Source: Endocalyx cinctus
Taxonomy: Eukaryota; Ascomycota; Sordariomycetes; Amphisphaeriales; Apiosporaceae
Length of the DNA: 64,000 nt
Assembly: GCA_001600455.1 (NCBI GenBank)
Contig: BCKC01000012.1
Location: forward strand, 186,001-250,000
Direction of reading: 5' to 3'
Shown here: positions 1 through 64,000 of the stretch, one piece after another
Position numbering within the stretch: position 1 is the first letter of the stretch
Layout: every line of letters starts with the position of its first letter
Made by a program: the position numbers and the translations under genes
Notes under the pieces: model-generated
What the model saw: the letters and a program-made list of their open reading frames with translations, nothing else
Database searches by the model: none
What the model was told of the DNA's origin: nothing

Positions 1-1
1 C

Positions 2-1678
2 TCCCCCGTTCCCATTAACCTCCGAAACTACGGTTACGACGATTCGCCGCTTAATCAACTACCTATTAAGCCACCCTACACGGTGATCGGCTCTCTCGAG
101 GGCCACGGCGCGGCCGTGAACGCGGTCCAGATTTGTGGTCGAGAAGTGGTGTCGGCAAGTGGTGATCGACACATCAAAGTATGGGATTGGCCTAATCAGC
201 GACCCATCCGGACCTTCATCGGTCACCAAAAGGGTATCGCGTGTGTTCAATACGACGGACGTCGAATTGTGAGTGGAAGCAGTGATAACGAGGTTAAAGT
301 GTTCGATAGGGAGACCGGGCTCGAGGTCGCGAGCTTGAGATCTCACACGAATCTCGTGCGAACCGTACAAGCCGGCTTCGCCGATCTCCCCTATAGTATA
401 GAGGAAGATCGACGGGAGGCCAGGGAAGTGGACAAAGCCTATTTTAAGGCTCTCAACGACGGTGATATTCAGGAAGCGCGGATGATACGAAGCCGGAAAC
501 ATAATGCGGGAAGTCGCCGGCCAGAGGATATTACGGCTTACGGAGCCACCTTACCTCCTGGTGGTGGCGGTGGACCTTACGGACGAATTGTCTCGGGCTC
601 CTATGATCAGAGCATCATCATTTGGCGACGCGACAAAGAAGGTGTCTGGAGAAATGCGCATACACTTAAACAAGAGGACGCCGCCAGGGCTGCTCAACGG
701 CAAATTTCCGGGGCTTCGAGCGGAAGTACGCATCGTAGACAATCTCCCGCAGTTGTCGACGCAGGAAACGGCTCAGCAAGGAGCCATCAAAATCAGGCGC
801 CCTCTCCGCCAGGCCCTCCATCGAGCGCGCCTCCGGCGTTGCAACAACCGCTACCGCCGCCAAACTACACACATATCGAGCACCCGATTCATGCGACGAT
901 TACACCACAGACTACGGCTTCTTACACGCAAATGATCGACACGGCCGTCCCGCAAGGCCCCAATGTCCTTATGCAAACACTGAATGCATATCCCACCATG
1001 CTCTCCTACACATCCCACATACAGGCGGCTATCGATCGAGAGCCCGACCCGATGAGGCGTTCTCAGCTACGACAAGTGGTGAACGCCGCGCTGGCTCGAG
1101 TACAGATCGCGCAGAACCGTATCCGAGACTCGGTACAGCATGCTCTAGCAACCACGATCGAATCCTCTTCTTCCTCCTCGGCGCAACAACCGATACACCT
1201 GCCACGTATACACGCACCCCGCCCCGACCATGCCCATGAACCGCTACCACGGCAGGTACACCTACCCGGTTCCGTAAGCTCCTCTCGCGCGGCCCCTACT
1301 CTGGTTGCGATTCCTACCGCAGAACAACAAAACGCTACTACATCGTCAAACGGGGGTGGTCCTCCCCACATGGCAAGCAATGCTATCATGAACCAAAGCC
1401 ACTCTACTACACCTAACGCACCAGGAGCAACACCGGCGGCAGCACCGGTATCGACCCAAAGTGCGGCAGGAAGCCAACAGGCACAAGCGCCGCCACCACA
1501 GCAGCATCCTCACATGCCGGCGCAGGACGATCCTGGACCGCCTCGAATCTTCAAGCTCCAGTTCGACGCTCGACGTATCATTTGCTGCAGCCAGGTTACC
1601 ACGATCGTGGGTTGGGACTTCTGTAACCGGGACCCCGAGCTCGAGGAGGCTTCAAGATTTTTCGGCTCGGTAGAATAG
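2..1678 (+). CDS. F-box/WD40 repeat protein, FWD-1-like (5' partial)
   Basis: The frame is open from base 2, so only the C-terminal part (about 558 residues) is present and any F-box lies outside the window. WD40 blades are visible near the start (GH...VVSASGDRHIKVWDW, then GH...IVSGSSDNEVKVFDR). After a charged insertion comes a further blade (GRIVSGSYDQSIIIWRR). A long Gln/Pro/Ser-rich disordered stretch follows, and then a final blade (RIFKLQFDARRIICCSQ, VGWDF). This layout resembles fungal F-box/WD40 substrate receptors of SCF ubiquitin ligases such as Neurospora FWD-1, which turns over phosphorylated FRQ. The family is clear from the repeats; orthology to FWD-1 is inference. It ends at TAG 1676-1678 and converges on the VPS60 gene. 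Confidence 0.8.
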   Translation, partial: SPVPINLRNYGYDDSPLNQLPIKPPYTVIGSLEGHGAAVNAVQICGREVVSASGDRHIKVWDWPNQRPIRTFIGHQKGIACVQYDGRRIVSGSSDNEVKVFDRETGLEVASLRSHTNLVRTVQAGFADLPYSIEEDRREAREVDKAYFKALNDGDIQEARMIRSRKHNAGSRRPEDITAYGATLPPGGGGGPYGRIVSGSYDQSIIIWRRDKEGVWRNAHTLKQEDAARAAQRQISGASSGSTHRRQSPAVVDAGNGSARSHQNQAPSPPGPPSSAPPALQQPLPPPNYTHIEHPIHATITPQTTASYTQMIDTAVPQGPNVLMQTLNAYPTMLSYTSHIQAAIDREPDPMRRSQLRQVVNAALARVQIAQNRIRDSVQHALATTIESSSSSSAQQPIHLPRIHAPRPDHAHEPLPRQVHLPGSVSSSRAAPTLVAIPTAEQQNATTSSNGGGPPHMASNAIMNQSHSTTPNAPGATPAAAPVSTQSAAGSQQAQAPPPQQHPHMPAQDDPGPPRIFKLQFDARRIICCSQVTTIVGWDFCNRDPELEEASRFFGSVE

Positions 1679-2096
1679 AGCATATGAAAGCTATTACAAT
1701 TGAGCGGTGCTAGGAAAATAGAAGATTAAGTGTTTGTGCTATGTTTATAAGTGAAGAGAGGGGAGAAGAAATGTGAGATTATATAGATATGCTTTGATTA
1801 GAATTATTCGTCGGGAATGACTTGAAAGCATGACACGACATGAATAAAAAAAAAAAAAAAAAAATCAAATTAGCTGTATACCATCGTATTATGTTGAAGA
1901 CGACCTTGGAAGAGGATCTGGAAAATTGTGTACGTAAGAGAATAAATCATGTAAGATACGTAAATGGAAGAAAGAATTATTCCAGTAAATAATCGAACCT
2001 TCAAACGCCGACCGTGTCCATATTCATTGATTCATTCTCGTAATAAATATGAAGAAAAAAAAAAGTGATGATGTTTACAAACACAAGTCTCCGCGT
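1679..2096. other. Intergenic, convergent 3' ends
   Basis: This AT-rich spacer lies between the convergent F-box/WD40 and VPS60 genes. It holds an A18 tract near 1846-1863 and AATAAA-like signals near 1942 and 2043. I see no gene in it. Confidence 0.6.
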
Positions 2097-2750
2097 TCAC
2101 CTTGCCGCCTCCTGCACTTTACTAGAAGACTCGGGCGGCTCGTCGATAAAATCAGGCACCTCGTCGCGCATGAAATCCGGAACCTCGCCGACGGAGTCGG
2201 CGCCCATACCGTACTGACCCTCCATCTCCAACTCGGCGCCGAGCATCTCGAGCTCGGCGTCGAGCTCGGCCTCGTCGACGTCCTCGGGGATATCGTACGC
2301 CCTCGAGAGGGTCTCGTTGATCTCGTTGCCGATATCCATCAGGTCGGCCATCTCGTCCTGCAGGCGCTCGATCTGGTCGAGGTCGACCTTGCCGTACTGC
2401 TTCTTGAGCTCGCGCTGCGACGTCTTGAGGGCGTCGACCGTGACCATGACGCTCGCGAGGTTGTCCTGCATGCTCTGGGCCTGGTCCATGTTGTCGAGCT
2501 GCGACTGCAGCCGCTCGCGCGGCTGCTTGTACTTGTTGCGCTCCTTCATCAGCTCGACGGCCTCCTTCTTGACGCGGTCGCGCAGGGGGCCCTGCGGCAG
2601 CCGGTTCAGCTTGCCCAGCACGGGCTCCAGCTTGCGGTCCACCAGCGCGATCTTGACGTCGTACGAGGATATCCGGTCGTTCAGCGTCTTCATGGCGCTG
2701 TCGAGCGTGGGTTTGGGCGTTTTGGGCGCCGAGCCGAATATTCGATTCAT
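2097..2750 (-). CDS. VPS60: ESCRT-III subunit Vps60/CHMP5
   Basis: A 217-residue SNF7-family protein. ESCRT-III subunits polymerise on endosomes during multivesicular body formation, and Vps60 binds Vta1 to regulate the Vps4 ATPase. The N-terminus MNRIFGSAPKTPKPTLDSA is typical of Vps60/CHMP5. Basic helical segments follow (DRKLEPVLGKLNRLPQGP), then an acidic C-terminal half with the usual autoinhibitory and MIM-like character (YDIPEDVDEAELDAELEML). I chose the ATG at 2750 because the upstream in-frame extension is low-complexity Lys/Glu sequence encoded by a poly-T tract and does not look like Vps60. No intron is seen. Length is normal for the family. Confidence 0.93.
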   Translation of the reverse strand: MNRIFGSAPKTPKPTLDSAMKTLNDRISSYDVKIALVDRKLEPVLGKLNRLPQGPLRDRVKKEAVELMKERNKYKQPRERLQSQLDNMDQAQSMQDNLASVMVTVDALKTSQRELKKQYGKVDLDQIERLQDEMADLMDIGNEINETLSRAYDIPEDVDEAELDAELEMLGAELEMEGQYGMGADSVGEVPDFMRDEVPDFIDEPPESSSKVQEAAR

Positions 2751-4364
2751 TTTGCTTCTTTCTTTTGTTTCGTTCTTTTTTTTTTTTTTTTTTTCTTCTT
2801 CTTTAAAAGGGGGGGTTTTGGTATAGGTGGGTTTACGATTGGCGGTTTCGATATAATACGATGGTCGAGATGAGAAGTTACTATAGGTTGGGTTGGTAAG
2901 TCGCGTGTTTCTCCTTGTTCGCGGTAACAAGATACTTGGTGGAAGTACGTAGATAAGTCTTTCGCCTTTTCTTTACTTGATTTGACGTTTGAGAACTTGG
3001 TGAGAAAAAGGTCGAGGTTTGAAAAGTTTACAAGATTCAGGCAATTATCACGTTAGTGAGGAAATTGTTTAAGTGAATAATCATATACCTAAGATACTAT
3101 TTATCAGGGATATATGTAAACGCCGTAGAATGTTTCGTAACTGGCATAGAGGGGCAGAGGGGGTTGTTGAGTATGCTTCTTAACGGTTGCCTTATCTTGT
3201 GATCGATTGGGTGGGTTTTTTGAAGACTGACGCAATGACACAGCTGATAGTTAGGCAGTTAGGGTGGTGCACTGGCCACGTAAAAGACAGCTGATTACCG
3301 CTGTAAAACTTTAGGACACTCCGTCAGTCCGTACGCTAAGGTTACATTCCTATGAAATCCTTTCATGGCTTTTCTTTCTTTTATACACGCATACACGTAA
3401 GTATATATCCATTGATGTATATTTCACGAGACATTGGCTGCTTCTTCTTATATCAGGATAAACAGACGGATTTAATGATATACGACGAAACAATGATGTA
3501 TACTTAAAGAACCAATCACAGTAACAGATATATTTCAATCACCCAAGCTAAAGAGGCCTTTCACTGCGAGCATGGAGCAAGTTCACTAAACGACATCGGA
3601 CTTCTCAGTCAAGAACAAAAAAAAACTGTTATGATTTTATTTAATTTTATGCTAATGTTTTGACATCTGCAGTTACTTTTCAAGGTCACAATACGACTTG
3701 ATGACCAACTGCGAAATAGTCATATATACGCCTCTAATAAGAGGGTAAGGGGTATCAAACAACATCTTTTCCCCCTATCTCATATCGCCCGGGTAGCGTT
3801 ATGGCTTTCCCCCCCTTCTCTTCTTTTCTTCCTCCGTTCTCCGATCTTGTATAGAACAGCAAGTATAGTCAAATCATGAAAAGATGACAGGCCATTCTTT
3901 GGTAAAACTCCGACCAAAGGATTCTCCTCGCATCTCGGTTACGAGGAAAGACGGATGAGTGCTCACTTCATTCTCAAGGATGAGGATATAGATAAAGAGA
4001 GCAGAGGACGGCCGAGTTGTCAGTCGGATATCAGGATCGAGAGAATCTGCCAGCGATGCTTCGATATACTCGGAAAATCTCAATAAAACGAGTGTTTGTT
4101 CGGTCCGGGTTTGGTATTGTTTCAAGAAGAGACGCTCGTGGTGACTTCAATACTGTTCAGACAACCGATGGACTCTCGAATGGAGTATATCACTTCTTTG
4201 GCGTGTATTCCATATAGAATACGTATAGTGTTCTTTCGGGGATATTTAAGTGTTATTTTGTTGTTATTTTTCCTTCTTTCTCGGTTGGAGAGATCGATAA
4301 TCGACGAAGATCCTTGACTGATATCAAGTTTTTGTTTCACTGGTGACGTTTAAACGGCGATCCT
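2751..4364. other. Intergenic region
   Basis: About 1.6 kb upstream of VPS60 and downstream of the small membrane protein gene. It includes the poly-T/CT-rich VPS60 leader (2755-2805). ORFs here are short with no coding-like composition. No RNA gene was recognised. Confidence 0.5.
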
Positions 4365-4667
4365 TCAACTTTTCTCCCCTCTCATCGTGTATTCCTGGGC
4401 CAAAAGCACGGATCGACCCTCTTCGACTGCTTTCTCCTCGATCACTTCGGTTTCGCCATTCCAATGCTCGTTCATATCGATCAGCCCGCACCAGTGAGGT
4501 CCAAACTGCGCCCCGACGCAGACGAGGCCGAGAACTACGATCGTGACGGATATGGCGACGGCGAGGCCGATGGCGAAGTTGGTTGCGAACTCATTTCCAA
4601 TCATTTTCTCTACTTTTTTGTCCCTTCTTTTCTCTCTTAATCTTCGTGCTTCCAAGGATATTTTCAA
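4365..4667 (-). CDS. Small single-pass membrane protein, unknown function
   Basis: This ORF of 100 residues is not recognised by family. The body from Met22 onward uses GC-ending codons strongly, unlike the AT-rich flanks, which supports real coding. It has a basic N-terminal stretch (REKRRDKKVEK), then one hydrophobic helix (FAIGLAVAISVTIVVLGLV), and a polar acidic tail with a CVGAQFGPHWCG segment that could form a disulfide. The start is ambiguous: ATG at 4667 gives 100 residues, ATG at 4604 gives 79. A type III (N-in) single-pass topology is likely from the basic residues before the helix. It could be a conserved fungal micro-protein; no function can be inferred. Confidence 0.55.
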   Translation of the reverse strand: MKISLEARRLREKRRDKKVEKMIGNEFATNFAIGLAVAISVTIVVLGLVCVGAQFGPHWCGLIDMNEHWNGETEVIEEKAVEEGRSVLLAQEYTMRGEKS

Positions 4668-6442
4668 GATGGTAGTTCTTTTTTTTTTTGTGATTGATTT
4701 CTGTTGACTAGTATGCCAGCTAGTTCAGATGTTGAGAAAGAGAAAAAGAAAAAGAAAAAAATAGATATATATAAATACAAAAATGGAAAAGAAAAGAAGA
4801 GAAAAAAAAAATGCCGATGACGACGCCGACGACAAAAAGCCGGCAGTCAAACTAATAAGTATATACCGCACGTAGATAAGAATATGAGAGAGAAAAACAG
4901 CTCATAAAGAAAGAAAAATGACGTCCTTCCCAAAGTCTTATACCTACGTAAGTAACCCCCATTCACGCAACCCGGACTATCCGTATACTGTGTATACGGA
5001 GTATACTAGGTAGGTAGTTTCAGCAGGATCCCTACCTTTACCTTAGGTAGGTTTAAGCCCAATGTCATCGTTTCAACTTCACAGCCACAGCTTCACCCAC
5101 CTAAACTTGTCGAGAGACCCGCTGAAGACATTGACGGGTTTGTTGAACAAGCTAGTATTCTTTTTTTTTTTTGAACCTCAAAAAACCTTCGGATCCTACG
5201 GCGGCTTAGAGGGCTCGGCGCTTACATTGCATATACTTGGTAAGCTCTCATTGTCTATCCTAGGTAGTATACTCCATATATAGTAGTACAGAAAATAAAA
5301 GGTGTAGGCAAGCGACATAGAAATACCTCGTATACGGCTTTGATTTCTCACCTTGGAAGAAACGGCGTTTGAGTTGACTTGCTGTCGCGTCCCGTCTCAT
5401 GGTAGAGAAATCCATTGGCTTACATTGGACTTTAAGCAGATCCTTTTCTCGGCGCACAGGCAGCAGAATAAAGAAATAAAAGGTGTAAGCGCCACCTTCT
5501 TGCTACGGTTGGCGCCGCCAGGAAAGCGACGATCTCCCTATAAATAAACTCCGACTATTATACGTATACTGCATACTTGTACAGTATTGGATGGATGGGG
5601 CTGAAGAAGAAAAAAATCCCGTGTTCGGCCCACCTCCGATTTAGTGTAGCATCGTACAAGTATACTTGAGCTGACAGGACGGGTTTACAGGTGTAAGGAT
5701 TTAATCTCATAAATCAAGTATTACTTGTATACAGGTACACATTATTATATTTACTTTACTATTATTATATTTGATTAAATATTATAGGAAAAAAGTTTAA
5801 AAAGTTCCCGTCTGCCTCTCCTTAATTTTCTGTATTTGAAATAAAATAAACCAGCAGCCTAAAAGTTCAAGATTCGGTTTAAATATACACACAAAAATGG
5901 AGTGCATACCGTACACGTATTAGTTTTTTTAGGGAGCTTTTAGTTCATCAATCATATTTTGAGAAACGCGTCAGTTGTGAGGAATTGGCCGCTTTATTAA
6001 ACCTTTTTTGTTGACTGCTCATGTTTAGAATCTGCTTCGAATTATTAACAATAGTTCATCCAAGAGGCCTGTGTTTCGTGCTATGATGATTTGATACAAT
6101 CTGCCATGAGCTGAAACTGTGTCGCTTTTGTTTTTGGTTTTTTTTTTCTCCTCCCAAGGTCCACATTTCCACACGGGCCGTACAGTTTCAATTGGACCCC
6201 GTCTCCATTCGTCACCTGCGACGATCCTCGGACACAGGCTGGCAGACTCAAGAAAAGAAAGAGAAAAAAAGGGGTGGCAGACTTCTGACATAGAATACGT
6301 AATATCCACAAAATAGTAGTTTTTTTTTTTCTCATGTGCTTGTACGTACCCCTATTCTGCTAGGTAACTGGGTGAAGTATTAATCGTCTATATGTAAATA
6401 ACCTGGCAAGAAAAAATATTTTCAACCTCTATGACATTTTAA
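4668..6442. other. Intergenic region
   Basis: About 1.8 kb, AT-rich, with A/G-rich low-complexity sequence (4735-4815) upstream of the small membrane protein. It holds one TACGGAGTA motif (4995-5003) and several CTAGGTAG/TAGGTAGG words (about 5006-5050, 5260). Short ORFs at 5062-5547 and 6025-6335 do not look coding. Confidence 0.5.
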
Positions 6443-8085
6443 TCATAATGCCGGTCCATCCCAAGCATCTCTTCTTAACCGACAGAGCCACGCTTGCTTG
6501 TGCGGAAGACTTAACTCTCGCTCTTTGGCGAATCCCGCGTTCTGCAGATGTTGGATAAATCTACGGTCGGGGCATTAATACTAGATGACTAGATGAACGT
6601 AGAATAGTGAAAAAAAAAAAAAAAGACTTACCTCAAATTATCCACCCTCGGCTCTAAGTAAATATTCATGGTCCTATGATCGGCCTGCCAGCACCAGTGA
6701 ACGAGGCTAGAGAGCCAATAAGGGACGAGACCCCTCGCCCACTCCTCGCCTACGAAGACGTGCATACCCCTGTCGAAGTCGTCCACCTCGCGCGTCTCCG
6801 TGTGCCGGCCGAGCGGGTCCTCGCGCACCCAGTAGATCTCGAAGTAGCCGAACGGGACGCCGTCCCAGAGGCCCACGGCCGGGAACGAGTGCCGCGACCG
6901 GAGCGCGTTGGTCAGGAAGTTGGGCGTGTACTCGCCCCAGAACGTCTTGACCCGCGGGTTCGACAGCCACATCTGCAGCAGCGACGTGTCCGACAGCGTC
7001 GCGAGGTGCGCGTGCGCGATCCCGCCGCTCTCGAGCGCGGATCCCACCGGTCCCTGGTGCGGCACCGGCTTCGGCGAGAGCGAGGCGACCCGGAAGGAGA
7101 GGTACTTGCCGACCGACGGCACGAACCGCGTGTAGAATATCTCGCCCATGCGCGGCGGCTTCTGCCGCAGCGGGTGTCGGACGTGATTCGTCATGGTGTA
7201 CTGCAGCGGCGGAGGCGGGTAATACGTCGGCAGGTGGGAGGAAGAGTAGTACGGTCCGCTCGGGAGTCCCGATAAGCCGGTCATGAGGGAAAGGGCTAGG
7301 CTACCGGCCGAGTCGGTGGAAACGTGGGTCGAGGTGAGGGTCGGTCTCTGGCCGGCTTCGCTTCTCACCGGCGATCCAGGTCTACTAGAAACCGGCGATC
7401 CAGGAAAGGAGTTCTTCACGGGCTGCAAAGTGAAGAGGAAAAGTCCGCTGTGGATTTGCCAGAATACGCGTCTGGAAACGAACATCTGATCCCAGCCTTC
7501 GGTCCCCTCGGAGTTCGTGCACACGGCCGAGTCGTAGCTCGCCACGAGGCCCATCCTCTCGAGCTTCGGGATCATATTCCGAGTTCGGAAGACGCCGTCG
7601 CGCTTGATCCTGATGCGCCAATCCCCCTTTGGCCTCGCTTCTGGCGGAGTATGCTTGGATGATGCCGTATCTAGATAAGGGGATGGCTCCGGTTGTTGAA
7701 AGTACCAGTATAAAGTGATCCAGAGCATTAAAGCTATCTGACGAGAAGGGCTCGAGTGAGGTTTATACTCGTTACTCGAGGGTGTGGATATAGAAGAGAT
7801 AAAGATAACATCGTTTTGGAGAGTAGGTTTGTAGTATTTGTGTATGTGATGATGTGATTTAGTAGAACTAGAGTCTCCTCCGCTTTTATCTTCTTCCGAT
7901 GAATTGGTGGCATCTTGTCTTCCCTTATCGTCGATGTCGTCCTCGCTGTGAAGAACAACGGTCCATCCGGTAGGAAAGGGGGTGGGATGCGCATGTAATT
8001 CGTTAGATTTGAAGAATAAACCTGAAAAGACAGGTTGAACGGTGAAAACCTGACCGTCGGGTAGGTGAACAGTGGACGGTGCCAT
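6443..8085 (-). CDS. Siderophore-type N5-hydroxyornithine acyltransferase, SidL/SidF-like
   Basis: Two exons: 6632-8085 and 6443-6560, with a 71-nt intron (GTAAGT...CGTAG). The product is 523 residues. The C-terminal 220 residues form the IucB/AlcB-like GNAT acyltransferase domain: IAHAHLATLSDTSLLQMWL, FPAVGLWDGVPFGYFEIYWV, then NIYLEPRVDN continuing across the splice junction into RFIQHLQNAGFAKERELSLP and ending RLRRDAWDGPAL. The seamless join proves the second exon. Such enzymes acylate N5-hydroxyornithine for ferricrocin (SidL, acetyl) or fusarinine-type siderophores (SidF, anhydromevalonyl). No PTS1 ends the protein and no siderophore NRPS lies nearby, so a SidL-like cytosolic role is more likely, but this is inference. 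The N-terminal half has low-complexity Ser/His and Pro/Tyr-rich stretches. Confidence 0.85.
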
Positions 8086-9179
8086 TGTTAAGTATGATGA
8101 TTGATGTGGTCGATGTTACAAAAATAAATCAATAATCTTGAAGGTAAACCTTGGAAGTAAACAAGTAAAACAAAATCACTTATTAAAGCATCTAGAGTTT
8201 CTAGGTAGATCCTAGGTAGTAGTAGTACCTTACATAGAAGGAATATATTTCGTCTTCTAGAAGCTGCGGGGTAAACATCAAAGAGAATCTTCTATTTTCA
8301 ATTCGAAGGATGTCGGAAGGATTCAAACCAATGAGAAAAAAGAATAAGCTGAAATAATCAGTCAACAATGTAAAGATCAAGATAAACCGGTGATGTAAAT
8401 CTCCCCTCCCATTATCGTGTTATCGTGCCATCACGAACGTCACATCCGGTAAGTATAACCAAGCTGAAAAGCCTTAATATTAATAAGTTACAATTCATTG
8501 GTGGGGTAAAGGAAGGTTGTGGGATGGTGATGATACCTACCTAGGTAAAAGGTACAACGCGGCCACCGTCTTACACGGTGGAGCTCGGAGACACCCGTTT
8601 TTAGGTAAGTATTGATTTGTTGATCAGGGGTATTCTTCAGATGGTGGCGTTGTAGTATTCCCATTTTTACGGAGCGGTGGTTCAATAATGACGATGTGAT
8701 CAAAGATATTTTTACGTCACCTGGGCAAATAATATTAACTGACGCTGAGTATTCTCCCGTACATTATTGTTCTCTCCGTCTTTTTATTTTATTTCATTAC
8801 ATGTAAGATACAAAATACCTCATCTTCTGCCTCTATCATTACATCCATAGTACTCCGTACATAGAATGCATTGTAGTAACTTGGTCCGTGCCTGGTTTAT
8901 TTACTAAGCCAAACTAAAATCATTAAATAAACTTAGTCATCAGTTGAAAAAGTTTCGTGGCGTTTTGTGGCGGTGCTTATACGCTGGAATAGGGGTTCAA
9001 AAGGGGCTGCCTGCACGTGAACATATTGACCGTAATGTCATCCATATCTATGATCTTTGCATCTGGCATCGACACCTCTAACCATATATCCTACGATTTA
9101 TTGACATCTAGATCTACTCTATTGTCTGAATAAATATTCTAATTAATCAATTACTAGTACATATGAGGCTAGAACACAC
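8086..9179. other. Intergenic region 5' of the acyltransferase
   Basis: AT-rich spacer. It contains the GATA words, CTAGGTAG-type words (8200-8230, 8533-8543) and one TACTCCGTA (8851-8859). No gene was recognised. Confidence 0.5.
8380..8425. promoter_or_regulatory. Cluster of GATA-type sites upstream of the acyltransferase
   Basis: Three HGATAR words lie about 295-340 bp upstream of the start at 8085: AGATAA (8380-8385) and, on the minus strand, CGATAA twice (8412-8417 and 8420-8425). Fungal siderophore genes are repressed by GATA factors of the SreA/SRE type that bind HGATAR. The sites are seen directly; their use is inference, and single GATA words are common. Confidence 0.3.
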
Positions 9180-9339
9180 CAATACTGCCAATAATCATTC
9201 GTAAAGTGATCTTAAGTAAATCGAGGTCAAATCCCACAGGACGCAAACTCAACTGGCATAACTCATATAATAATAAAAGTAGTTAACAGTTGATTCAAAG
9301 CTCGTAGAATTTATTTATCAAGAACTGATTGATCCCCCC

Positions 9340-9540
9340 TATTCAATTAAGACCAGATCTTTCCCACGAGTCTCTAACTGGGAGAAATAGGGTACTGGAG
9401 TAAAGGTAGGCCGCACAATACCAGCTCGATAAGGGCAGGGCTCAATGATACATGAATTAATGACTCTTTCTCCATATAAATATGTAGGAGAGAGGCCATA
9501 TATATATACACATCGTAATGAGTAGTTAATTAACACTTAA
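9340..9540 (-). repeat. Dispersed repeat, copy 1
   Basis: Read on the minus strand this segment shares a word order with 16045-16290 on the plus strand: GTATATATA, a GGCCTCTCTCC/CGGTCTCCCTCC block, TATCATTGAGCCCTG, a C-rich CCTTA block, and a TACTCC/CACTCC...CC block. Conceptual translation gives the matching peptide IIEPCPY in both. Diverged copies of one element are the simplest explanation. Confidence 0.55.
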
Positions 9541-10397
9541 TAGAATAACCCCTCCTCGATAGCCTCGTTCTCAACCTAATATACAACGACAGACTTTGTA
9601 ATACCTAATAGGCTAACAACCTCATCCCCAAGGCCTAGTAAACAACAATAAACTTAACGATAATGTGGCCTTGAATAATAATAAAACTCCCAGAGTATGC
9701 ATTTGCTAACTAACTACTATTTAGCAGTTACCATACAATAGAAAACCTTCGAAATATATATATACATAACTATACCTACCTCCTTCCAAATCATTTGCTC
9801 CTAAAATAATAAAGAAAAGGGTATAAATTATTATTCCGTATACTCCGTCGTTACCTCCTCGTCTTTCACTTCTAATTTCCTCAGTACTCTTTCTGCCTAA
9901 TTAGGACTTAAACTATTACCAATCGTTCGTTATTTCGTTGTTTCGTATGCTTCGAAAGGCCTCCTTCGCTTCTCACTTCTCTAAAATTTCCCCATAATAC
10001 TCCCTCTAATCAGGACTCATTCTCAAACTTTACTAAAGAGTTTTACGTCATTCTCGGTAGTAATTCGTTAATACAGTCTTTGATAGTTTCTTATTCGGTC
10101 GTTACTAGTAATATATGTACCTTTTACAAACGGGATCCTCCACAACTACTCGCTCATGATTATTATGAACAGAATCTTTAACGATATACTTATGAGATTT
10201 TATGATACAGTAGCTTCTAATAGCTCCTGACAGATGCTGATGACATCAGAAATTGAGATATAAATAGTTATTTTTACGATGCTTTAGAAAAAAGAGATAG
10301 AATGAGTCAATCATCCATTTTCCACAGATTTCCGACCATCACATTATACTATTCAGTAATAGCTCGTTAACAAAGTCTTCGCGCTTTCCTGTTCGAC

Positions 10398-10672
10398 TGC
10401 CTCGCATCGATTCTTACCATAGCAACACCATTCTTAATCACAAGTGGATGAGTGCTTGGTAAAACAAACAGCCTCTTCTCTCATTGAAATTTATCAGTGC
10501 GTAGATGATTAATTCCCCTTATTCAATTAATTAAGACAAAACCTCATTCCCAAGCCTCCAACCTGCCTTGCGGCAACTCTTGCCACAGCAACACCATTCT
10601 TAGTAGTAAGTGAATGGGTGCTTGGTAGAGCAAACAGCCTCTTCTCCCATTGATATTTACCAATGCGTAACT
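10398..10672 (+). repeat. Imperfect tandem repeat (about 105 bp, two copies)
   Basis: A segment starting near 10398 recurs near 10563. Both copies hold AGCAACACCATTCTTA, then a GAGTGCTTGGTA/GGGTGCTTGGTA block, AACAGCCTCTTCTC and an ATTTA-CAATGCGTA-like end. The copies differ mostly by transitions. The unit spacing is about 165 bp. Confidence 0.65.
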
Positions 10673-11164
10673 AGCTTCATCAACTTAGCCGTGTCTGGAT
10701 CGCTAGGATGAGTCGCAACAGCAACGAGGAGATGCATTCATTCTAGCGCTCTATTACCGTAGCAAACTTCATTCTCTCCCCATTGTCCTCGAACTTATTG
10801 TACTCGAACTCATTATTCTATTGTACTTGTCGAATACAATGCCTCTACTTTTATATAAAGCTATGTTTCTCCCCTTTCTAGTTGAACTTTTGATTTCCTC
10901 TCTTAGACATCTTTTATTCTACTACCAGAGAAATCAAGAGCTCTTAAGATCTGAAGTAATTCTTCACATAGCACCTTGTTTTCTCTTACTCTGAAATAAA
11001 AGTTATACCCTCTTGTTGCCCTTTCTTTCGCGAATCTATTCGCAACCTTACTCTTTGACATCGCCTTGTTGCTGATTCAATAATCAGAACATCCTCACCT
11101 TTTCTCTTTTAATCATAATCATAATCTTAATCTTAATTTTAATTCATCAAAGAACCTAATCAAG

Positions 11165-13124
11165 ATGTCTGGTTCTACTTATAACTTCGCTGACGCCTTC
11201 GAGGTTAACTTCCCGGAGGGCCACGACTACGACTTCAACATGGGCGATGATGACCTTCCCATCGCTCAGCAATTTGATCTCGACGCACCAAGCGACGTGC
11301 AGCGAACCAACGCCGCCTCTTCCATAGAGGACAACATGGTCAGTGACAACGAGACCACGAGTTCCTCAACAAATAATAACAACGACAACAACGACGCCTC
11401 TCCTCTAAATGAGATGGTGGAAGAGGAACCCCCGGTTGGTTTTAGCGGGATCGACTTCTCTGGGAGCCCCGAGGTAGACTGGCAGGCTGAAGAGAATGCC
11501 GCTTTCGACGACCCCAATGCTGCTTTCGACGACCCCCACGACAAAATCTTAGAGCAGTGGGGCCAGCTGGAACAGCAGAAGGCGGCAAATCCCAAGCTGA
11601 GGGTCTTCCGATTGCCTCCGGGGTGGTACGAAGCCTGGAGTCAATCACAGAAAAGGATGATGCAGAAGTTAGCATCGTAAGTAATTGATAATGTCTAACA
11701 TCTTGTATGCATATGCTAATGATTTATAGAATGGATCTGAAAATGGATATGGTGTTCGGAATGGACCAGATCCATGGCGACATCTTCCTGGGTCCGCCCT
11801 TGCAATTTGAGATTGTATGCGGATGGAAGAGATGCCAGGACGTCCCCGAGGTGGTACCGCAGCAGCAGCTGCCTACGACGAACATGCAGGGAGCGGCCGT
11901 ATCACATACGCCGCCTGCGCCTGCGCCGCCCGCGCCAGTAACGCCTGTGGCACCCCCCAGGTCGTTCCAGAGCCATCGACCCTCCACGGCGCCGAGAAAA
12001 AAGGCGAGCGTCTCGAGGAAGCGGTTGACAAAGGATCAACTCGAGGCGAAGATGCGGGAACTAGACACCTGCCGTCAAGAGCTTTCGGAGTAGGGACCCG
12101 AAAATCTTGACCGCAAGCTACTCCAAGTTCGACAGCACGCAAATCTCGTGCATGACGAAAATCAGCTTGCCGCCCCGGCCGCCTCTGGAGTAGTTGTCCA
12201 GAACACGGAGGGCACGGATATAGATGCAGTGACGGGAGAACATGTACCCCGACCTGCAAATATGTTCTTACAGTATCGAAAGGCGCTATCAAGGTACCTA
12301 CGCGCCAAGTACCCAGGCCTTTCTCAAGGAGAAATTTGTAAGTAATTATGAAATTAACTATCTTGTCTATCTATATGATTAATACTAACTCTCGTCAAAC
12401 AGCTGCCATGTCATCCATCACATGGGATAGGATGAGCGAAGAGCAAAGAGCGGTTTGGAAGCAGGATGCCGACAAGGAGGCATCACAGCAGAAGGAAAAG
12501 CACCCGGACTATAAATACTGCCCCCGACGAAACCCTGACAAGGTCACCAAGTCCACAAGGGCGAGAGTCAGCAGGAAAGCCAATCAGAGGAAAGTGGCCT
12601 CTACTCAGAGGGGTGTAGAGGCAACTATGGCTTCGTCATCATCACAATCTTCTGCCTGCATCTCCCCGGTGCTCTATTCACCGGAGCCCGTTGCGCCTTC
12701 TTCGGGCAGCCAGCCCATCATCGGCTCACGTTCCGCCTCTCCTTACGGCGGGCACAACAACAACGTGGTGCAGTCCGCAGAGCAAGTCATAGATCCACGT
12801 CTACTGAGTCTTGATCAACTACCTCAGGCGACTGCTAGTGCTGGCTCTGGCTCGGCTTGGTCCCCGTCGGCGAGTCCTGGATATTACCAGGGAAACCCTT
12901 CTGCTCCGGACAGCTCTTCTCATCCCGAGGCCGGATCTTCCTCTACACCATCCGCAGGTGTAGGGATTTCTCACCGCTCTCCAACTCCGGGACCTCGTCA
13001 CACCCGAGTTGGACGCCCGTCAACAATGGCACGGCCAGCGCCAAATGCGCAGGCGCTATCCCAGTGCTCCAAGCCCTATTATGGTGCCCTGACGTTGCCA
13101 GATATGGGGAATGGCAACCATTGA
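11165..13124 (+). CDS. MATA_HMG-type HMG-box protein, interrupted by one in-frame TAG
   Basis: Three exons: 11165-11676, 11730-12337, 12403-13124, with introns of 53 and 65 nt that have GTAAGT donors. The frame encodes 613 codons, but codon 292 is TAG (12091-12093). Beyond it the same frame continues into the HMG box (about residues 344-416: RPANMFLQYRKALSRYLRAK, GLSQGEIS, then WDRMSEEQRAVWKQDADKEA and HPDYKYCPRR). The second intron splits the Ser codon of GEIS after its first base, the intron position I recall for MAT1-2-1-type HMG boxes. Such proteins are DNA-binding regulators of mating and sexual development. The N-terminus is acidic and Asn/Ser-rich; the C-terminus is Ser/Pro-rich. Usual MAT neighbours (SLA2, APN2) are absent here. 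Either the gene is a one-hit pseudogene, or the stop is removed by RNA editing or read through. Without that, the product would be a 291-residue protein lacking the HMG box. Confidence 0.8.
11497..11538 (+). repeat. 21-bp in-frame tandem duplication in the HMG gene
   Basis: Two adjacent copies of a 21-bp unit encode NAAFDDP followed by NAAFDDP. They differ only at a few third positions. It is a local coding duplication in the acidic N-terminal region. Confidence 0.7.
12083..12103 (+). promoter_or_regulatory. Predicted RNA hairpin presenting the in-frame UAG
   Basis: TTTCGG (12083-12088) pairs perfectly with CCGAAA (12098-12103). The nine-base loop AGTAGGGAC carries the stop codon, with the candidate edited adenosine at 12092. 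A further G12090-C97 pair is possible with a bulged A. Fungal sexual-stage A-to-I editing favours UAG triplets in hairpin loops; conversion would give UGG (Trp). Confidence 0.5.
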
Positions 13125-14254
13125 GAGGGCAGAGGCAGATCGGCGGGAAGGAGTTAATCCTCCTCTGCGAAACGTGAAAGCCTGGGCAGAAGAATACTTG
13201 AGAACGCAAGTATTAGGAATAAAATTTGCTACATGACGAGATCATGAGTCATGATGGATAAATGGGCTGGATATATATTGGTATGGAGAAGATATGGTTG
13301 CTATCTTGACGTTTTTCAACATATTTTTGTTGCTGCATTTAGCGTCAAGGAGCATGGAGTTTGGAGTCTGGGTTGCTGATTTTCAAAATCAGTGAGGATT
13401 TCAGGTACAACTTAAGAAAACTGCCAAATCATGAAATATTTGGTAAATAAAGGACTAGGTTAAGTCCTGGGTTAGAATTTGTCGATATATACCAAAGCCA
13501 ATATATGAACAGATATAATAGTAATTATTTCGCACTCGTAATTTTCTGTGAGGCTTGATGTTTATACGTGATCTGTGTTTTATAAACTTTTGCATAGATA
13601 AATTTAACCTCTAATGCTTTACTATATAAGATGGTATAAGTTAAAAGAAATTCTCACAAAGAGTGAAACTGAGCGATACATGATTTCAAAATACTATAAG
13701 CAAAAAAAAGCAAGTTGTTATATTGGACATGAGACTAACTAATTTGATGCCTATAAAACTATTTAGACGGAGGAGAGTGAAGCCCCTTTATGTTTCAGAT
13801 ATTTACCTTCGTAGGTGCGCTATATATGCCCATTCCTTTCCAAATAAACATATTATTACACCTGAACCGCCTCTATTTACTATGCTACTAAACCCGAACC
13901 ATTCCATTTGTTTGGGCAAGGGGGCAAAGACGTTATTGCATGTAGACCAAGGAAATCTCGGCATCAGCCTACTAACGGTGTTTGGAAGACTAAGGAATGT
14001 TTGAACACTCAACAATCATCCGGTGAAAGTGTGATTGATCAGTAGCTTGGTAGTTTGGTAAGATTGTCTTAACCCATTGTTGCTAACTCTGCTTTAACTC
14101 TAGCGCGTATGCATACATGTATCCTTCTTTGAATATCTATTGCTCTTCTTCAGGTCTTGAATGATGTAAATGTAAGTAAGGTATCTGCCGTGTGATCTAA
14201 GCTGGTACAGGCGTGTAAAGGGGTATTAATCAATCATGCCTCATGACGCTGACG
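13125..14254. other. Intergenic region
   Basis: About 1.1 kb between the HMG gene and the MCU-family gene (minus strand). A stretch at 13732-14004 is open on the plus strand (about 90 codons) but has AT-rich, non-coding-like composition and no recognisable motif, so I do not call it a gene. Confidence 0.45.
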
Positions 14255-15703
14255 CTATTTCTTAACATTCTTTTGCGTTGAATCAGATCTGGTTTCTTTC
14301 TTCTTCTTCAAATCATCTCTCTTCTCATCGACATCATCTTCGTCGTCGTCATCCCTCCTCCTATCCTTCTTATGGTCTTCCTTCTCGAGCACCTCCTTCA
14401 CCTCCTCCCCGCCCAGGTCCCTCGCCTCGTCGTAATCGACGTCGTACTCCTCGGCGATCATCTTGATCTCCCGCCGGATCGCGTTCGCGTCCTGCACCAG
14501 CGACTCCCACTTGGCCGGGTCGAACCCGCGCGCCTGGTACAGCACGTTCTGCCGCCGCGAGACCGTCAGCCGTAGGGCCGCCTGGTAGCTGAGGTCGCGG
14601 CTGATGAACAGGAACCACAAGTATCCGCCCATGATCGTGGTTAGTCCGGCGAGGTACGTGACCGGCTCGACGAGGTCCCAGCCGGCGTCGGTGTGAAAGG
14701 TGACGAAGTACACCGTCGCCCACCAGCCCGAGAGCACGGCGAACCCCCCTTTCGCGAGCCGGTGAGCGCCGCGATGGGCGAGCAGGTCGCACTCGTGCTT
14801 GATCTTGGACAGCTGCTCGATCCGGTGAGACATCCTCCGCAGCCGGATCCGTAGGAAGTGCGTCCGATCGTTGAAGCTAGGAACTTCGACCGACATTTCC
14901 GTGTTGTGGCCTTGGATCTCGATGGCGAATTCGCGACCGCGGGCGGCGTCGCGGATGAAATCGCCTATCTCGGTCGAGCTGCTCCACCGTACCCAGTCCT
15001 TCTTCTCCGAGGGCGTGTCGGCTCCCTCTCGTCCCAGGCCCGAGTAGGAGGCGATGTTGGACTGCGGGTTGCTCGTCTGTTGCCCGGCCTCGTCGCGCTC
15101 GGAACCTTCGGCGAGGAAGAAGATGCTCGGTATCTTCTCCTTTCCGTCCTGGTCGTGCACGGGAGGAAGCTCCGCTTGTATGAGACGTTCGAGGTAGGAT
15201 AGGGGTTGATGGGGGTGCACGAGTAGTGCCAACGGCTGAATATCTTCATTCTGGGCGAGCGATCGGAATTCTCCTCTGTTTCCGTTTTCATCGTGGGTGG
15301 CATCAACTGGTAACGGTAGGATAAGTTTGAGGAGTCGGGTTGGGGTAGTTAATAGTTTCCCCTTCGTCATCTTGCTCACGTTGCGTCGGGCGTCGCTGGT
15401 AGGCGGCTCGTCTGCCCCCTCTCTCTGCCATGGTCGTTTTATCTGTTGTTTCGTGGCATCTTGTATGCGATCCTTCACCTCGGCTTCGTGTACGTCTTGA
15501 TCTCTCTGATTAGTCTCTCTCGCCGTCTCTTCTTGCAATAATTTCTGCTTCGCGAGGTAGCTTTCGGTAAAGGACCGAAAATACGAATTTGTAACGAAGG
15601 TATTGGGATATGGACGAAAATGGGTTGAAGTAATGATACTGTTAGTAAGACGCCGGTTGCTCACGGCGGACAGCTGTGAGCATGCCCGATACGCATAGCT
15701 CAT
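14255..15703 (-). CDS. Mitochondrial calcium uniporter family protein (MCU/MCUP)
   Basis: Single exon, 482 residues. The N-terminus ([19 protein letters not shown]) is rich in Arg/Ser and lacks acids, as a mitochondrial presequence does. A long N-terminal matrix region and coiled-coil ([20 protein letters not shown]) precede TM1 (about 318-340). The pore signature WDLVEP is at 342-347, corresponding to the WDxxEP selectivity filter. TM2 ([13 protein letters not shown]) and a second coiled-coil follow, with a very acidic/basic C-terminal tail ([17 protein letters not shown]). MCU forms the Ca2+ channel of the inner membrane. Fungal ascomycete members have been argued to be a paralogous clade lacking EMRE, so channel activity here is not assured. 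Confidence 0.88.
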
Positions 15704-16614
15704 GACGGCTTCTCTAATTTAAAGAGAGTAAATACAGGCATGAAGTTTGATATCTTCATATCGAAAGGATGTTAGTAGACAGCTGAGACGTAATTAGGAG
15801 ATTATACAGTAGCTACCGGAACAAATAGTCCTGAAGTAAATAAAGATTACCTAAGAGGTCAATTCCAAGGATTTGGATAATGACGTCACCTTATATACCT
15901 CATTAGGTAGCTTTGTCGATCAGATCATATCGAGATGGATGACTAAGCGTAGTCTCTCAAATGTAGGAAACATTACTAATAATGGATCTCGAAAACTGGC
16001 AGGGTCAGGTGCCAGGTGCCAGATAGCTATCAGCTACCCTGGTGTGAGTGTATCATTACGATGTATATATAGATACATGCGGTCTCCCTCCCATCTCCCT
16101 CCCATATATTCGGTATCCCCTTAACTGTCAACTCAAATGTAAGAACAGAGCCAGGGATCAATATATCATTGAGCCCTGTCCTTACATCTACCTAACCGGT
16201 ATCATGCATGCTGTACCCTCACTCCGGTATACCCCACCATTTCCTCACAAAAATATCAGGCCCGGGATAACTTTCAATGTACTGTGATAAAACAGAATCG
16301 ATCATCTAGTATGTGGCTAACTTCGAGTTAGAGTATAACTAATGATAGTATCTTGATAAAAGAGCAGGTACAGATACAATTCTGGCAATCTACTATTTAC
16401 TACTGACCATGTTATATTCAACTCTTCCAGAAGCTCCTTTACGTAGCAGCTGAATACGAATTTTATAGCTGGAATAGTTTACGGAATAGTTTAGTGGGTT
16501 TGATGATGGTGAGTTCGTACTTAAAGGGACAGACGCTTTATAATAATAACTGAATCTATACTGAGATATATTCGAGAAATTGACGTTTTCAGGGTTAAAT
16601 TAATACCTCACGAG
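15704..16614. other. Intergenic region with repeat copy
   Basis: AT-rich spacer between the MCU-family gene and the unknown gene. Apart from the dispersed repeat copy at 16045-16290 I see no gene. A short direct duplication (GGTGCCAGGTGCCAG, near 16009) is present. Confidence 0.5.
16045..16290 (+). repeat. Dispersed repeat, copy 2
   Basis: Matches the minus strand of 9340-9540 in block order: GTATATATA, CGGTCTCCCTCC, TATCATTGAGCCCTG, then ACCGGTAT, CACTCCGGTATACC and a CAC...A end. This copy carries an insertion after the CTCCC block. The two copies lie inverted around the HMG-MCU segment. Confidence 0.55.
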
Positions 16615-17187
16615 TCACGAATTTCTGTTGCGGGTTTGAAGAATTTCTTGTAAGGTTGGCCTGCTCTTTCTGATCTCATTTAATCTGTGATCTTCTTCCC
16701 ACTCAGCCCACGCCTCGGTACCCTTTTCAGGTTCGGGCTGTTCTTCCTGTTGATAGTCTCGATACTCTCCAAAATTATCGTAATTGACAAAAGGGTCCTC
16801 CAGCCACTCACAAAGCTGTTCATCCCACGTGTATGCTTTGCCTGACTGGATTTTTGTCTTCATGGGAATGAAATTTGGCGTCATGGGGTATGTTTGGTCG
16901 GAAGAGGGAGCAGGAGGCGACGCAAGGTTGAAGTGTAGGTTGAAATTGACTTGTATAGAAGCATCTTTCTTCACATCAAGAGAGGGCTGATGTTGACGCG
17001 AAAGATTATCGTTCCGCATGTCGCGTTCCACACCGTCGTAAAGGGGCGTGCAAGCCCCTTCACCTTGCTTGCTCATAGGAAGATTTGGAACCTGGGTCTC
17101 GTGCTTTTTATCGTGAGGATCCGTGTTGTTGATACCGTAGTCTTTAGTCGACAGGTTATATGGCTCCCCAAAGTCGGGAATCTTCAT
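16615..17187 (-). CDS. Hypothetical protein, 190 residues
   Basis: Not recognised. A single-exon ORF starting MKIPDFGEPYNLS. It is hydrophilic with no membrane segment or signal peptide. The C-terminal third is the most structured-looking part: KAYTWDEQLCEWLEDPFVNY, then an acidic stretch (EEQPEPEKGTEAWAEWEEDH) and a short basic helix (RSRPTLQEILQTRNRN). The long open frame and acidic Trp-rich composition favour a real gene. It lies divergent from nothing obvious; its promoter would be in 17188-17894. Lineage-specific proteins of this type are common; function unknown. Confidence 0.55.
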   Translation of the reverse strand: MKIPDFGEPYNLSTKDYGINNTDPHDKKHETQVPNLPMSKQGEGACTPLYDGVERDMRNDNLSRQHQPSLDVKKDASIQVNFNLHFNLASPPAPSSDQTYPMTPNFIPMKTKIQSGKAYTWDEQLCEWLEDPFVNYDNFGEYRDYQQEEQPEPEKGTEAWAEWEEDHRLNEIRKSRPTLQEILQTRNRNS

Positions 17188-17894
17188 GATGCGGATAAGA
17201 GAAGATGTTCAGAAGTTAAGTGTGTAATATCTTGAATAAAAGGTATCGAAAAGGCTTGTTTTTGAAAGTATTGAGGTGATGATGAATGGTTTTCAGATTT
17301 TAAGAAGAATAAGGATAAACTCACTCTTATACCCGCGTCTTTTTCGCGTCCAGATATTTTCTCTGGCGTCACTATCAAGCTTCAACTTTTCATAGTGTAG
17401 CTCAATAATAAACAAGGTGAAAATATCCTTCAGCCGCCCAATTTTCTTTACCCCGGTGACGAAGCGTAGATTAGGGGAAAATCTTGAGGAGCCTTTGCTA
17501 GAGTTGCATATAATCACACCCCCGTCTTTATAAATTCAGAAGAAAAACTTTCATAAGATTAAAATTACTAAAAAAAAGAATGAAGGGAATCTGTATCTTA
17601 GTTTCAACATATCAGAAGCGTATCAAAACATTAAGTGAAGAGAATGCCTCTAAGCTAGTTGCAAAATTAAGGTGTGGCATTATGCTGTATTTACTTTATG
17701 TTGCCACGTATAGCAAGGTCTTTCACGAAAAAGGTTAATTGCCATACGAGTGTCCCCTGCAGGCAGTACCCCATCTTTGCATTTCGGCCGTGAGTGAGTA
17801 CATACTCAAGCGTCGAACTCAAGTGTGCAGGGTGGATATCTAAGCAAATAGGGTGAGAGTGAGAGGCGAGGGTATATACGCAAAGCTAAACTCT
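17188..17894. other. Intergenic region
   Basis: About 0.7 kb between the 3' end of the MFS gene and the 5' end of the unknown gene, both on the minus strand. AT-rich; no gene recognised. Confidence 0.5.
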
Positions 17895-19754
17895 TTACGA
17901 ACTTCTGCGTCCGTATGGCTCGAAAGGAAACAGCGCGGCTATGATGGCCATAGCGAGGTACAGCGCGGCGCAGACGTAGATCGGAGCCGTGGTGGCGGTA
18001 TTAGCCGTGCTCGCGACAACAGCGGAGATGATTCCCATGATCCGGTTAAAGGCGACAGCGACGCCGTTACCGGTAGCGCGATGGGCGCTGGGAAGCACCT
18101 CGGGCGTGTAAGCATAGAGGGTACCGTAATAAATATTGATGCAGAAGGCGATGACACAGCTGAAAGCCACATTTTCGTCGCTCGTCTTAATGGCAGTATA
18201 AGCGAAGAAGAAGGCCATAGTGACGAGCGCACCGATCACCATTGTGTACCTGCGTCCGAGGACTCGAATATTGCACAGGTAACCCGCTAATATGGGACCA
18301 AAAATTCCCGATATGTTTGCCAGTGCGTAGTTGCGCCAGGTAAGAAATTTGTCCGTGACACTAGCCACGCCACGATTTGAGAGGTACGTACTTGAAAGTG
18401 AACGTATGATTAGTTCGAAACTCTTCAGGGTTATTCGAGTTAGTATCGGGGGAAAATCAACTTGCGTACCTTAAAAATACGTAGAATAAGGGATAGGCAA
18501 GGCCGATTAAGGTCCACGAAAGCCAAATAAGAGCGGTAGAGATACCAATCTTGGTGGTAACAAATAGACCACGGAAATGAATCGCTGTTTCCTCTAAGGA
18601 GTAACGTTTCTTGGAGTGAGTGCCTTTTACCGTACCGCATTCCTCTAACTGCTCCAAGGTTAGAGAGCAAGTTCGGTTATATTTCTTGGCGAGCGCCTGC
18701 AAAGTGTCGACGAGCCGAGCATCTTCACCTGCTCCTAGGTGGTACTTGGGCGTCTCCTTCAGCCGCACAACGGTGATTCGTAAAATGGACAAGATGAAGA
18801 TAAGAGCGCCCGAGGTGAACATGACATATCTCCATCCCATGTTACTCGACCGACTACAATTATCGGCAGATTCACAATTCCACCGAGCAGGGACTATATT
18901 TCTTGTTAGGATAGGGGGGGCTTTAGACGTAAAAATGTGCAACTAAGTAAAGCAGAACTCACCCAAGAAACCCCAGCAGATGAAGCCGGTGATAGCCTGA
19001 CCGAGACCCCACCAGCAGGCAAGCAGAGTCAAGACCCACTGCTTGTTGCTCGGTAGATACTCGAGGAAGACGGTGGTGTCAAGAATCAAGTTACCGCCGC
19101 CTCCGAAACCAACGAGGGAGATGAAGAAGCCGAGGGAAGCCCAGTTGGGGGCGGCACCGGCGACGATACTAGCGATAGAGCAGATGAACAGGGAAGTGTT
19201 GAAAGCCCAGCGTCGGCCGATGATGTCGGCGCCCAATCCCCAGAAGAGAGCGCCGACGAGCATGCCGGTATAGACGGAGATGGTCAGCGCGTTGCTGTAG
19301 CCGATCTTGCCAAACTCGGTAAAAGCCGGAGTAGCGATATTGCTCTGCAAGAGAAGCGCTAGAGAGTCTACGGCATATCTACGGGGAGTGGTGTAAATTA
19401 GGTTAGTACCTTGCGTAGCTTGGACAAAATGGTGCTTGACGATAAAAAGTTAACGTTAGTCTGCTCAAGCTTACCCAAACCCGTTCAGGACAAATAACTT
19501 CCAGTGATAGTTGGTCCAGCCTATCTCGTCAATTGCCTGGAAAACACGGTGATTAATGATGCGATACCGAATGTTATAAATGAAGGAGATGGATAAAGTC
19601 TCACGTTATTGACTAGATGCATCTTTTGGTTGAGGACGGGATCAAGGTCCTGGCGGGCCAAAATATCCTCTGCATGGACAGAGTCAGCTTCTCGATCGGC
19701 GTTCAGGCCGTCGTCTTTCTTCCCGAATCCGGGCTCTTTTCCGTCCAGATCCAT
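17895..19754 (-). CDS. MFS transporter, SV2/sugar-porter-like
   Basis: Five exons on the minus strand: 19605-19754, 19475-19536, 18963-19378, 18470-18893, 17895-18390. They join in frame to 515 residues. Junctions restore family-like sequence, such as WTNYHWKLFVLNGFG followed by YAVDSLALLLQSNIATPAF, and LFYVFL followed by STYLSNRG. A hydrophilic N-terminus precedes 12 expected membrane helices. The signature between TM2 and TM3 is GLGADIIGRRW, and LGRRYT marks the matching loop of the second half. A large central cytosolic loop (KETPKYHLGAGEDARL...) is usual for this group. It is a plasma-membrane or organelle carrier; the substrate cannot be told. No cluster partner is adjacent. Confidence 0.88.
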
Positions 19755-21418
19755 TTTGTTTTTGTAAGAAATCGGGAGACGGGAATGATTATTGACGGTG
19801 ACGTAAATGATAACAATTATCAATAAGAAAATTCTAGATAAATTATGTAGAAGAAAAAAAGAAAACAAAAAAAGAATATGTTGATAATATATAAGTGATG
19901 CGAGAGAGAAATAGTATATTTTAAACTAGGTTAGGAGTAATGATTTCGTATGTATAGCACGTGTGGGAAAATTTTTGGGTTGAAGATGGATATCCAATGT
20001 TTCCGTAGTCATTTAGAAGCCGAGTAATTAGAACCTGGGTTAGTCTCGGAACAAGACACGATGTAATTATCTGTTCAGTGGTTCCAATTGAAAATTTTGT
20101 AAGATGTTTATTACGTATCTTACCAGACTAGAAAGTAGATCGTTATTGACATTCATGCATATCCTTAACTTATTTATTTTTATTTTTTTATTATTTATTA
20201 TTATTTTTTTTCTCTTCTTTCTTCTGAATAGTTGTACGATGCACATGGCATTTGGAGGGAACTAACTACCTACAGCTGAATAGATAAGAAGAAAGGCGGG
20301 GAGATAAAGTACTACCTCTACCCCGAAAAGCTTTTGGAAGATTGTTTTGTCTCGTACGTACGTATACTAGAGGACCTCGATCAATAGATAAGACAAGATT
20401 CAAGTCGAGTCGAAATGGATCGAACTTAGGTTACATGGCAACATCCATGAGAGATACGGTATAACCGGATGGACTTAGGCAGTTGGGTCAGCTGATTGTT
20501 TACTGTTTTTTAATCGTCTTTGCGTAGCGTGGTGCTGAATATACATCTATGGATAGATCCATGGATAGATCCATTCTATCCTCGGTACTTACCTATATAT
20601 AAGGTCTCTCGTCTTTCGTCATTTATTACAAGGTAAGCAAGACATTTCCGACGTCGTACAGAAACCAATATCTTTTCATTCAAAAACTTCTGATTGGATA
20701 TTCTCTCGAGTACTACTGACTCTCTGCAACGTAGCATACCCGTATTATATACTCCGTACATATACTACTATGTCGAGCTTGTTTAATTCTGTACTCGAAG
20801 GTTACCCCATCCTGCCCATCTACCCATGAAATTAGATTAGGGTTGATTCAATGGATATTCCCTGCTTGCCACGCTGCCATGGTACGGGAGTATTCCTACT
20901 TAAAGTATCGAAATCCTTGAAGGTAATTACTAATACCGCAGCTAATTTCTCCAAGCTTAGACCCTTTAACATAGGACCAATAGCGTTGCCTTTTCCCCCC
21001 ACGTTGACCCAAGTGCCAAGCTATCGCTAAATATTCTAAATAGTAGAGCCTGGCGGTTCCATCTTCAATTAAACTTCCTTTTTCTCTACGACGTATCTCC
21101 CACCTATACCCAATAGATATAATTTCCAGCAACTCATGGACGCGATATATACAAATATATATCCATATGGGTATACATATAGCTATAATAAAATGACAAT
21201 TACGGAAAACTGTCATATTATAACCAATCATGGCCACTTTTTTAGTCATGGTTCACAGCTTCTGTCCCGAGCTGTTGATTTGCCCGGTCTTCATAAAGCC
21301 CCTCACCCAACAACAAAAATCCAACCCGGTCGTTGCCCTATGTAGTTTCCAATGAAGTATATACTTATGTAGGATCATAAAAGAGTAAATAGTATTATAG
21401 TTTCTCGGAGTGTCAAAT
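19755..21418. other. Intergenic, divergent promoters
   Basis: About 1.7 kb shared by the divergent MFS and PhoD genes. It contains T-rich tracts (20170-20215), a duplicated GGATAGATCCAT near 20550-20575 and one TACTCCGTA (20750-20758). No gene seen. Confidence 0.55.
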
Positions 21419-23709
21419 ATGTTGTGTGTTCCTGCCTGCTTGGCCTTCGCGTTCGTCGGCGTTACGTCGGCCGCCTTCTCCGGTAACCTCAACTACCTAT
21501 CACCTTCGAGACATCATCCTTCCCTCGGTGTCTCCATCAGCAAAGTTGCCAAGAGGACGCACGGAAGCTCTTCTTGGCAACCGAGCCAGCTCAACTTCAC
21601 CCACGGTGTCGCCTCCGGCGATCCCCTGGACGACAGCGTCGTCCTATGGACCCGCATCTCTCCTACTAGCGACGATGACCACAGTAACGTCACCGTATCC
21701 GGTTACGTGCCCCTCTACGATCACTCTACCGAGCCGTACGTGAAGGCGAGCAACTCTCCTGTTTGCGTTGACTGGAAGATTAGCACCACCGAGTCGTTTG
21801 AGAGTATCGCCGATTCAGGAACGGCTTATACCACCTCGGACATCGATTACACCATTAAAGTAAGTCTTGTAGATGATATTATGATCCACCGGGTACAAAA
21901 CTCTGCTAATACTATATATCAAAAAGGTCGAGGCTAAGAAGTTACAAGCTTTTAGTGTTTACTGTAACATATCCCCTTTTTCTTGTCGTAACAATCGAGG
22001 CAATACTAACACTCCGATAGACTACCAGTTTACAGTTTGTAACTCGAACAACACGTCGCCGATTGGACGCACCAAGACTTTACCGCAAAAAGATGACGAG
22101 GTGACCGATTCAATCAAGTTTGCCGTGTACTCCTGCAGCAACTACCGTATGACCTCTTCCGCTTATCCTCTTTATAGTTACCATCGTTGTTTATTCATCT
22201 GCTAATAAGCGAGTGAAATCATTTAGCGATGGGCTTCTTCAACGCCTACGGTAACCCCGCGAGGAAAGATTCGGTTGATTATGTGCTTCACCTAGGCGAT
22301 TACATATATGAGTACGCAAACGGTGAATACGGCTACGGTGATTCTCTCGGTCGTATCCCTCTTCCGGATAAGCAGATCTACACGTATGAAATACTATCAA
22401 CCTATCCAGGCACCATGTTTTCTAACACCTTCAAAGGCTCTACGATTACCGAAGGCGTCTAGCTACCTACAGGACCGACTTAGATTTGGTTGCGAACCAT
22501 CAGCAATTCCCATGGATCCCTGTCTGGGATGATCACGGTTCGTAGAAACACCTTTCTTCGACACTCACCGAAACTGTATACTAACCTGATTCTTAAAATC
22601 AACAGATGTCGCCGATAACACTTGGAAGTCCGGATCATCAGAGCTGAACAACACGGAAGAATCGTTCGTCGCCGATGGTGGCGTGTCTGTCGATCAGAGA
22701 AAGATGAATGCCGTCCGGGCGTACTTTGAGTGGAGTAGGTGATCAGAGAGAAGAAAAAAAAAAAAGAGGAGCATTACATTTGGTAAAACACTTTTCCAAT
22801 ACTGATATTTAAACTGAAGTGCCCATTCGACAAGTCGATATGGACGATAATCTCCGAATATGGCGAGATTTTCAATTCGGTAACCTATTGGATCTTATCA
22901 TGCTGGACACGCGACAATATGACCGGGATATTACCGACGTATACTGGAATACCGAATATGTCGCGATGATCTCGGATGACGCGAGCCGGACGCTCATGGG
23001 CCAGCGTCAGGAGGCCTGGTTTTACAACAAGCTCAAGGCCAGCTCGGACCGAAACGCTACCTGGCGCATCATCGGCAACCAGATCGTCTTCAGCCGGATC
23101 AACTCGAGCACGACGGCGGCCGATCTGCCGTACAACTACGACCAGTGGGACGGGTACCAGGCCAACCGGAACCGGACCCTCAACACGCTGTACACGAACG
23201 AGATCGGGAACAACGTCTTCCTCTCGGGCGACTCGCACGCCAGCTGGGTATCGGACCTCGTCTGGCTCGACGCGGAAGAGTACGACGCGTCGACGGGGAC
23301 CGGGTCGATCGGGGTCGAGTTCGCGGGCTCGGCCGTCTCGTCGCCGTCGCCGGCCGGCCAGAACGTCTCGATCGCGTACGCGCAGGTGCTGGCCGAGTTC
23401 CTCACGGGGAACAACGTCGAGCTGCAGTGGCAGGACCTGTACTACCGCGGCTACTTCGAGCTCGCCGTGAGCCCCGACAAGGTCGAGGCCCAGTTCTTCG
23501 GGATCCCGACCGTGCGCGAGAGGCGCGGGTACGAGATCTCGCTCGCCAACTTCACCGTGCTCGCCGGCGAGAACAAGCTGCACCGCGCGAACGGGTCCGC
23601 CGCCGCCGGGGACGTGGTCGAGTCCGGCAGTCTGAAGTCCGGGAAGACGGTGCAGACGAACTTGACGCTCGATACGGATAGCGGCGAGTGGTTTACTTAC
23701 ACCGGATAA
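21419..23709 (+). CDS. Secreted PhoD-type alkaline phosphatase/phosphodiesterase
   Basis: Seven exons: 21419-21859, 21927-21963, 22021-22146, 22227-22383, 22437-22537, 22606-22734, 22820-23709. All junctions keep frame, giving 626 residues. A signal peptide (LCVPACLAFAFVGVTSA) begins the protein. PhoD motifs appear in order: FTHGVASGDPLDDSVVLWTR; YYYQFTVCNSNNTSP; YSCSNYPMGFFNAYG; DYVLHLGDYIYEY (metal-binding Asp); FPWIPVWDDHDVADNTW (metal ligands); and FLSGDSHASW near the C-terminus. The family hydrolyses phosphomono- and diesters with Ca/Fe centres outside the cell. I chose the donor at 21964 because it regenerates the Tyr-rich YYYQF motif. The last exon is markedly GC-rich. Confidence 0.92.
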
Positions 23710-23883
23710 AAGTTTAATTCTTTCTGCTAATGATGATGGCAAAAGTTTATTACTAGGTAATTTGGATATGAACTAGAATGGCGTTTTATCCGTTCTGACG
23801 CACAAGCATGTAGTAGTAACTAGGTTAGTGGTTAACTTATAGTCAAGTAATCCTTCGTACTCAAAACACCCGCAATCTAAGCT

Positions 23884-23988
23884 AAGTCCCCAGGACCTAC
23901 TCAGCTACTTTAACTAGCTGACAGAAAATATTGAAAAAATACTTAAAACTACTTACATAGTAAGCCAAATTTAAGTACCTGGGGACTT
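23884..23988. repeat. Inverted repeat, 11-bp perfect arms
   Basis: AAGTCCCCAGG at 23884-23894 is the reverse complement of CCTGGGGACTT at 23978-23988. The arms extend imperfectly on both sides (GCT-AAG and TTT-GCT). It lies shortly after the PhoD stop and could be a small MITE-like element or a 3' structure. Confidence 0.6.
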
Positions 23989-24149
23989 TGCTTAAGGCTG
24001 AGGACTAGCTGAAGGCCGGTCGAAGCCATTGAATCCCTGATTAGTATTGATTAGTATGTGTGAATTTCGATCGGTAAGTAATTTACCGCGCCTACATTAG
24101 TCGCCGAATATACAATTGGCAGTTCTATAGGTCGCACCTCCGGACGTAT

Positions 24150-24680
24150 TCATTGCTCCGTCCTATACTCAATTCTGGACGGGTCTGTAGACATTACGGA
24201 TACAAAGAGCGAAATCTGCTCTGCGCCGGTGGCTGGAGATTCTGTGAGGAGTTTAGATACTATGTCGGCTTTGTCAACAACTTCTATAATATCAGAGACT
24301 TCAATGGCGCCGATCATAATAATAGCAGTGATGACGTTGTCTATTCTACCAGCATTGGTATCGAAGACTTCGCCCCAGAAGAGTTATCGTGGGATGAAGA
24401 AGGCAATTTGAATCTCCCCTTACGATATAGACTTATATGACACTGACGAGGAGGAAGAGAAGGATAGCTCTAGCTCTTCCATACAGTGCAGCACTTCAAA
24501 GACTAGACGCTAGTGGCGTTGCTCTCCTCCTCCGAGGAACAGTACGGTATTTCACATGACGACTCGACGAGATGGGAAGCGCTTACTACTCGGGGAACTA
24601 GACCCAAATACTCTCTGTTTGGGAATTCCGTCGGCTTTGAGGATTTTGAAAGGACGAGGGTTGAGAATGATGAACAAACA
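24150..24680 (+). pseudogene. Possible degenerate coding sequence
   Basis: Coding-like peptides occur in shifting plus-strand frames: SSDDVVYSTSIGIEDFAPEE, then PYDIDLYDTDEEEEKDSS in another frame, separated by stops. It could be a decayed acidic-protein gene or chance. I cannot name a family and no start-to-stop model works. Confidence 0.2.
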
Positions 24681-25859
24681 TATCAAAACTAGGAATTAGG
24701 AAATAGAAGCATACAAGGGATTATATAAATATATAAATATGTGTGTATTAAATTTAATTAATTTGATTTAGAGGAATGGGTGTTTTCACTTGCCCGAGAA
24801 AGGGTTGTTACACACGGAGAACTTCCGCATACGCTACAAAGGTGGAAAAGCACCCATGGATGTCCTTGGATGGGATAGATAGGATAAGACTATTTTTATC
24901 TGTATGTATGGGGGTTTCTGGCATTTTTGTGCTTTCATAAAAGTCATTATTTGGAAATAGTTTGGACCAATGGCATTATTATCGTCGTCGGTGTCCTTGA
25001 CGCACGATGTAACTGGTTTTTTAGAGCACTCTTTTCTTAGAAGAGACTTCCCGAGTGCCTCATACTCCGTAGTTACTACATAGGCAATTACTGATTAGAG
25101 TAAGTGCATTGATAGTGCCGAACTAAATAGGTACCGTACCTAAGTGCATCATTATTTCATACAGAAAGATGCTATGAAACCAGCTAATGCTGAGACGGGT
25201 AAGACTTATGTATTTACGTATACATCCAATACCCGTGGACATAGTAGGATCCATATGGATTTCAAAGGATGATTTAATATGTGATATTTAGGTAATATTT
25301 AGTGTACTATACTCTGTACTCAGTATGCTACATATAGAGCGGTATACTACGGAATACAAGTACGCTACAGAATATACTACAGACGGACAAAGTACACTAT
25401 ACCAGGATATGATTAGGTGCCCTTGCAGAATTGACAGAATGATACCTAAAAGCCCCTAAAAGCTAAAGATAAATCGAATACCCCTGTAGCTACGAAAAGG
25501 TCCCCTATAAGTAACCCACTATTACGGGCTACTTAAGTAAGTAAGAAACTAATTTTATCTAGACCCCTCCTCCCGTGCCCCTCAAATTCTCACCGATTTT
25601 CGAATCCCAATTCGGAGCCCTCTCTTTTCTCAATTCCGACCCTGTCCTTTCAGGTATAGTGTAGACGAAAGAATAAGCAAGCTTGCTTACTTACATATTG
25701 AGGTATTATCTCTTTCTCCGCTGAATTTGTCTATAAGCTTGCTTTGGCTGTCTGACCCCATCGTCTACCGTCTGTCGTCTCGAATTATCGTTCATACAGA
25801 AAGAAATCATCGGAAGGGAAGAAGAAAAAAGCAAAAAAAAAATTCACAAAGAAGCAAAT

Positions 25860-27002
25860 ATGACTGAGATTTACCGAGCTAGTACGACGGCACCCGTCAA
25901 CATTGCCGTCGTCAAGTACTGGGGAAAGCGAGATGCGAAGCTAAACCTACCTACCAACTCTTCCCTATCCGTCACCCTGTCGCAGTCGGATCTGCGTACC
26001 CTCACGACCGCCACCTGCTCGAGCACGTACACCGGCGATGACTCCTTAACCCTCAACGGCAGCCCCTCCGACATCACCGGAGCCCGCACGCAAGCCTGCC
26101 TCCGCGAGCTGAAGACCCTCCGCGCCGATCTCGAGGCCAAGAACCCGTCCCTGCCCAAGCTATCGGCCATGCCGCTGCGCATCGTGTCGGAGAACAACTT
26201 CCCGACCGCGGCCGGGCTCGCCTCGTCGGCGGCCGGGTTCGCCGCCCTCGTGCGCGCCATCGCCGACCTGTACGAGCTGCCGAGCTCGCCGACCGACCTC
26301 TCGCTCATCGCCCGCCAGGGCAGCGGCTCGGCGTGCCGCAGCCTGTTCGGCGGGTACGTGGCGTGGGAGATGGGCGCGCAGGCGGACGGGCTCGACTCCA
26401 AGGCGGTCGAGGTGGCCCCGGCGTCGCACTGGCCCGAGATGCGGGCGCTGATCCTCGTCGTCTCGGCCGCCAAGAAGGGCGTCAGCTCGACGTCGGGCAT
26501 GCAGCAGACGGTGGCGACGTCGGACCTGTTCCAGCAGCGCATCGCGACCGTCGTGCCGAAGCACATGGACCTCATGATCGAGGCCGTCAAGGCCAAAGAC
26601 TTCGCCAAGTTCGCCGAGGTCACCATGAAGGACTCCAACTCGTTCCACTCGACCTGCTCGGATACCTACCCCCCGATCTACTACATGAACGACGTCTCCC
26701 GCGCCGCCGTCCGCGCCGTCGAGGCCATCAACGCCGCCGCCGGTAAGACCGTTGCCGCTTATACCTTCGACGCCGGCCCCAACGCCGTCGTCTACTACCT
26801 CGAGCAGGACGCCCCGGCCGTCGTCGGTGCTTTCTACGATATCATGAAGAGCACCGACGGCTGGAAGGAGGAGGCCAAGACTCTCTCCTCGACAGTAAAG
26901 CTCGACGCTACCGTAGCGGAAATAGTCAAGAACGGAGTGAGCAGGATCATTATGACGGGAGTAGGCGAGGGTCCGATCAAGACGGAGCAGCACTTGGCGT
27001 GA
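25860..27002 (+). CDS. MVD1: Mevalonate diphosphate decarboxylase
   Basis: Single exon, 380 residues. Converts mevalonate-5-diphosphate to isopentenyl diphosphate with ATP, the last step of the mevalonate pathway that feeds ergosterol and isoprenoids (yeast ERG19). GHMP-kinase-fold features are visible: N-terminal APVNIAVVKYWGKRD with the conserved Lys; the ATP-binding loop SENNFPTAAGLASSAAGFA (110-128); QGSGSACRSLFGG with the conserved Ser/Arg; and YTFDAGPNAVV holding the catalytic Asp303. Length is close to the fungal norm. The ATG at 25860 follows an A-rich leader and starts the conserved N-terminus. Strong use of C/G-ending codons suggests good expression. Confidence 0.96.
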   Translation: MTEIYRASTTAPVNIAVVKYWGKRDAKLNLPTNSSLSVTLSQSDLRTLTTATCSSTYTGDDSLTLNGSPSDITGARTQACLRELKTLRADLEAKNPSLPKLSAMPLRIVSENNFPTAAGLASSAAGFAALVRAIADLYELPSSPTDLSLIARQGSGSACRSLFGGYVAWEMGAQADGLDSKAVEVAPASHWPEMRALILVVSAAKKGVSSTSGMQQTVATSDLFQQRIATVVPKHMDLMIEAVKAKDFAKFAEVTMKDSNSFHSTCSDTYPPIYYMNDVSRAAVRAVEAINAAAGKTVAAYTFDAGPNAVVYYLEQDAPAVVGAFYDIMKSTDGWKEEAKTLSSTVKLDATVAEIVKNGVSRIIMTGVGEGPIKTEQHLA

Positions 27003-27515
27003 TTTTTTATTGGGTAATGAAACATACCTTGTTTACTTGAAAAAGAGAAAAATAAAATAAAATAAACGTATTTACATATAGATAGACAGGATTCAACGTG
27101 ATCTGATTGATATAAAATAAAATTTCAAAGTATCTAGTGAGCTTTCAAGACGTCAAATCACAATGTTGAGAGATATATCGGTGGTGTCTTAGGAGCAAAC
27201 AAGTAAGACGCAATAGTGTAATGCTATTACTGAGTATTAGTTATCTGCGTACATAATTTAGTAGCTGATGGTTCATTATTACAGTGATTGAGTGATAAAA
27301 AAAAAGCGCTGAAATCAATACAGGGATCTCTAGCTGAAGTACTTAGTAAGTTGGACGGACCCATAAAAAAGTTCCGTCACCAATCATGATTCTCTCAATT
27401 ATTTCTTTTCGTCACTTTTTCTCGCAAGATTTAAGTCGCCATTGGAAAGGGAAAACCCTAGTCTGTTGAATATCCGTGGAAGGAAGGTTATCTGCAAGGG
27501 CAATCCGAAGGAAAA
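27003..27515. other. Intergenic region
   Basis: Spacer between MVD1 and the heme lyase gene. AT-rich 3' region with AAATAAAATAAAATAAA near 27050 as likely polyadenylation signals. No gene seen. Confidence 0.55.
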
Positions 27516-28563
27516 ATGACATCGTCGAATTCTAACGCCGAAGAATGTCCCGTCGACCACAAGAGTAGGGAAGCATGGTTATCTCAGGCGAGAGCAAACT
27601 CTTCGACACAACAGCAGCAACTCCCGCCGTCGCATCCACCGATAGACGATTCGAGTAACGTAGAGAGCTGTCCCGTAGATCACGGGGCGCGGGAAGTTTG
27701 GATGCAACAAGCCCGTGCTGCCGGCGATGCGAATAATAATGCTAGCGGTAACGGCAAAGTGACGAGAGCAACCTCGTCATCGTCACGATCATGGTCATCA
27801 TATATACCCTTTTTCTCCTCCTCCTCCTCTTCCACCTCCTCGCCAAAACAACAAACCGATGCACAAGCATCATTATCATCGCCGAAATCCGCACTCGACA
27901 CCTCGCGCGTCATCTCCACGATTCCACGTACCACCCCAGAGCACATATCACCGTCCGCAGGGGCAACAGCGGGAAGACCAGCAAATATGGAACAAGAGAC
28001 GGGAGCGGACGCCACGACAGGCAACTGGATCTACCCCTCGGAAAGGATGTTCTTCGAAGCGATGCGACGTAAAGGCCACGACCCGCGCACCGCCGACATG
28101 CGTACCGTAGTACCGATCCATAACGCCGTTAACGAGCGGGCGTGGGCCGAGATCAAGGAGTGGGAGGGACCTTGGTTAAAAGGGACCAGGTACGTAGTTC
28201 TTGTCTCCTATTTTTCTTGCCCGATCGAGTGCTTTTGGACAAAAAGACAAAGAAAAAACAACTAATTTTTAACATAGCTGCTCCGGTCCCCGCCTCCACT
28301 CCTTCTCCGGCTTGAGTACGCAACTGACGCCTAAAGCGCGTCTCATGACGTACCTGGGCTACCAGGCGCCCTTCGATCGCCATGATTGGGTCGTCGACAG
28401 GTGCGGTACCGAGATCGAATATGTGATTGATTTCTACGCCGGCAGGGGCAGCACGCGGCCGGACTCGACCAACAAGCTTTCGTTTTACCTCGACGTCAGA
28501 CCTAAAGTGAATAGTTGGGAGGGAGTTAAGATGAGAATCTTCCGTGCCGTCGGGCTAACGTAA
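27516..28563 (+). CDS. CYC3: Holocytochrome c synthase (cytochrome c heme lyase)
   Basis: Two exons: 27516-28189 and 28278-28563, giving 319 residues. It attaches heme covalently to the CXXCH motif of apocytochrome c in the mitochondrial intermembrane space. Two N-terminal CPV heme-regulatory motifs are present ([13 protein letters not shown] and [13 protein letters not shown]). A Ser/Thr/Pro-rich linker follows, then the catalytic domain: [36 protein letters not shown] (heme-ligand His), and after the splice [31 protein letters not shown] and [14 protein letters not shown]. The intron donor is GTACGT and the acceptor ACATAG. Whether it serves cytochrome c or c1 cannot be told; the symbol follows the yeast cytochrome c enzyme. 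Confidence 0.9.
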
Positions 28564-28946
28564 AAAAAAAAAGGTGCCTGGGTATATATTTCTACCAGCC
28601 GTATATGACTTGACATGAATCCATGAAATGAGGGATCAGATAATGTGTGAGTATGATATGAAGATGTAAAAAAATATCCTGTATATTACGACTAATCGCA
28701 TCGCCACGTATTGATTGAGGTTAATAAAGAAAAACGGCGTTTGATAGAGGTCGGGGAATCATGTTAGAATGAGATTTCTATTAAATCTCTCTATAAAGGC
28801 ATCGCTGTGTTCGTCTAATTATACATTTTTATCTGACTAGCAGAATCATAAGCCCCTTTCATCATTATCCTCGTATTCCCTATAGTACACGATAAAGGAA
28901 AAAAAAGGGTACTAGACTATTTTCCCCTTTTACCCTTTACATCTTT
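28564..28946. other. Intergenic, convergent 3' ends
   Basis: Spacer between the convergent CYC3 and DUF647 genes. AT-rich with an AATAAAGAAAAA run near 28721. No gene seen. Confidence 0.55.
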
Positions 28947-30357
28947 TCATTCCACTATGATCCGAACCGAAGGTCCCGTCTCCAGAGCGCAAGTATCGAG
29001 GTCCCACCCGGCGCTCCTGGCCGCCTTCCAGAACTCGTCGTCGAACTTGGACTGCGACCCGGCAAACGCTTCGATCCACGCCCGGAGGGCGTCGACGGTC
29101 GAGGCGCCACCTTTGAGGAAAATTTTCTTCTTCTCCTTCTTTCCTCCTCCCCCGTCGACGACGATCACGTACGGCAGATCCTCGTACTTCGCCAACGCCG
29201 ACGCGGGGATCTCCCCGGGCCCGGGATACGCGACGGCGAACGAGATGCCGGGACTCCTCCACGAGATGATCCTCTCGCGGCGGGACACCTGATCGGGACG
29301 CAGGACGGCTCCGGACCCTAAATATTCGGTCGCGAGCAGGGCGGCGCGCTGGCGGTTCAGGGTCCGCATCCGCACGGCGCGGACGGCGAGGTAGTTGGTC
29401 CCGAGGTGCGCCGCCAGCAGCGCCGCCGTCGAAGCCCAGACGGCGGGGCCGCTCGTCACGAGCCGGACGACGAGGCTGCCGACCAGCATCCCCAGCAGGC
29501 TGATCACCGTCTCCTGGCTGCCGTCCTTGGCGTTCAGCTCGGCCAAGTTGCCGTTCCCTCCTCCGGCTCCTCCTGCTCCTCCGGGTCCGGCGACGGTGGC
29601 GAAGTGGGCGCTGAGGCTGGCCTTGGCGGCTCCGCCCGAGACGCCGCAGAGGGCGCGCAGGACGCCCGAGCCGCATACCAGGAAGATCCGAGCGTACGGG
29701 TGGCGGCTGAGCAAGGGAGACGGCGAGAGCAGGTCCAGGAACATGGCTAGGTCGTTTAGGATGTCGGCGAGAAATCGGTAGTACTTGCACTCGGGCTCGA
29801 TGGCTTGACCGACGGCGTGGGCGAAGAGGATCGTCCCCAGGCGGCCGGTCGATTCCTGCAACACGGTCAACAGGACGGCGGCAGTGGCCGACGAGCTCGC
29901 GTCTCCGACTCCGAACCCTTGGAGTACCGCCCTCGACGACAGGAGTCCGGCTATGGTGCTAGAAAAGGCCTGGAGTGAATCCTATCCTTTCTTGGCCCTT
30001 TCAAAGATTAGTACTTCATGCCTCTGCGATATCCAATGAATCCAGTATGAAGTGGTCACGTGCGCCACGTTTGTCACTTTTAAGACACTTCCAGTGGAAA
30101 AAAAAAGAGAAGGAAAGGAAAAGGGGAAAACAAACGTAGATTTGATATGGCGTGTAGTCCTCAGTAACGGTATGCGGATAGCCTGCCGGCAGGAAAACAT
30201 CTAGGGCGCTTCGGATGTAGCTGCGATGTTTTAAGAGCGGTTTGCCATCTGCGCCGTAGATGCAAAGGACGCCCGATTCGTCAGATGCGCTCACTAGGCG
30301 AGGTGTGGACCGCACATCTGCCGATAGTTCTTTGTCTTTTCCTTTTGTTCTATCCAT
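28947..30357 (-). CDS. DUF647/RUS (root UVB sensitive) family protein
   Basis: Two exons: 30136-30357 and 28947-29981, giving 418 residues. The N-terminal exon encodes SYIRSALDVFLPAGYPHTVT and DYTPYQIY. Splicing joins it in phase 0 to DSLQAFSSTIAGLLSSRAVL and GFGVGDASSSATAAVLLTVL, which is the conserved DUF647 core. Further core motifs are GRLGTILFAHAVGQAIEPEC and YRFLADILNDLAMFLDLLSP, and NRQRAALLATEYL near the middle. Several hydrophobic helices suggest membrane association. A Gly/Ala-rich insertion lies in the middle. The 154-nt intron has a weak donor (GTTTGT) but a TACTAAT branch site. Plant RUS proteins act in UV-B and auxin responses; the fungal role is unknown. Confidence 0.85.
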
Positions 30358-31455
30358 TTTTTTCCCTATGAAGTAGAGAATGGAAAATTCTGGAGAGGTA
30401 GAAGAGAATACGTTTGAGGGAAGACCTCAGTGTATGCCGTTTGCTTGAGAGAGGTGAGGTAAGTTAAGATGAGTAGAAGGTGGGGCGGCATCTTATGTAC
30501 ATTACAGCTTACCTGATGCCTTCGTAGTTGCACTATGTAGTGGCAGAAAAATATAGGTATAGTGCTATAAGTAGGTACCTAAATAGGCAGCTAGGTAGTG
30601 CAAGACAGTACCCATATACCTACCTAATTTACTTAAGTACTTATTATATATTGCAGAGTGATTGATCAAGAGTACGCCAACATTACGCTTCACAAACATA
30701 ATATTGGGTTTAATAAGAACCGCTTAAAAAGGTTTTCAAGACATACATCACTGAGAAAGACACAGGGCCAGAAAAGAGACGATAATAAAGACTGACTGAT
30801 TGAACGACACTCAGTCAGTTGACAAGATGCTTCGAGATGTATGGTTCTCGAGAACTACGTTCCCACAACAGAATATTCACCACATATATGTACACAAACA
30901 CTGATAATGGATCCATGGAGCATACAATGTCATTGTATGGTAAGCTTATATGTAAAACAAGAGAAACAAGATGAAATGTTTACGTACAGGTCAAAATCCG
31001 ATGCCTTCTCTTCAAGGTCTAAGAACGAATCATTATCTCTCTATGCGTCAGATTACATATCCTATTGACCAGCTCAAATACTCGCATTTCTTTTAGACAT
31101 AGTCGTGTCGACAATAACCCACTTGAAGCAGTATCGTATAACAAATTTCCAACGAGAAGATCAGTAAATGTTATATTTATCATATATACCATCTCGTGCT
31201 TGATGCACACTCAAACTTCGAAGAGTGGTAAAGACCAATGTGCATGATTGCCAGGTGATAGTGATTGTTCAGGTACAAACGTCGTGTTCTCAAACAATGG
31301 CTTTATGGGAGTATGTTTAAGCGATGGATGATACGGTGAAAAAGCGGCATACTTATATTCAACAAATGCCACGCGACTGACTTAGATTCGTCTTATTCAA
31401 ACAAACCAAGAAAACGGCATAATCTCTTGAAGAATACAAAGAAATCTATCTAACA
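30358..31455. other. Intergenic, divergent promoters
   Basis: About 1.1 kb between divergent DUF647 and luciferase-like genes. It contains TACCTAAATAGG/TACCTACCTA words (30570-30625). No gene is supported. Confidence 0.5.
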
Positions 31456-32838
31456 ATGCGGATTAAACCCTTTACGCCACTCATTGTGGCCATTGGCGTC
31501 GCTTTATCCATCTACCTACTCCTGACAGGCATAGGTCTGTTTACTTTCTCCGACATGATGTTCTACCTGGTCCTGGTAAGTCTGCTCCGTACGCCCCTGC
31601 CTACGCTTCTGCGTCTAATTAACTCCCTTCTCTCTTGGAGGCAGCTCCGCGGCATAAGAAAAGGACCTTTTGTCGTCGTACCCACGGTAATATGCCTTCT
31701 CCTGAGCTCCGCCCTCCTGGCCTGCCACGACCTCTACACCTTGGATTCATACAGGCTATGGTACTTGCGGCTCTTTAAAGACATCCTGAACTCGACTATG
31801 AAGATCTGCTTCCAGACCGCAACTAACGTCTTCTGCTTAAGCACCGAAAAGTTATTCAAGCCCGATAGTGCGCTAACGTGTTCCGAACGCGTCTCGAAAC
31901 AATGGTCCGAAAACATTTCGGAATTCTGGTCAAAGGACATATCTTTTCCTGTAGGTCTATTCACGACGCTGAAATCATTGGTGCAAGGTTCGCCTCTATT
32001 CATGCGCGTCATCGTCCCGGCCTACTGGCTCGTCTTCGCCTGGGATTGGATCCTGTTCCTGTACAAAGATTATTATATCACCTTCTTCGACCTCGGCCGC
32101 GGCGGCTCCCCGCCCACCTTCGACGGCTGGGCTCTCGCCCGTCTTCGCGTGCTGGCGGCGGACGTCAACGTCTTCCGCCCTCCCCGCCTCTCGCCGCTCG
32201 CGGATCCGTACCGCGGATACCTCAACGCGCTCCCGCGCCGTCGAGGCCGGCGACCGACGATCCTCGGCGTCACCCCGCAGAGGCAGGTCGACTTCCGGGC
32301 GCCGCCGAACACGCAGGCCCAGCTCGCGGCGCTGATGGAGGAGTTCGTCACGCCCGACCACGACGCCGCCGCCATCGACCGGCTCGAGGTGGCGCCGTCC
32401 TTCCTCGAGAGCGGGTTGACGGCCCTCCGGCGACGGCTCGACGTCGTCGCGGGACCCGACGGCGGGCCGGCGGACGCGAGAGCCTCGTTTAACGGACCGA
32501 ACGAGTTCGGCGGGGAGATTTACCACCCGCATCGCGACGGCACCAGCCACGTGGTCCTGCATCCGGAGGACGTCAAAATCGTGCTCGAGTCGGGCTTCGG
32601 GGAGCGCCACCCGTTCACGTCGAACTCGTGGTACTGGAAACTATACTTCCACAAGTTCCTCGGCGTCCGTCGACCGGTCCCCGAGGGTCTCGTGATCCTC
32701 TACGCACCCCGTCACGAGGGCGAGCTCGGCGTCATCCGGGATATCATCCGGGCGGCTATTTACCAGGAGACTCGAGGTCGCCTCTTTCCGTTAACGGCCA
32801 CGACTTACCCGATGCCCCCGGCTCCTATATCTTTTTAG
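31456..32838 (+). CDS. Membrane protein with C-terminal fungal-luciferase-like domain
   Basis: Single exon, 460 residues. The N-terminus has several hydrophobic helices (about 7-30, 33-52, 72-90 and 183-206). A basic Pro/Arg-rich linker follows. The C-terminal domain (about 350-440) carries YHPHRDGTSHVVLHPEDVKI, then ESGFGERHPF and LVILYAPRHEGELGVIRDII. This His-, GERHP- and YAPR-E pattern matches the luciferase-like domain (Pfam PF17648 as I recall) first characterised in 3-hydroxyhispidin luciferase of bioluminescent basidiomycetes. Ascomycete relatives are of unknown function and need not emit light. The 3' half is far more GC-rich than the 5' half. No hispidin pathway genes lie nearby. 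Confidence 0.75.
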   Translation: MRIKPFTPLIVAIGVALSIYLLLTGIGLFTFSDMMFYLVLVSLLRTPLPTLLRLINSLLSWRQLRGIRKGPFVVVPTVICLLLSSALLACHDLYTLDSYRLWYLRLFKDILNSTMKICFQTATNVFCLSTEKLFKPDSALTCSERVSKQWSENISEFWSKDISFPVGLFTTLKSLVQGSPLFMRVIVPAYWLVFAWDWILFLYKDYYITFFDLGRGGSPPTFDGWALARLRVLAADVNVFRPPRLSPLADPYRGYLNALPRRRGRRPTILGVTPQRQVDFRAPPNTQAQLAALMEEFVTPDHDAAAIDRLEVAPSFLESGLTALRRRLDVVAGPDGGPADARASFNGPNEFGGEIYHPHRDGTSHVVLHPEDVKIVLESGFGERHPFTSNSWYWKLYFHKFLGVRRPVPEGLVILYAPRHEGELGVIRDIIRAAIYQETRGRLFPLTATTYPMPPAPISF

Positions 32839-34019
32839 ATTTTCCTAATCGTTGCGAGGTCTTTTCAGGTAAGTATTCAAAGTCTTTAAGCCTCCTTTAT
32901 CCTGCTGGATTTCTCGATTCTTCTTTCTTTGTTTGCTTGTTGAACGTTTGCTGTTTCTTCATATGTGATGAGTTTGTGACGGTCTCTGTCCATAAAGGAT
33001 GTTTAGTAATATATAGTTCATATCAAATGTTAAGTCATATGTTTGTCATATTATTTCTTCTCTGCGTGGGGATAACATTCTCAATATTTAATCGTGTCTT
33101 AATACTAATGTATGGTATTGATGTATAGGACTATATCGTAAGTGGTAGATATGTATAGACTGGATTGGATTAATCGAGCACGACGCCTGCAGCTGGATTT
33201 GGGAAATAAAAACAGGAAACTACGTGGCCCGCTCCGAAAATGTGTCTGCATCCATGGATTGTCGACGTGTCCCAGTATCTGCAGCTAGTAAATCGGTTAA
33301 TCGGCTTCTCAAAACTTCTTGTATATTAGCCAACTTAGATGGATATCGTCGTATGTAGGTTAAAGGGATTAAGCTATGGGGTTCTTCAAACATATTAGTC
33401 AATGACCTGTGTAAGAAGAGCAATATCTACATATACTATGTACATCTACGCAAGTTTACTACGGATATCCTTTCATTTCCCACGTGGGATTTCGTCGATA
33501 TCGTGAAATCCGATTTCTACCCAGTGAGAAAATGGAAAAGTGAGATGGGAAATGAATAAGGCATTTCATAACCAATGGAGAACCCACATTAGAGAGGAGA
33601 TAGGGAAAATAAACCTGCAGAACCTGTAACTTAATTAAAACTAATCAAAAAAAGAAGTGTCGGTGAAGTTTAAAGTGAAGAAATGAAATCTTTTTTTCTT
33701 CTGCCGGCCGAAATGCGCGAGACTAGACCCAATTCGAGGAGATTAGCGAGTCAAGAGAAACAAGAGAGTGTCTAAAAGAATTTTCAACCCCTTCACTCAT
33801 CAATTTTATATTGGACACCCTTTAAGGCCCAATAATTGGAGAATTAGAATTAGGTACCAAGAATTTTGATTTTGATTTTTGATTTCTTTCTTTTCTTACT
33901 ATGACATGAAAAAAAAGGCTTATCTGTAAAATTCTTCATAGGGCTTATTTTTCAATATTAGAAACACAAATTTGATCATAAAAATAAAATAAAATAAAAA
34001 ATCAAACCCCCCCCAAAAA
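32839..34019. other. Intergenic region
   Basis: About 1.2 kb. AT-rich, with a short A/C-rich leader (AATAAAATAAAATAAAAAAT, then CCCCCCCC) immediately before the RRM gene. No other gene is supported. Confidence 0.5.
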
Positions 34020-34609
34020 ATGACAGATTCTCCTAATTGGCGGGATTCGTCTAACTGGCGGACCCCAGGTTCTTCGGCGCCCACGAACCGCTCTACTCCC
34101 ACCAAATCGTCCGGAACCTATCAGGACCGGACCCCGGGTTTAGAATGGCGGAAGAAGAAGGACCAGACCGACGACAGGGCTGCCCCTGCCAGGTCGTCCC
34201 CTTCTTCGTGGCGAAGGAACGACAATAACAACAGCAACAACAATAACGACTCTACCACTACTAATTCTCCAGGTTTCGAGTCCGGCTTTCGTCCGTCTGA
34301 TCGTCGAAGGACGCTCGGACCTAGGCAGAAGGACGAAGAGGATGCCTCCAAGGCCATCGCCGAAGGGAGACGTATCTACATCGGTAACCTGCGGTATCAG
34401 GCCAAGCCCGAAGATATCGAGGACGTGTTGAGGGCCAACGATCTCGGCCACTTCGTCAAGGTTCATATCTCTATCGACCCCTTTACCGGAAGAAATCCTA
34501 GCTATTGCTTCGTCGAGTTTCCGGATAGAGAGTCAGCTGACAAGGCCATGACGACCTTGGAGGTTCGTCTGCCTACCGTTTTTTTTTCTTGTTCTCTCTC
34601 TTGATTATC

Positions 34610-34642
<33 letters not shown>

Positions 34643-35347
34643 AAGCTGATTGGAAAACCACGTGACCACCAAAAAATAGGGAAAACCGCTACTGGGAAGG
34701 GAGATGAAGTGCCGTCCGTGTCAACCGAAAGGTTCGGTGACGGGAGGACGTCGCAGCGAGGCTCCGAATCGGTGGGGCGACTGGTCTAACCGCGGCGAAC
34801 GGGAATACGACCATGAGACGCCCGAGGATGCCGCCCCCGCGTCGTTTGATAGGCATCGAAAGGATTTTACCGGCCTGAGGCTCTATGTCGGCGGCTTACC
34901 GAGGATGCACGACCAGTCTACCAACTTTAAAGAGATTAAAAGCCTCTTTGAAGGTTTTAACGTGTAAGTGTTTTGTGACCTTGTTTTTTTTTTTTTCTTT
35001 CTTTCTTTCTTTCTTTCTTTAGCACATTCAGACATAAACTTGGAAAGGAAGCAGAAGGGCAAGGGATAGGGCTAGGCTGAAAAAAGAATTATAGGGACGC
35101 TATCAGCAAGAGGATCACGGCGCACGAGCGGTTGCTAAACAAAGCAGGTCATCACGACTACTGCTTCGTAGACTTCGCCACGGCGGCCGAGGCCAAGAAG
35201 GCGTTGGAGACCATGAACGGCAAGCCTTTCCGCGGCGGGAGGCTAAAGGTATCGTGGGCGGGCGGACAATCGTCCAAAAATCGAGAACGGGAACAGCTAG
35301 ACGAGTCTGCCGACGCTGCTGCTGCTGCCACTACTTCTCCAGCTTAA
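34020..35347 (+). CDS. RNA-binding protein with two RRM domains
   Basis: Three exons: 34020-34562, 34680-34963, 35095-35347, giving 359 residues. The N-terminal 115 residues are Ser/Asn/Arg-rich and disordered. RRM1 (about 118-195) has RNP2 RIYIGNLRY and an RNP1-like PSYCFVEF, and crosses the first splice site as MTTLE then GKPLLGREMKCRPC. RRM2 (about 247-335) has LRLYVGGLPR and HHDYCFVDF, and ends GGRLKVSWAG. A short Glu/Ala tail follows. The first-intron acceptor was chosen at 34677-34679 because it restores RRM1; an upstream AAG acceptor (near 34644) would shift frame and stop at 34789. The specific RNA target is unknown. Confidence 0.87.
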
Positions 35348-36516
35348 AACAGGGAGAGAAAGACAGAAACAGGATACTGTTACAATCTCGTCTGATCCTG
35401 GAAGAAGAAGAAAAGATTACATGGGATGAAAACTGTACGAAAGAATTGTACAAACTCAACCCAACCCACACCCGTTCGGGGCTCTTGTGTGATGATTTGA
35501 CTTCGAAAATAGCGGGTGACGTCTTTTTTATCTCTTTTCTTGATAGCCTCGTAAGTGTATTCGTAGAACTTGCGTAAACTTCTTTAGGCAGCATTGATCA
35601 AAGCGACTTTAGCTCGTACGTTATAAAAATAAATGAATGAATGAATGAAAATAACGTATCAATACGTAATTGTACGGTTCGGATACTTATACTTATCTGT
35701 CACCTCGCAATAGTTAACAGTAACTGCGTAGACGTTTTGATTATGTCTAGATGGCCCTGGATATCAATTATAGATAACAAGACACATCGGATTCATCATT
35801 GGAGCACCTTACTGACCAAGTGTTCTGTAGCTTCGATATATCTCAATCTCAATCTCAATCTCAATCTCAATTCTTTTCGCTTGAGTCTCTTAGGCCTTTT
35901 ATTCAGTCGAACACAGTTAATACTATGCTTTTAAACCCCTTGTCATTACTCCACTTCCGCTTTTTATTTTGAATTGATTAAAGGCTCAGACAGACCCGTT
36001 CTGTAAGCTGTACTATGTAGGTAAGCTTCGAACCTCTAATCTATCCGATCCTTGTGAATATACGGAGGACCTGCCAATTTCGGTAATTAGTAAATTGTAC
36101 TTGCAATAGTAGCCTACCGCTCAAAAGGACTTCTTTTTTTTCTTTCTTTGTCTTTATCCAGTGGCTGGTAAAGTAGACACAATATTAGTGTAGATAGTAA
36201 CACGCTGTAGTAATCGGTATTATGATACCACTAACGGGACGGGACATATCGTCAACAAACTACAGCATACATGTATGAATACTACACGCTGAATTCTGAA
36301 TTCAAAGTGGGGTCAAATTGTTGATGCCTGGAGATCATTTTCATCCTCGTATATTTGGCTTGCGCGGCTAATTAATTATCTCTTCACATAAAAATCTCCA
36401 GTCTAATCCGTGGCACGGAAATCATTGAGGGATCCATCGAGATTAAACAAAATACGAAAAAAAAAAAACAGAATTAGCAAAATTTAAAAATAAAATAAGA
36501 AATTACCAATTCTAAG
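35348..36516. other. Intergenic region
   Basis: About 1.2 kb AT-rich spacer with a five-copy hexamer repeat (35841-35870). No gene is supported. Confidence 0.5.
35841..35870. repeat. Hexamer microsatellite (TCTCAA)5
   Basis: Five exact tandem copies of TCTCAA, downstream of the RRM gene. Confidence 0.9.
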
Positions 36517-38043
36517 ATGACTAGGCGGATAGTGGAACAGCAACATGGGCGGGTCGAACCTCCACAGTCGCAACCGCAGCAGCAGCAGCAGCAGCAGCAG
36601 CAAATATCGAACAAGGATAAGAACCAATTACCCAGCCGCATGTATTCTAGCGCCTTTGGGATCACCATCCGAACCAAGTCCGTTCACGACGCAGACCGAG
36701 AGACGGAAGAGGAAGAGGAGAGGAAGAAGAAGGAATTCTTCACCATCATCCGCGCCGGTCTCCTCATCCCGGGCGACGGCGAGCCCGTCCAAAACGGCGC
36801 CCTCGTCATCTCGGAGCAGACCATCGCCTGGGTCGGCTTATCGTCCGCGATCCCGTCCCGGTACACGCTCGCCGCGCACCGGACCTTTTCGGTCCCTTAC
36901 CTGATGCCCGGCCTGTGGGAATGCCACGCCCACTTCGAAGGCTCCACGAACGGGCTTTCGATCAACGAGATCGCCGCGCAGCAGGAGCTCTCCATCACGG
37001 GCCCGCACCCGGGCACGGCCGGCGCCCGCCTCGCCCGCGGGTGCTGGGAGGCCCTGCAGCGGGGTTACACCTCGATGCGCGACCTCGCCGGTTGGGGTTG
37101 CGAGATCGCGCCCGCCGTCGCCGACGGGTCCATCGTCGGCCCCAACATCTACTCGGCCGGCGCCTGCCTCAGCCAGACGGGCGGGCACGGCGACCGGTTC
37201 GGTTTCCCCGCCGGCGACGTCCTGCTGAGCACGGGCGTCTCGCAGGTCGCTCCGGGCCACTTCGGGTCCTCGACGATGAGCCTGCTGTGCGACGGCGTCG
37301 ACGACTGCCGACGGGCCGTGCGGCTGCAGATCCGGCGCGGCGCGAAGTGCATCAAAGTGTTCGCCTCGGGCGGGGTCCTGTCGGAAGACGACGACCCGGC
37401 CCGCGCGCAGTTCAGCGAGGAGGAGCTCCGGTGCGTCGTCGCCGAGGCGGCGAGGCAAGGGCTCGGCGTCTCCGCCCACGCGCACGGGAAACCGGGGATC
37501 CTGGCGGCCGTGAGGGCCGGCGTGATCACGACCGAGCACAACTCGTTCGCGGACCGCGAGTGCGTCGACCTCATGAAGGAGAAGGGCGTGACGTACGTGG
37601 CGACGCGGACCATCGTCGACGTGCTCCTCGAGTCGGGCGGCAAGGGGCTCACGCGCAAGCAGTGGGCCAAGGCGCGGGAGTGCGGCAAGCACCACGAGGA
37701 ATCGTACAAGATGGCCGTTGCGTCGGGGTTGCAGATCGCGCTGGGGACGGATACCTCCCCCGGGTTTAACATGGCCGTGGAGCTCGAGTACGCCGTCAAG
37801 GCCGGCATGACCAACTTGCAGGCCATCAAAGCCGCTACCGCGAACGGGCCGTTGACGTTAGGAGCTCGGGCGCCGAAGTCCGGGCAGTTGAAGGCCGGCT
37901 ACGACGCGGATGTGCTGGGGTTGGTGAAGAATCCCGTTGAAGACGTGAAGGTATTGCAAGATAAACAGACAATCGGATGGGTATGGAAAGGCGGTAGGTT
38001 GTTTAAGGGACCCGGTGTTGGTCCTTGGGGTGAGGACGTATGA
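36517..38043 (+). CDS. Ochratoxinase-like metal-dependent amidohydrolase
   Basis: Single exon, 508 residues. The catalytic domain starts near residue 75 (FTIIRAGLLIPGDGEPVQNG). Metal-site motifs are in order: GLWECHAHFEG with His137/His139; AKCIKVFASGG with Lys280 as the expected carbamylated Lys; SAHAHG (His321/323); TTEHNSF (His341); and ALGTDTSPG with Asp412. It ends VWKGGRLFKGPGVGPWGEDV. Motifs and spacing match the amidohydrolase group that includes Aspergillus niger ochratoxinase, which hydrolyses the amide of ochratoxin A, a detoxifying reaction; relatives include peptidase-like enzymes. The first 41 residues include a poly-Gln run (about 20-29) and no homology, so translation may begin at Met42. 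No signal peptide is obvious. The substrate here is inference. Confidence 0.88.
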   Translation: MTRRIVEQQHGRVEPPQSQPQQQQQQQQQISNKDKNQLPSRMYSSAFGITIRTKSVHDADRETEEEEERKKKEFFTIIRAGLLIPGDGEPVQNGALVISEQTIAWVGLSSAIPSRYTLAAHRTFSVPYLMPGLWECHAHFEGSTNGLSINEIAAQQELSITGPHPGTAGARLARGCWEALQRGYTSMRDLAGWGCEIAPAVADGSIVGPNIYSAGACLSQTGGHGDRFGFPAGDVLLSTGVSQVAPGHFGSSTMSLLCDGVDDCRRAVRLQIRRGAKCIKVFASGGVLSEDDDPARAQFSEEELRCVVAEAARQGLGVSAHAHGKPGILAAVRAGVITTEHNSFADRECVDLMKEKGVTYVATRTIVDVLLESGGKGLTRKQWAKARECGKHHEESYKMAVASGLQIALGTDTSPGFNMAVELEYAVKAGMTNLQAIKAATANGPLTLGARAPKSGQLKAGYDADVLGLVKNPVEDVKVLQDKQTIGWVWKGGRLFKGPGVGPWGEDV

Positions 38044-38169
38044 ACTTTTTTTTTTTTTTCATTTGATTTGCATCAGAAGAGACATGAATATACTCTAGGC
38101 TCTAGGATATAGAAGAGAGAGAGAGAAAAAAAAAAGTGAACATGACATTAATATAATTTAACATTTCAA
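38044..38169. other. Short convergent spacer
   Basis: 126 bp between the convergent amidohydrolase and bZIP genes, with T13 and A9 tracts. No feature beyond likely polyadenylation sequence. Confidence 0.5.
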
Positions 38170-39547
38170 TCATAACTCAATAACCAGCCTATCGTCACCC
38201 CTAGCTTCCCGGAATCTATTGGTGGATTCTATTAAATCGTTACATCCCTTTAACAAAACGGACCATTTCTTGACGAAAGTCTCGCTCGCTTCCCAGTCGG
38301 TCACGGACCAAGGCTCACCCCATACGACCAAACCGCTCGTTTCCGAGTGACTGAGCCCTTCGTAGAGACCGCCGACGACGTCGACGCAGAGGTCGTCGTG
38401 ATCGATCTTCCCTTGAAGGAGTAATAAATTATCGCGCATCTGCGGCCACGGTACCGTGTCTATCCACGGATCGTGCGGTATGGATCGCTGCAACGGCGTC
38501 GGCTCCAACGTGGGCGGTACCGTGTCCGGACAACACGGGAAATCTTTCACGTTGAAGGCGGCCCCGCACTCTAGCGGGAGGCGACCGAGCAGGTTAAGGA
38601 TACCCATGTTCGTTAATATGGCGCGCAGCACGTTGTACTGAACTAGAACAAGCAGCCGGTGGTCGGCGGACAGCGGGAAGAAGAAGGACGGGACCGTACC
38701 GTCGTCCTGCTCGTCCGCGATGAGGTACGGTATCATGGGAGGGATGATGCGCTCCTGGTTCCCGAAGCAGATATTTTCGGCTCTGCTCTGGAGTTTATTT
38801 AGAAGGGTGGACTGGTAAGTTAGGACCTCGTCCGAGGGCCGATGCGGTAGTGCGGCTTTATTTTCCGCCTCTACCCGGGCCTTCCGGTCTTCCCAGTAGG
38901 AAAAGGGTTTAAATTGGAGATCATGCGCGATTGAAGTACGCGGTTCAGGTTTGATATACTCTGTGATTGACGGCCGGGATACCGGTGGATTTCTTATAGG
39001 GGTAGAAGTAGAAATAATAGTGGTAGGGATGTTAGTAGTGATAGGAGTTATAGTACCGGTAGTAGTAGAAGTGGCGGTGGATGTAGAAGATCCGAGCGTG
39101 CTATGATGTCGTGCACGCCTCGAAGAAGCAGACGATTTATCTCCAAGTTCTTTTTGAGCTGCTTTCCGTCGTCCTTTTAATTTAATTTGAACGTTGTCAG
39201 TTTTTATGAAATGAAACGTTGTGGGTTTTATTGTACTTGTTTTATTAAAGTGAAAAAATACGATAAAAATAAAAATAAAATAAAACAAAAAAAAACCGAT
39301 TCAATAATAGACTTACTCCATGCTCGCTGGTTTAATCTGTTTTGTCTTCGCCTACGTTCAGCTGGATCTGAAAGGCCAGTCCAGTCATCATCCATCGTCC
39401 TGGCCTAGGATTGTGTAAGTATGCGCTCGAGTTGTATTGCGACATTAAGTAGAAACTGGGGGGGGGGGGGGGGGGAATAATTACCATATGGTCATGAAAT
39501 CTTCGTACCTCGCATAGACCCTCCATGGTCGCCAGGTCCATATCCAT
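38170..39547 (-). CDS. bZIP transcription factor with DUF3425 domain
   Basis: Exons 38170-39173 and 39317-39404 are certain by homology. A short first exon 39509-39547 (13 codons) joins in phase; if it is not used, translation starts at ATG 39395 (360 residues). The basic region spans the splice site: DDWTGLSDPAERRRRQNRLN, then QRAWRRRKAAQKELGDK. No clear leucine heptads follow, as is usual in this group. After a Thr/Ser-rich linker comes DUF3425: IIPPMIPYLIADEQDDGTVP, SFFFPLSADHRLLVLVQYNV, LPLECGAAF, PTPLQRSIPHDPWIDTVPWP and a C-terminal NRFREARGDDRLVIEL. It is a nuclear regulator found across Pezizomycotina; the targets are unknown. The 18-base G tract lies in the proposed first intron. Confidence 0.85.
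39458..39475. repeat. G18 homopolymer
   Basis: Eighteen consecutive G on the plus strand (poly-C on the coding strand), within the first intron of the bZIP gene if the upstream exon is used. Length may be assembly-sensitive. Confidence 0.8.
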
Positions 39548-39684
39548 TTTCAAACATTCAGCATAAAGACCGAAATTTCCGGACGGTTGGAGAAAAAAAA
39601 GAGAGAGAAAACAAGACAAACTTTTCGGAGGACGGGAATTGACAAATTTGTCAAAATTTCGTTGAACGGATAAGCTCGGAAAGG

Positions 39685-39729
39685 TATTTGTGTGTGTGTG
39701 CGTGTGAGTGTGTGTGTGTGTGTGTGAGC
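39685..39729. repeat. GT-rich microsatellite
   Basis: Imperfect (GT)n with CG/AG interruptions. Confidence 0.8.
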
Positions 39730-40626
39730 GTATGCAAGGGAAAAAATAAAAAATAAAAATTAATAAATAAAAAATAAAATAAAATAAAAAATACGAGTAG
39801 AAAATGCGCGCTGCTTATTATGCATAAGCAGGATTTTGAATGAGCATTTCGTCTTTCTGATCTCTCTGATCTTTTAAAAGCATGAATTCAAAACATGGGA
39901 AATCATAAAAGGAAAAGTCCGGAAAATATAAATAATAATAATAATTATCATCTCACACAATCTACACGACCAATAATGGGCATGTTATTGAATCTGACAA
40001 AATTACTATAGCCAGAAACAGTTAAACCTCAACCACTTTGGGTTTCATCACACGCACATACATGTACCAAAAAAAAGAAATAAGAAAGATTGAAAAATGT
40101 AAAGAGAAGAGGAAGGTAAGGAAACGGAAGGGAAGAGAGAGAAAAAAAGAGAAGAATAAGAAAAGAAAAGGAGTGAAAGGAAAAGAGAAGGAAGAAAAGT
40201 ACCGGAAGCCGACGAGGTCGGGAATTCAATAAGAAGAAAAGACCAGTCAAATACTTGCATACGTCTGAGCTGATAAAGTGATGTAACAGAATGTAACGTA
40301 TAATGTGTCCTACATATAATCCAATCCCATATGGATACCTTGGACAGCTAGGCTAGGCAGATTAGGCCTGCTAAATACGCTGTTATGTACCTAACGTAAG
40401 CACCAATAAGTTCTCTATCCTGCAATCGGAATAGCTTACCTGTACGCTGCTTATGCTACATCCATTTGCTTGTCTACGCGTCGTAAGAAGAAAAAAGAAG
40501 AAAAAAGGTGGCATCATCAATTCGTAATTTACTTGATTATTTACCTAATTATTATATCGACTATATAGTATATATACGTATGTATATATCCATTACACTA
40601 TGTAATAAATTAACGGTATATATTGT

Positions 40627-40652
40627 ATTATATATATATATATATATATATA
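40627..40652. repeat. (TA)n microsatellite
   Basis: About 12 TA units just before a TACGGAGTA word. Confidence 0.8.
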
Positions 40653-40918
40653 ACTGAACTTACGGAGTATACAAGAATTGTTGGACTACAAGTAGATCCA
40701 TTTTTCTATATAAAGAACAACGTTAACTCCACCTTCTCCACGGATATAATCACTAAACTATTATCCACTACTTCTAGCTTTTTCTCGTACGTTAATCTAA
40801 TATATCTAGGTAGGTATGTATATATGTATATATTTCATCAAAGTTCCGGCGGTTAACGTATTCTAATCACCCCCGATATTTCCTACCTAATTCATAAATT
40901 TCAATCCGAAAGGAGAGT

Positions 40919-40954
<36 letters not shown>
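40919..40954. repeat. (TTTC)n microsatellite
   Basis: About nine tandem TTTC units. Confidence 0.85.
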
Positions 40955-40955
<1 letters not shown>

Positions 40956-43900
40956 AAGGGGAGGTGATTCTAATCTCGAGAGACGACTACGACGCTACTC
41001 GTACGTATTCAAAGCACTATTCTACTAGCTACTTACTAAGTCCATAAAGCACTAAATTCAGCTAAGCTAGGAAAGGTGTCGATCGAGATTCTCTCCCGTC
41101 GTGACCCGAGGCAGCTCTATCTACTATACGGGCCGAAACAGCCGAGCCTCGGGACGGCACACTAAAAAGCTTGTCATTCCGTGGTATATCGTCGTTTTTT
41201 GAGGTGGATATATTACTTTTTACCTTCTCCAAGACGGCCTGCGCGAAGCCTACCTAGGATTGTATAAATATACTCATGTGGAACAAAAGCCTTTTTGCGA
41301 TGCCTTTATTTCTGTGGGGCCCACTTACGTTAATAGTGAAATGTCGACACTATGTTTAAGCTTTTGGTCCTAAGCAAGGATCCGTATAGATTCGTCGACT
41401 CCCTCGCGATCAGCCACCTCTCTCGTAGTTTAGCGATATATCCGACAAGGACATCCTGAATTGTCAAAGCTGCCAAGCTACCCGCTCGACTGGATGTTTG
41501 AGCGGAAGAACTCGGTTTCCAGGAGCGGCATCAACATCAGCGTTTATACCCCGCCGAATGCACGGGAAAGATGCCGTAGGGGAATAAGTTTCGACGTACA
41601 TCAGCTTACATATTTTCTTGCATCCCTCTCCCTTCCTCTAGCTCGCCCTGGCCCACCTCTCCGCGACTCGCTGACCTCGCAGGGCGGAACCGGTGGACCA
41701 ACTCGGACTAGAAAGCGGTAAGCATCTCAATATTCTGCGCCCTTCGGGACTAGCGGGACAATGCTCTGGATTACGGACATCTCGTGACATCCAGATATTA
41801 TCAAGAACAGCCTGGTGAAAGATCTCAGCAGCAGGACCTTATCTACAGAGTGAACAAAATCCAAGGGCTATGGAACGATGAAGGGACGTTCGAGCTGCTT
41901 AAGCAGATTGTTGGTCTTTTTTTTTTTTTTTTTTTTTACGTTCGGTGCCTAAATTCTATAATTATATCTAATCCCTTGCTTCTTAGAGACGTAGCTGCTG
42001 GGAAATATGTTTTGGGCTTATTTTGTCGTTCCGAAGCATTTGAGGGGACCAAATTATCAATGAACCCTTGTGCAATGACGCACTTGATACCATGGCAAAG
42101 AGAGAAAAGCTAGTTGAAGTTGCATAGCGCTATGAAGCTGAACTTACGATATACCTTCGAGTCTACTGACTTGCGCCGATGGTCGACATATGAGATACGA
42201 TGCATTCGGACTTAGATGGGAAACGCACGAGGGAGATATATAAAATGCATGCGAGCCTCATCCTTTTCTTTCTACATACGATACCTCTCTCGAACTTCTA
42301 AGACGGTATAATTTGGAAATACTTAGATCATTGATGCCAAACCTGTTTTACGGTTACGTTACATTACCACAATCTTTTATATGTATCTTCGCAGTTTGTT
42401 ACCAACCCTGTTTCATGCCGTGCGTGCTCGTAATCTGCGACGACAATTCCTGTGCTGACTTCGCAGAGAATGAAAGCAATCATATCCTCTATATGATCAA
42501 GCCTATCAAGGGCGCGTGAGCTACATACGCATTAGAGGAGGTTCACATCGAACTATTGGTGCCTACGGTCTCCAGGGGCATCGCCCCTCTGCATCGTCAG
42601 CCTTTTTCCCGCCCGCATCAAAATAATAAGTATGGAAAGTGGCATTCATAATAGTATGAAGGTAAGTCAAACACGTTACTTAACAGCAGGCCAATCAAAA
42701 TACACAAGTTAACTCAAGTCTTGGCCATATATTATATCTAAGTTAAATCTTAAAATTCATAATTTCTATTTCAATAATTTTTTTTTCTTTCGATGGCGCC
42801 ATCCAGATCGCCTCGAGTAGCCAGACGATACGGCGTTATTCCCGTTGCCATAAATACACCGGTCACCACGAAGGATTTTGCATGTAAGCTATGCGAAGAC
42901 CTTGCAGTAGGTTCAGTTGGGTTGGCTAGAACGTAGGTACCGGCCACATCGCGGCGGCCAGGAGCGAGGCACCAACAGCGAGAGATGTTGGTCGGGCAAG
43001 AATACCACCGTATCACAGACAGTACGTGTGCGCACCTGCATACACACTTTCTTGCCTGCCCGGTTATATGGGGGCGTAAAATAGATACGGCCGGCATATC
43101 CTCCATGCTGAGTTCATGATGTTCGTTTTTCGCTTGACCAGGACGGCAGAGGCGTATTATACGATGGTCACAAATGCGAACATTACATTATAAAGTCACG
43201 TAATTACCTACAGTTAGTCCTAGCTTTACGCACCCGTTTAACTCTCCTTTACGCACTGGTAGTCCACTCCCTAGGTCGGTGATATCCGGATCGGCCTTTC
43301 AGCAAGGGTTAATAATCATAGCTGGGAATGTGGTTGGTGCACTAGCGTACGGCTCCGCTCCTCCCGCGAGACAGTGCAGGTATTTAAGTGACCCCCCCAA
43401 CGCGTCAGCCGATCTTCCGGTGAGTGATAGGGTTTTTCGCTGTCCACATTGGGTTTTATTTGACACTACTAAACACATTTAAAGGGGAGAGAGAAAAAAA
43501 AAAAGCAGATCTTCGAATCAAACGCGACGCACGGGTATAGCGACTTTCGTGATACCCTCCTGCCGGGACGAATTAGGAAAATGCAAATGCGTGGCTTGCT
43601 GAGCACGTCGGTACGTCGAGCATGCACGTAGACGCAACGGGTCCCCCATCTTCGCAGCCTGCTTATTCTTTTTCTTTTTCCCTTTTTTTTTTTTTTTTTC
43701 CTCCACCCTTTTATTGTGAGGCGGACGAATCATCTCGGCGGATTTCCTCAGCCTGCTTGCTTTCACGCATATAGATGACTCATCCCTGCATAGCATCATT
43801 TCTTTTGGGATATGTTATCTTGCTTTTTCAAGAAAAAAAAAATAGGTGAATTTCTGCGAGAAAATAGACATGGGGTGACGAAGACTGGTACGTCCGCATT

Positions 43901-46900
43901 TCGTCCTCAGGTCGTTGATTGGATTGGCTCAGGACCCCCTCTCTTTCCCCCTCCATACGTATCGAAATAAGGAAGGAGAAGGAGGAAAAAGTGACTGACC
44001 TTATCAAAGTTGGTTTTGATGGAATGTTAGCTAATAGTGTCGATCACAGGGGATTTGGGGGTTTAGGGGGTGTGAAAAATCCGTTAGTAATCGACGTTGG
44101 CCACACAAGATGAGTGCCAAGATCAATGAAACGAAAAGAAAAAAAAAATGCAAATTGTCTCCTTATGTAGATACCGAGATGTCGGTCGAGCCATGCGTAC
44201 TATGTAGAGGTGAAGCGGTCAAAAGGGGCAGTTTATTAACACCGTATACTCTTCTGCCCAAATATTGTGACGATGATCCTGGCGCTGAATGTGACGCGTT
44301 CGTGGTACGCTGTACGTGCGTACCTGTCATGGCTAATATTGGGCGGGAGGCCACTCGTCTGGATGGCACGTGTGTATGGTCGGCGAACGGGACATGGGTC
44401 TGCGCTCAGCTTCTCAAAGTCTGGGTCAAACTGGCGGGATGAAGCTACAATACCCTATTTTTGGCCCGTCTGTTGGTTATTCCTATATTCTCACCGATTC
44501 TTCGGTATTCGGCGTTGAAAACCAGTACTTGGTAAACGTAGTCCTTGATGACATTTTCGCGTGAGCGTGAAGGGTCCTCTTTCTCACGGCAAGATGTCTG
44601 TCTTTAGTATGCGAAATGAGAATAAGAAAGTAAATTTAGCAAAGCCAGCTTTAAATAACCCCTTAGGCGTCGAAAGTGCATTCCTACCTATACATAGTAC
44701 TTATTCTGCTTAGCCAAGAGGGTCAAGAGGGTGTAACATAAATACATAGTAAACGCGATGACTATGATCTTGCTCCATAATACCCATATAAGTCCTACTG
44801 CGCAATTACGGAGCCTTCCTTTGAGGTTTTTTTTTTGTTTCTCCATCCTTATCGTGAAAATTTTACTTGAATAACAAATCCATCTCATGACTAGAATACA
44901 GATTACGTAGTATTCGAGGAAAACCTTTTTAGTTGAAGATTTGGGGAAATTGTCATCGACCAGCACAACATACTACATCTCGATTTTCTGGTCTCTTATC
45001 TCTCTAATGATGAGGCTACAGGTTAGGATAATTTCCTGGTTTACCTGGATACTGCATGTTGGATTAAAGATGTTTGGAAATGATGAGGTCAGACAATTTT
45101 GTTTTTTTTGTTGTTTTCACTATTGTACATAGTAGATTCTAGGATTAAGATGGCGAGATGATCAAGTCCGAGCATTGACAGCATTTGGCATTTTAGTGAA
45201 TAGATCTACGAGCATTAAACGTCGGCGAGTGATAATGTAGCTTCAATTTCTCGGAGCAGATTATTCATCTCCCTCAAATGACGTAGGGGAAAACAATTGA
45301 TGCTGAAATAAGGATCTCGTGGATCCTAACAGGCAATGTCCTTGGCTATAGTAAACCCCTTAAAACTATCATTTTTCCCACTAACGATGCTACCTTACCT
45401 TACCAGGACTACTAGGGTAAAGATATATACCACATACTATTATTATTACCTTAGGTACACCATCTGAAAAAAATGACATTGTATTATTAAAATGGTGATA
45501 CTTGAATAAACCCGCTAGAGATCAAGATTCTCGTAAGAGATCACAGTATTAAGCGCTTTGATACGAGGTTGTAAAGCAAGTTGGGTTCGTCACGATAATG
45601 TTTGAGGTAGCCGACGGCGATCCTCCTTCGCTATTTTCCCAAACAATAGAGGGAATCGATACACTGCGGCGAGGAAACCATTAAGGGCACAGCCCTAGAG
45701 TAGAGTACTATGTAGAGTAGCGTAGTGATTTACTACCTACTGCGAAACCTATACAAGTAAAAAACCCAAGTAATAATTTTGTGGGGGAAACGATATTTCA
45801 CACGTGGATGATTGAACAGGTTCTAAATGTTGAAAAAGGGTTGGGTTGACAGGTATAATACATCGTAGTAAGTTGATCCTTATTTGCACTATTAATACTG
45901 TACGTAAGGAGTTGGAAAAACTCCAAGGTATCACCTTGATGTTACATCAGATCACAACGTTAAAGAAGCCAACAACAAACTTGGCGTACCGGAAATAGAG
46001 AAGACGCCTATTTTCGGGACTTAGGATTTGTTAGTACGATGTTCTCCATTACATGATATTCAATGCTTAACTTTTGGCGGCTTGCTAGATCAATCCTAGG
46101 AGTCGACGAAAACTACGACGACAATCTGGTTATCCCAGAGTAGAAAGGCCGCGACGCCTTGAACAAAAAAGAATTGTTTCGAGAAGTAATTACGTTAGTC
46201 AGTCTACTCGAAATTTAATGAGGATAAAAAATGCCAAGAGAAAGAGATTCGTTTCGATATCCTGAAGTAGTGAAGTGGTTTTTATGCCCATCTGCCGGTA
46301 ATATTAGGATCATCCTAATAATACTACATGCGTGCGTGCGGGGTCCGCTGGTGGATGGGGGGATCAATCTTAAGTGAGAATAGCGGGTAAGGCGAGCTGG
46401 CGGACTTGCCAGGAAACGAACACAGTCCCTGAACGTCATTACCAGAACGAGCTTAACGGACGGGGTCAAGTTTGATACTTGATACGTTTGGACTTCATCT
46501 TTTCGGCCTAGGACCTGGTCAAATCTCCTCCCAGCAGATATTTTAGTCGGGGCTGGTTGATTATTAGCCTACCAGCGCTACGCGGTAGTACAGTAACTTC
46601 AACACTAAGAGGAGGCTCTCGATAGCCTAACTCGGCTGGCAGGGTTAAAAATTACCAGACTGGGGTGTTATTGATGCTCATCAGCGCCTATCTGTTTTGT
46701 ATTTGCGAACTACGCAGGAGTAGTGGGATCGCGATGGGACTTTCCAGGGTAAATGAGATATTGTCTATCACCATATTAAGTATCAGTGGAGGTGACGACA
46801 TGATGTAGAGATGCAAAAGGGATCAGGGGTCTGTACTCTACTGGCCCTCCCATTCTCGGTCTATATATGGAGGTCATTTCATCCATTCGGTTGACTTTTT

Positions 46901-47062
46901 TTTTTTTCTCTCTCTCATCTCCATCAAACAGTTCATCTTCAGCTTTCAGCACAGCTTTCTCAAAGTTTTCGTTTTTTTAACCCAGTCACTCTCTAAAAAT
47001 CTAACCCTAGTCATTCATTGAATTTTCTTAATTCCTAGCAATCAACTTTTTATATCATCAAA

Positions 47063-47756
47063 ATGCAGTTCACTACCTTCGCCATCGCCGCCCTCTCCAT
47101 GGGCTCCGCTATCGCCGCTCCCTCGGCCAAGCGTGACGTTGAGCTCCTCAGCACCGTCACCACCGTTCTCGACAAGGTCGGTACCGTCAAGACCACCGTC
47201 GAGGGTGAGCTCAGCTCCCTTACCACCCTCGTCCAGGGCACCGTCTCCCTCGACTCGGTTTCCCAGATCGAGACCCTCCTCACCGACGTTGCCGGTGATG
47301 TCACCGGTCTTCTCTCGACCGTTGTTCCCCTCGCCACCACCACCGTCTCTTCCCTCCTCTCCGGCCAGGTCGACGAGATCCCCACCTTGATCACCGACGT
47401 CCAGAACCTCGCCACCAGCGTCACCGGTACCCTCCAGAACGTCACCTCGGCTCTCCCCGCCGGTAAGTACAATCATCGCGCGTCAAAATAACTCGTTTGA
47501 TCGAGAAGCTAACGCACCCCCAACAGAGGTCCTCGCCAAGGTTCAGCCTGAGATCAACTTCGCTTTCTCCACCCTGGCCCCCGTCGTCAAGCCCGTCTTG
47601 ACCTTCGCTCTCAGCACCGTCAGCTCCCTCGAGGGTACCCTCGCCACCGAGGTCAGCACCTTGACCACTCCCCTCCAGAGCGTCCTCGGTGGCCTCACCA
47701 GCGGCCTCCTCAGCGAGGGTCTCACCAGCGGCCTCACCAGCGGTCTCCTCAAGTAA
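47063..47756 (+). CDS. Small secreted cysteine-free helical protein, HsbA-like
   Basis: Two exons: 47063-47462 and 47527-47756, giving 209 residues. A signal peptide (MQFTTFAIAALSMGSAIAAP) is followed by a dibasic KR processing site (SAKR then DVELL). The mature protein has no Cys and is built almost wholly of Leu/Val/Ser/Thr with regular spacing, for example TVTTVLDKVGTVKTTVEGEL, suggesting long amphipathic helices. It ends with near-repeats (LTSGLLSEG, LTSGLTSGLL). Codon use is extremely biased to C-ending codons, a sign of high expression, and the upstream 150 bp are CT-rich as in strong fungal promoters. It resembles hydrophobic-surface-binding (HsbA-type) or cell-wall proteins in design, but I cannot confirm the family; effector-like roles are possible. 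Confidence 0.8.
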
Positions 47757-49138
47757 ATGGATTTTTTAGTTGGTTGAAGATGGACGGTATTGAATTCTTC
47801 ACTTATACGGAACCGCGGCGGTGTACGCGCATCTGCACAACTTTCTTGTATGATAATTGGTAGTGTCAAATATTAATTTTCGGCTGTTCGGGACACCGAT
47901 TATAGATGGAATCATGTCTTGCTGGAGCTGTTATGAGATATATAATGTTATTTTTCCTCACCTAAAGCGTCGGCGCTAGGTCACCCTTTTTTCTGTGTTT
48001 CCTGTAATCTTAGTTCATGGGTATCCTGTCATATCCACGATGCAGGTATCCTTTCAATTTAAACGATTTACGCGAAACTATGCTGTTTTAATGATGTATG
48101 TGACGAGAGGTTTCGCAAGTTGTCGTACTTCTTCGAAGTGCTTTTGGATGAGTTGTAGTAGTGTCGTAGATATGATGATTACCTAGTAGCCGATGGGCGA
48201 TGCTTCTTGTGAACGTACTTGAGTTCTTCCAGTATAGAAATCACCGTGAAATCCTTTTATATCACGCTTTTGTACTTCGGTTATTCTTGTACAGCACCTT
48301 CTCCGTGTAGCAACTCTGATTTCAGAGCCAGCAGGCGTGTATTGCTGGAAAACTCGCTAATTAGTATAATGCGCAGAAAACTTAAGCTCTATTTCGGTGT
48401 GAAATTGAATCGGCTTCTCTCAGATGTAACGGCAACATGCTCGTCTGTTTGAGGTAGCCCATTACCTCTTGCACTAGATCTAGACGGCACTCATACCTTT
48501 TGCCACACCGTCGACTACCCAAACTACCCAATGTACCTACGCCTGTCTCTAGGTATCCCATTAGAAGTTTGACGACCACGCTATCCGGGTCTGTCACAAA
48601 TTTGATGGAGGCGCCCCCATAAACCTGGGTGAGAGGTTATGAGTGCGCATGAAGTCAAACACACGATCTTTGCACACAGAATTTCTTCGTTGTGGCCGAG
48701 ACTTTTCAACCCGGGCGAGTAGGACTGCACTACATACTGGTGCCAGCTGGAGTAATGGAGGAGCAAGGTATGGGCTGCGACTGCGAAAAAGAGAAGCCCG
48801 GAGACTCACATTAGAACCATACAGTTGATAAACAAGGTGTACTGGACTACGTCTCTGTAATTGCGTTCTTCGAGCGGCTAGTGTAGGTACATATAGTGCC
48901 CTGGCTCCTTAGCTTTGGTTATAGTTCCTATTGTTGCATATACTCGAATAGTGCAATATTTCTAGCACCGGCCCACCTTTTTTCCCTCAAGGTATCAAAA
49001 TTCTTTTAGCACAACACGTATTAAATAAATACTAGAAGTAGTGGACTGAAGCATCAATTTCTAAGGTTTCAACACTACCGCTCACAGGTTTTATTGAAAA
49101 AGAGAATAACCAGCAACATATATTTCCGTGTGATAAAT
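47757..49138. other. Intergenic region
   Basis: About 1.4 kb. No coding-like ORF and no RNA gene recognised. Confidence 0.5.
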
Positions 49139-49756
49139 ATGGAAGCAGATATCCTTCCTCTTAGCCTCAATTTTCTTACAGATGCCGCTCATTTGCTGGT
49201 AAAGACGGCCCCGGAAACTTCTGCGCATCTCATGGCGCAGCGGAACTCGTTGTTGTTCGAACATAATATACCCCAATCAGATCTACAGAGGCAGCATGTA
49301 TGTGGTTCCTGTGGTCATATTATGATTGCCGGCCATGGCGATATGATGAAAATGGAAGCCGAAAGAACTATCAGCAAAAGGAAGAACAAGAGAGTGATGA
49401 GCAAGGCGTCTCAGAAACAAACTCCGAAAGATGAAGAACATCTTGAAAAGAAAAAGACGTCTCGCAAAGAATTGAAGTGTGGCATGTGTAATCGATATAC
49501 ACGGATTAGTATCCCTCCAGCACCTCCCATCTCTCGCAAACGTTCAAAATCAATAGGGGCGTATCCTGCGAGCACGGCATCAACCTCGATTTCTAAGCAA
49601 TCCGAGCAAGCAGTTCTAAAGCCTTCAGCCAATGCCAATAGCAAGAAGCGAGCAAAGAATAGAAAACAAGGACTTCAAGCTTTACTTGAGCAGTCGTCTA
49701 ATTCGAAAGCTCAAGCGGGACTTGGACTTAGTTTATCGGATTTCTTGAAAAAATGA
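49139..49756 (+). CDS. RNase P/MRP Rpr2/Rpp21/SNM1-type subunit
   Basis: Single exon, 205 residues. The family binds the RNase P or MRP RNA in the nucleus/nucleolus and is needed for pre-tRNA or pre-rRNA processing. An N-terminal helix (LNFLTDAAHLLVKTAPETSA) precedes a four-Cys zinc site: VCGSCGH (Cys55, Cys58) and LKCGMCNRY (Cys114, Cys117), separated by a long Lys/Arg-rich insertion. The C-terminus is basic (KKRAKNRKQGLQALLEQSS) and ends LSLSDFLKK. The ATG at 49139 was preferred because the upstream extension (starting at a non-ATG codon) does not fit. Whether it is the P or the MRP subunit is not resolved; the SNM1 branch seems slightly more likely. Confidence 0.8.
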   Translation: MEADILPLSLNFLTDAAHLLVKTAPETSAHLMAQRNSLLFEHNIPQSDLQRQHVCGSCGHIMIAGHGDMMKMEAERTISKRKNKRVMSKASQKQTPKDEEHLEKKKTSRKELKCGMCNRYTRISIPPAPPISRKRSKSIGAYPASTASTSISKQSEQAVLKPSANANSKKRAKNRKQGLQALLEQSSNSKAQAGLGLSLSDFLKK

Positions 49757-50148
49757 TGCCGAGACTACATATTTGCTTGGGGAAGAATGATTATCAATCT
49801 ACACAATCTACAAAAAGATTTATAGGGGTTTACAGGCTTGTAACGAACGCGATTTAGGTAAAGTTAGTGGCAAAGTTATAGCCTAACTTGCCTACCCTAC
49901 CCCTATTGAGCGTAGAATGTGACGTTGGATGTGTCATACCGACCCGACTTGCTACCCCGCCATCGCAAAGAAATTGCCCCTCCAAAATTTTCTGAAGAGA
50001 GCGTCCCTTTCATCCCACCAAAATTTCAGAAGTAAGACATCGAGTGCTGTTACTATCGTCAACTCCCAACGAGAGAAAGAAAATTTACTGGAATCAGAAA
50101 TAAAGATAAATCATAAAATATATAAAAGAAAAATAAAATAGACGCAAC
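49757..50148. other. Intergenic, ZPR1 promoter
   Basis: 392 bp between the RNase P/MRP subunit and ZPR1 genes, both on the plus strand; A-rich just before the ZPR1 ATG. No gene seen. Confidence 0.55.
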
Positions 50149-51681
50149 ATGTCACCCGCCGAACAGCCGGATACCTCGAGGCCCGTTACAACAACCGACT
50201 TTTTCGAGGCTATCGGCCAAAGGATCGACCAAATTGATGTCAACACCGAACAAGCGAGCCAAAATGTAAACAGCGAAAACGATGAAGATCGCGTTGTCGA
50301 ACAGATAGAGTCGCTTTGTATGAACTGTCACGAGAATGTATGCACGACACTCAAATAACCCAAATTAGCATCATTACGGCCGCCCACTGCAACATAGCAT
50401 GATACTAATTTGTTCGTTGTTATTACTTAGGGCATCACACGCATGCTTTTGACAGCTATTCCATATTTCCGCGAAGTTATCCTCATGTCTTTCTCTTGCG
50501 ACAAGTGTGGTTTCTCCAATTCCGAAATCCAAGCTGCCGGCACTATTCAGCCGAAAGGCTCGAGTTACCTACTCCGGTTAACCTCCATGCCCGATTTCGA
50601 AAGACAAGTTGTAAAATCCGATACTGCAACTGTCAAGTTTATAGAGTTAGATCTTGAAGTACCCGCCGGTCGTGGGCAGCTCACGAATGTCGAAGGTCTC
50701 CTATCCACCATAATCGATGATTTAGAGATAGGACAAGATGCGCGCAAGGAACAGGACCCCGTAGTTTACGAAAAGATCACCGAGATCATCACTAAGGGTC
50801 GCGCAATGCTTGCCGGAGAAGCGTTTCCTTTTCGACTTCAAGTCGACGACCCCGCCGGTAATTCTTGGATCACGCCTAATATGAGAGACGGAATCGGAAA
50901 ATGGGAGAAGAGAGATTACGAGAGAACGCCTGAACAAAACGAAGCTCTTGGATTAGCTGCTACGGAGCCTGCTGGAGGACAAGCAACATCGGATGAGGAC
51001 ATCATTCCAGATCAAGTTTATGAGTTCCCGGCTTCATGTCCGGGATGCATGCACCCGTGTACCACCAAGATGAAGATGGTCGAGATTCCACATTTCAAGG
51101 CGGTAGTCTTAATGTCGACAGTCTGCGGCGATTGCGGATATAAATCAAACGACGTGAAGACGGGAGGAGAGATACCCGAATTAGGCAAGAAGATTACCTT
51201 GAAAGTAGACTCGGCCGAAGACCTCGCCCGCGATATTCTGAAAAGCGAGACTTGCGCCTTGGAGTGTCCCGAACTTAACATGCAAGTCAACCCGGGAACC
51301 TTAGGCGGTCGCTTCACCACGGTCGAGGGCCTCCTCACCCAGGTGCGCAACGATCTACACGCGCAGATATTCGAGACGGGAGAAGGAGGTGACTCCCTCG
51401 AAGGCAGCGAGAAGACGCGATGGAACGCGTTCTTCGATGGGCTCGACGCCGCCATCAAGGGCGAGAAGAAATTCACCGTCATCCTCACCGATCCCCTCGC
51501 GAGCAGCTACGTGCAGAAGGCGGTCGATCCGGACCAGGACGACCCCCAGATGACGGTGGAGGAATACGAGCGCACGGAGGAGGAAGAGGAAGAGCTCGGC
51601 CTCCGCGACATGAAGACGGAGGGTTACGAGGAAGGCGCTTCGAAGGAATCGAAGGAGGAGCCGGCAAAACAGGAGACATGA
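50149..51681 (+). CDS. ZPR1: Zinc finger protein ZPR1
   Basis: Two exons: 50149-50337 and 50431-51681, giving 479 residues. ZPR1 is an essential eukaryotic chaperone-like protein that binds eEF1A and aids its folding, shuttling between cytoplasm and nucleus. Both C4 zinc fingers are intact: CMNC...CDKC (Cys57, 60, 86, 89, across the splice site HEN/GITRMLLTAIPYF) and CPGC...CGDC (about 266-298, with KMVEIPHFKAVVLMSTVC). Each is followed by its ZPR1 domain with the paired GGRFTTVEGLL/GRGQLTNVEGLL motif. The C-terminus is Glu-rich (TEEEEEELGLRD). Length fits fungal orthologues. Confidence 0.96.
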
Positions 51682-51863
51682 CGAAAAGAAGTGTATGCAG
51701 GCCCCGAGTCTGAGCGAGTGATTATTTGTTGTGAGGTGACAAGAGGTTCAGATATGGTAGGGTCGCAGCAATGCGTGTTTTAGATGGGATGGGATAAATA
51801 CTGATTTATACTAAAAGTCTTTCGTACATATAAAAGAAAAAGAAAAAGAAAAAGAAAAAGAAA

Positions 51864-51894
<31 letters not shown>

Positions 51895-53100
51895 CATGTG
51901 GAATAGATTCTTTTTCATTGGTATATATATTTGAAAACTTTGAACCTAGGTAATGCTCAAAGAGAAACATGACGAGCATGAAGGTTACATAACCTTCGGG
52001 GCTATCGCTGTAACTTAGAATATCAAACCGGCCCCTTCACTCCGTATACACCGGGTTTTTACTATCGGAGTCTCGCACTGGAAGATATCCGAATCTCCAT
52101 TCTTATTTGTAAGTAATCAGTGCATTAAGCCCCCTGCTTTTTTCGCGTCTTCGCGTCTTGGACATCCATGTTTTGTGGCAAGTCACTCCTTTTAACATCA
52201 TTCTATCTCCGGGTCGATCCTTTCTCCGGACAGGGTGGAGTTTTGCCTTGCCTTATTCGGTAACTTTGGAGTTTTGATCCGTACGGAGACCGATCGGGGG
52301 AGAGCAAAGTTTAGTACCCGGATATCTGGTTCCTGAAGATAAGCTCTAATTCAGGAACGGAGATAATTGGAAAAAAAAAGAGAAGAAAGAAGAAAAACGA
52401 GTTAATGTTACAGGTGCTTGATAGTGTCTTAGGAGTTTGTTTGTTGGTAAGATTGAGGCTGCTGATGCTAATGACTTCTGTGTCAGCGAAATATCGGATG
52501 TTATCATAATCCCGTTCTTTTCTTTGAAACGAGAAACATACCATCAACTTCAGTAAGCCAATTTTCAGGAGTTATGGCGGTCGTCTTCGTCATGAATTAT
52601 GCTCCTCGTGGCAGTAACAGGTGGACGGTGATATGTCCGGAGCTATGCTTAGTCTTATCTCCACCCTTGATAATTACCCTGCATAGAAGCGATCGACAAA
52701 AGCACCTAGAATAATCAACGAAGAGCTACATGGAAAATAGCTGAATCAAAACATCCCCACGAGGTATCCATTCCAAATTTACACATGTTCGCGACACCTA
52801 TATACCGTAAGTAGTCAGCCTAGCTCCGGCATCAAATCGGAGTTACGCCGCAGATCATCCTCATCATCATGAAGTCAACAGGTAAGTAAGTAGCTATGGT
52901 GTCAGTGATTCAGCCTCCTAAATGAACAGCTGTGATATATAATATAAATAAGAGACCAATTCATTCCGTTCAAGAGTGATTGTGAACATCTAACTGCACT
53001 ACTTTTCTAAGTTTCTAAGCTCTATATCTCCTGATAATCATACTTGACGAGATTATTCACAATATCACCCAACTCTTTCAAAGCATAAACATTAATAAAC
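51682..53100. other. Intergenic region
   Basis: About 1.4 kb with an (AAAAAG)n repeat just after ZPR1 (51833-51892). No gene is supported. The promoter of the NmrA-like gene lies at the 3' end. Confidence 0.5.
51833..51892. repeat. (AAAAAG)n microsatellite
   Basis: About nine tandem copies of AAAAAG, downstream of ZPR1. Confidence 0.85.
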
Positions 53101-54226
53101 ATGCCTTCAAGTAACTACATCAAGAAAATTGCCATTGTAGGCGTAAGTGAAACCCTCCCTCTCTACAACATTCCAAAAAAAAAGCAGCAACACTAACGAC
53201 CAACCCACAGGCCACCGGCAGCATCGGCTCCGTCATCGTCCAAGAGCTGCTCAAGCGCGGCAAGTTCGAGATAACGGCCATCACGCGCGGGAACTCATCC
53301 CTCCCGGCCGGCGTCGAGGAGGCGAAAGTCGACTACGACGATCCTTCGACGCTAGCGGCGGCCATGCGGGGCCAGGAAGCCCTCGTCATCACCCTGTCGG
53401 TGCACGCGCCGAAGGGGACGGAGCTCCGGCTCGTCGAGGCCGCCGCCGCCGCCGGCGTCCCTTACGTGCTCCCGAACGCGTGGTGCCCGGATTTTCAGGA
53501 CCGCGACCTCGGCGAGGGCACCCTGATGGGGCCGGACCAGTGGGCCGTCGTGGACCGGATCGAGAAGCTGGGGAAAAGTTCTTGGATCGGCATGATTACG
53601 GGTTTCTGGTACGAGTATAGCGTCGCGCTGAACGAGAATACGTACGGCGTGGATTGGAAGGGTCGGCGTATGACGTTTTATGATCGGGGGGAGACGAGGA
53701 TCAATACTATTGTGAGTATTTTTTTTTTTTTTCTGTTTCTGATTTTGGCAACCAAAAAAAAAAAAAAAAAAACTAATGGTCTTCTTAGACCTGGCCCCAA
53801 ACCGGCAGAGCGGTAGCGAGCCTCCTATCGCTACCCATCGAGTCATCGACGGCCGGCGCACCAAGCCTATCGGGGTATAAGAACAAGTACGTGTACACGT
53901 CCTCTTTCCTTGTGAACCAGAAAGAGATGTTCGAGTCGGTCTTGCGAGTGACGGGGACGAAGGAGGAAGACTGGACGATCCGGTACGAGGACGTCGAGAC
54001 GCGGTGGCAGGACGGGAAGGACATGTTGTTCCAGAAGGGCGATCGTCAGGGGTTCGTGAAGCTTCTGTACTCTCGCATCTTCTGGCGGGACGGGTCCGGT
54101 AACTTCGAGGCGAGGCGGGGGCTGGACAACGAGGCTTTGGGGTTGCCGAAGGAAGACCTGGATGAGTTCACTAAGCTCGGCATCGAGCGTTGCGAGTCGG
54201 GATATGACTACTATAACAGGTCTTAA
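53101..54226 (+). CDS. NmrA/isoflavone-reductase-like NAD(P)-binding protein
   Basis: Three exons: 53101-53142, 53211-53711, 53789-54226, giving 326 residues. The first splice site falls inside the nucleotide-binding loop: IKKIAIVG then ATGSIGSVIVQELLKRG, restoring GxxGxxG. The N-terminal half is a Rossmann fold (ITAITRG; VDYDDPSTLAAAMRGQEALV). The middle has VPYVLPNAWCPDF and a WIGMITGFWYEYS segment, typical of atypical SDRs in the NmrA/isoflavone-reductase group. The C-terminal part is helical (LDNEALGLPKEDLDEFTKLG). The catalytic Tyr-Lys pair of classical SDRs is not evident, so it may be a redox sensor or a reductase of a secondary substrate. Intron 2 contains poly-T and poly-A tracts. 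Confidence 0.88.
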
Positions 54227-54522
54227 ATCAAGTACACGGAAAATTTGCCATATAGTCAAAAAAAAGAAACATTATCATTGCTGTTATTTAAAGGGTAAAT
54301 AGAATGAAACGCAAATTAGGTATCTTTCAAAAACGGACCGGTGAAAAAATGACCGTAAGGCAAAGCTCCTGAATACTATGCTGCCCACCATCCAAAACGC
54401 CATGCGTATGTTCCCGATTCCAGCCGTAACCTAGGTATCCATTTAGTAAACAAACCTATCCAGGAGCTTCCATTATTATTAAATACTTTTGTTTTTTCCC
54501 CTTAAATCGATATCGCGAATTT
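54227..54522. other. Convergent spacer
   Basis: 296 bp between the convergent NmrA-like and DUF3433 genes. It contains one CCTAGGTA word. No feature seen. Confidence 0.5.
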
Positions 54523-57500
54523 TCATCGAACCAAATTATTACCAGGCGCCTTAACAACACCGTGAAGATGACCCCCAGAAGTGCTGGTAGCCAGCACATA
54601 ATGACACGCGTAATACATGGACCCAGCTACGGTACTGGGATCTATAGGCAACTCCTCGCGGGGCCACGTAACAAAGAATGAACCCACGAGGACGATGGTC
54701 ATGATCGAGAGTACAGCCGCGGATACCCATGCACACACCACCTCCGCCGCCGACGCCTGCACCCCGTTGCACGGTATATTACCTAGCAGAAGCGGCAGCG
54801 CCTCGCATGGTATGCTGACGAGAGCTACTAAGAAAAGGTATAGATTACGCGTCGGATTCGAAAAAGAGAATCGTAGCGCGCTGAAAAAATTCGTCGGAGG
54901 CGCTGTTGGTAAAATCCCGTCCCGTAACCGATAATTGTCGGTGTTGCGGATTAGCATTTTATGGTACGTCAGGAAGGAGACGGCTATTTCGCATTAGTAC
55001 ATACTCGCATCAGTATGAGAATGGTAAGATAAGCGGAAGGCAAAAAATAAAAAATAAAAATAAAACCTACCATATAAGAATGATCCCCAAAAGAACGTAA
55101 TTACGACGCCGGCCAGGGAAAACGCAAATCGTACCCCGACGGCCTTGCCAGCAATTCCGCGCTCGAACTCAGATCCCCTCGCGGCCACCTCGTACGTGAG
55201 GACGGCAATGAGGACGCCGGAGATGAGGAGAAGGCACAAGGCCCTCCCGGCGGTGGACATGACAAAAAACGGCAACGTTTTTTCTCGCATCTTGGCGAGC
55301 ACCTTGGTCAGCCTCTTCCACCTCTCGTTGAAATGAACGTGCTTCTCCCGCCTTTTCCCCTCTTGGCCGTTGAAATCGAGGATGCGCACCCCGTACTTGT
55401 GCCCGTTGTCGTCTTCCCACGGGGCCAGCTCGAACGCGTGCGGGGCGAAGAGGTGGGCCGAGTTCGAGTTCGAGTTCGGGCTCGAGTGCGACTGTTCGAC
55501 GTTGCGGAATAACGATCGAATCTCCCAGGCCGCGCTTAGCCCGGCGACGTATCTCAAACTCCACGGATTTTCCGTCACGCCCGTTTTCCAGCCGCGCAGG
55601 ACGATGACCGCCGTCGCGACGCAAGCTATAAGCAGCACGAGGAGGGCGATCAAGATGCGCGTCGGGAGAGGGAAAGCCGCGACGGCCACCTCGCACGTCA
55701 TCACGCCGTCGTCGTTGTCGTTCTCGACGCACTCGGCTCCTTGCAGGACCAACCTGAAGGCCTCGGTGCTGAAGGGGACGAGGAGGGCCGACAGCAAGAC
55801 CGCCGTTCCCGTTAAGGCTAGGAGCGGCTGGGGCGATTTTTTCGCGGGTAGTGACTCCTTCGCGGGTAGTAGGAGTGTGAATCCATCCCAAAAACTCCGC
55901 GGTCCGTTCGTTTCAAAGCACAAAGATTCGTAGGGGGTTGCACCGTCCCTTAACGCGTGGAAGGGCTGGTATAAGCGAGCGTTACGGTGGAGTATTCGTA
56001 CTGGGATTGAGATGCCGATCGCGACGAGCGTAGGGAGTAAGAGACACACGAAATATAACCCTTCGGAGAGAGAGCGTAGTCTGATACTGGGATTAAACCC
56101 ACCCGAAGGCTCTGTTGTGGCGGTTGGATTTGGAACATGCGTGGAAAGTGGAACTAGGGTCGTTGCGGTTAGGTATGCCCTTCCGTTAATATCGAATAAA
56201 GTGTATATCGAGGGGGTCTCCGCAATCGTTGATACAATCGTTGCTGTCGGAACGCCCTTTGCGTTTAACAATGTCATTGTGGTCGTGACTTGGTAATATC
56301 TCTCCGTGGCTACTCCCACACCCTGCGCATTTAGCCTTGTTGTTGTTCGAGCATCATATAAATAAAATTTCGTTTCTGTCTTCGTGGGATCGCCAGCTTC
56401 GTTTGTTAAGACGATGGTACTCAAATATCTAAGTGCCGTGAAAAGGTTCGTGGTTAGAGAGCCGTTGGGTAGCGTAGATACCGAGGTATAGTCCGTTAGA
56501 ACGTTGTCCGGTAACTTGATGTGCCATCCCAAAGTAGTCGTTACAGTGATATCTACGACGGACCCATCTTCTTGCGTACTGGCTGTGGTGAGTATGCGAG
56601 TTTCAGGCGGAGCAGTTATCTGCGAGTCTGGTGGCACTGTAATTGTTGCTATAGGCTCTGGCTCTGGCTCTAGCTCCCCAGGCTGCGACGAAAATGGAGG
56701 CTTCGAATTTGTCGTTTGAGTGGCATTAACGGTACTGGTTTGCACTGGAGAGACAGGTGTAGGCATAGATGTTGGAGGTATCGGATGTCCTGGAATATTA
56801 CTGCTACTGCCCGGCAACTTGGAGCTAACGGAGCTACTCGACGTATTTGGTATTGGATTAGGGGCTGTTTCCGAAGGCCGAGTGATTGGATTCTGTGGCA
56901 TGCTACTACTACCTTGGTTGCCTCCAGGAACGTGAACTGACGTGGTAGTTGTGGCAGCAGGATCTGGCGTTGGTGGAGGCGGCTTATGTACTGGCGTGCT
57001 AGTGCCAGGACTGTCTTCCGTATTTACAGGTAACTTCGTGGTGGCGGTCGTCATCGTCGGTTCGGGGCCCGGTCCCCCACCAGGACCAGGTGAACTTTTC
57101 GAGGAAGTTGGCGAATTACCTCCAGGAAGGTCAGGTTGATTAGGGTCGCTGCTTGACTGCCAAGAATCAGTGGTTTGGGGAGGCCACGGAAATCCCTCGG
57201 GGGGCTTGGACGTGGGGGTCTCATTTCCAGGACCCGGTGTCAATTTGCTTGTCGGATCATGAGGTTCAGACCCGGATTCTTGAGAAGGTGGAGTAGGTTG
57301 GGGTTGTGGTGCATGGTCTGAAGACGGTGTTGGATCGCCATTTCCCCCAGAGCCAGTTCCCTGATCATGACCGGGTAAATTTACTAATGTAGTAGTGACT
57401 GATGTGAGTGCGGTGGTAGCACTGGTAGGAGATTGCTGAGAAGGATTTCCTCCTGATGGTAACGGATCATCATTCGGCGGCCCGGAAGGATTGTTTGTGG

Positions 57501-58854
57501 GAGTGGGCTGTTGAGCGGGAAGGTTGGTTGTTGTGAACGAAGGTTGGTGAGGGGTGGCGTCGCCAGTATTCCCATCCTGAGGGCTGTTAGGGGATGGAGA
57601 AGATGTCGCGGATTGGTGAGGGGTAGTACCCCCAGTATTTCCATCCTGAGGAACGTCTCCACCCCCATCAGATCCCGGGGTTTGAGTTGGGTCGTCAGAT
57701 GGAGGGCTGTTAGGGGGTGGCGAAGGCGTCGAGACTTGTGTATGAGTTGAACTATCATTACTCTCGCCGTCGCCAATACCGCCACCGTGACCGTGTCCAT
57801 TGTTGTTATGTGACCCCGTTGGTGAGGCTTCAGCATTAGAGGTTTTAGAAGTCACAGTGGGAGTTGTTTCGGAAAGACTAGAGTGGGATGGTGAGTCTGG
57901 GGTAGAAACCGGAACGGATTGTATGCTAGATTGGCTTGTGGGAAGACCGTTTAATGAGGTACCTGGTATAATAGTAGTTGTTGATGTGAACGAGTTTTGG
58001 GGTGAGGTAGATTGGGGTAAGTGTAGAGTAGCCTTCGACGTAGGCGAGTCGTTGTCTGGCTCAATAGGATCCGTTTCATTCCGACGTTTTTCTAGCAGCT
58101 CGATATTCTGCGGAGATCGATTGCTTAACAATATAGAACGCTTTCGTATCTCAGTTATATTATGAACCACAGGCAACTTTCTTGGAGCCTGCGATGCATC
58201 GGGAAGTAATTGTAAAGCGGCGATGGATAGTGCGATGGTGAAGACAAGAGAGCTAAGGAGGACCACTAGGTACCGTCCCTTCAGCGCAATGGGTTTGTAG
58301 TCGTACTCGGAAGTAAATGACACAGATTGACCTTTTTCGATAAAAGCTTCCGATCCATTATAGCTGGTGTCTTTATAAGGTGGATCGATAAACTGAATAC
58401 CACCGGGCGACAATGCGAGCTCGGTTTCTCGCACACATGGTTCAAGCCCGTGGCTTGCTTTCAAGCTGGAGGTGGGTGAGTTACTGACTACCTCTGGCTC
58501 ATCCAAGAATTTAACTTCTGGATAATACTCGTAGGTACTCGAATCTGTTAGGTCTATGTTATCGTAGTGCTGAATTGCGAGGTTTTGCCCTATGTCTAAG
58601 TAATCGTCGCCGTCTACAAGCGTACGTCCGGTGAGCAGCGGCGACTGTATAAGAACGTTGCGCTCATCCAAGTTCAAGGGCGTCGGATGACGATGTAGCT
58701 GCCTTAGCGCATCGCGAAATCGATTTTGGCTTCGCTGTCGCCCTCGGTACTCTCCTTGCTGCTCTTCGTAGTCCTCGTCTACGGTATCGGTCTGGGGAAC
58801 TTGTGAGAAAGTACCGCCGCCGACGGGGCCCTGGCTGAGTTGATTTCGACGCAT
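54523..58854 (-). CDS. DUF3433 membrane protein with mucin-like extracellular region
   Basis: Two exons: 55071-58854 and 54523-54983, giving 1414 residues. The junction (FFWGSFLY then AVSFLTYHKMLIRNTD) extends the final domain, and the second exon adds NFFSALRFSFSNPTRNLYLF and more helices. The N-terminal 190 residues are cytosolic and polar. A helix (YLVVLLSSLVFTIALSIAAL, about 194-215) is followed by some 600 residues of Ser/Thr/Pro/Asn, with near-repeats such as SPQDGNTGDATPHQ, expected to be heavily O-glycosylated. A folded beta-like segment precedes the C-terminal multi-helix DUF3433 part (LYFVCLLLPTLVAIGISIPV; GFTLLLPAKESL; RILIALLVLLIACVATAVIV). It is probably a cell-surface or wall-sensing protein; function unknown. 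Confidence 0.82.
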
Positions 58855-60456
58855 TTTGATTTGGGAGACTGATTGTCAGCCTCTCGTGAGGCCTAATCTG
58901 GCATGATCGACAAGAGTCAGGTCTTGATAATTGACTCGGATGAGATACGTAAATTGTGATGGCAAGCTACAACAAGTATTGGGAAAACCAGCGCCCTGTC
59001 GATCACAAGGATGGGTAGATTAATGATGAACAAACTTGAGAAAGGATGATCGGCTTGACTCTGAAAGAGCCCCAAGTGAAGATAATCAAGCTGGGAGCTG
59101 ATGTGGGACGGGATAGAGTGGCAGAGCGAGTGAGTGGACTGACAATGCCGGCATGTTGAGAAAGCGGTGCACCCACCCTCTATTACCCCTCCAACCAAAA
59201 TTTGGCATGTTAATCAGGATGCAATTTTTTATCTTTAGGATAGAAGAACCTTTGCGGCACAGGTCAGACCGGATTTTTGAGAAGGAATCTAAGTGGTGGG
59301 TGTGTATGTCGTATCTGCAAAGCTGAGTGATACAAGCCAATTGAATAAGGTATTTTGACCCCTCCGCTGCAGCGGCCCCCAAATATAGAAGCATGTTGCA
59401 GATGACCGGACCAATGAGGATGAAGCTGTTGGTGTTGGTTATGTGGTATACTCTTACCACCACGAAAGCAAAACTCTTGGTATTGATGTTCTCCTGCCAT
59501 CTCCGGGGATCGAGGTCTTAAGCGATAGATCGAAAGAAGCCTAGCCCTTTCGCCCTTTCGCCCTTTCAACATGTATGATCAATACCTCGTCTCAATTTCA
59601 TTGGTCCGACCACTCGGCTCGACAGAACTTATAACAGTGCAAGACATGATGCATATCATGCAGAACGCACATAAAACTTTTTTTAGGATCTTTTCTTAGA
59701 ACATGCTCTAGGATAAGATCAAATCGATCGGACGATGCGGAAGGATATAACATATAAAAATAACCAGAACCAGCAGAATCAGGAAGAAAATATGTAAAGC
59801 TACGGTAGGAAGCGCCTAACGCTCGAAGGGAATGATTATACAAAAATAAGCCGTATATAATAATCACAATTAAAATACCATGCGGTGTGACGGTTAAGGG
59901 TGTAAATGGCGAGGTTATTGATTAAAGTGTACGAAACAGACGATATTCCAAGTTGCACAAAGACGGGACGACGGTCCGGTATTGGTTTTCAATAAAGATT
60001 ATACGTGAAAGTAATATAAACGGCTCAGTCGATTCTCAGTCAAGTGACTGAGCTATATTTTATGCGAAAGTTATACAAGCAGCTAAGGATTATTTAATAA
60101 GACAATGTCTTACTTCTCACGCTCGACTCGGTACTCGGTGGAGCTACGCTTCGCTCCGGTACCTCCGTGGACGTATGTTGGTTATGTGACTTAAGTTACG
60201 GAGTACATGATCTACATTCTACACACTAAACAGCAGTACACAGTACATACCGTATCAGATTAACACGAGCTGGGGTACCGATATAGATAGCGCTAGCCCT
60301 AACATATATATATATATAATGGTAACAGATTGAAAAGAATCACACCAGTGGAATCCAATCTTTCTCTCCCTTTTACCATACCCATCTCTACCTGTTGTAA
60401 TATAAACAAAGCCTACGCACTTAGAAGCTTCTACTACCTCCGTCACTTTCATTTCC
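58855..60456. other. Intergenic, divergent promoters
   Basis: About 1.6 kb upstream of both the DUF3433 and SRR1-like genes. Minus-strand open frames at 59086-59572 include a hydrophobic stretch (SFILIGPVICNMLLYLG), but no gene model could be built. One TACGGAGTA (60197-60205) is present. Confidence 0.45.
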
Positions 60457-61593
60457 ATGGATAGACCGGTCGATACAGATAAAATTTCACAACTAAGCTC
60501 AATTTTTCAACAAATTCGAGCTATTTACGACGCCGGTACCCCATTTTTTACAAAAGAGAATATACGAACAGCCGGCGAATACCTGCAGCATTTTCAAGAG
60601 GGAGAGGAATGTAATCGTAAAATAATTTTGAAGGGAATAAACGGGGTTGATTATGAAGTAGTTGTTCCTCCTTCAATTTCTACCCCACCGAGAAAAAATC
60701 AAATTTTCGGGGGTTCGAAGTGGTAAAATAATACGGAAATATCCTCCTTAAGCCATATGTTTTCTTTTTATACTAAACTTCGCGATAGGGTAATTAGGTA
60801 CCGCTCGGTTGACACTCTTACCAATTATGAAATGGTAAACTTCTTCGATCTTGAATATGCGTGCCTCCCGATGCGTATTAGCTCTTATATCAGGGTACTG
60901 GATAGTAACGATGAGCTCGAATACGGACCGCCTACCTCGCTTACGGAAGATATCGCTACGTACCAAGCTATCGAACACCGGTGGAGAGATAGCCAAGACT
61001 ATAAACAACTCCAAAAATTATTTGATACAATTGATCTCCCCTTTACCTTAACTAAGATTATCGCCCTCGCATTAGGACCCCTTACTCTTGGAGCACGCGT
61101 ATTAAAACCCCGCGTTCTTCAGCACGCCTTCCTTTCTGCCCTTCAATTCAGTTTAAATCAACGTAATATTCTCTTAACATCTCAAACATATGTACAAGAT
61201 CCGGCATATGCACAACGAGATAAAGATATTCTATCCTCGGTCGGACACACCGTTCTCAACGACCCGCAAGCGTTCTTAGAATTGGACGAATCCAGCGTTC
61301 TCGTGTGTATAAGTCCCGACTTGCCTGTGAAGGATATCGTGGCAGATATATGCCGTCCCGGTCTCATCATTTGGGACAGAAGAGACTATGAGCGCCCATT
61401 TAAGTAAGAGGAAATCTTTTTTTTTTTTTAAGATTTTGAGATTAATTTACTGATATCACTATTTTATAGTCCAAGAGTTAAAAGTATGATTGAAAACGAA
61501 TATTCTGAAACGAGGCTTTCCGGTTATGAGTGCTTTGGCAAACTAGACATCACAATGTTAATTAGAAATCGACGTGATATATCAGCTTCATAA
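60457..61593 (+). CDS. SRR1-like domain protein
   Basis: Three exons: 60457-60722, 60789-61403, 61470-61593, giving 334 residues. The introns are 66 nt each; the first has an ATACTAAAC branch site and joins IFGGSK-W-VIRYRSVDTLTN. The SRR1-like core reads FTLTKIIALALGPLTL, then LQHAFLSALQFSL, TYVQDPAYAQRDKDILSSVG, HTVLNDPQAFLELDESSVLV, CISPDLPVKDIVADICRPGL and IIWDRRDYER. The final exon adds a charged tail (NPRVKSMIENEYSETRLSGY). Named after plant SRR1 (phytochrome/clock) and related to yeast Ber1; the biochemical role in fungi is unknown. The codon use is more AT-rich than in other genes here, in keeping with a lineage-expanded accessory gene. Confidence 0.83.
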
Positions 61594-62765
61594 GTGGGCT
61601 GATGAGTAAGCGTTGAGCTACGGTCGATTTGGTCGTATATATCGAGTAATAGGCTGAAAGAGCGTTGTGTTCTTCTTCGAAGCTCTTTCAGCACTTCTAC
61701 TTTACATACCTAAGTAACCAATCTACCACGCAAAATCGATGTGAGTGATTGTATAAAAGACTAGGCTCCAGCCTCTTGTTGAGCCTCATCGAGTGTTGTG
61801 GAGTCATGTCACTAAATGAGAGGTAGTTGCAGTTGGTCAGCACTGGCGGCAGGGTGAAAGGCAGATAAGGTGCCCAGGTGAGAACGAATGAGCACGGGAC
61901 TGCCCCTGTACTCCCTCCGCCTTTCCGTATAGTAAATACATCCATCCGTGGATATACACAGTAGAATTAGAAAGTAGTCGAGCCGCATATTCTAACAGTA
62001 ACCCGTCAACGCCGGATTATATTATTGCTTATATCATTTCTCATATCATAGTATAAACTTATTCGGGTACGAGTGCGGAGTATGTTCATATAGACCAATA
62101 AAAAGTATTCAGAGCTCTTGTCGATATTAAATCAGTATAAGTATAAGCTTACTTTGGCAGCGTGGTTGAGGCGCTCTAGTTCTTATATTACCGAAAACTG
62201 GACTGCTACCGGTATCTACAATACCGATACGCTTCTTGGCGCATCGGCATCCGCCCGCCATGAGTCTACTTCAATTATCAAGTACTTAAAGTTTATATCT
62301 TCCTACAAAGTCTTCGTCGTATTACCAAGAAGCAAGTAGTGAGCCTCGAGAAATAATTTTTTCTAGTCACTGAAATGTAAGCATATAATATTCCTAGCTG
62401 CTAGGGTCAGGAGTTGTAGTCCATCGGGCGTCGATCACGGTCGATTGGAGATTTTACTGAAAAAAAAAAAAAAGGTTTAGCAAGTCTAGGAATCATCAAA
62501 TAATAAAGCTCGAGATGTATTTAGATTTAGCTACTTAGTATCTTTGATTGCATTCGCCACCGACTCAAACTCAGAGATATGTCGCCTTGTTCCTTAACTT
62601 CTCCTAAGAGAGCTTTATAGGAAATCACCCTAAAAGATAATAATTTTATTATTTATATCATATTAACATCATTAGATCATTTTAAAAGCCTAATTTTTTT
62701 TTTATCGTGACGAGGACGAGAGGACGATTAACGTCGGGTGTTTGGTTGCCTCCGAATGGTGGTTC
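61594..62765. other. Convergent intergenic region
   Basis: About 1.2 kb between the convergent SRR1-like and N-myristoylated-type genes. Besides the hairpin it holds AT-rich sequence with A14 and T9 tracts. No gene recognised. Confidence 0.5.
61653..61692 (+). repeat. Perfect 11-bp inverted repeat (hairpin)
   Basis: GCTGAAAGAGC (61653-61663) and GCTCTTTCAGC (61682-61692) are exact reverse complements, with an 18-nt loop. It lies 60 bp after the SRR1-like stop and may be a 3'-UTR structure. Confidence 0.75.
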
Positions 62766-63389
62766 TTAGTAGTTGCAGGACTTATCGCCCCATGATGAAC
62801 GTCGGCGGCCCATTTGAAACGAACGACCAGGAACGAATGTTTTCCAGTTAAAACAGTCACCTTTATCTAAAGTAGAATATCCGCCGATATGACGTAAAAT
62901 GTCTGTCAATTCCGCATCCAACTTCTTTGCTACGGCGTCGATCTCCGGGATGCCGTACGTGGCTACGATAGACGCCAGAGCAACAAACTTGAATCGTACT
63001 TTACCCTCCTCGGCACATAATATTACTCTCCGAGGCGCGTGCATTACCAAGTCAAGACTATCCTTGGCCTTCCTGCTCGCCGCTTGAGGATTGCCGATCT
63101 CATACACAATGGCCTGCCCGGTATTATTCTTCCCGATAATGGCGAGTATATTCGTAAAATTACCACGCCGGATGTTAAAGTCATTCATTAGAGATAAAGC
63201 CTCGGTTTCTGAAAATGTATGGTCATAATCTTCTGGATTAATAAACTCCGGATAACCCTGATACCCTTGGCAGCTTAGATCAGGTGGTGGGAGAACTGCT
63301 TCCAGAGTTGCCTGTGTCGCGGAGAACGAGTACTTTGAGGTGACCGTAGTGGCGCAAGTGGCGAACGATTTACTACTTCTATTCCCCAT
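62766..63389 (-). CDS. Hypothetical protein with N-myristoylation signal
   Basis: Single exon, 207 residues, family not recognised. It starts MGNRSSKSF, which fits the myristoylation consensus (Gly2, Ser at position 6, basic Lys after), so membrane association without a helix is likely. The middle looks folded: YDHTFSETEALSLMNDF, NILAIIGKNNTGQAIVYEIG and FKFVALASIVATYGIPEIDA. The C-terminus is basic and Cys-containing (FQMGRRRSSWGDKSCNY). No paralogue or neighbour in the window hints at function. Codon composition and length support a real gene. Confidence 0.6.
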   Translation of the reverse strand: MGNRSSKSFATCATTVTSKYSFSATQATLEAVLPPPDLSCQGYQGYPEFINPEDYDHTFSETEALSLMNDFNIRRGNFTNILAIIGKNNTGQAIVYEIGNPQAASRKAKDSLDLVMHAPRRVILCAEEGKVRFKFVALASIVATYGIPEIDAVAKKLDAELTDILRHIGGYSTLDKGDCFNWKTFVPGRSFQMGRRRSSWGDKSCNY

Positions 63390-64000
63390 TTTTAAATCGG
63401 TATATACTCCGGTATTACTGTACTAAAAGAAGATATGGTTAAAAGATGGTTGTTAGTTTTATGATGGTGTTTCTGAGTTACTTAGTGATACCATGCCGAG
63501 TTTGTGGAGACATGTGGTTCATAAATACGACCAGAACAATGCGCCTCCATCTTTCTTGACCGAACAAAGGAAGTGTGCAGGCAGGTCTTTGTGCTTCTTT
63601 GTCCTGCATTGTATTAACAATGCATCCGTTGTTTCTTGATAAATAAAGACCGCTCCCATCTTTTTATCTCCCATGGTAAGTATAAACCTTCGAAGTGCAA
63701 GGAGATCTCTTTATACCAAGTGCAGCTATGATGATCGAAATTAGAAGTCTTACCAAAAAGAACTGTACTAATTATATAGTATAAGTGGTCAATTTTAAGT
63801 CAAAATTTAGGTTATTACCACTTTATAAGTAGTATAATACTATATTCAAAAGTAACAAGTCAACTTTCATATTCAGGGGTCCCTCGGTATCACTTATCTT
63901 ATGATCTATCCAGATTCTATGGATATGGATATTTTGTATCTACACTAAGACTTAGTGTTTTTTTTAAAACCTTTATTATACAATACTTACTGGGCAGTCA
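63390..64000. other. Intergenic region at the window end
   Basis: AT-rich, upstream of the preceding minus-strand gene. It includes an imperfect inverted repeat (TATAGTAT-AAGTGGT near 63775 and ACCACTT...ATACTATA near 63818-63845). No gene seen. Confidence 0.45.

Follow-up and report, generated by a model that had tools for sequence, protein, structure and literature searches.

A candidate editable UAG in a hairpin loop ahead of the HMG box of a predicted fungal DNA-binding protein

Stop correction of transcription factors is already known from CHE1 of Fusarium graminearum and ZAO of Neurospora crassa. In CHE1, the premature-stop-correction (PSC) site TA437G is the one in-frame TAG of the gene and lies in a predicted hairpin loop. 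It is preceded by a domain-less N-terminal part of 145 residues and followed by C2H2 zinc fingers, with no useful start downstream; editing was measured at 9–10% in hyphae, and the site is kept in related Fusarium species (PMC11169179). ZAO, the zinc-finger partner in the OLD-ZAO pair, is likewise gated by UAG correction in a hairpin loop with U at −1, but is virus-induced and stands beside its own deaminase gene (PMC12754623). F. graminearum and N. crassa have further PSC genes with known orthologs, PUK1/stk-21 among them, in which cDNA shows that one UAG, or two in tandem, as the only interruption of the frame, become UGG in perithecia; automated annotation inserts a false intron there (PMC4817773). 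In F. graminearum PUK1, UAGUAG in the kinase domain is corrected to UGGUGG (PMC4817773), and the first of these sites is kept in N. crassa (PMC4817773; PMC11156358). Editing prefers U at −1, A or G at +1, and hairpin loops of low energy (PMC4817773), and base preferences around the edited A are also given in PMC11156358. In passages of PMC4817773, no HMG-box gene was found among the named PSC genes of the two species. Similarly, an open-licence literature search on A-to-I and stop-codon editing gave no report of an HMG-box case, nor is one described in passages of a Sordaria review and of an F. graminearum transcription-factor paper, and passages on A-to-I RNA editing and Xylaria gave no editing data for Xylariales.

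The window, which is the whole stretch of 64,000 nucleotides analyzed here, contains an HMG-box gene with a candidate editable stop on the plus strand at 11165–13124 (positions without a contig name are those of the window). In the gene model rebuilt from the sequence, three exons (11165–11676, 11730–12337, and 12403–13124) join to 1842 nt, corresponding to 613 codons and a final TGA. The original prediction of a single in-frame TAG in an otherwise open frame agrees with the joined exons, in which the TAG at 12091–12093 (codon 292, with A12092 as the candidate edited base) is the only internal stop; each of the two remaining frames is interrupted by 20 stops. The two introns, one on either side of the TAG, are canonical. 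Intron 1 (11677–11729, 53 nt) reads GTAAGT ... CTAAT ... TAG and intron 2 (12338–12402, 65 nt), which is located within the HMG box, reads GTAAGT ... CTAAC ... CAG, so that both donors match GTAAGT at 6/6 positions and CTAAT or CTAAC lies close to each acceptor. A direct repeat of 107 nt with 82% identity (10397–10503 and 10563–10669) is found upstream of the gene. The neighbours on either side are a GNAT gene (6628–8115) and an MCU gene (14255–15718).

The positions of the domains relative to the TAG should be noted. The part made without read-through (11165–12090, including intron 1) comprises 291 residues, is acidic, and has no Pfam domain above its cut-off. The HMG box is encoded at 12247–12515 (codons 344–411) and is split by intron 2. 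When joined across the intron, it matches PF00505 with 46.7 bits (Pfam cut-off, 25.4 bits; E 4.5e-12) over profile positions 2–69 of 69 and residues 29–96 of a 111-residue piece, as expected from the prediction of a complete box beyond the TAG. The best match among solved structures is the SOX-9 HMG box (4euw, E 1.2e-11). Judging from the complete box above the Pfam cut-off, the gene is assigned as a putative HMG-box (SOX/MATA-type) DNA-binding protein gene. The box is complete only if the frame is read through the TAG and over intron 2. Downstream of the TAG, the next in-frame ATG is codon 349, which falls within the box, so a second start would not yield the whole box, and a separate gene starting after the TAG was rejected on this ground. 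The third-position G+C content falls from 0.677 upstream of the TAG to 0.533 downstream, which counts against stop correction.

The TAG lies in a hairpin at 12070–12115 on the plus strand. The perfect 6-bp stem with the TAG in its loop that had originally been pointed out is present (TTTCGG/CCGAAA, 12083–12088/12098–12103), yet it is only the top of a larger structure of 6 + 7 + 3 bp. A perfect middle stem of 7 bp (GTCAAGA/TCTTGAC, 12074–12080/12105–12111) and a basal stem of 3 bp (TGC/GCA, 12070–12072/12113–12115) lie below it, and the lowest-energy form also pairs G12090 with C12097 and U12091 with A12096. A12092 is located in the apical loop, with an unpaired probability of 0.999–1.0 in all four fold lengths from 41 to 121 nt. 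The folding energy is −17.1 kcal/mol for 41 nt (z −3.97; 1 of 200 shuffles equally good) and −21.5 kcal/mol for 61 nt (z −3.55; 0 of 200), and the 121-nt context as a whole has ordinary stability (z −1.11; 25 of 200 shuffles as good). The sequence at 12091–12096 is UAG GGA, giving U at −1 and G at +1, +2, and +3 around A12092. The site therefore has the features of PSC sites, namely, an in-frame UAG in an intact frame, U at −1 with G at +1, and the A in a stable hairpin loop.

The rarity of such a hairpin was estimated with several null models. Of 5,851 TAGs folded from the two strands of the window and of a set of other loci, 17, including that at 12091–12093, reach −17.1 kcal/mol or lower with their A in a hairpin loop; the counts are 2 of 1,583 for TAGs within the window and 3 of 2,010 for TAGs at similar G+C content. 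When the peptide and the TAG were fixed and the surrounding codons were recoded synonymously, 2 of 5,000 recodings with the codon usage of the gene and 1 of 5,000 with uniform codon choice matched this stability while keeping the A in the loop, which means that the hairpin is not accounted for by the encoded protein. Of 218 alternative single-base changes that would create a stop in the gene, 103 give TAG, and 50 of these place the A in a loop; a single one reaches −17.1 kcal/mol. None of the 8 TGG and 31 CAG codons of the gene, if turned to TAG, reaches this energy with the A in a loop. What the null models say is that the TAG site is special; editing itself is a separate matter.

The host was placed by one housekeeping protein. 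The diphosphomevalonate decarboxylase encoded at 25860–26999 of the window and its counterpart in Xylariomycetidae sp. FL2044 share 87% identity, the highest value among the matches listed (best 120 of 7,944), and the next-closest among them are from Xylariaceae and allies. The host accordingly belongs to Xylariomycetidae in the class Sordariomycetes. A search with 5.8S rRNA gave no match. Fusarium and Neurospora had been named when the site was first considered; the Sordariomycete host is in agreement with this, and the closest genomes by this protein are those of Xylariales. Two protein searches with the HMG protein gave no relatives among 7,990 and 510 scored candidates. These searches rely on shared five-residue words and similar lengths, so the result means that there is no close ortholog, rather than none at all. 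The closest HMG boxes elsewhere in the same genome share 35% and 32% identity with this one, and no paralog of the N-terminal part was found.

The genome encodes two deaminases that we take, from their motifs, to be Tad2-like and Tad3-like, and has three DUF726 genes. In the one at C4:3080802–3081882 (L017/L019), Glu, Arg, Asp, and His are found at +15, +17, +58, and +98 from the nucleophile Ser, the same spacings as those of S531, E546, R548, D589, and H629 in FgAme1 (PMC11087585). Four of the five FgAme1 positions checked fit in this Ame1-like gene. The Met-Val pair, which in FgAme1 is needed for Tad3 binding (PMC11087585), is not exact; Gly-Ile occupies its place and Ile-Val is one residue further, which counts against stop correction. 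The other two DUF726 genes fit the FgAme1 spacings incompletely. A TAG within one DUF726 match (L016) was considered as a second editing site and rejected as an intron end, judged by eye. The host lineage appears to have the editing machinery, i.e. Tad2, Tad3, and Ame1.

A second gene with in-frame TAGs is found elsewhere in the genome. The NDR/CBK1-like kinase gene on the minus strand of C9:1394893–1397174 (L058) has a frame that is open over 748 codons in the fetched locus, save two TAGs (C9:1396085–1396087 and C9:1395665–1395667). In alignments with yeast CBK1 (4lqp) and human STK38 (6bxi), both TAGs coincide with conserved Trp residues, one being the leading Trp of DWWSLG and the other the Trp within the FRGVDW segment. 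Such a pair in an otherwise open kinase gene is hard to account for unless UAG is corrected to UGG. This alignment makes the gene a strong PSC candidate and an independent hint of UAG-to-UGG editing in the genome, and we infer that it may be the PUK1 ortholog. The RNA structures should also be noted. The RNA at the first kinase TAG does not exceed its shuffles in stability (z +0.46), a point against editing, and when 61 or 81 nt are folded, its A falls in an interior loop and not in a hairpin loop. At the second TAG, the unpaired probability of the A is 0.45–0.98, and the base is often paired in longer segments.

In a Pkinase profile search in which 124 of 214 candidates were scored, 23 of the 139 matches listed have internal stops, 16 of them with TAG. 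Eighteen of the 23, including all 16 with TAG, were inspected by eye. In 14 of the 16 the TAG was judged to be intronic, one match belongs to a decayed gene (L054), and one has the TAG at a Trp position (L058); a single gene with the Trp pattern among 16 was counted against stop correction. L054 (C1:5303207–5305527, minus strand) is an Aurora-like kinase piece with a TGA and two TAG stops and is apparently decayed. Internal stops were found in none of the 150 WD40, one SPO22, and three DNA-methylase matches listed, among which AMA1 and RID orthologs were not identified. Fusarium relatives of such genes are edited (PMC11156358), and the stop-free matches also count against stop correction.

We consider that the TAG at 12091–12093 is likely a PSC site edited from A to I, probably by the Tad2-Tad3-Ame1 complex during fruiting. 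The genomic setting suits this proposal, since a Sordariomycete host with Tad2-, Tad3-, and Ame1-like genes and a second gene with two TAGs at conserved Trp positions are at hand. A12092 in the hairpin loop of the mRNA would be deaminated to inosine by the complex, UAG would then be decoded as UGG, and the ribosome would continue through the HMG box. The edited transcript would encode a DNA-binding protein of 613 residues that has Trp at position 292 and may act as a regulator, and the unedited transcript would give the acidic 291-residue piece without the HMG box. The restriction to fruiting bodies is presumed from the biology of Tad2-Tad3-Ame1, though editing outside sex also exists, as in CHE1 (PMC11169179) and ZAO (PMC12754623).

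The main rival to stop correction is a TAG without function. It may be a nonsense allele of recent origin in a gene that until then was undamaged, or a base may be wrong in the assembly while the living strain carries an intact gene. A lone defect in an otherwise intact frame is just how a young mutation or an error looks, only one event is needed, and the genome holds at least one decayed kinase copy (L054). However, the hairpin would then be a coincidence of approximately 1 in 200 to 1 in 2,500 by two null models, and the kinase gene on C9 also has TAGs as its sole internal stops, at conserved Trp positions; we regard this explanation as the less likely one. Splicing, alternative or regular, that takes out the TAG in frame seems improbable. 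Such splicing out has been reported beside editing for FgBUD14 (PMC11156358), and 71 GT...AG pairs of 42–400 nt would remove the TAG in frame. In six of the best-scoring 25, a branch-like TTGAC precedes the acceptor, including 11815–12135 (GTATGC, 321 nt) and 12074–12127 (GTCAAG, 54 nt). However, the best donors among these 25 match GTAAGT at 4/6 positions, as opposed to 6/6 in both real introns, and the 54-nt candidate combines a 3/6 donor with an AAG acceptor. The long candidates would delete 180–400 nt of open frame, and the TAG itself, as an acceptor, has no branch-like sequence in the 45 nt upstream. A splice form removing 12091–12093, named beforehand as an outcome that would speak against editing, is thus poorly supported, judging from the weak donors and branch sites in the best 25 of the 71 pairs.

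The site could also be edited by an OLD-type (OTT_1508-like) deaminase, not by Tad2-Tad3-Ame1, in the manner of the antiviral OLD-ZAO pairs known from Neurospora. The genome has two matches to the OTT_1508-like deaminase domain (PF14441; L065 and L066), at C8:286894–287076 and C1:4628159–4628425. Neither is on C12, the contig of the window, whereas the genes of OLD enzymes are described as neighbours of their targets; the HMG gene adjoins no OTT_1508-like deaminase gene, and a regular-expression scan found no tandem C2H2 gene in the 20 kb around each match. We see very little chance for this type of enzyme here. Creation of the stop by RIP is scarcely credible. RIP converts TpG to TpA and CpA to TpA, and TAG is obtainable from TGG or CAG by changes of this type. 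By the usual thresholds, however, the dinucleotide indices show no sign of RIP in the HMG gene (TpA/ApT, 0.67; (CpA+TpG)/(ApC+GpT), 1.27), and a second copy of the gene was not found in the genome. RIP was rejected as the source of the stop on these two observations.

Among the known systems, CHE1 and ZAO would be closest in design to the HMG gene, if its stop correction is real. The gene resembles CHE1 in its layout, being a putative transcription-factor gene whose only in-frame TAG is predicted to lie in a hairpin loop, between an N-terminal part that lacks domains and a DNA-binding domain, with no useful start further downstream. The differences are the HMG box in place of C2H2 zinc fingers, the conservation of the CHE1 site in related species, and the measured editing of CHE1, whereas that of the HMG gene is predicted from sequence (PMC11169179). 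The hairpin loop, the U at −1, and the proposed gating of a transcription factor by UAG correction are shared with ZAO, from which the gene differs in having no PF14441 gene on its contig (PMC12754623). The lone UAG in an otherwise open frame is shared with PUK1/stk-21 and the other PSC genes, in which editing was demonstrated, while it is predicted here (PMC4817773).

More tentatively, an HMG-box factor that is fast-evolving and restricted to its lineage might have its entire DNA-binding output gated by one UAG in a purpose-shaped hairpin and be switched on by RNA editing, in the way that CHE1 and ZAO are with their zinc fingers; we put this forward as a possibility, and not as the more probable outcome. 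Gene finders will truncate or wrongly splice such genes, which should be kept in mind in annotation. If real, the HMG gene and the kinase gene on C9 would together be sequence evidence for working UAG correction in Xylariomycetidae. Another regulator with its DNA-binding domain behind an editable stop would allow a test of whether stop correction favours transcription factors as its targets. An edit-gated HMG-box factor, if true, would add a third class of DNA-binding protein to those under this switch and would extend functional stop correction to Xylariomycetidae.
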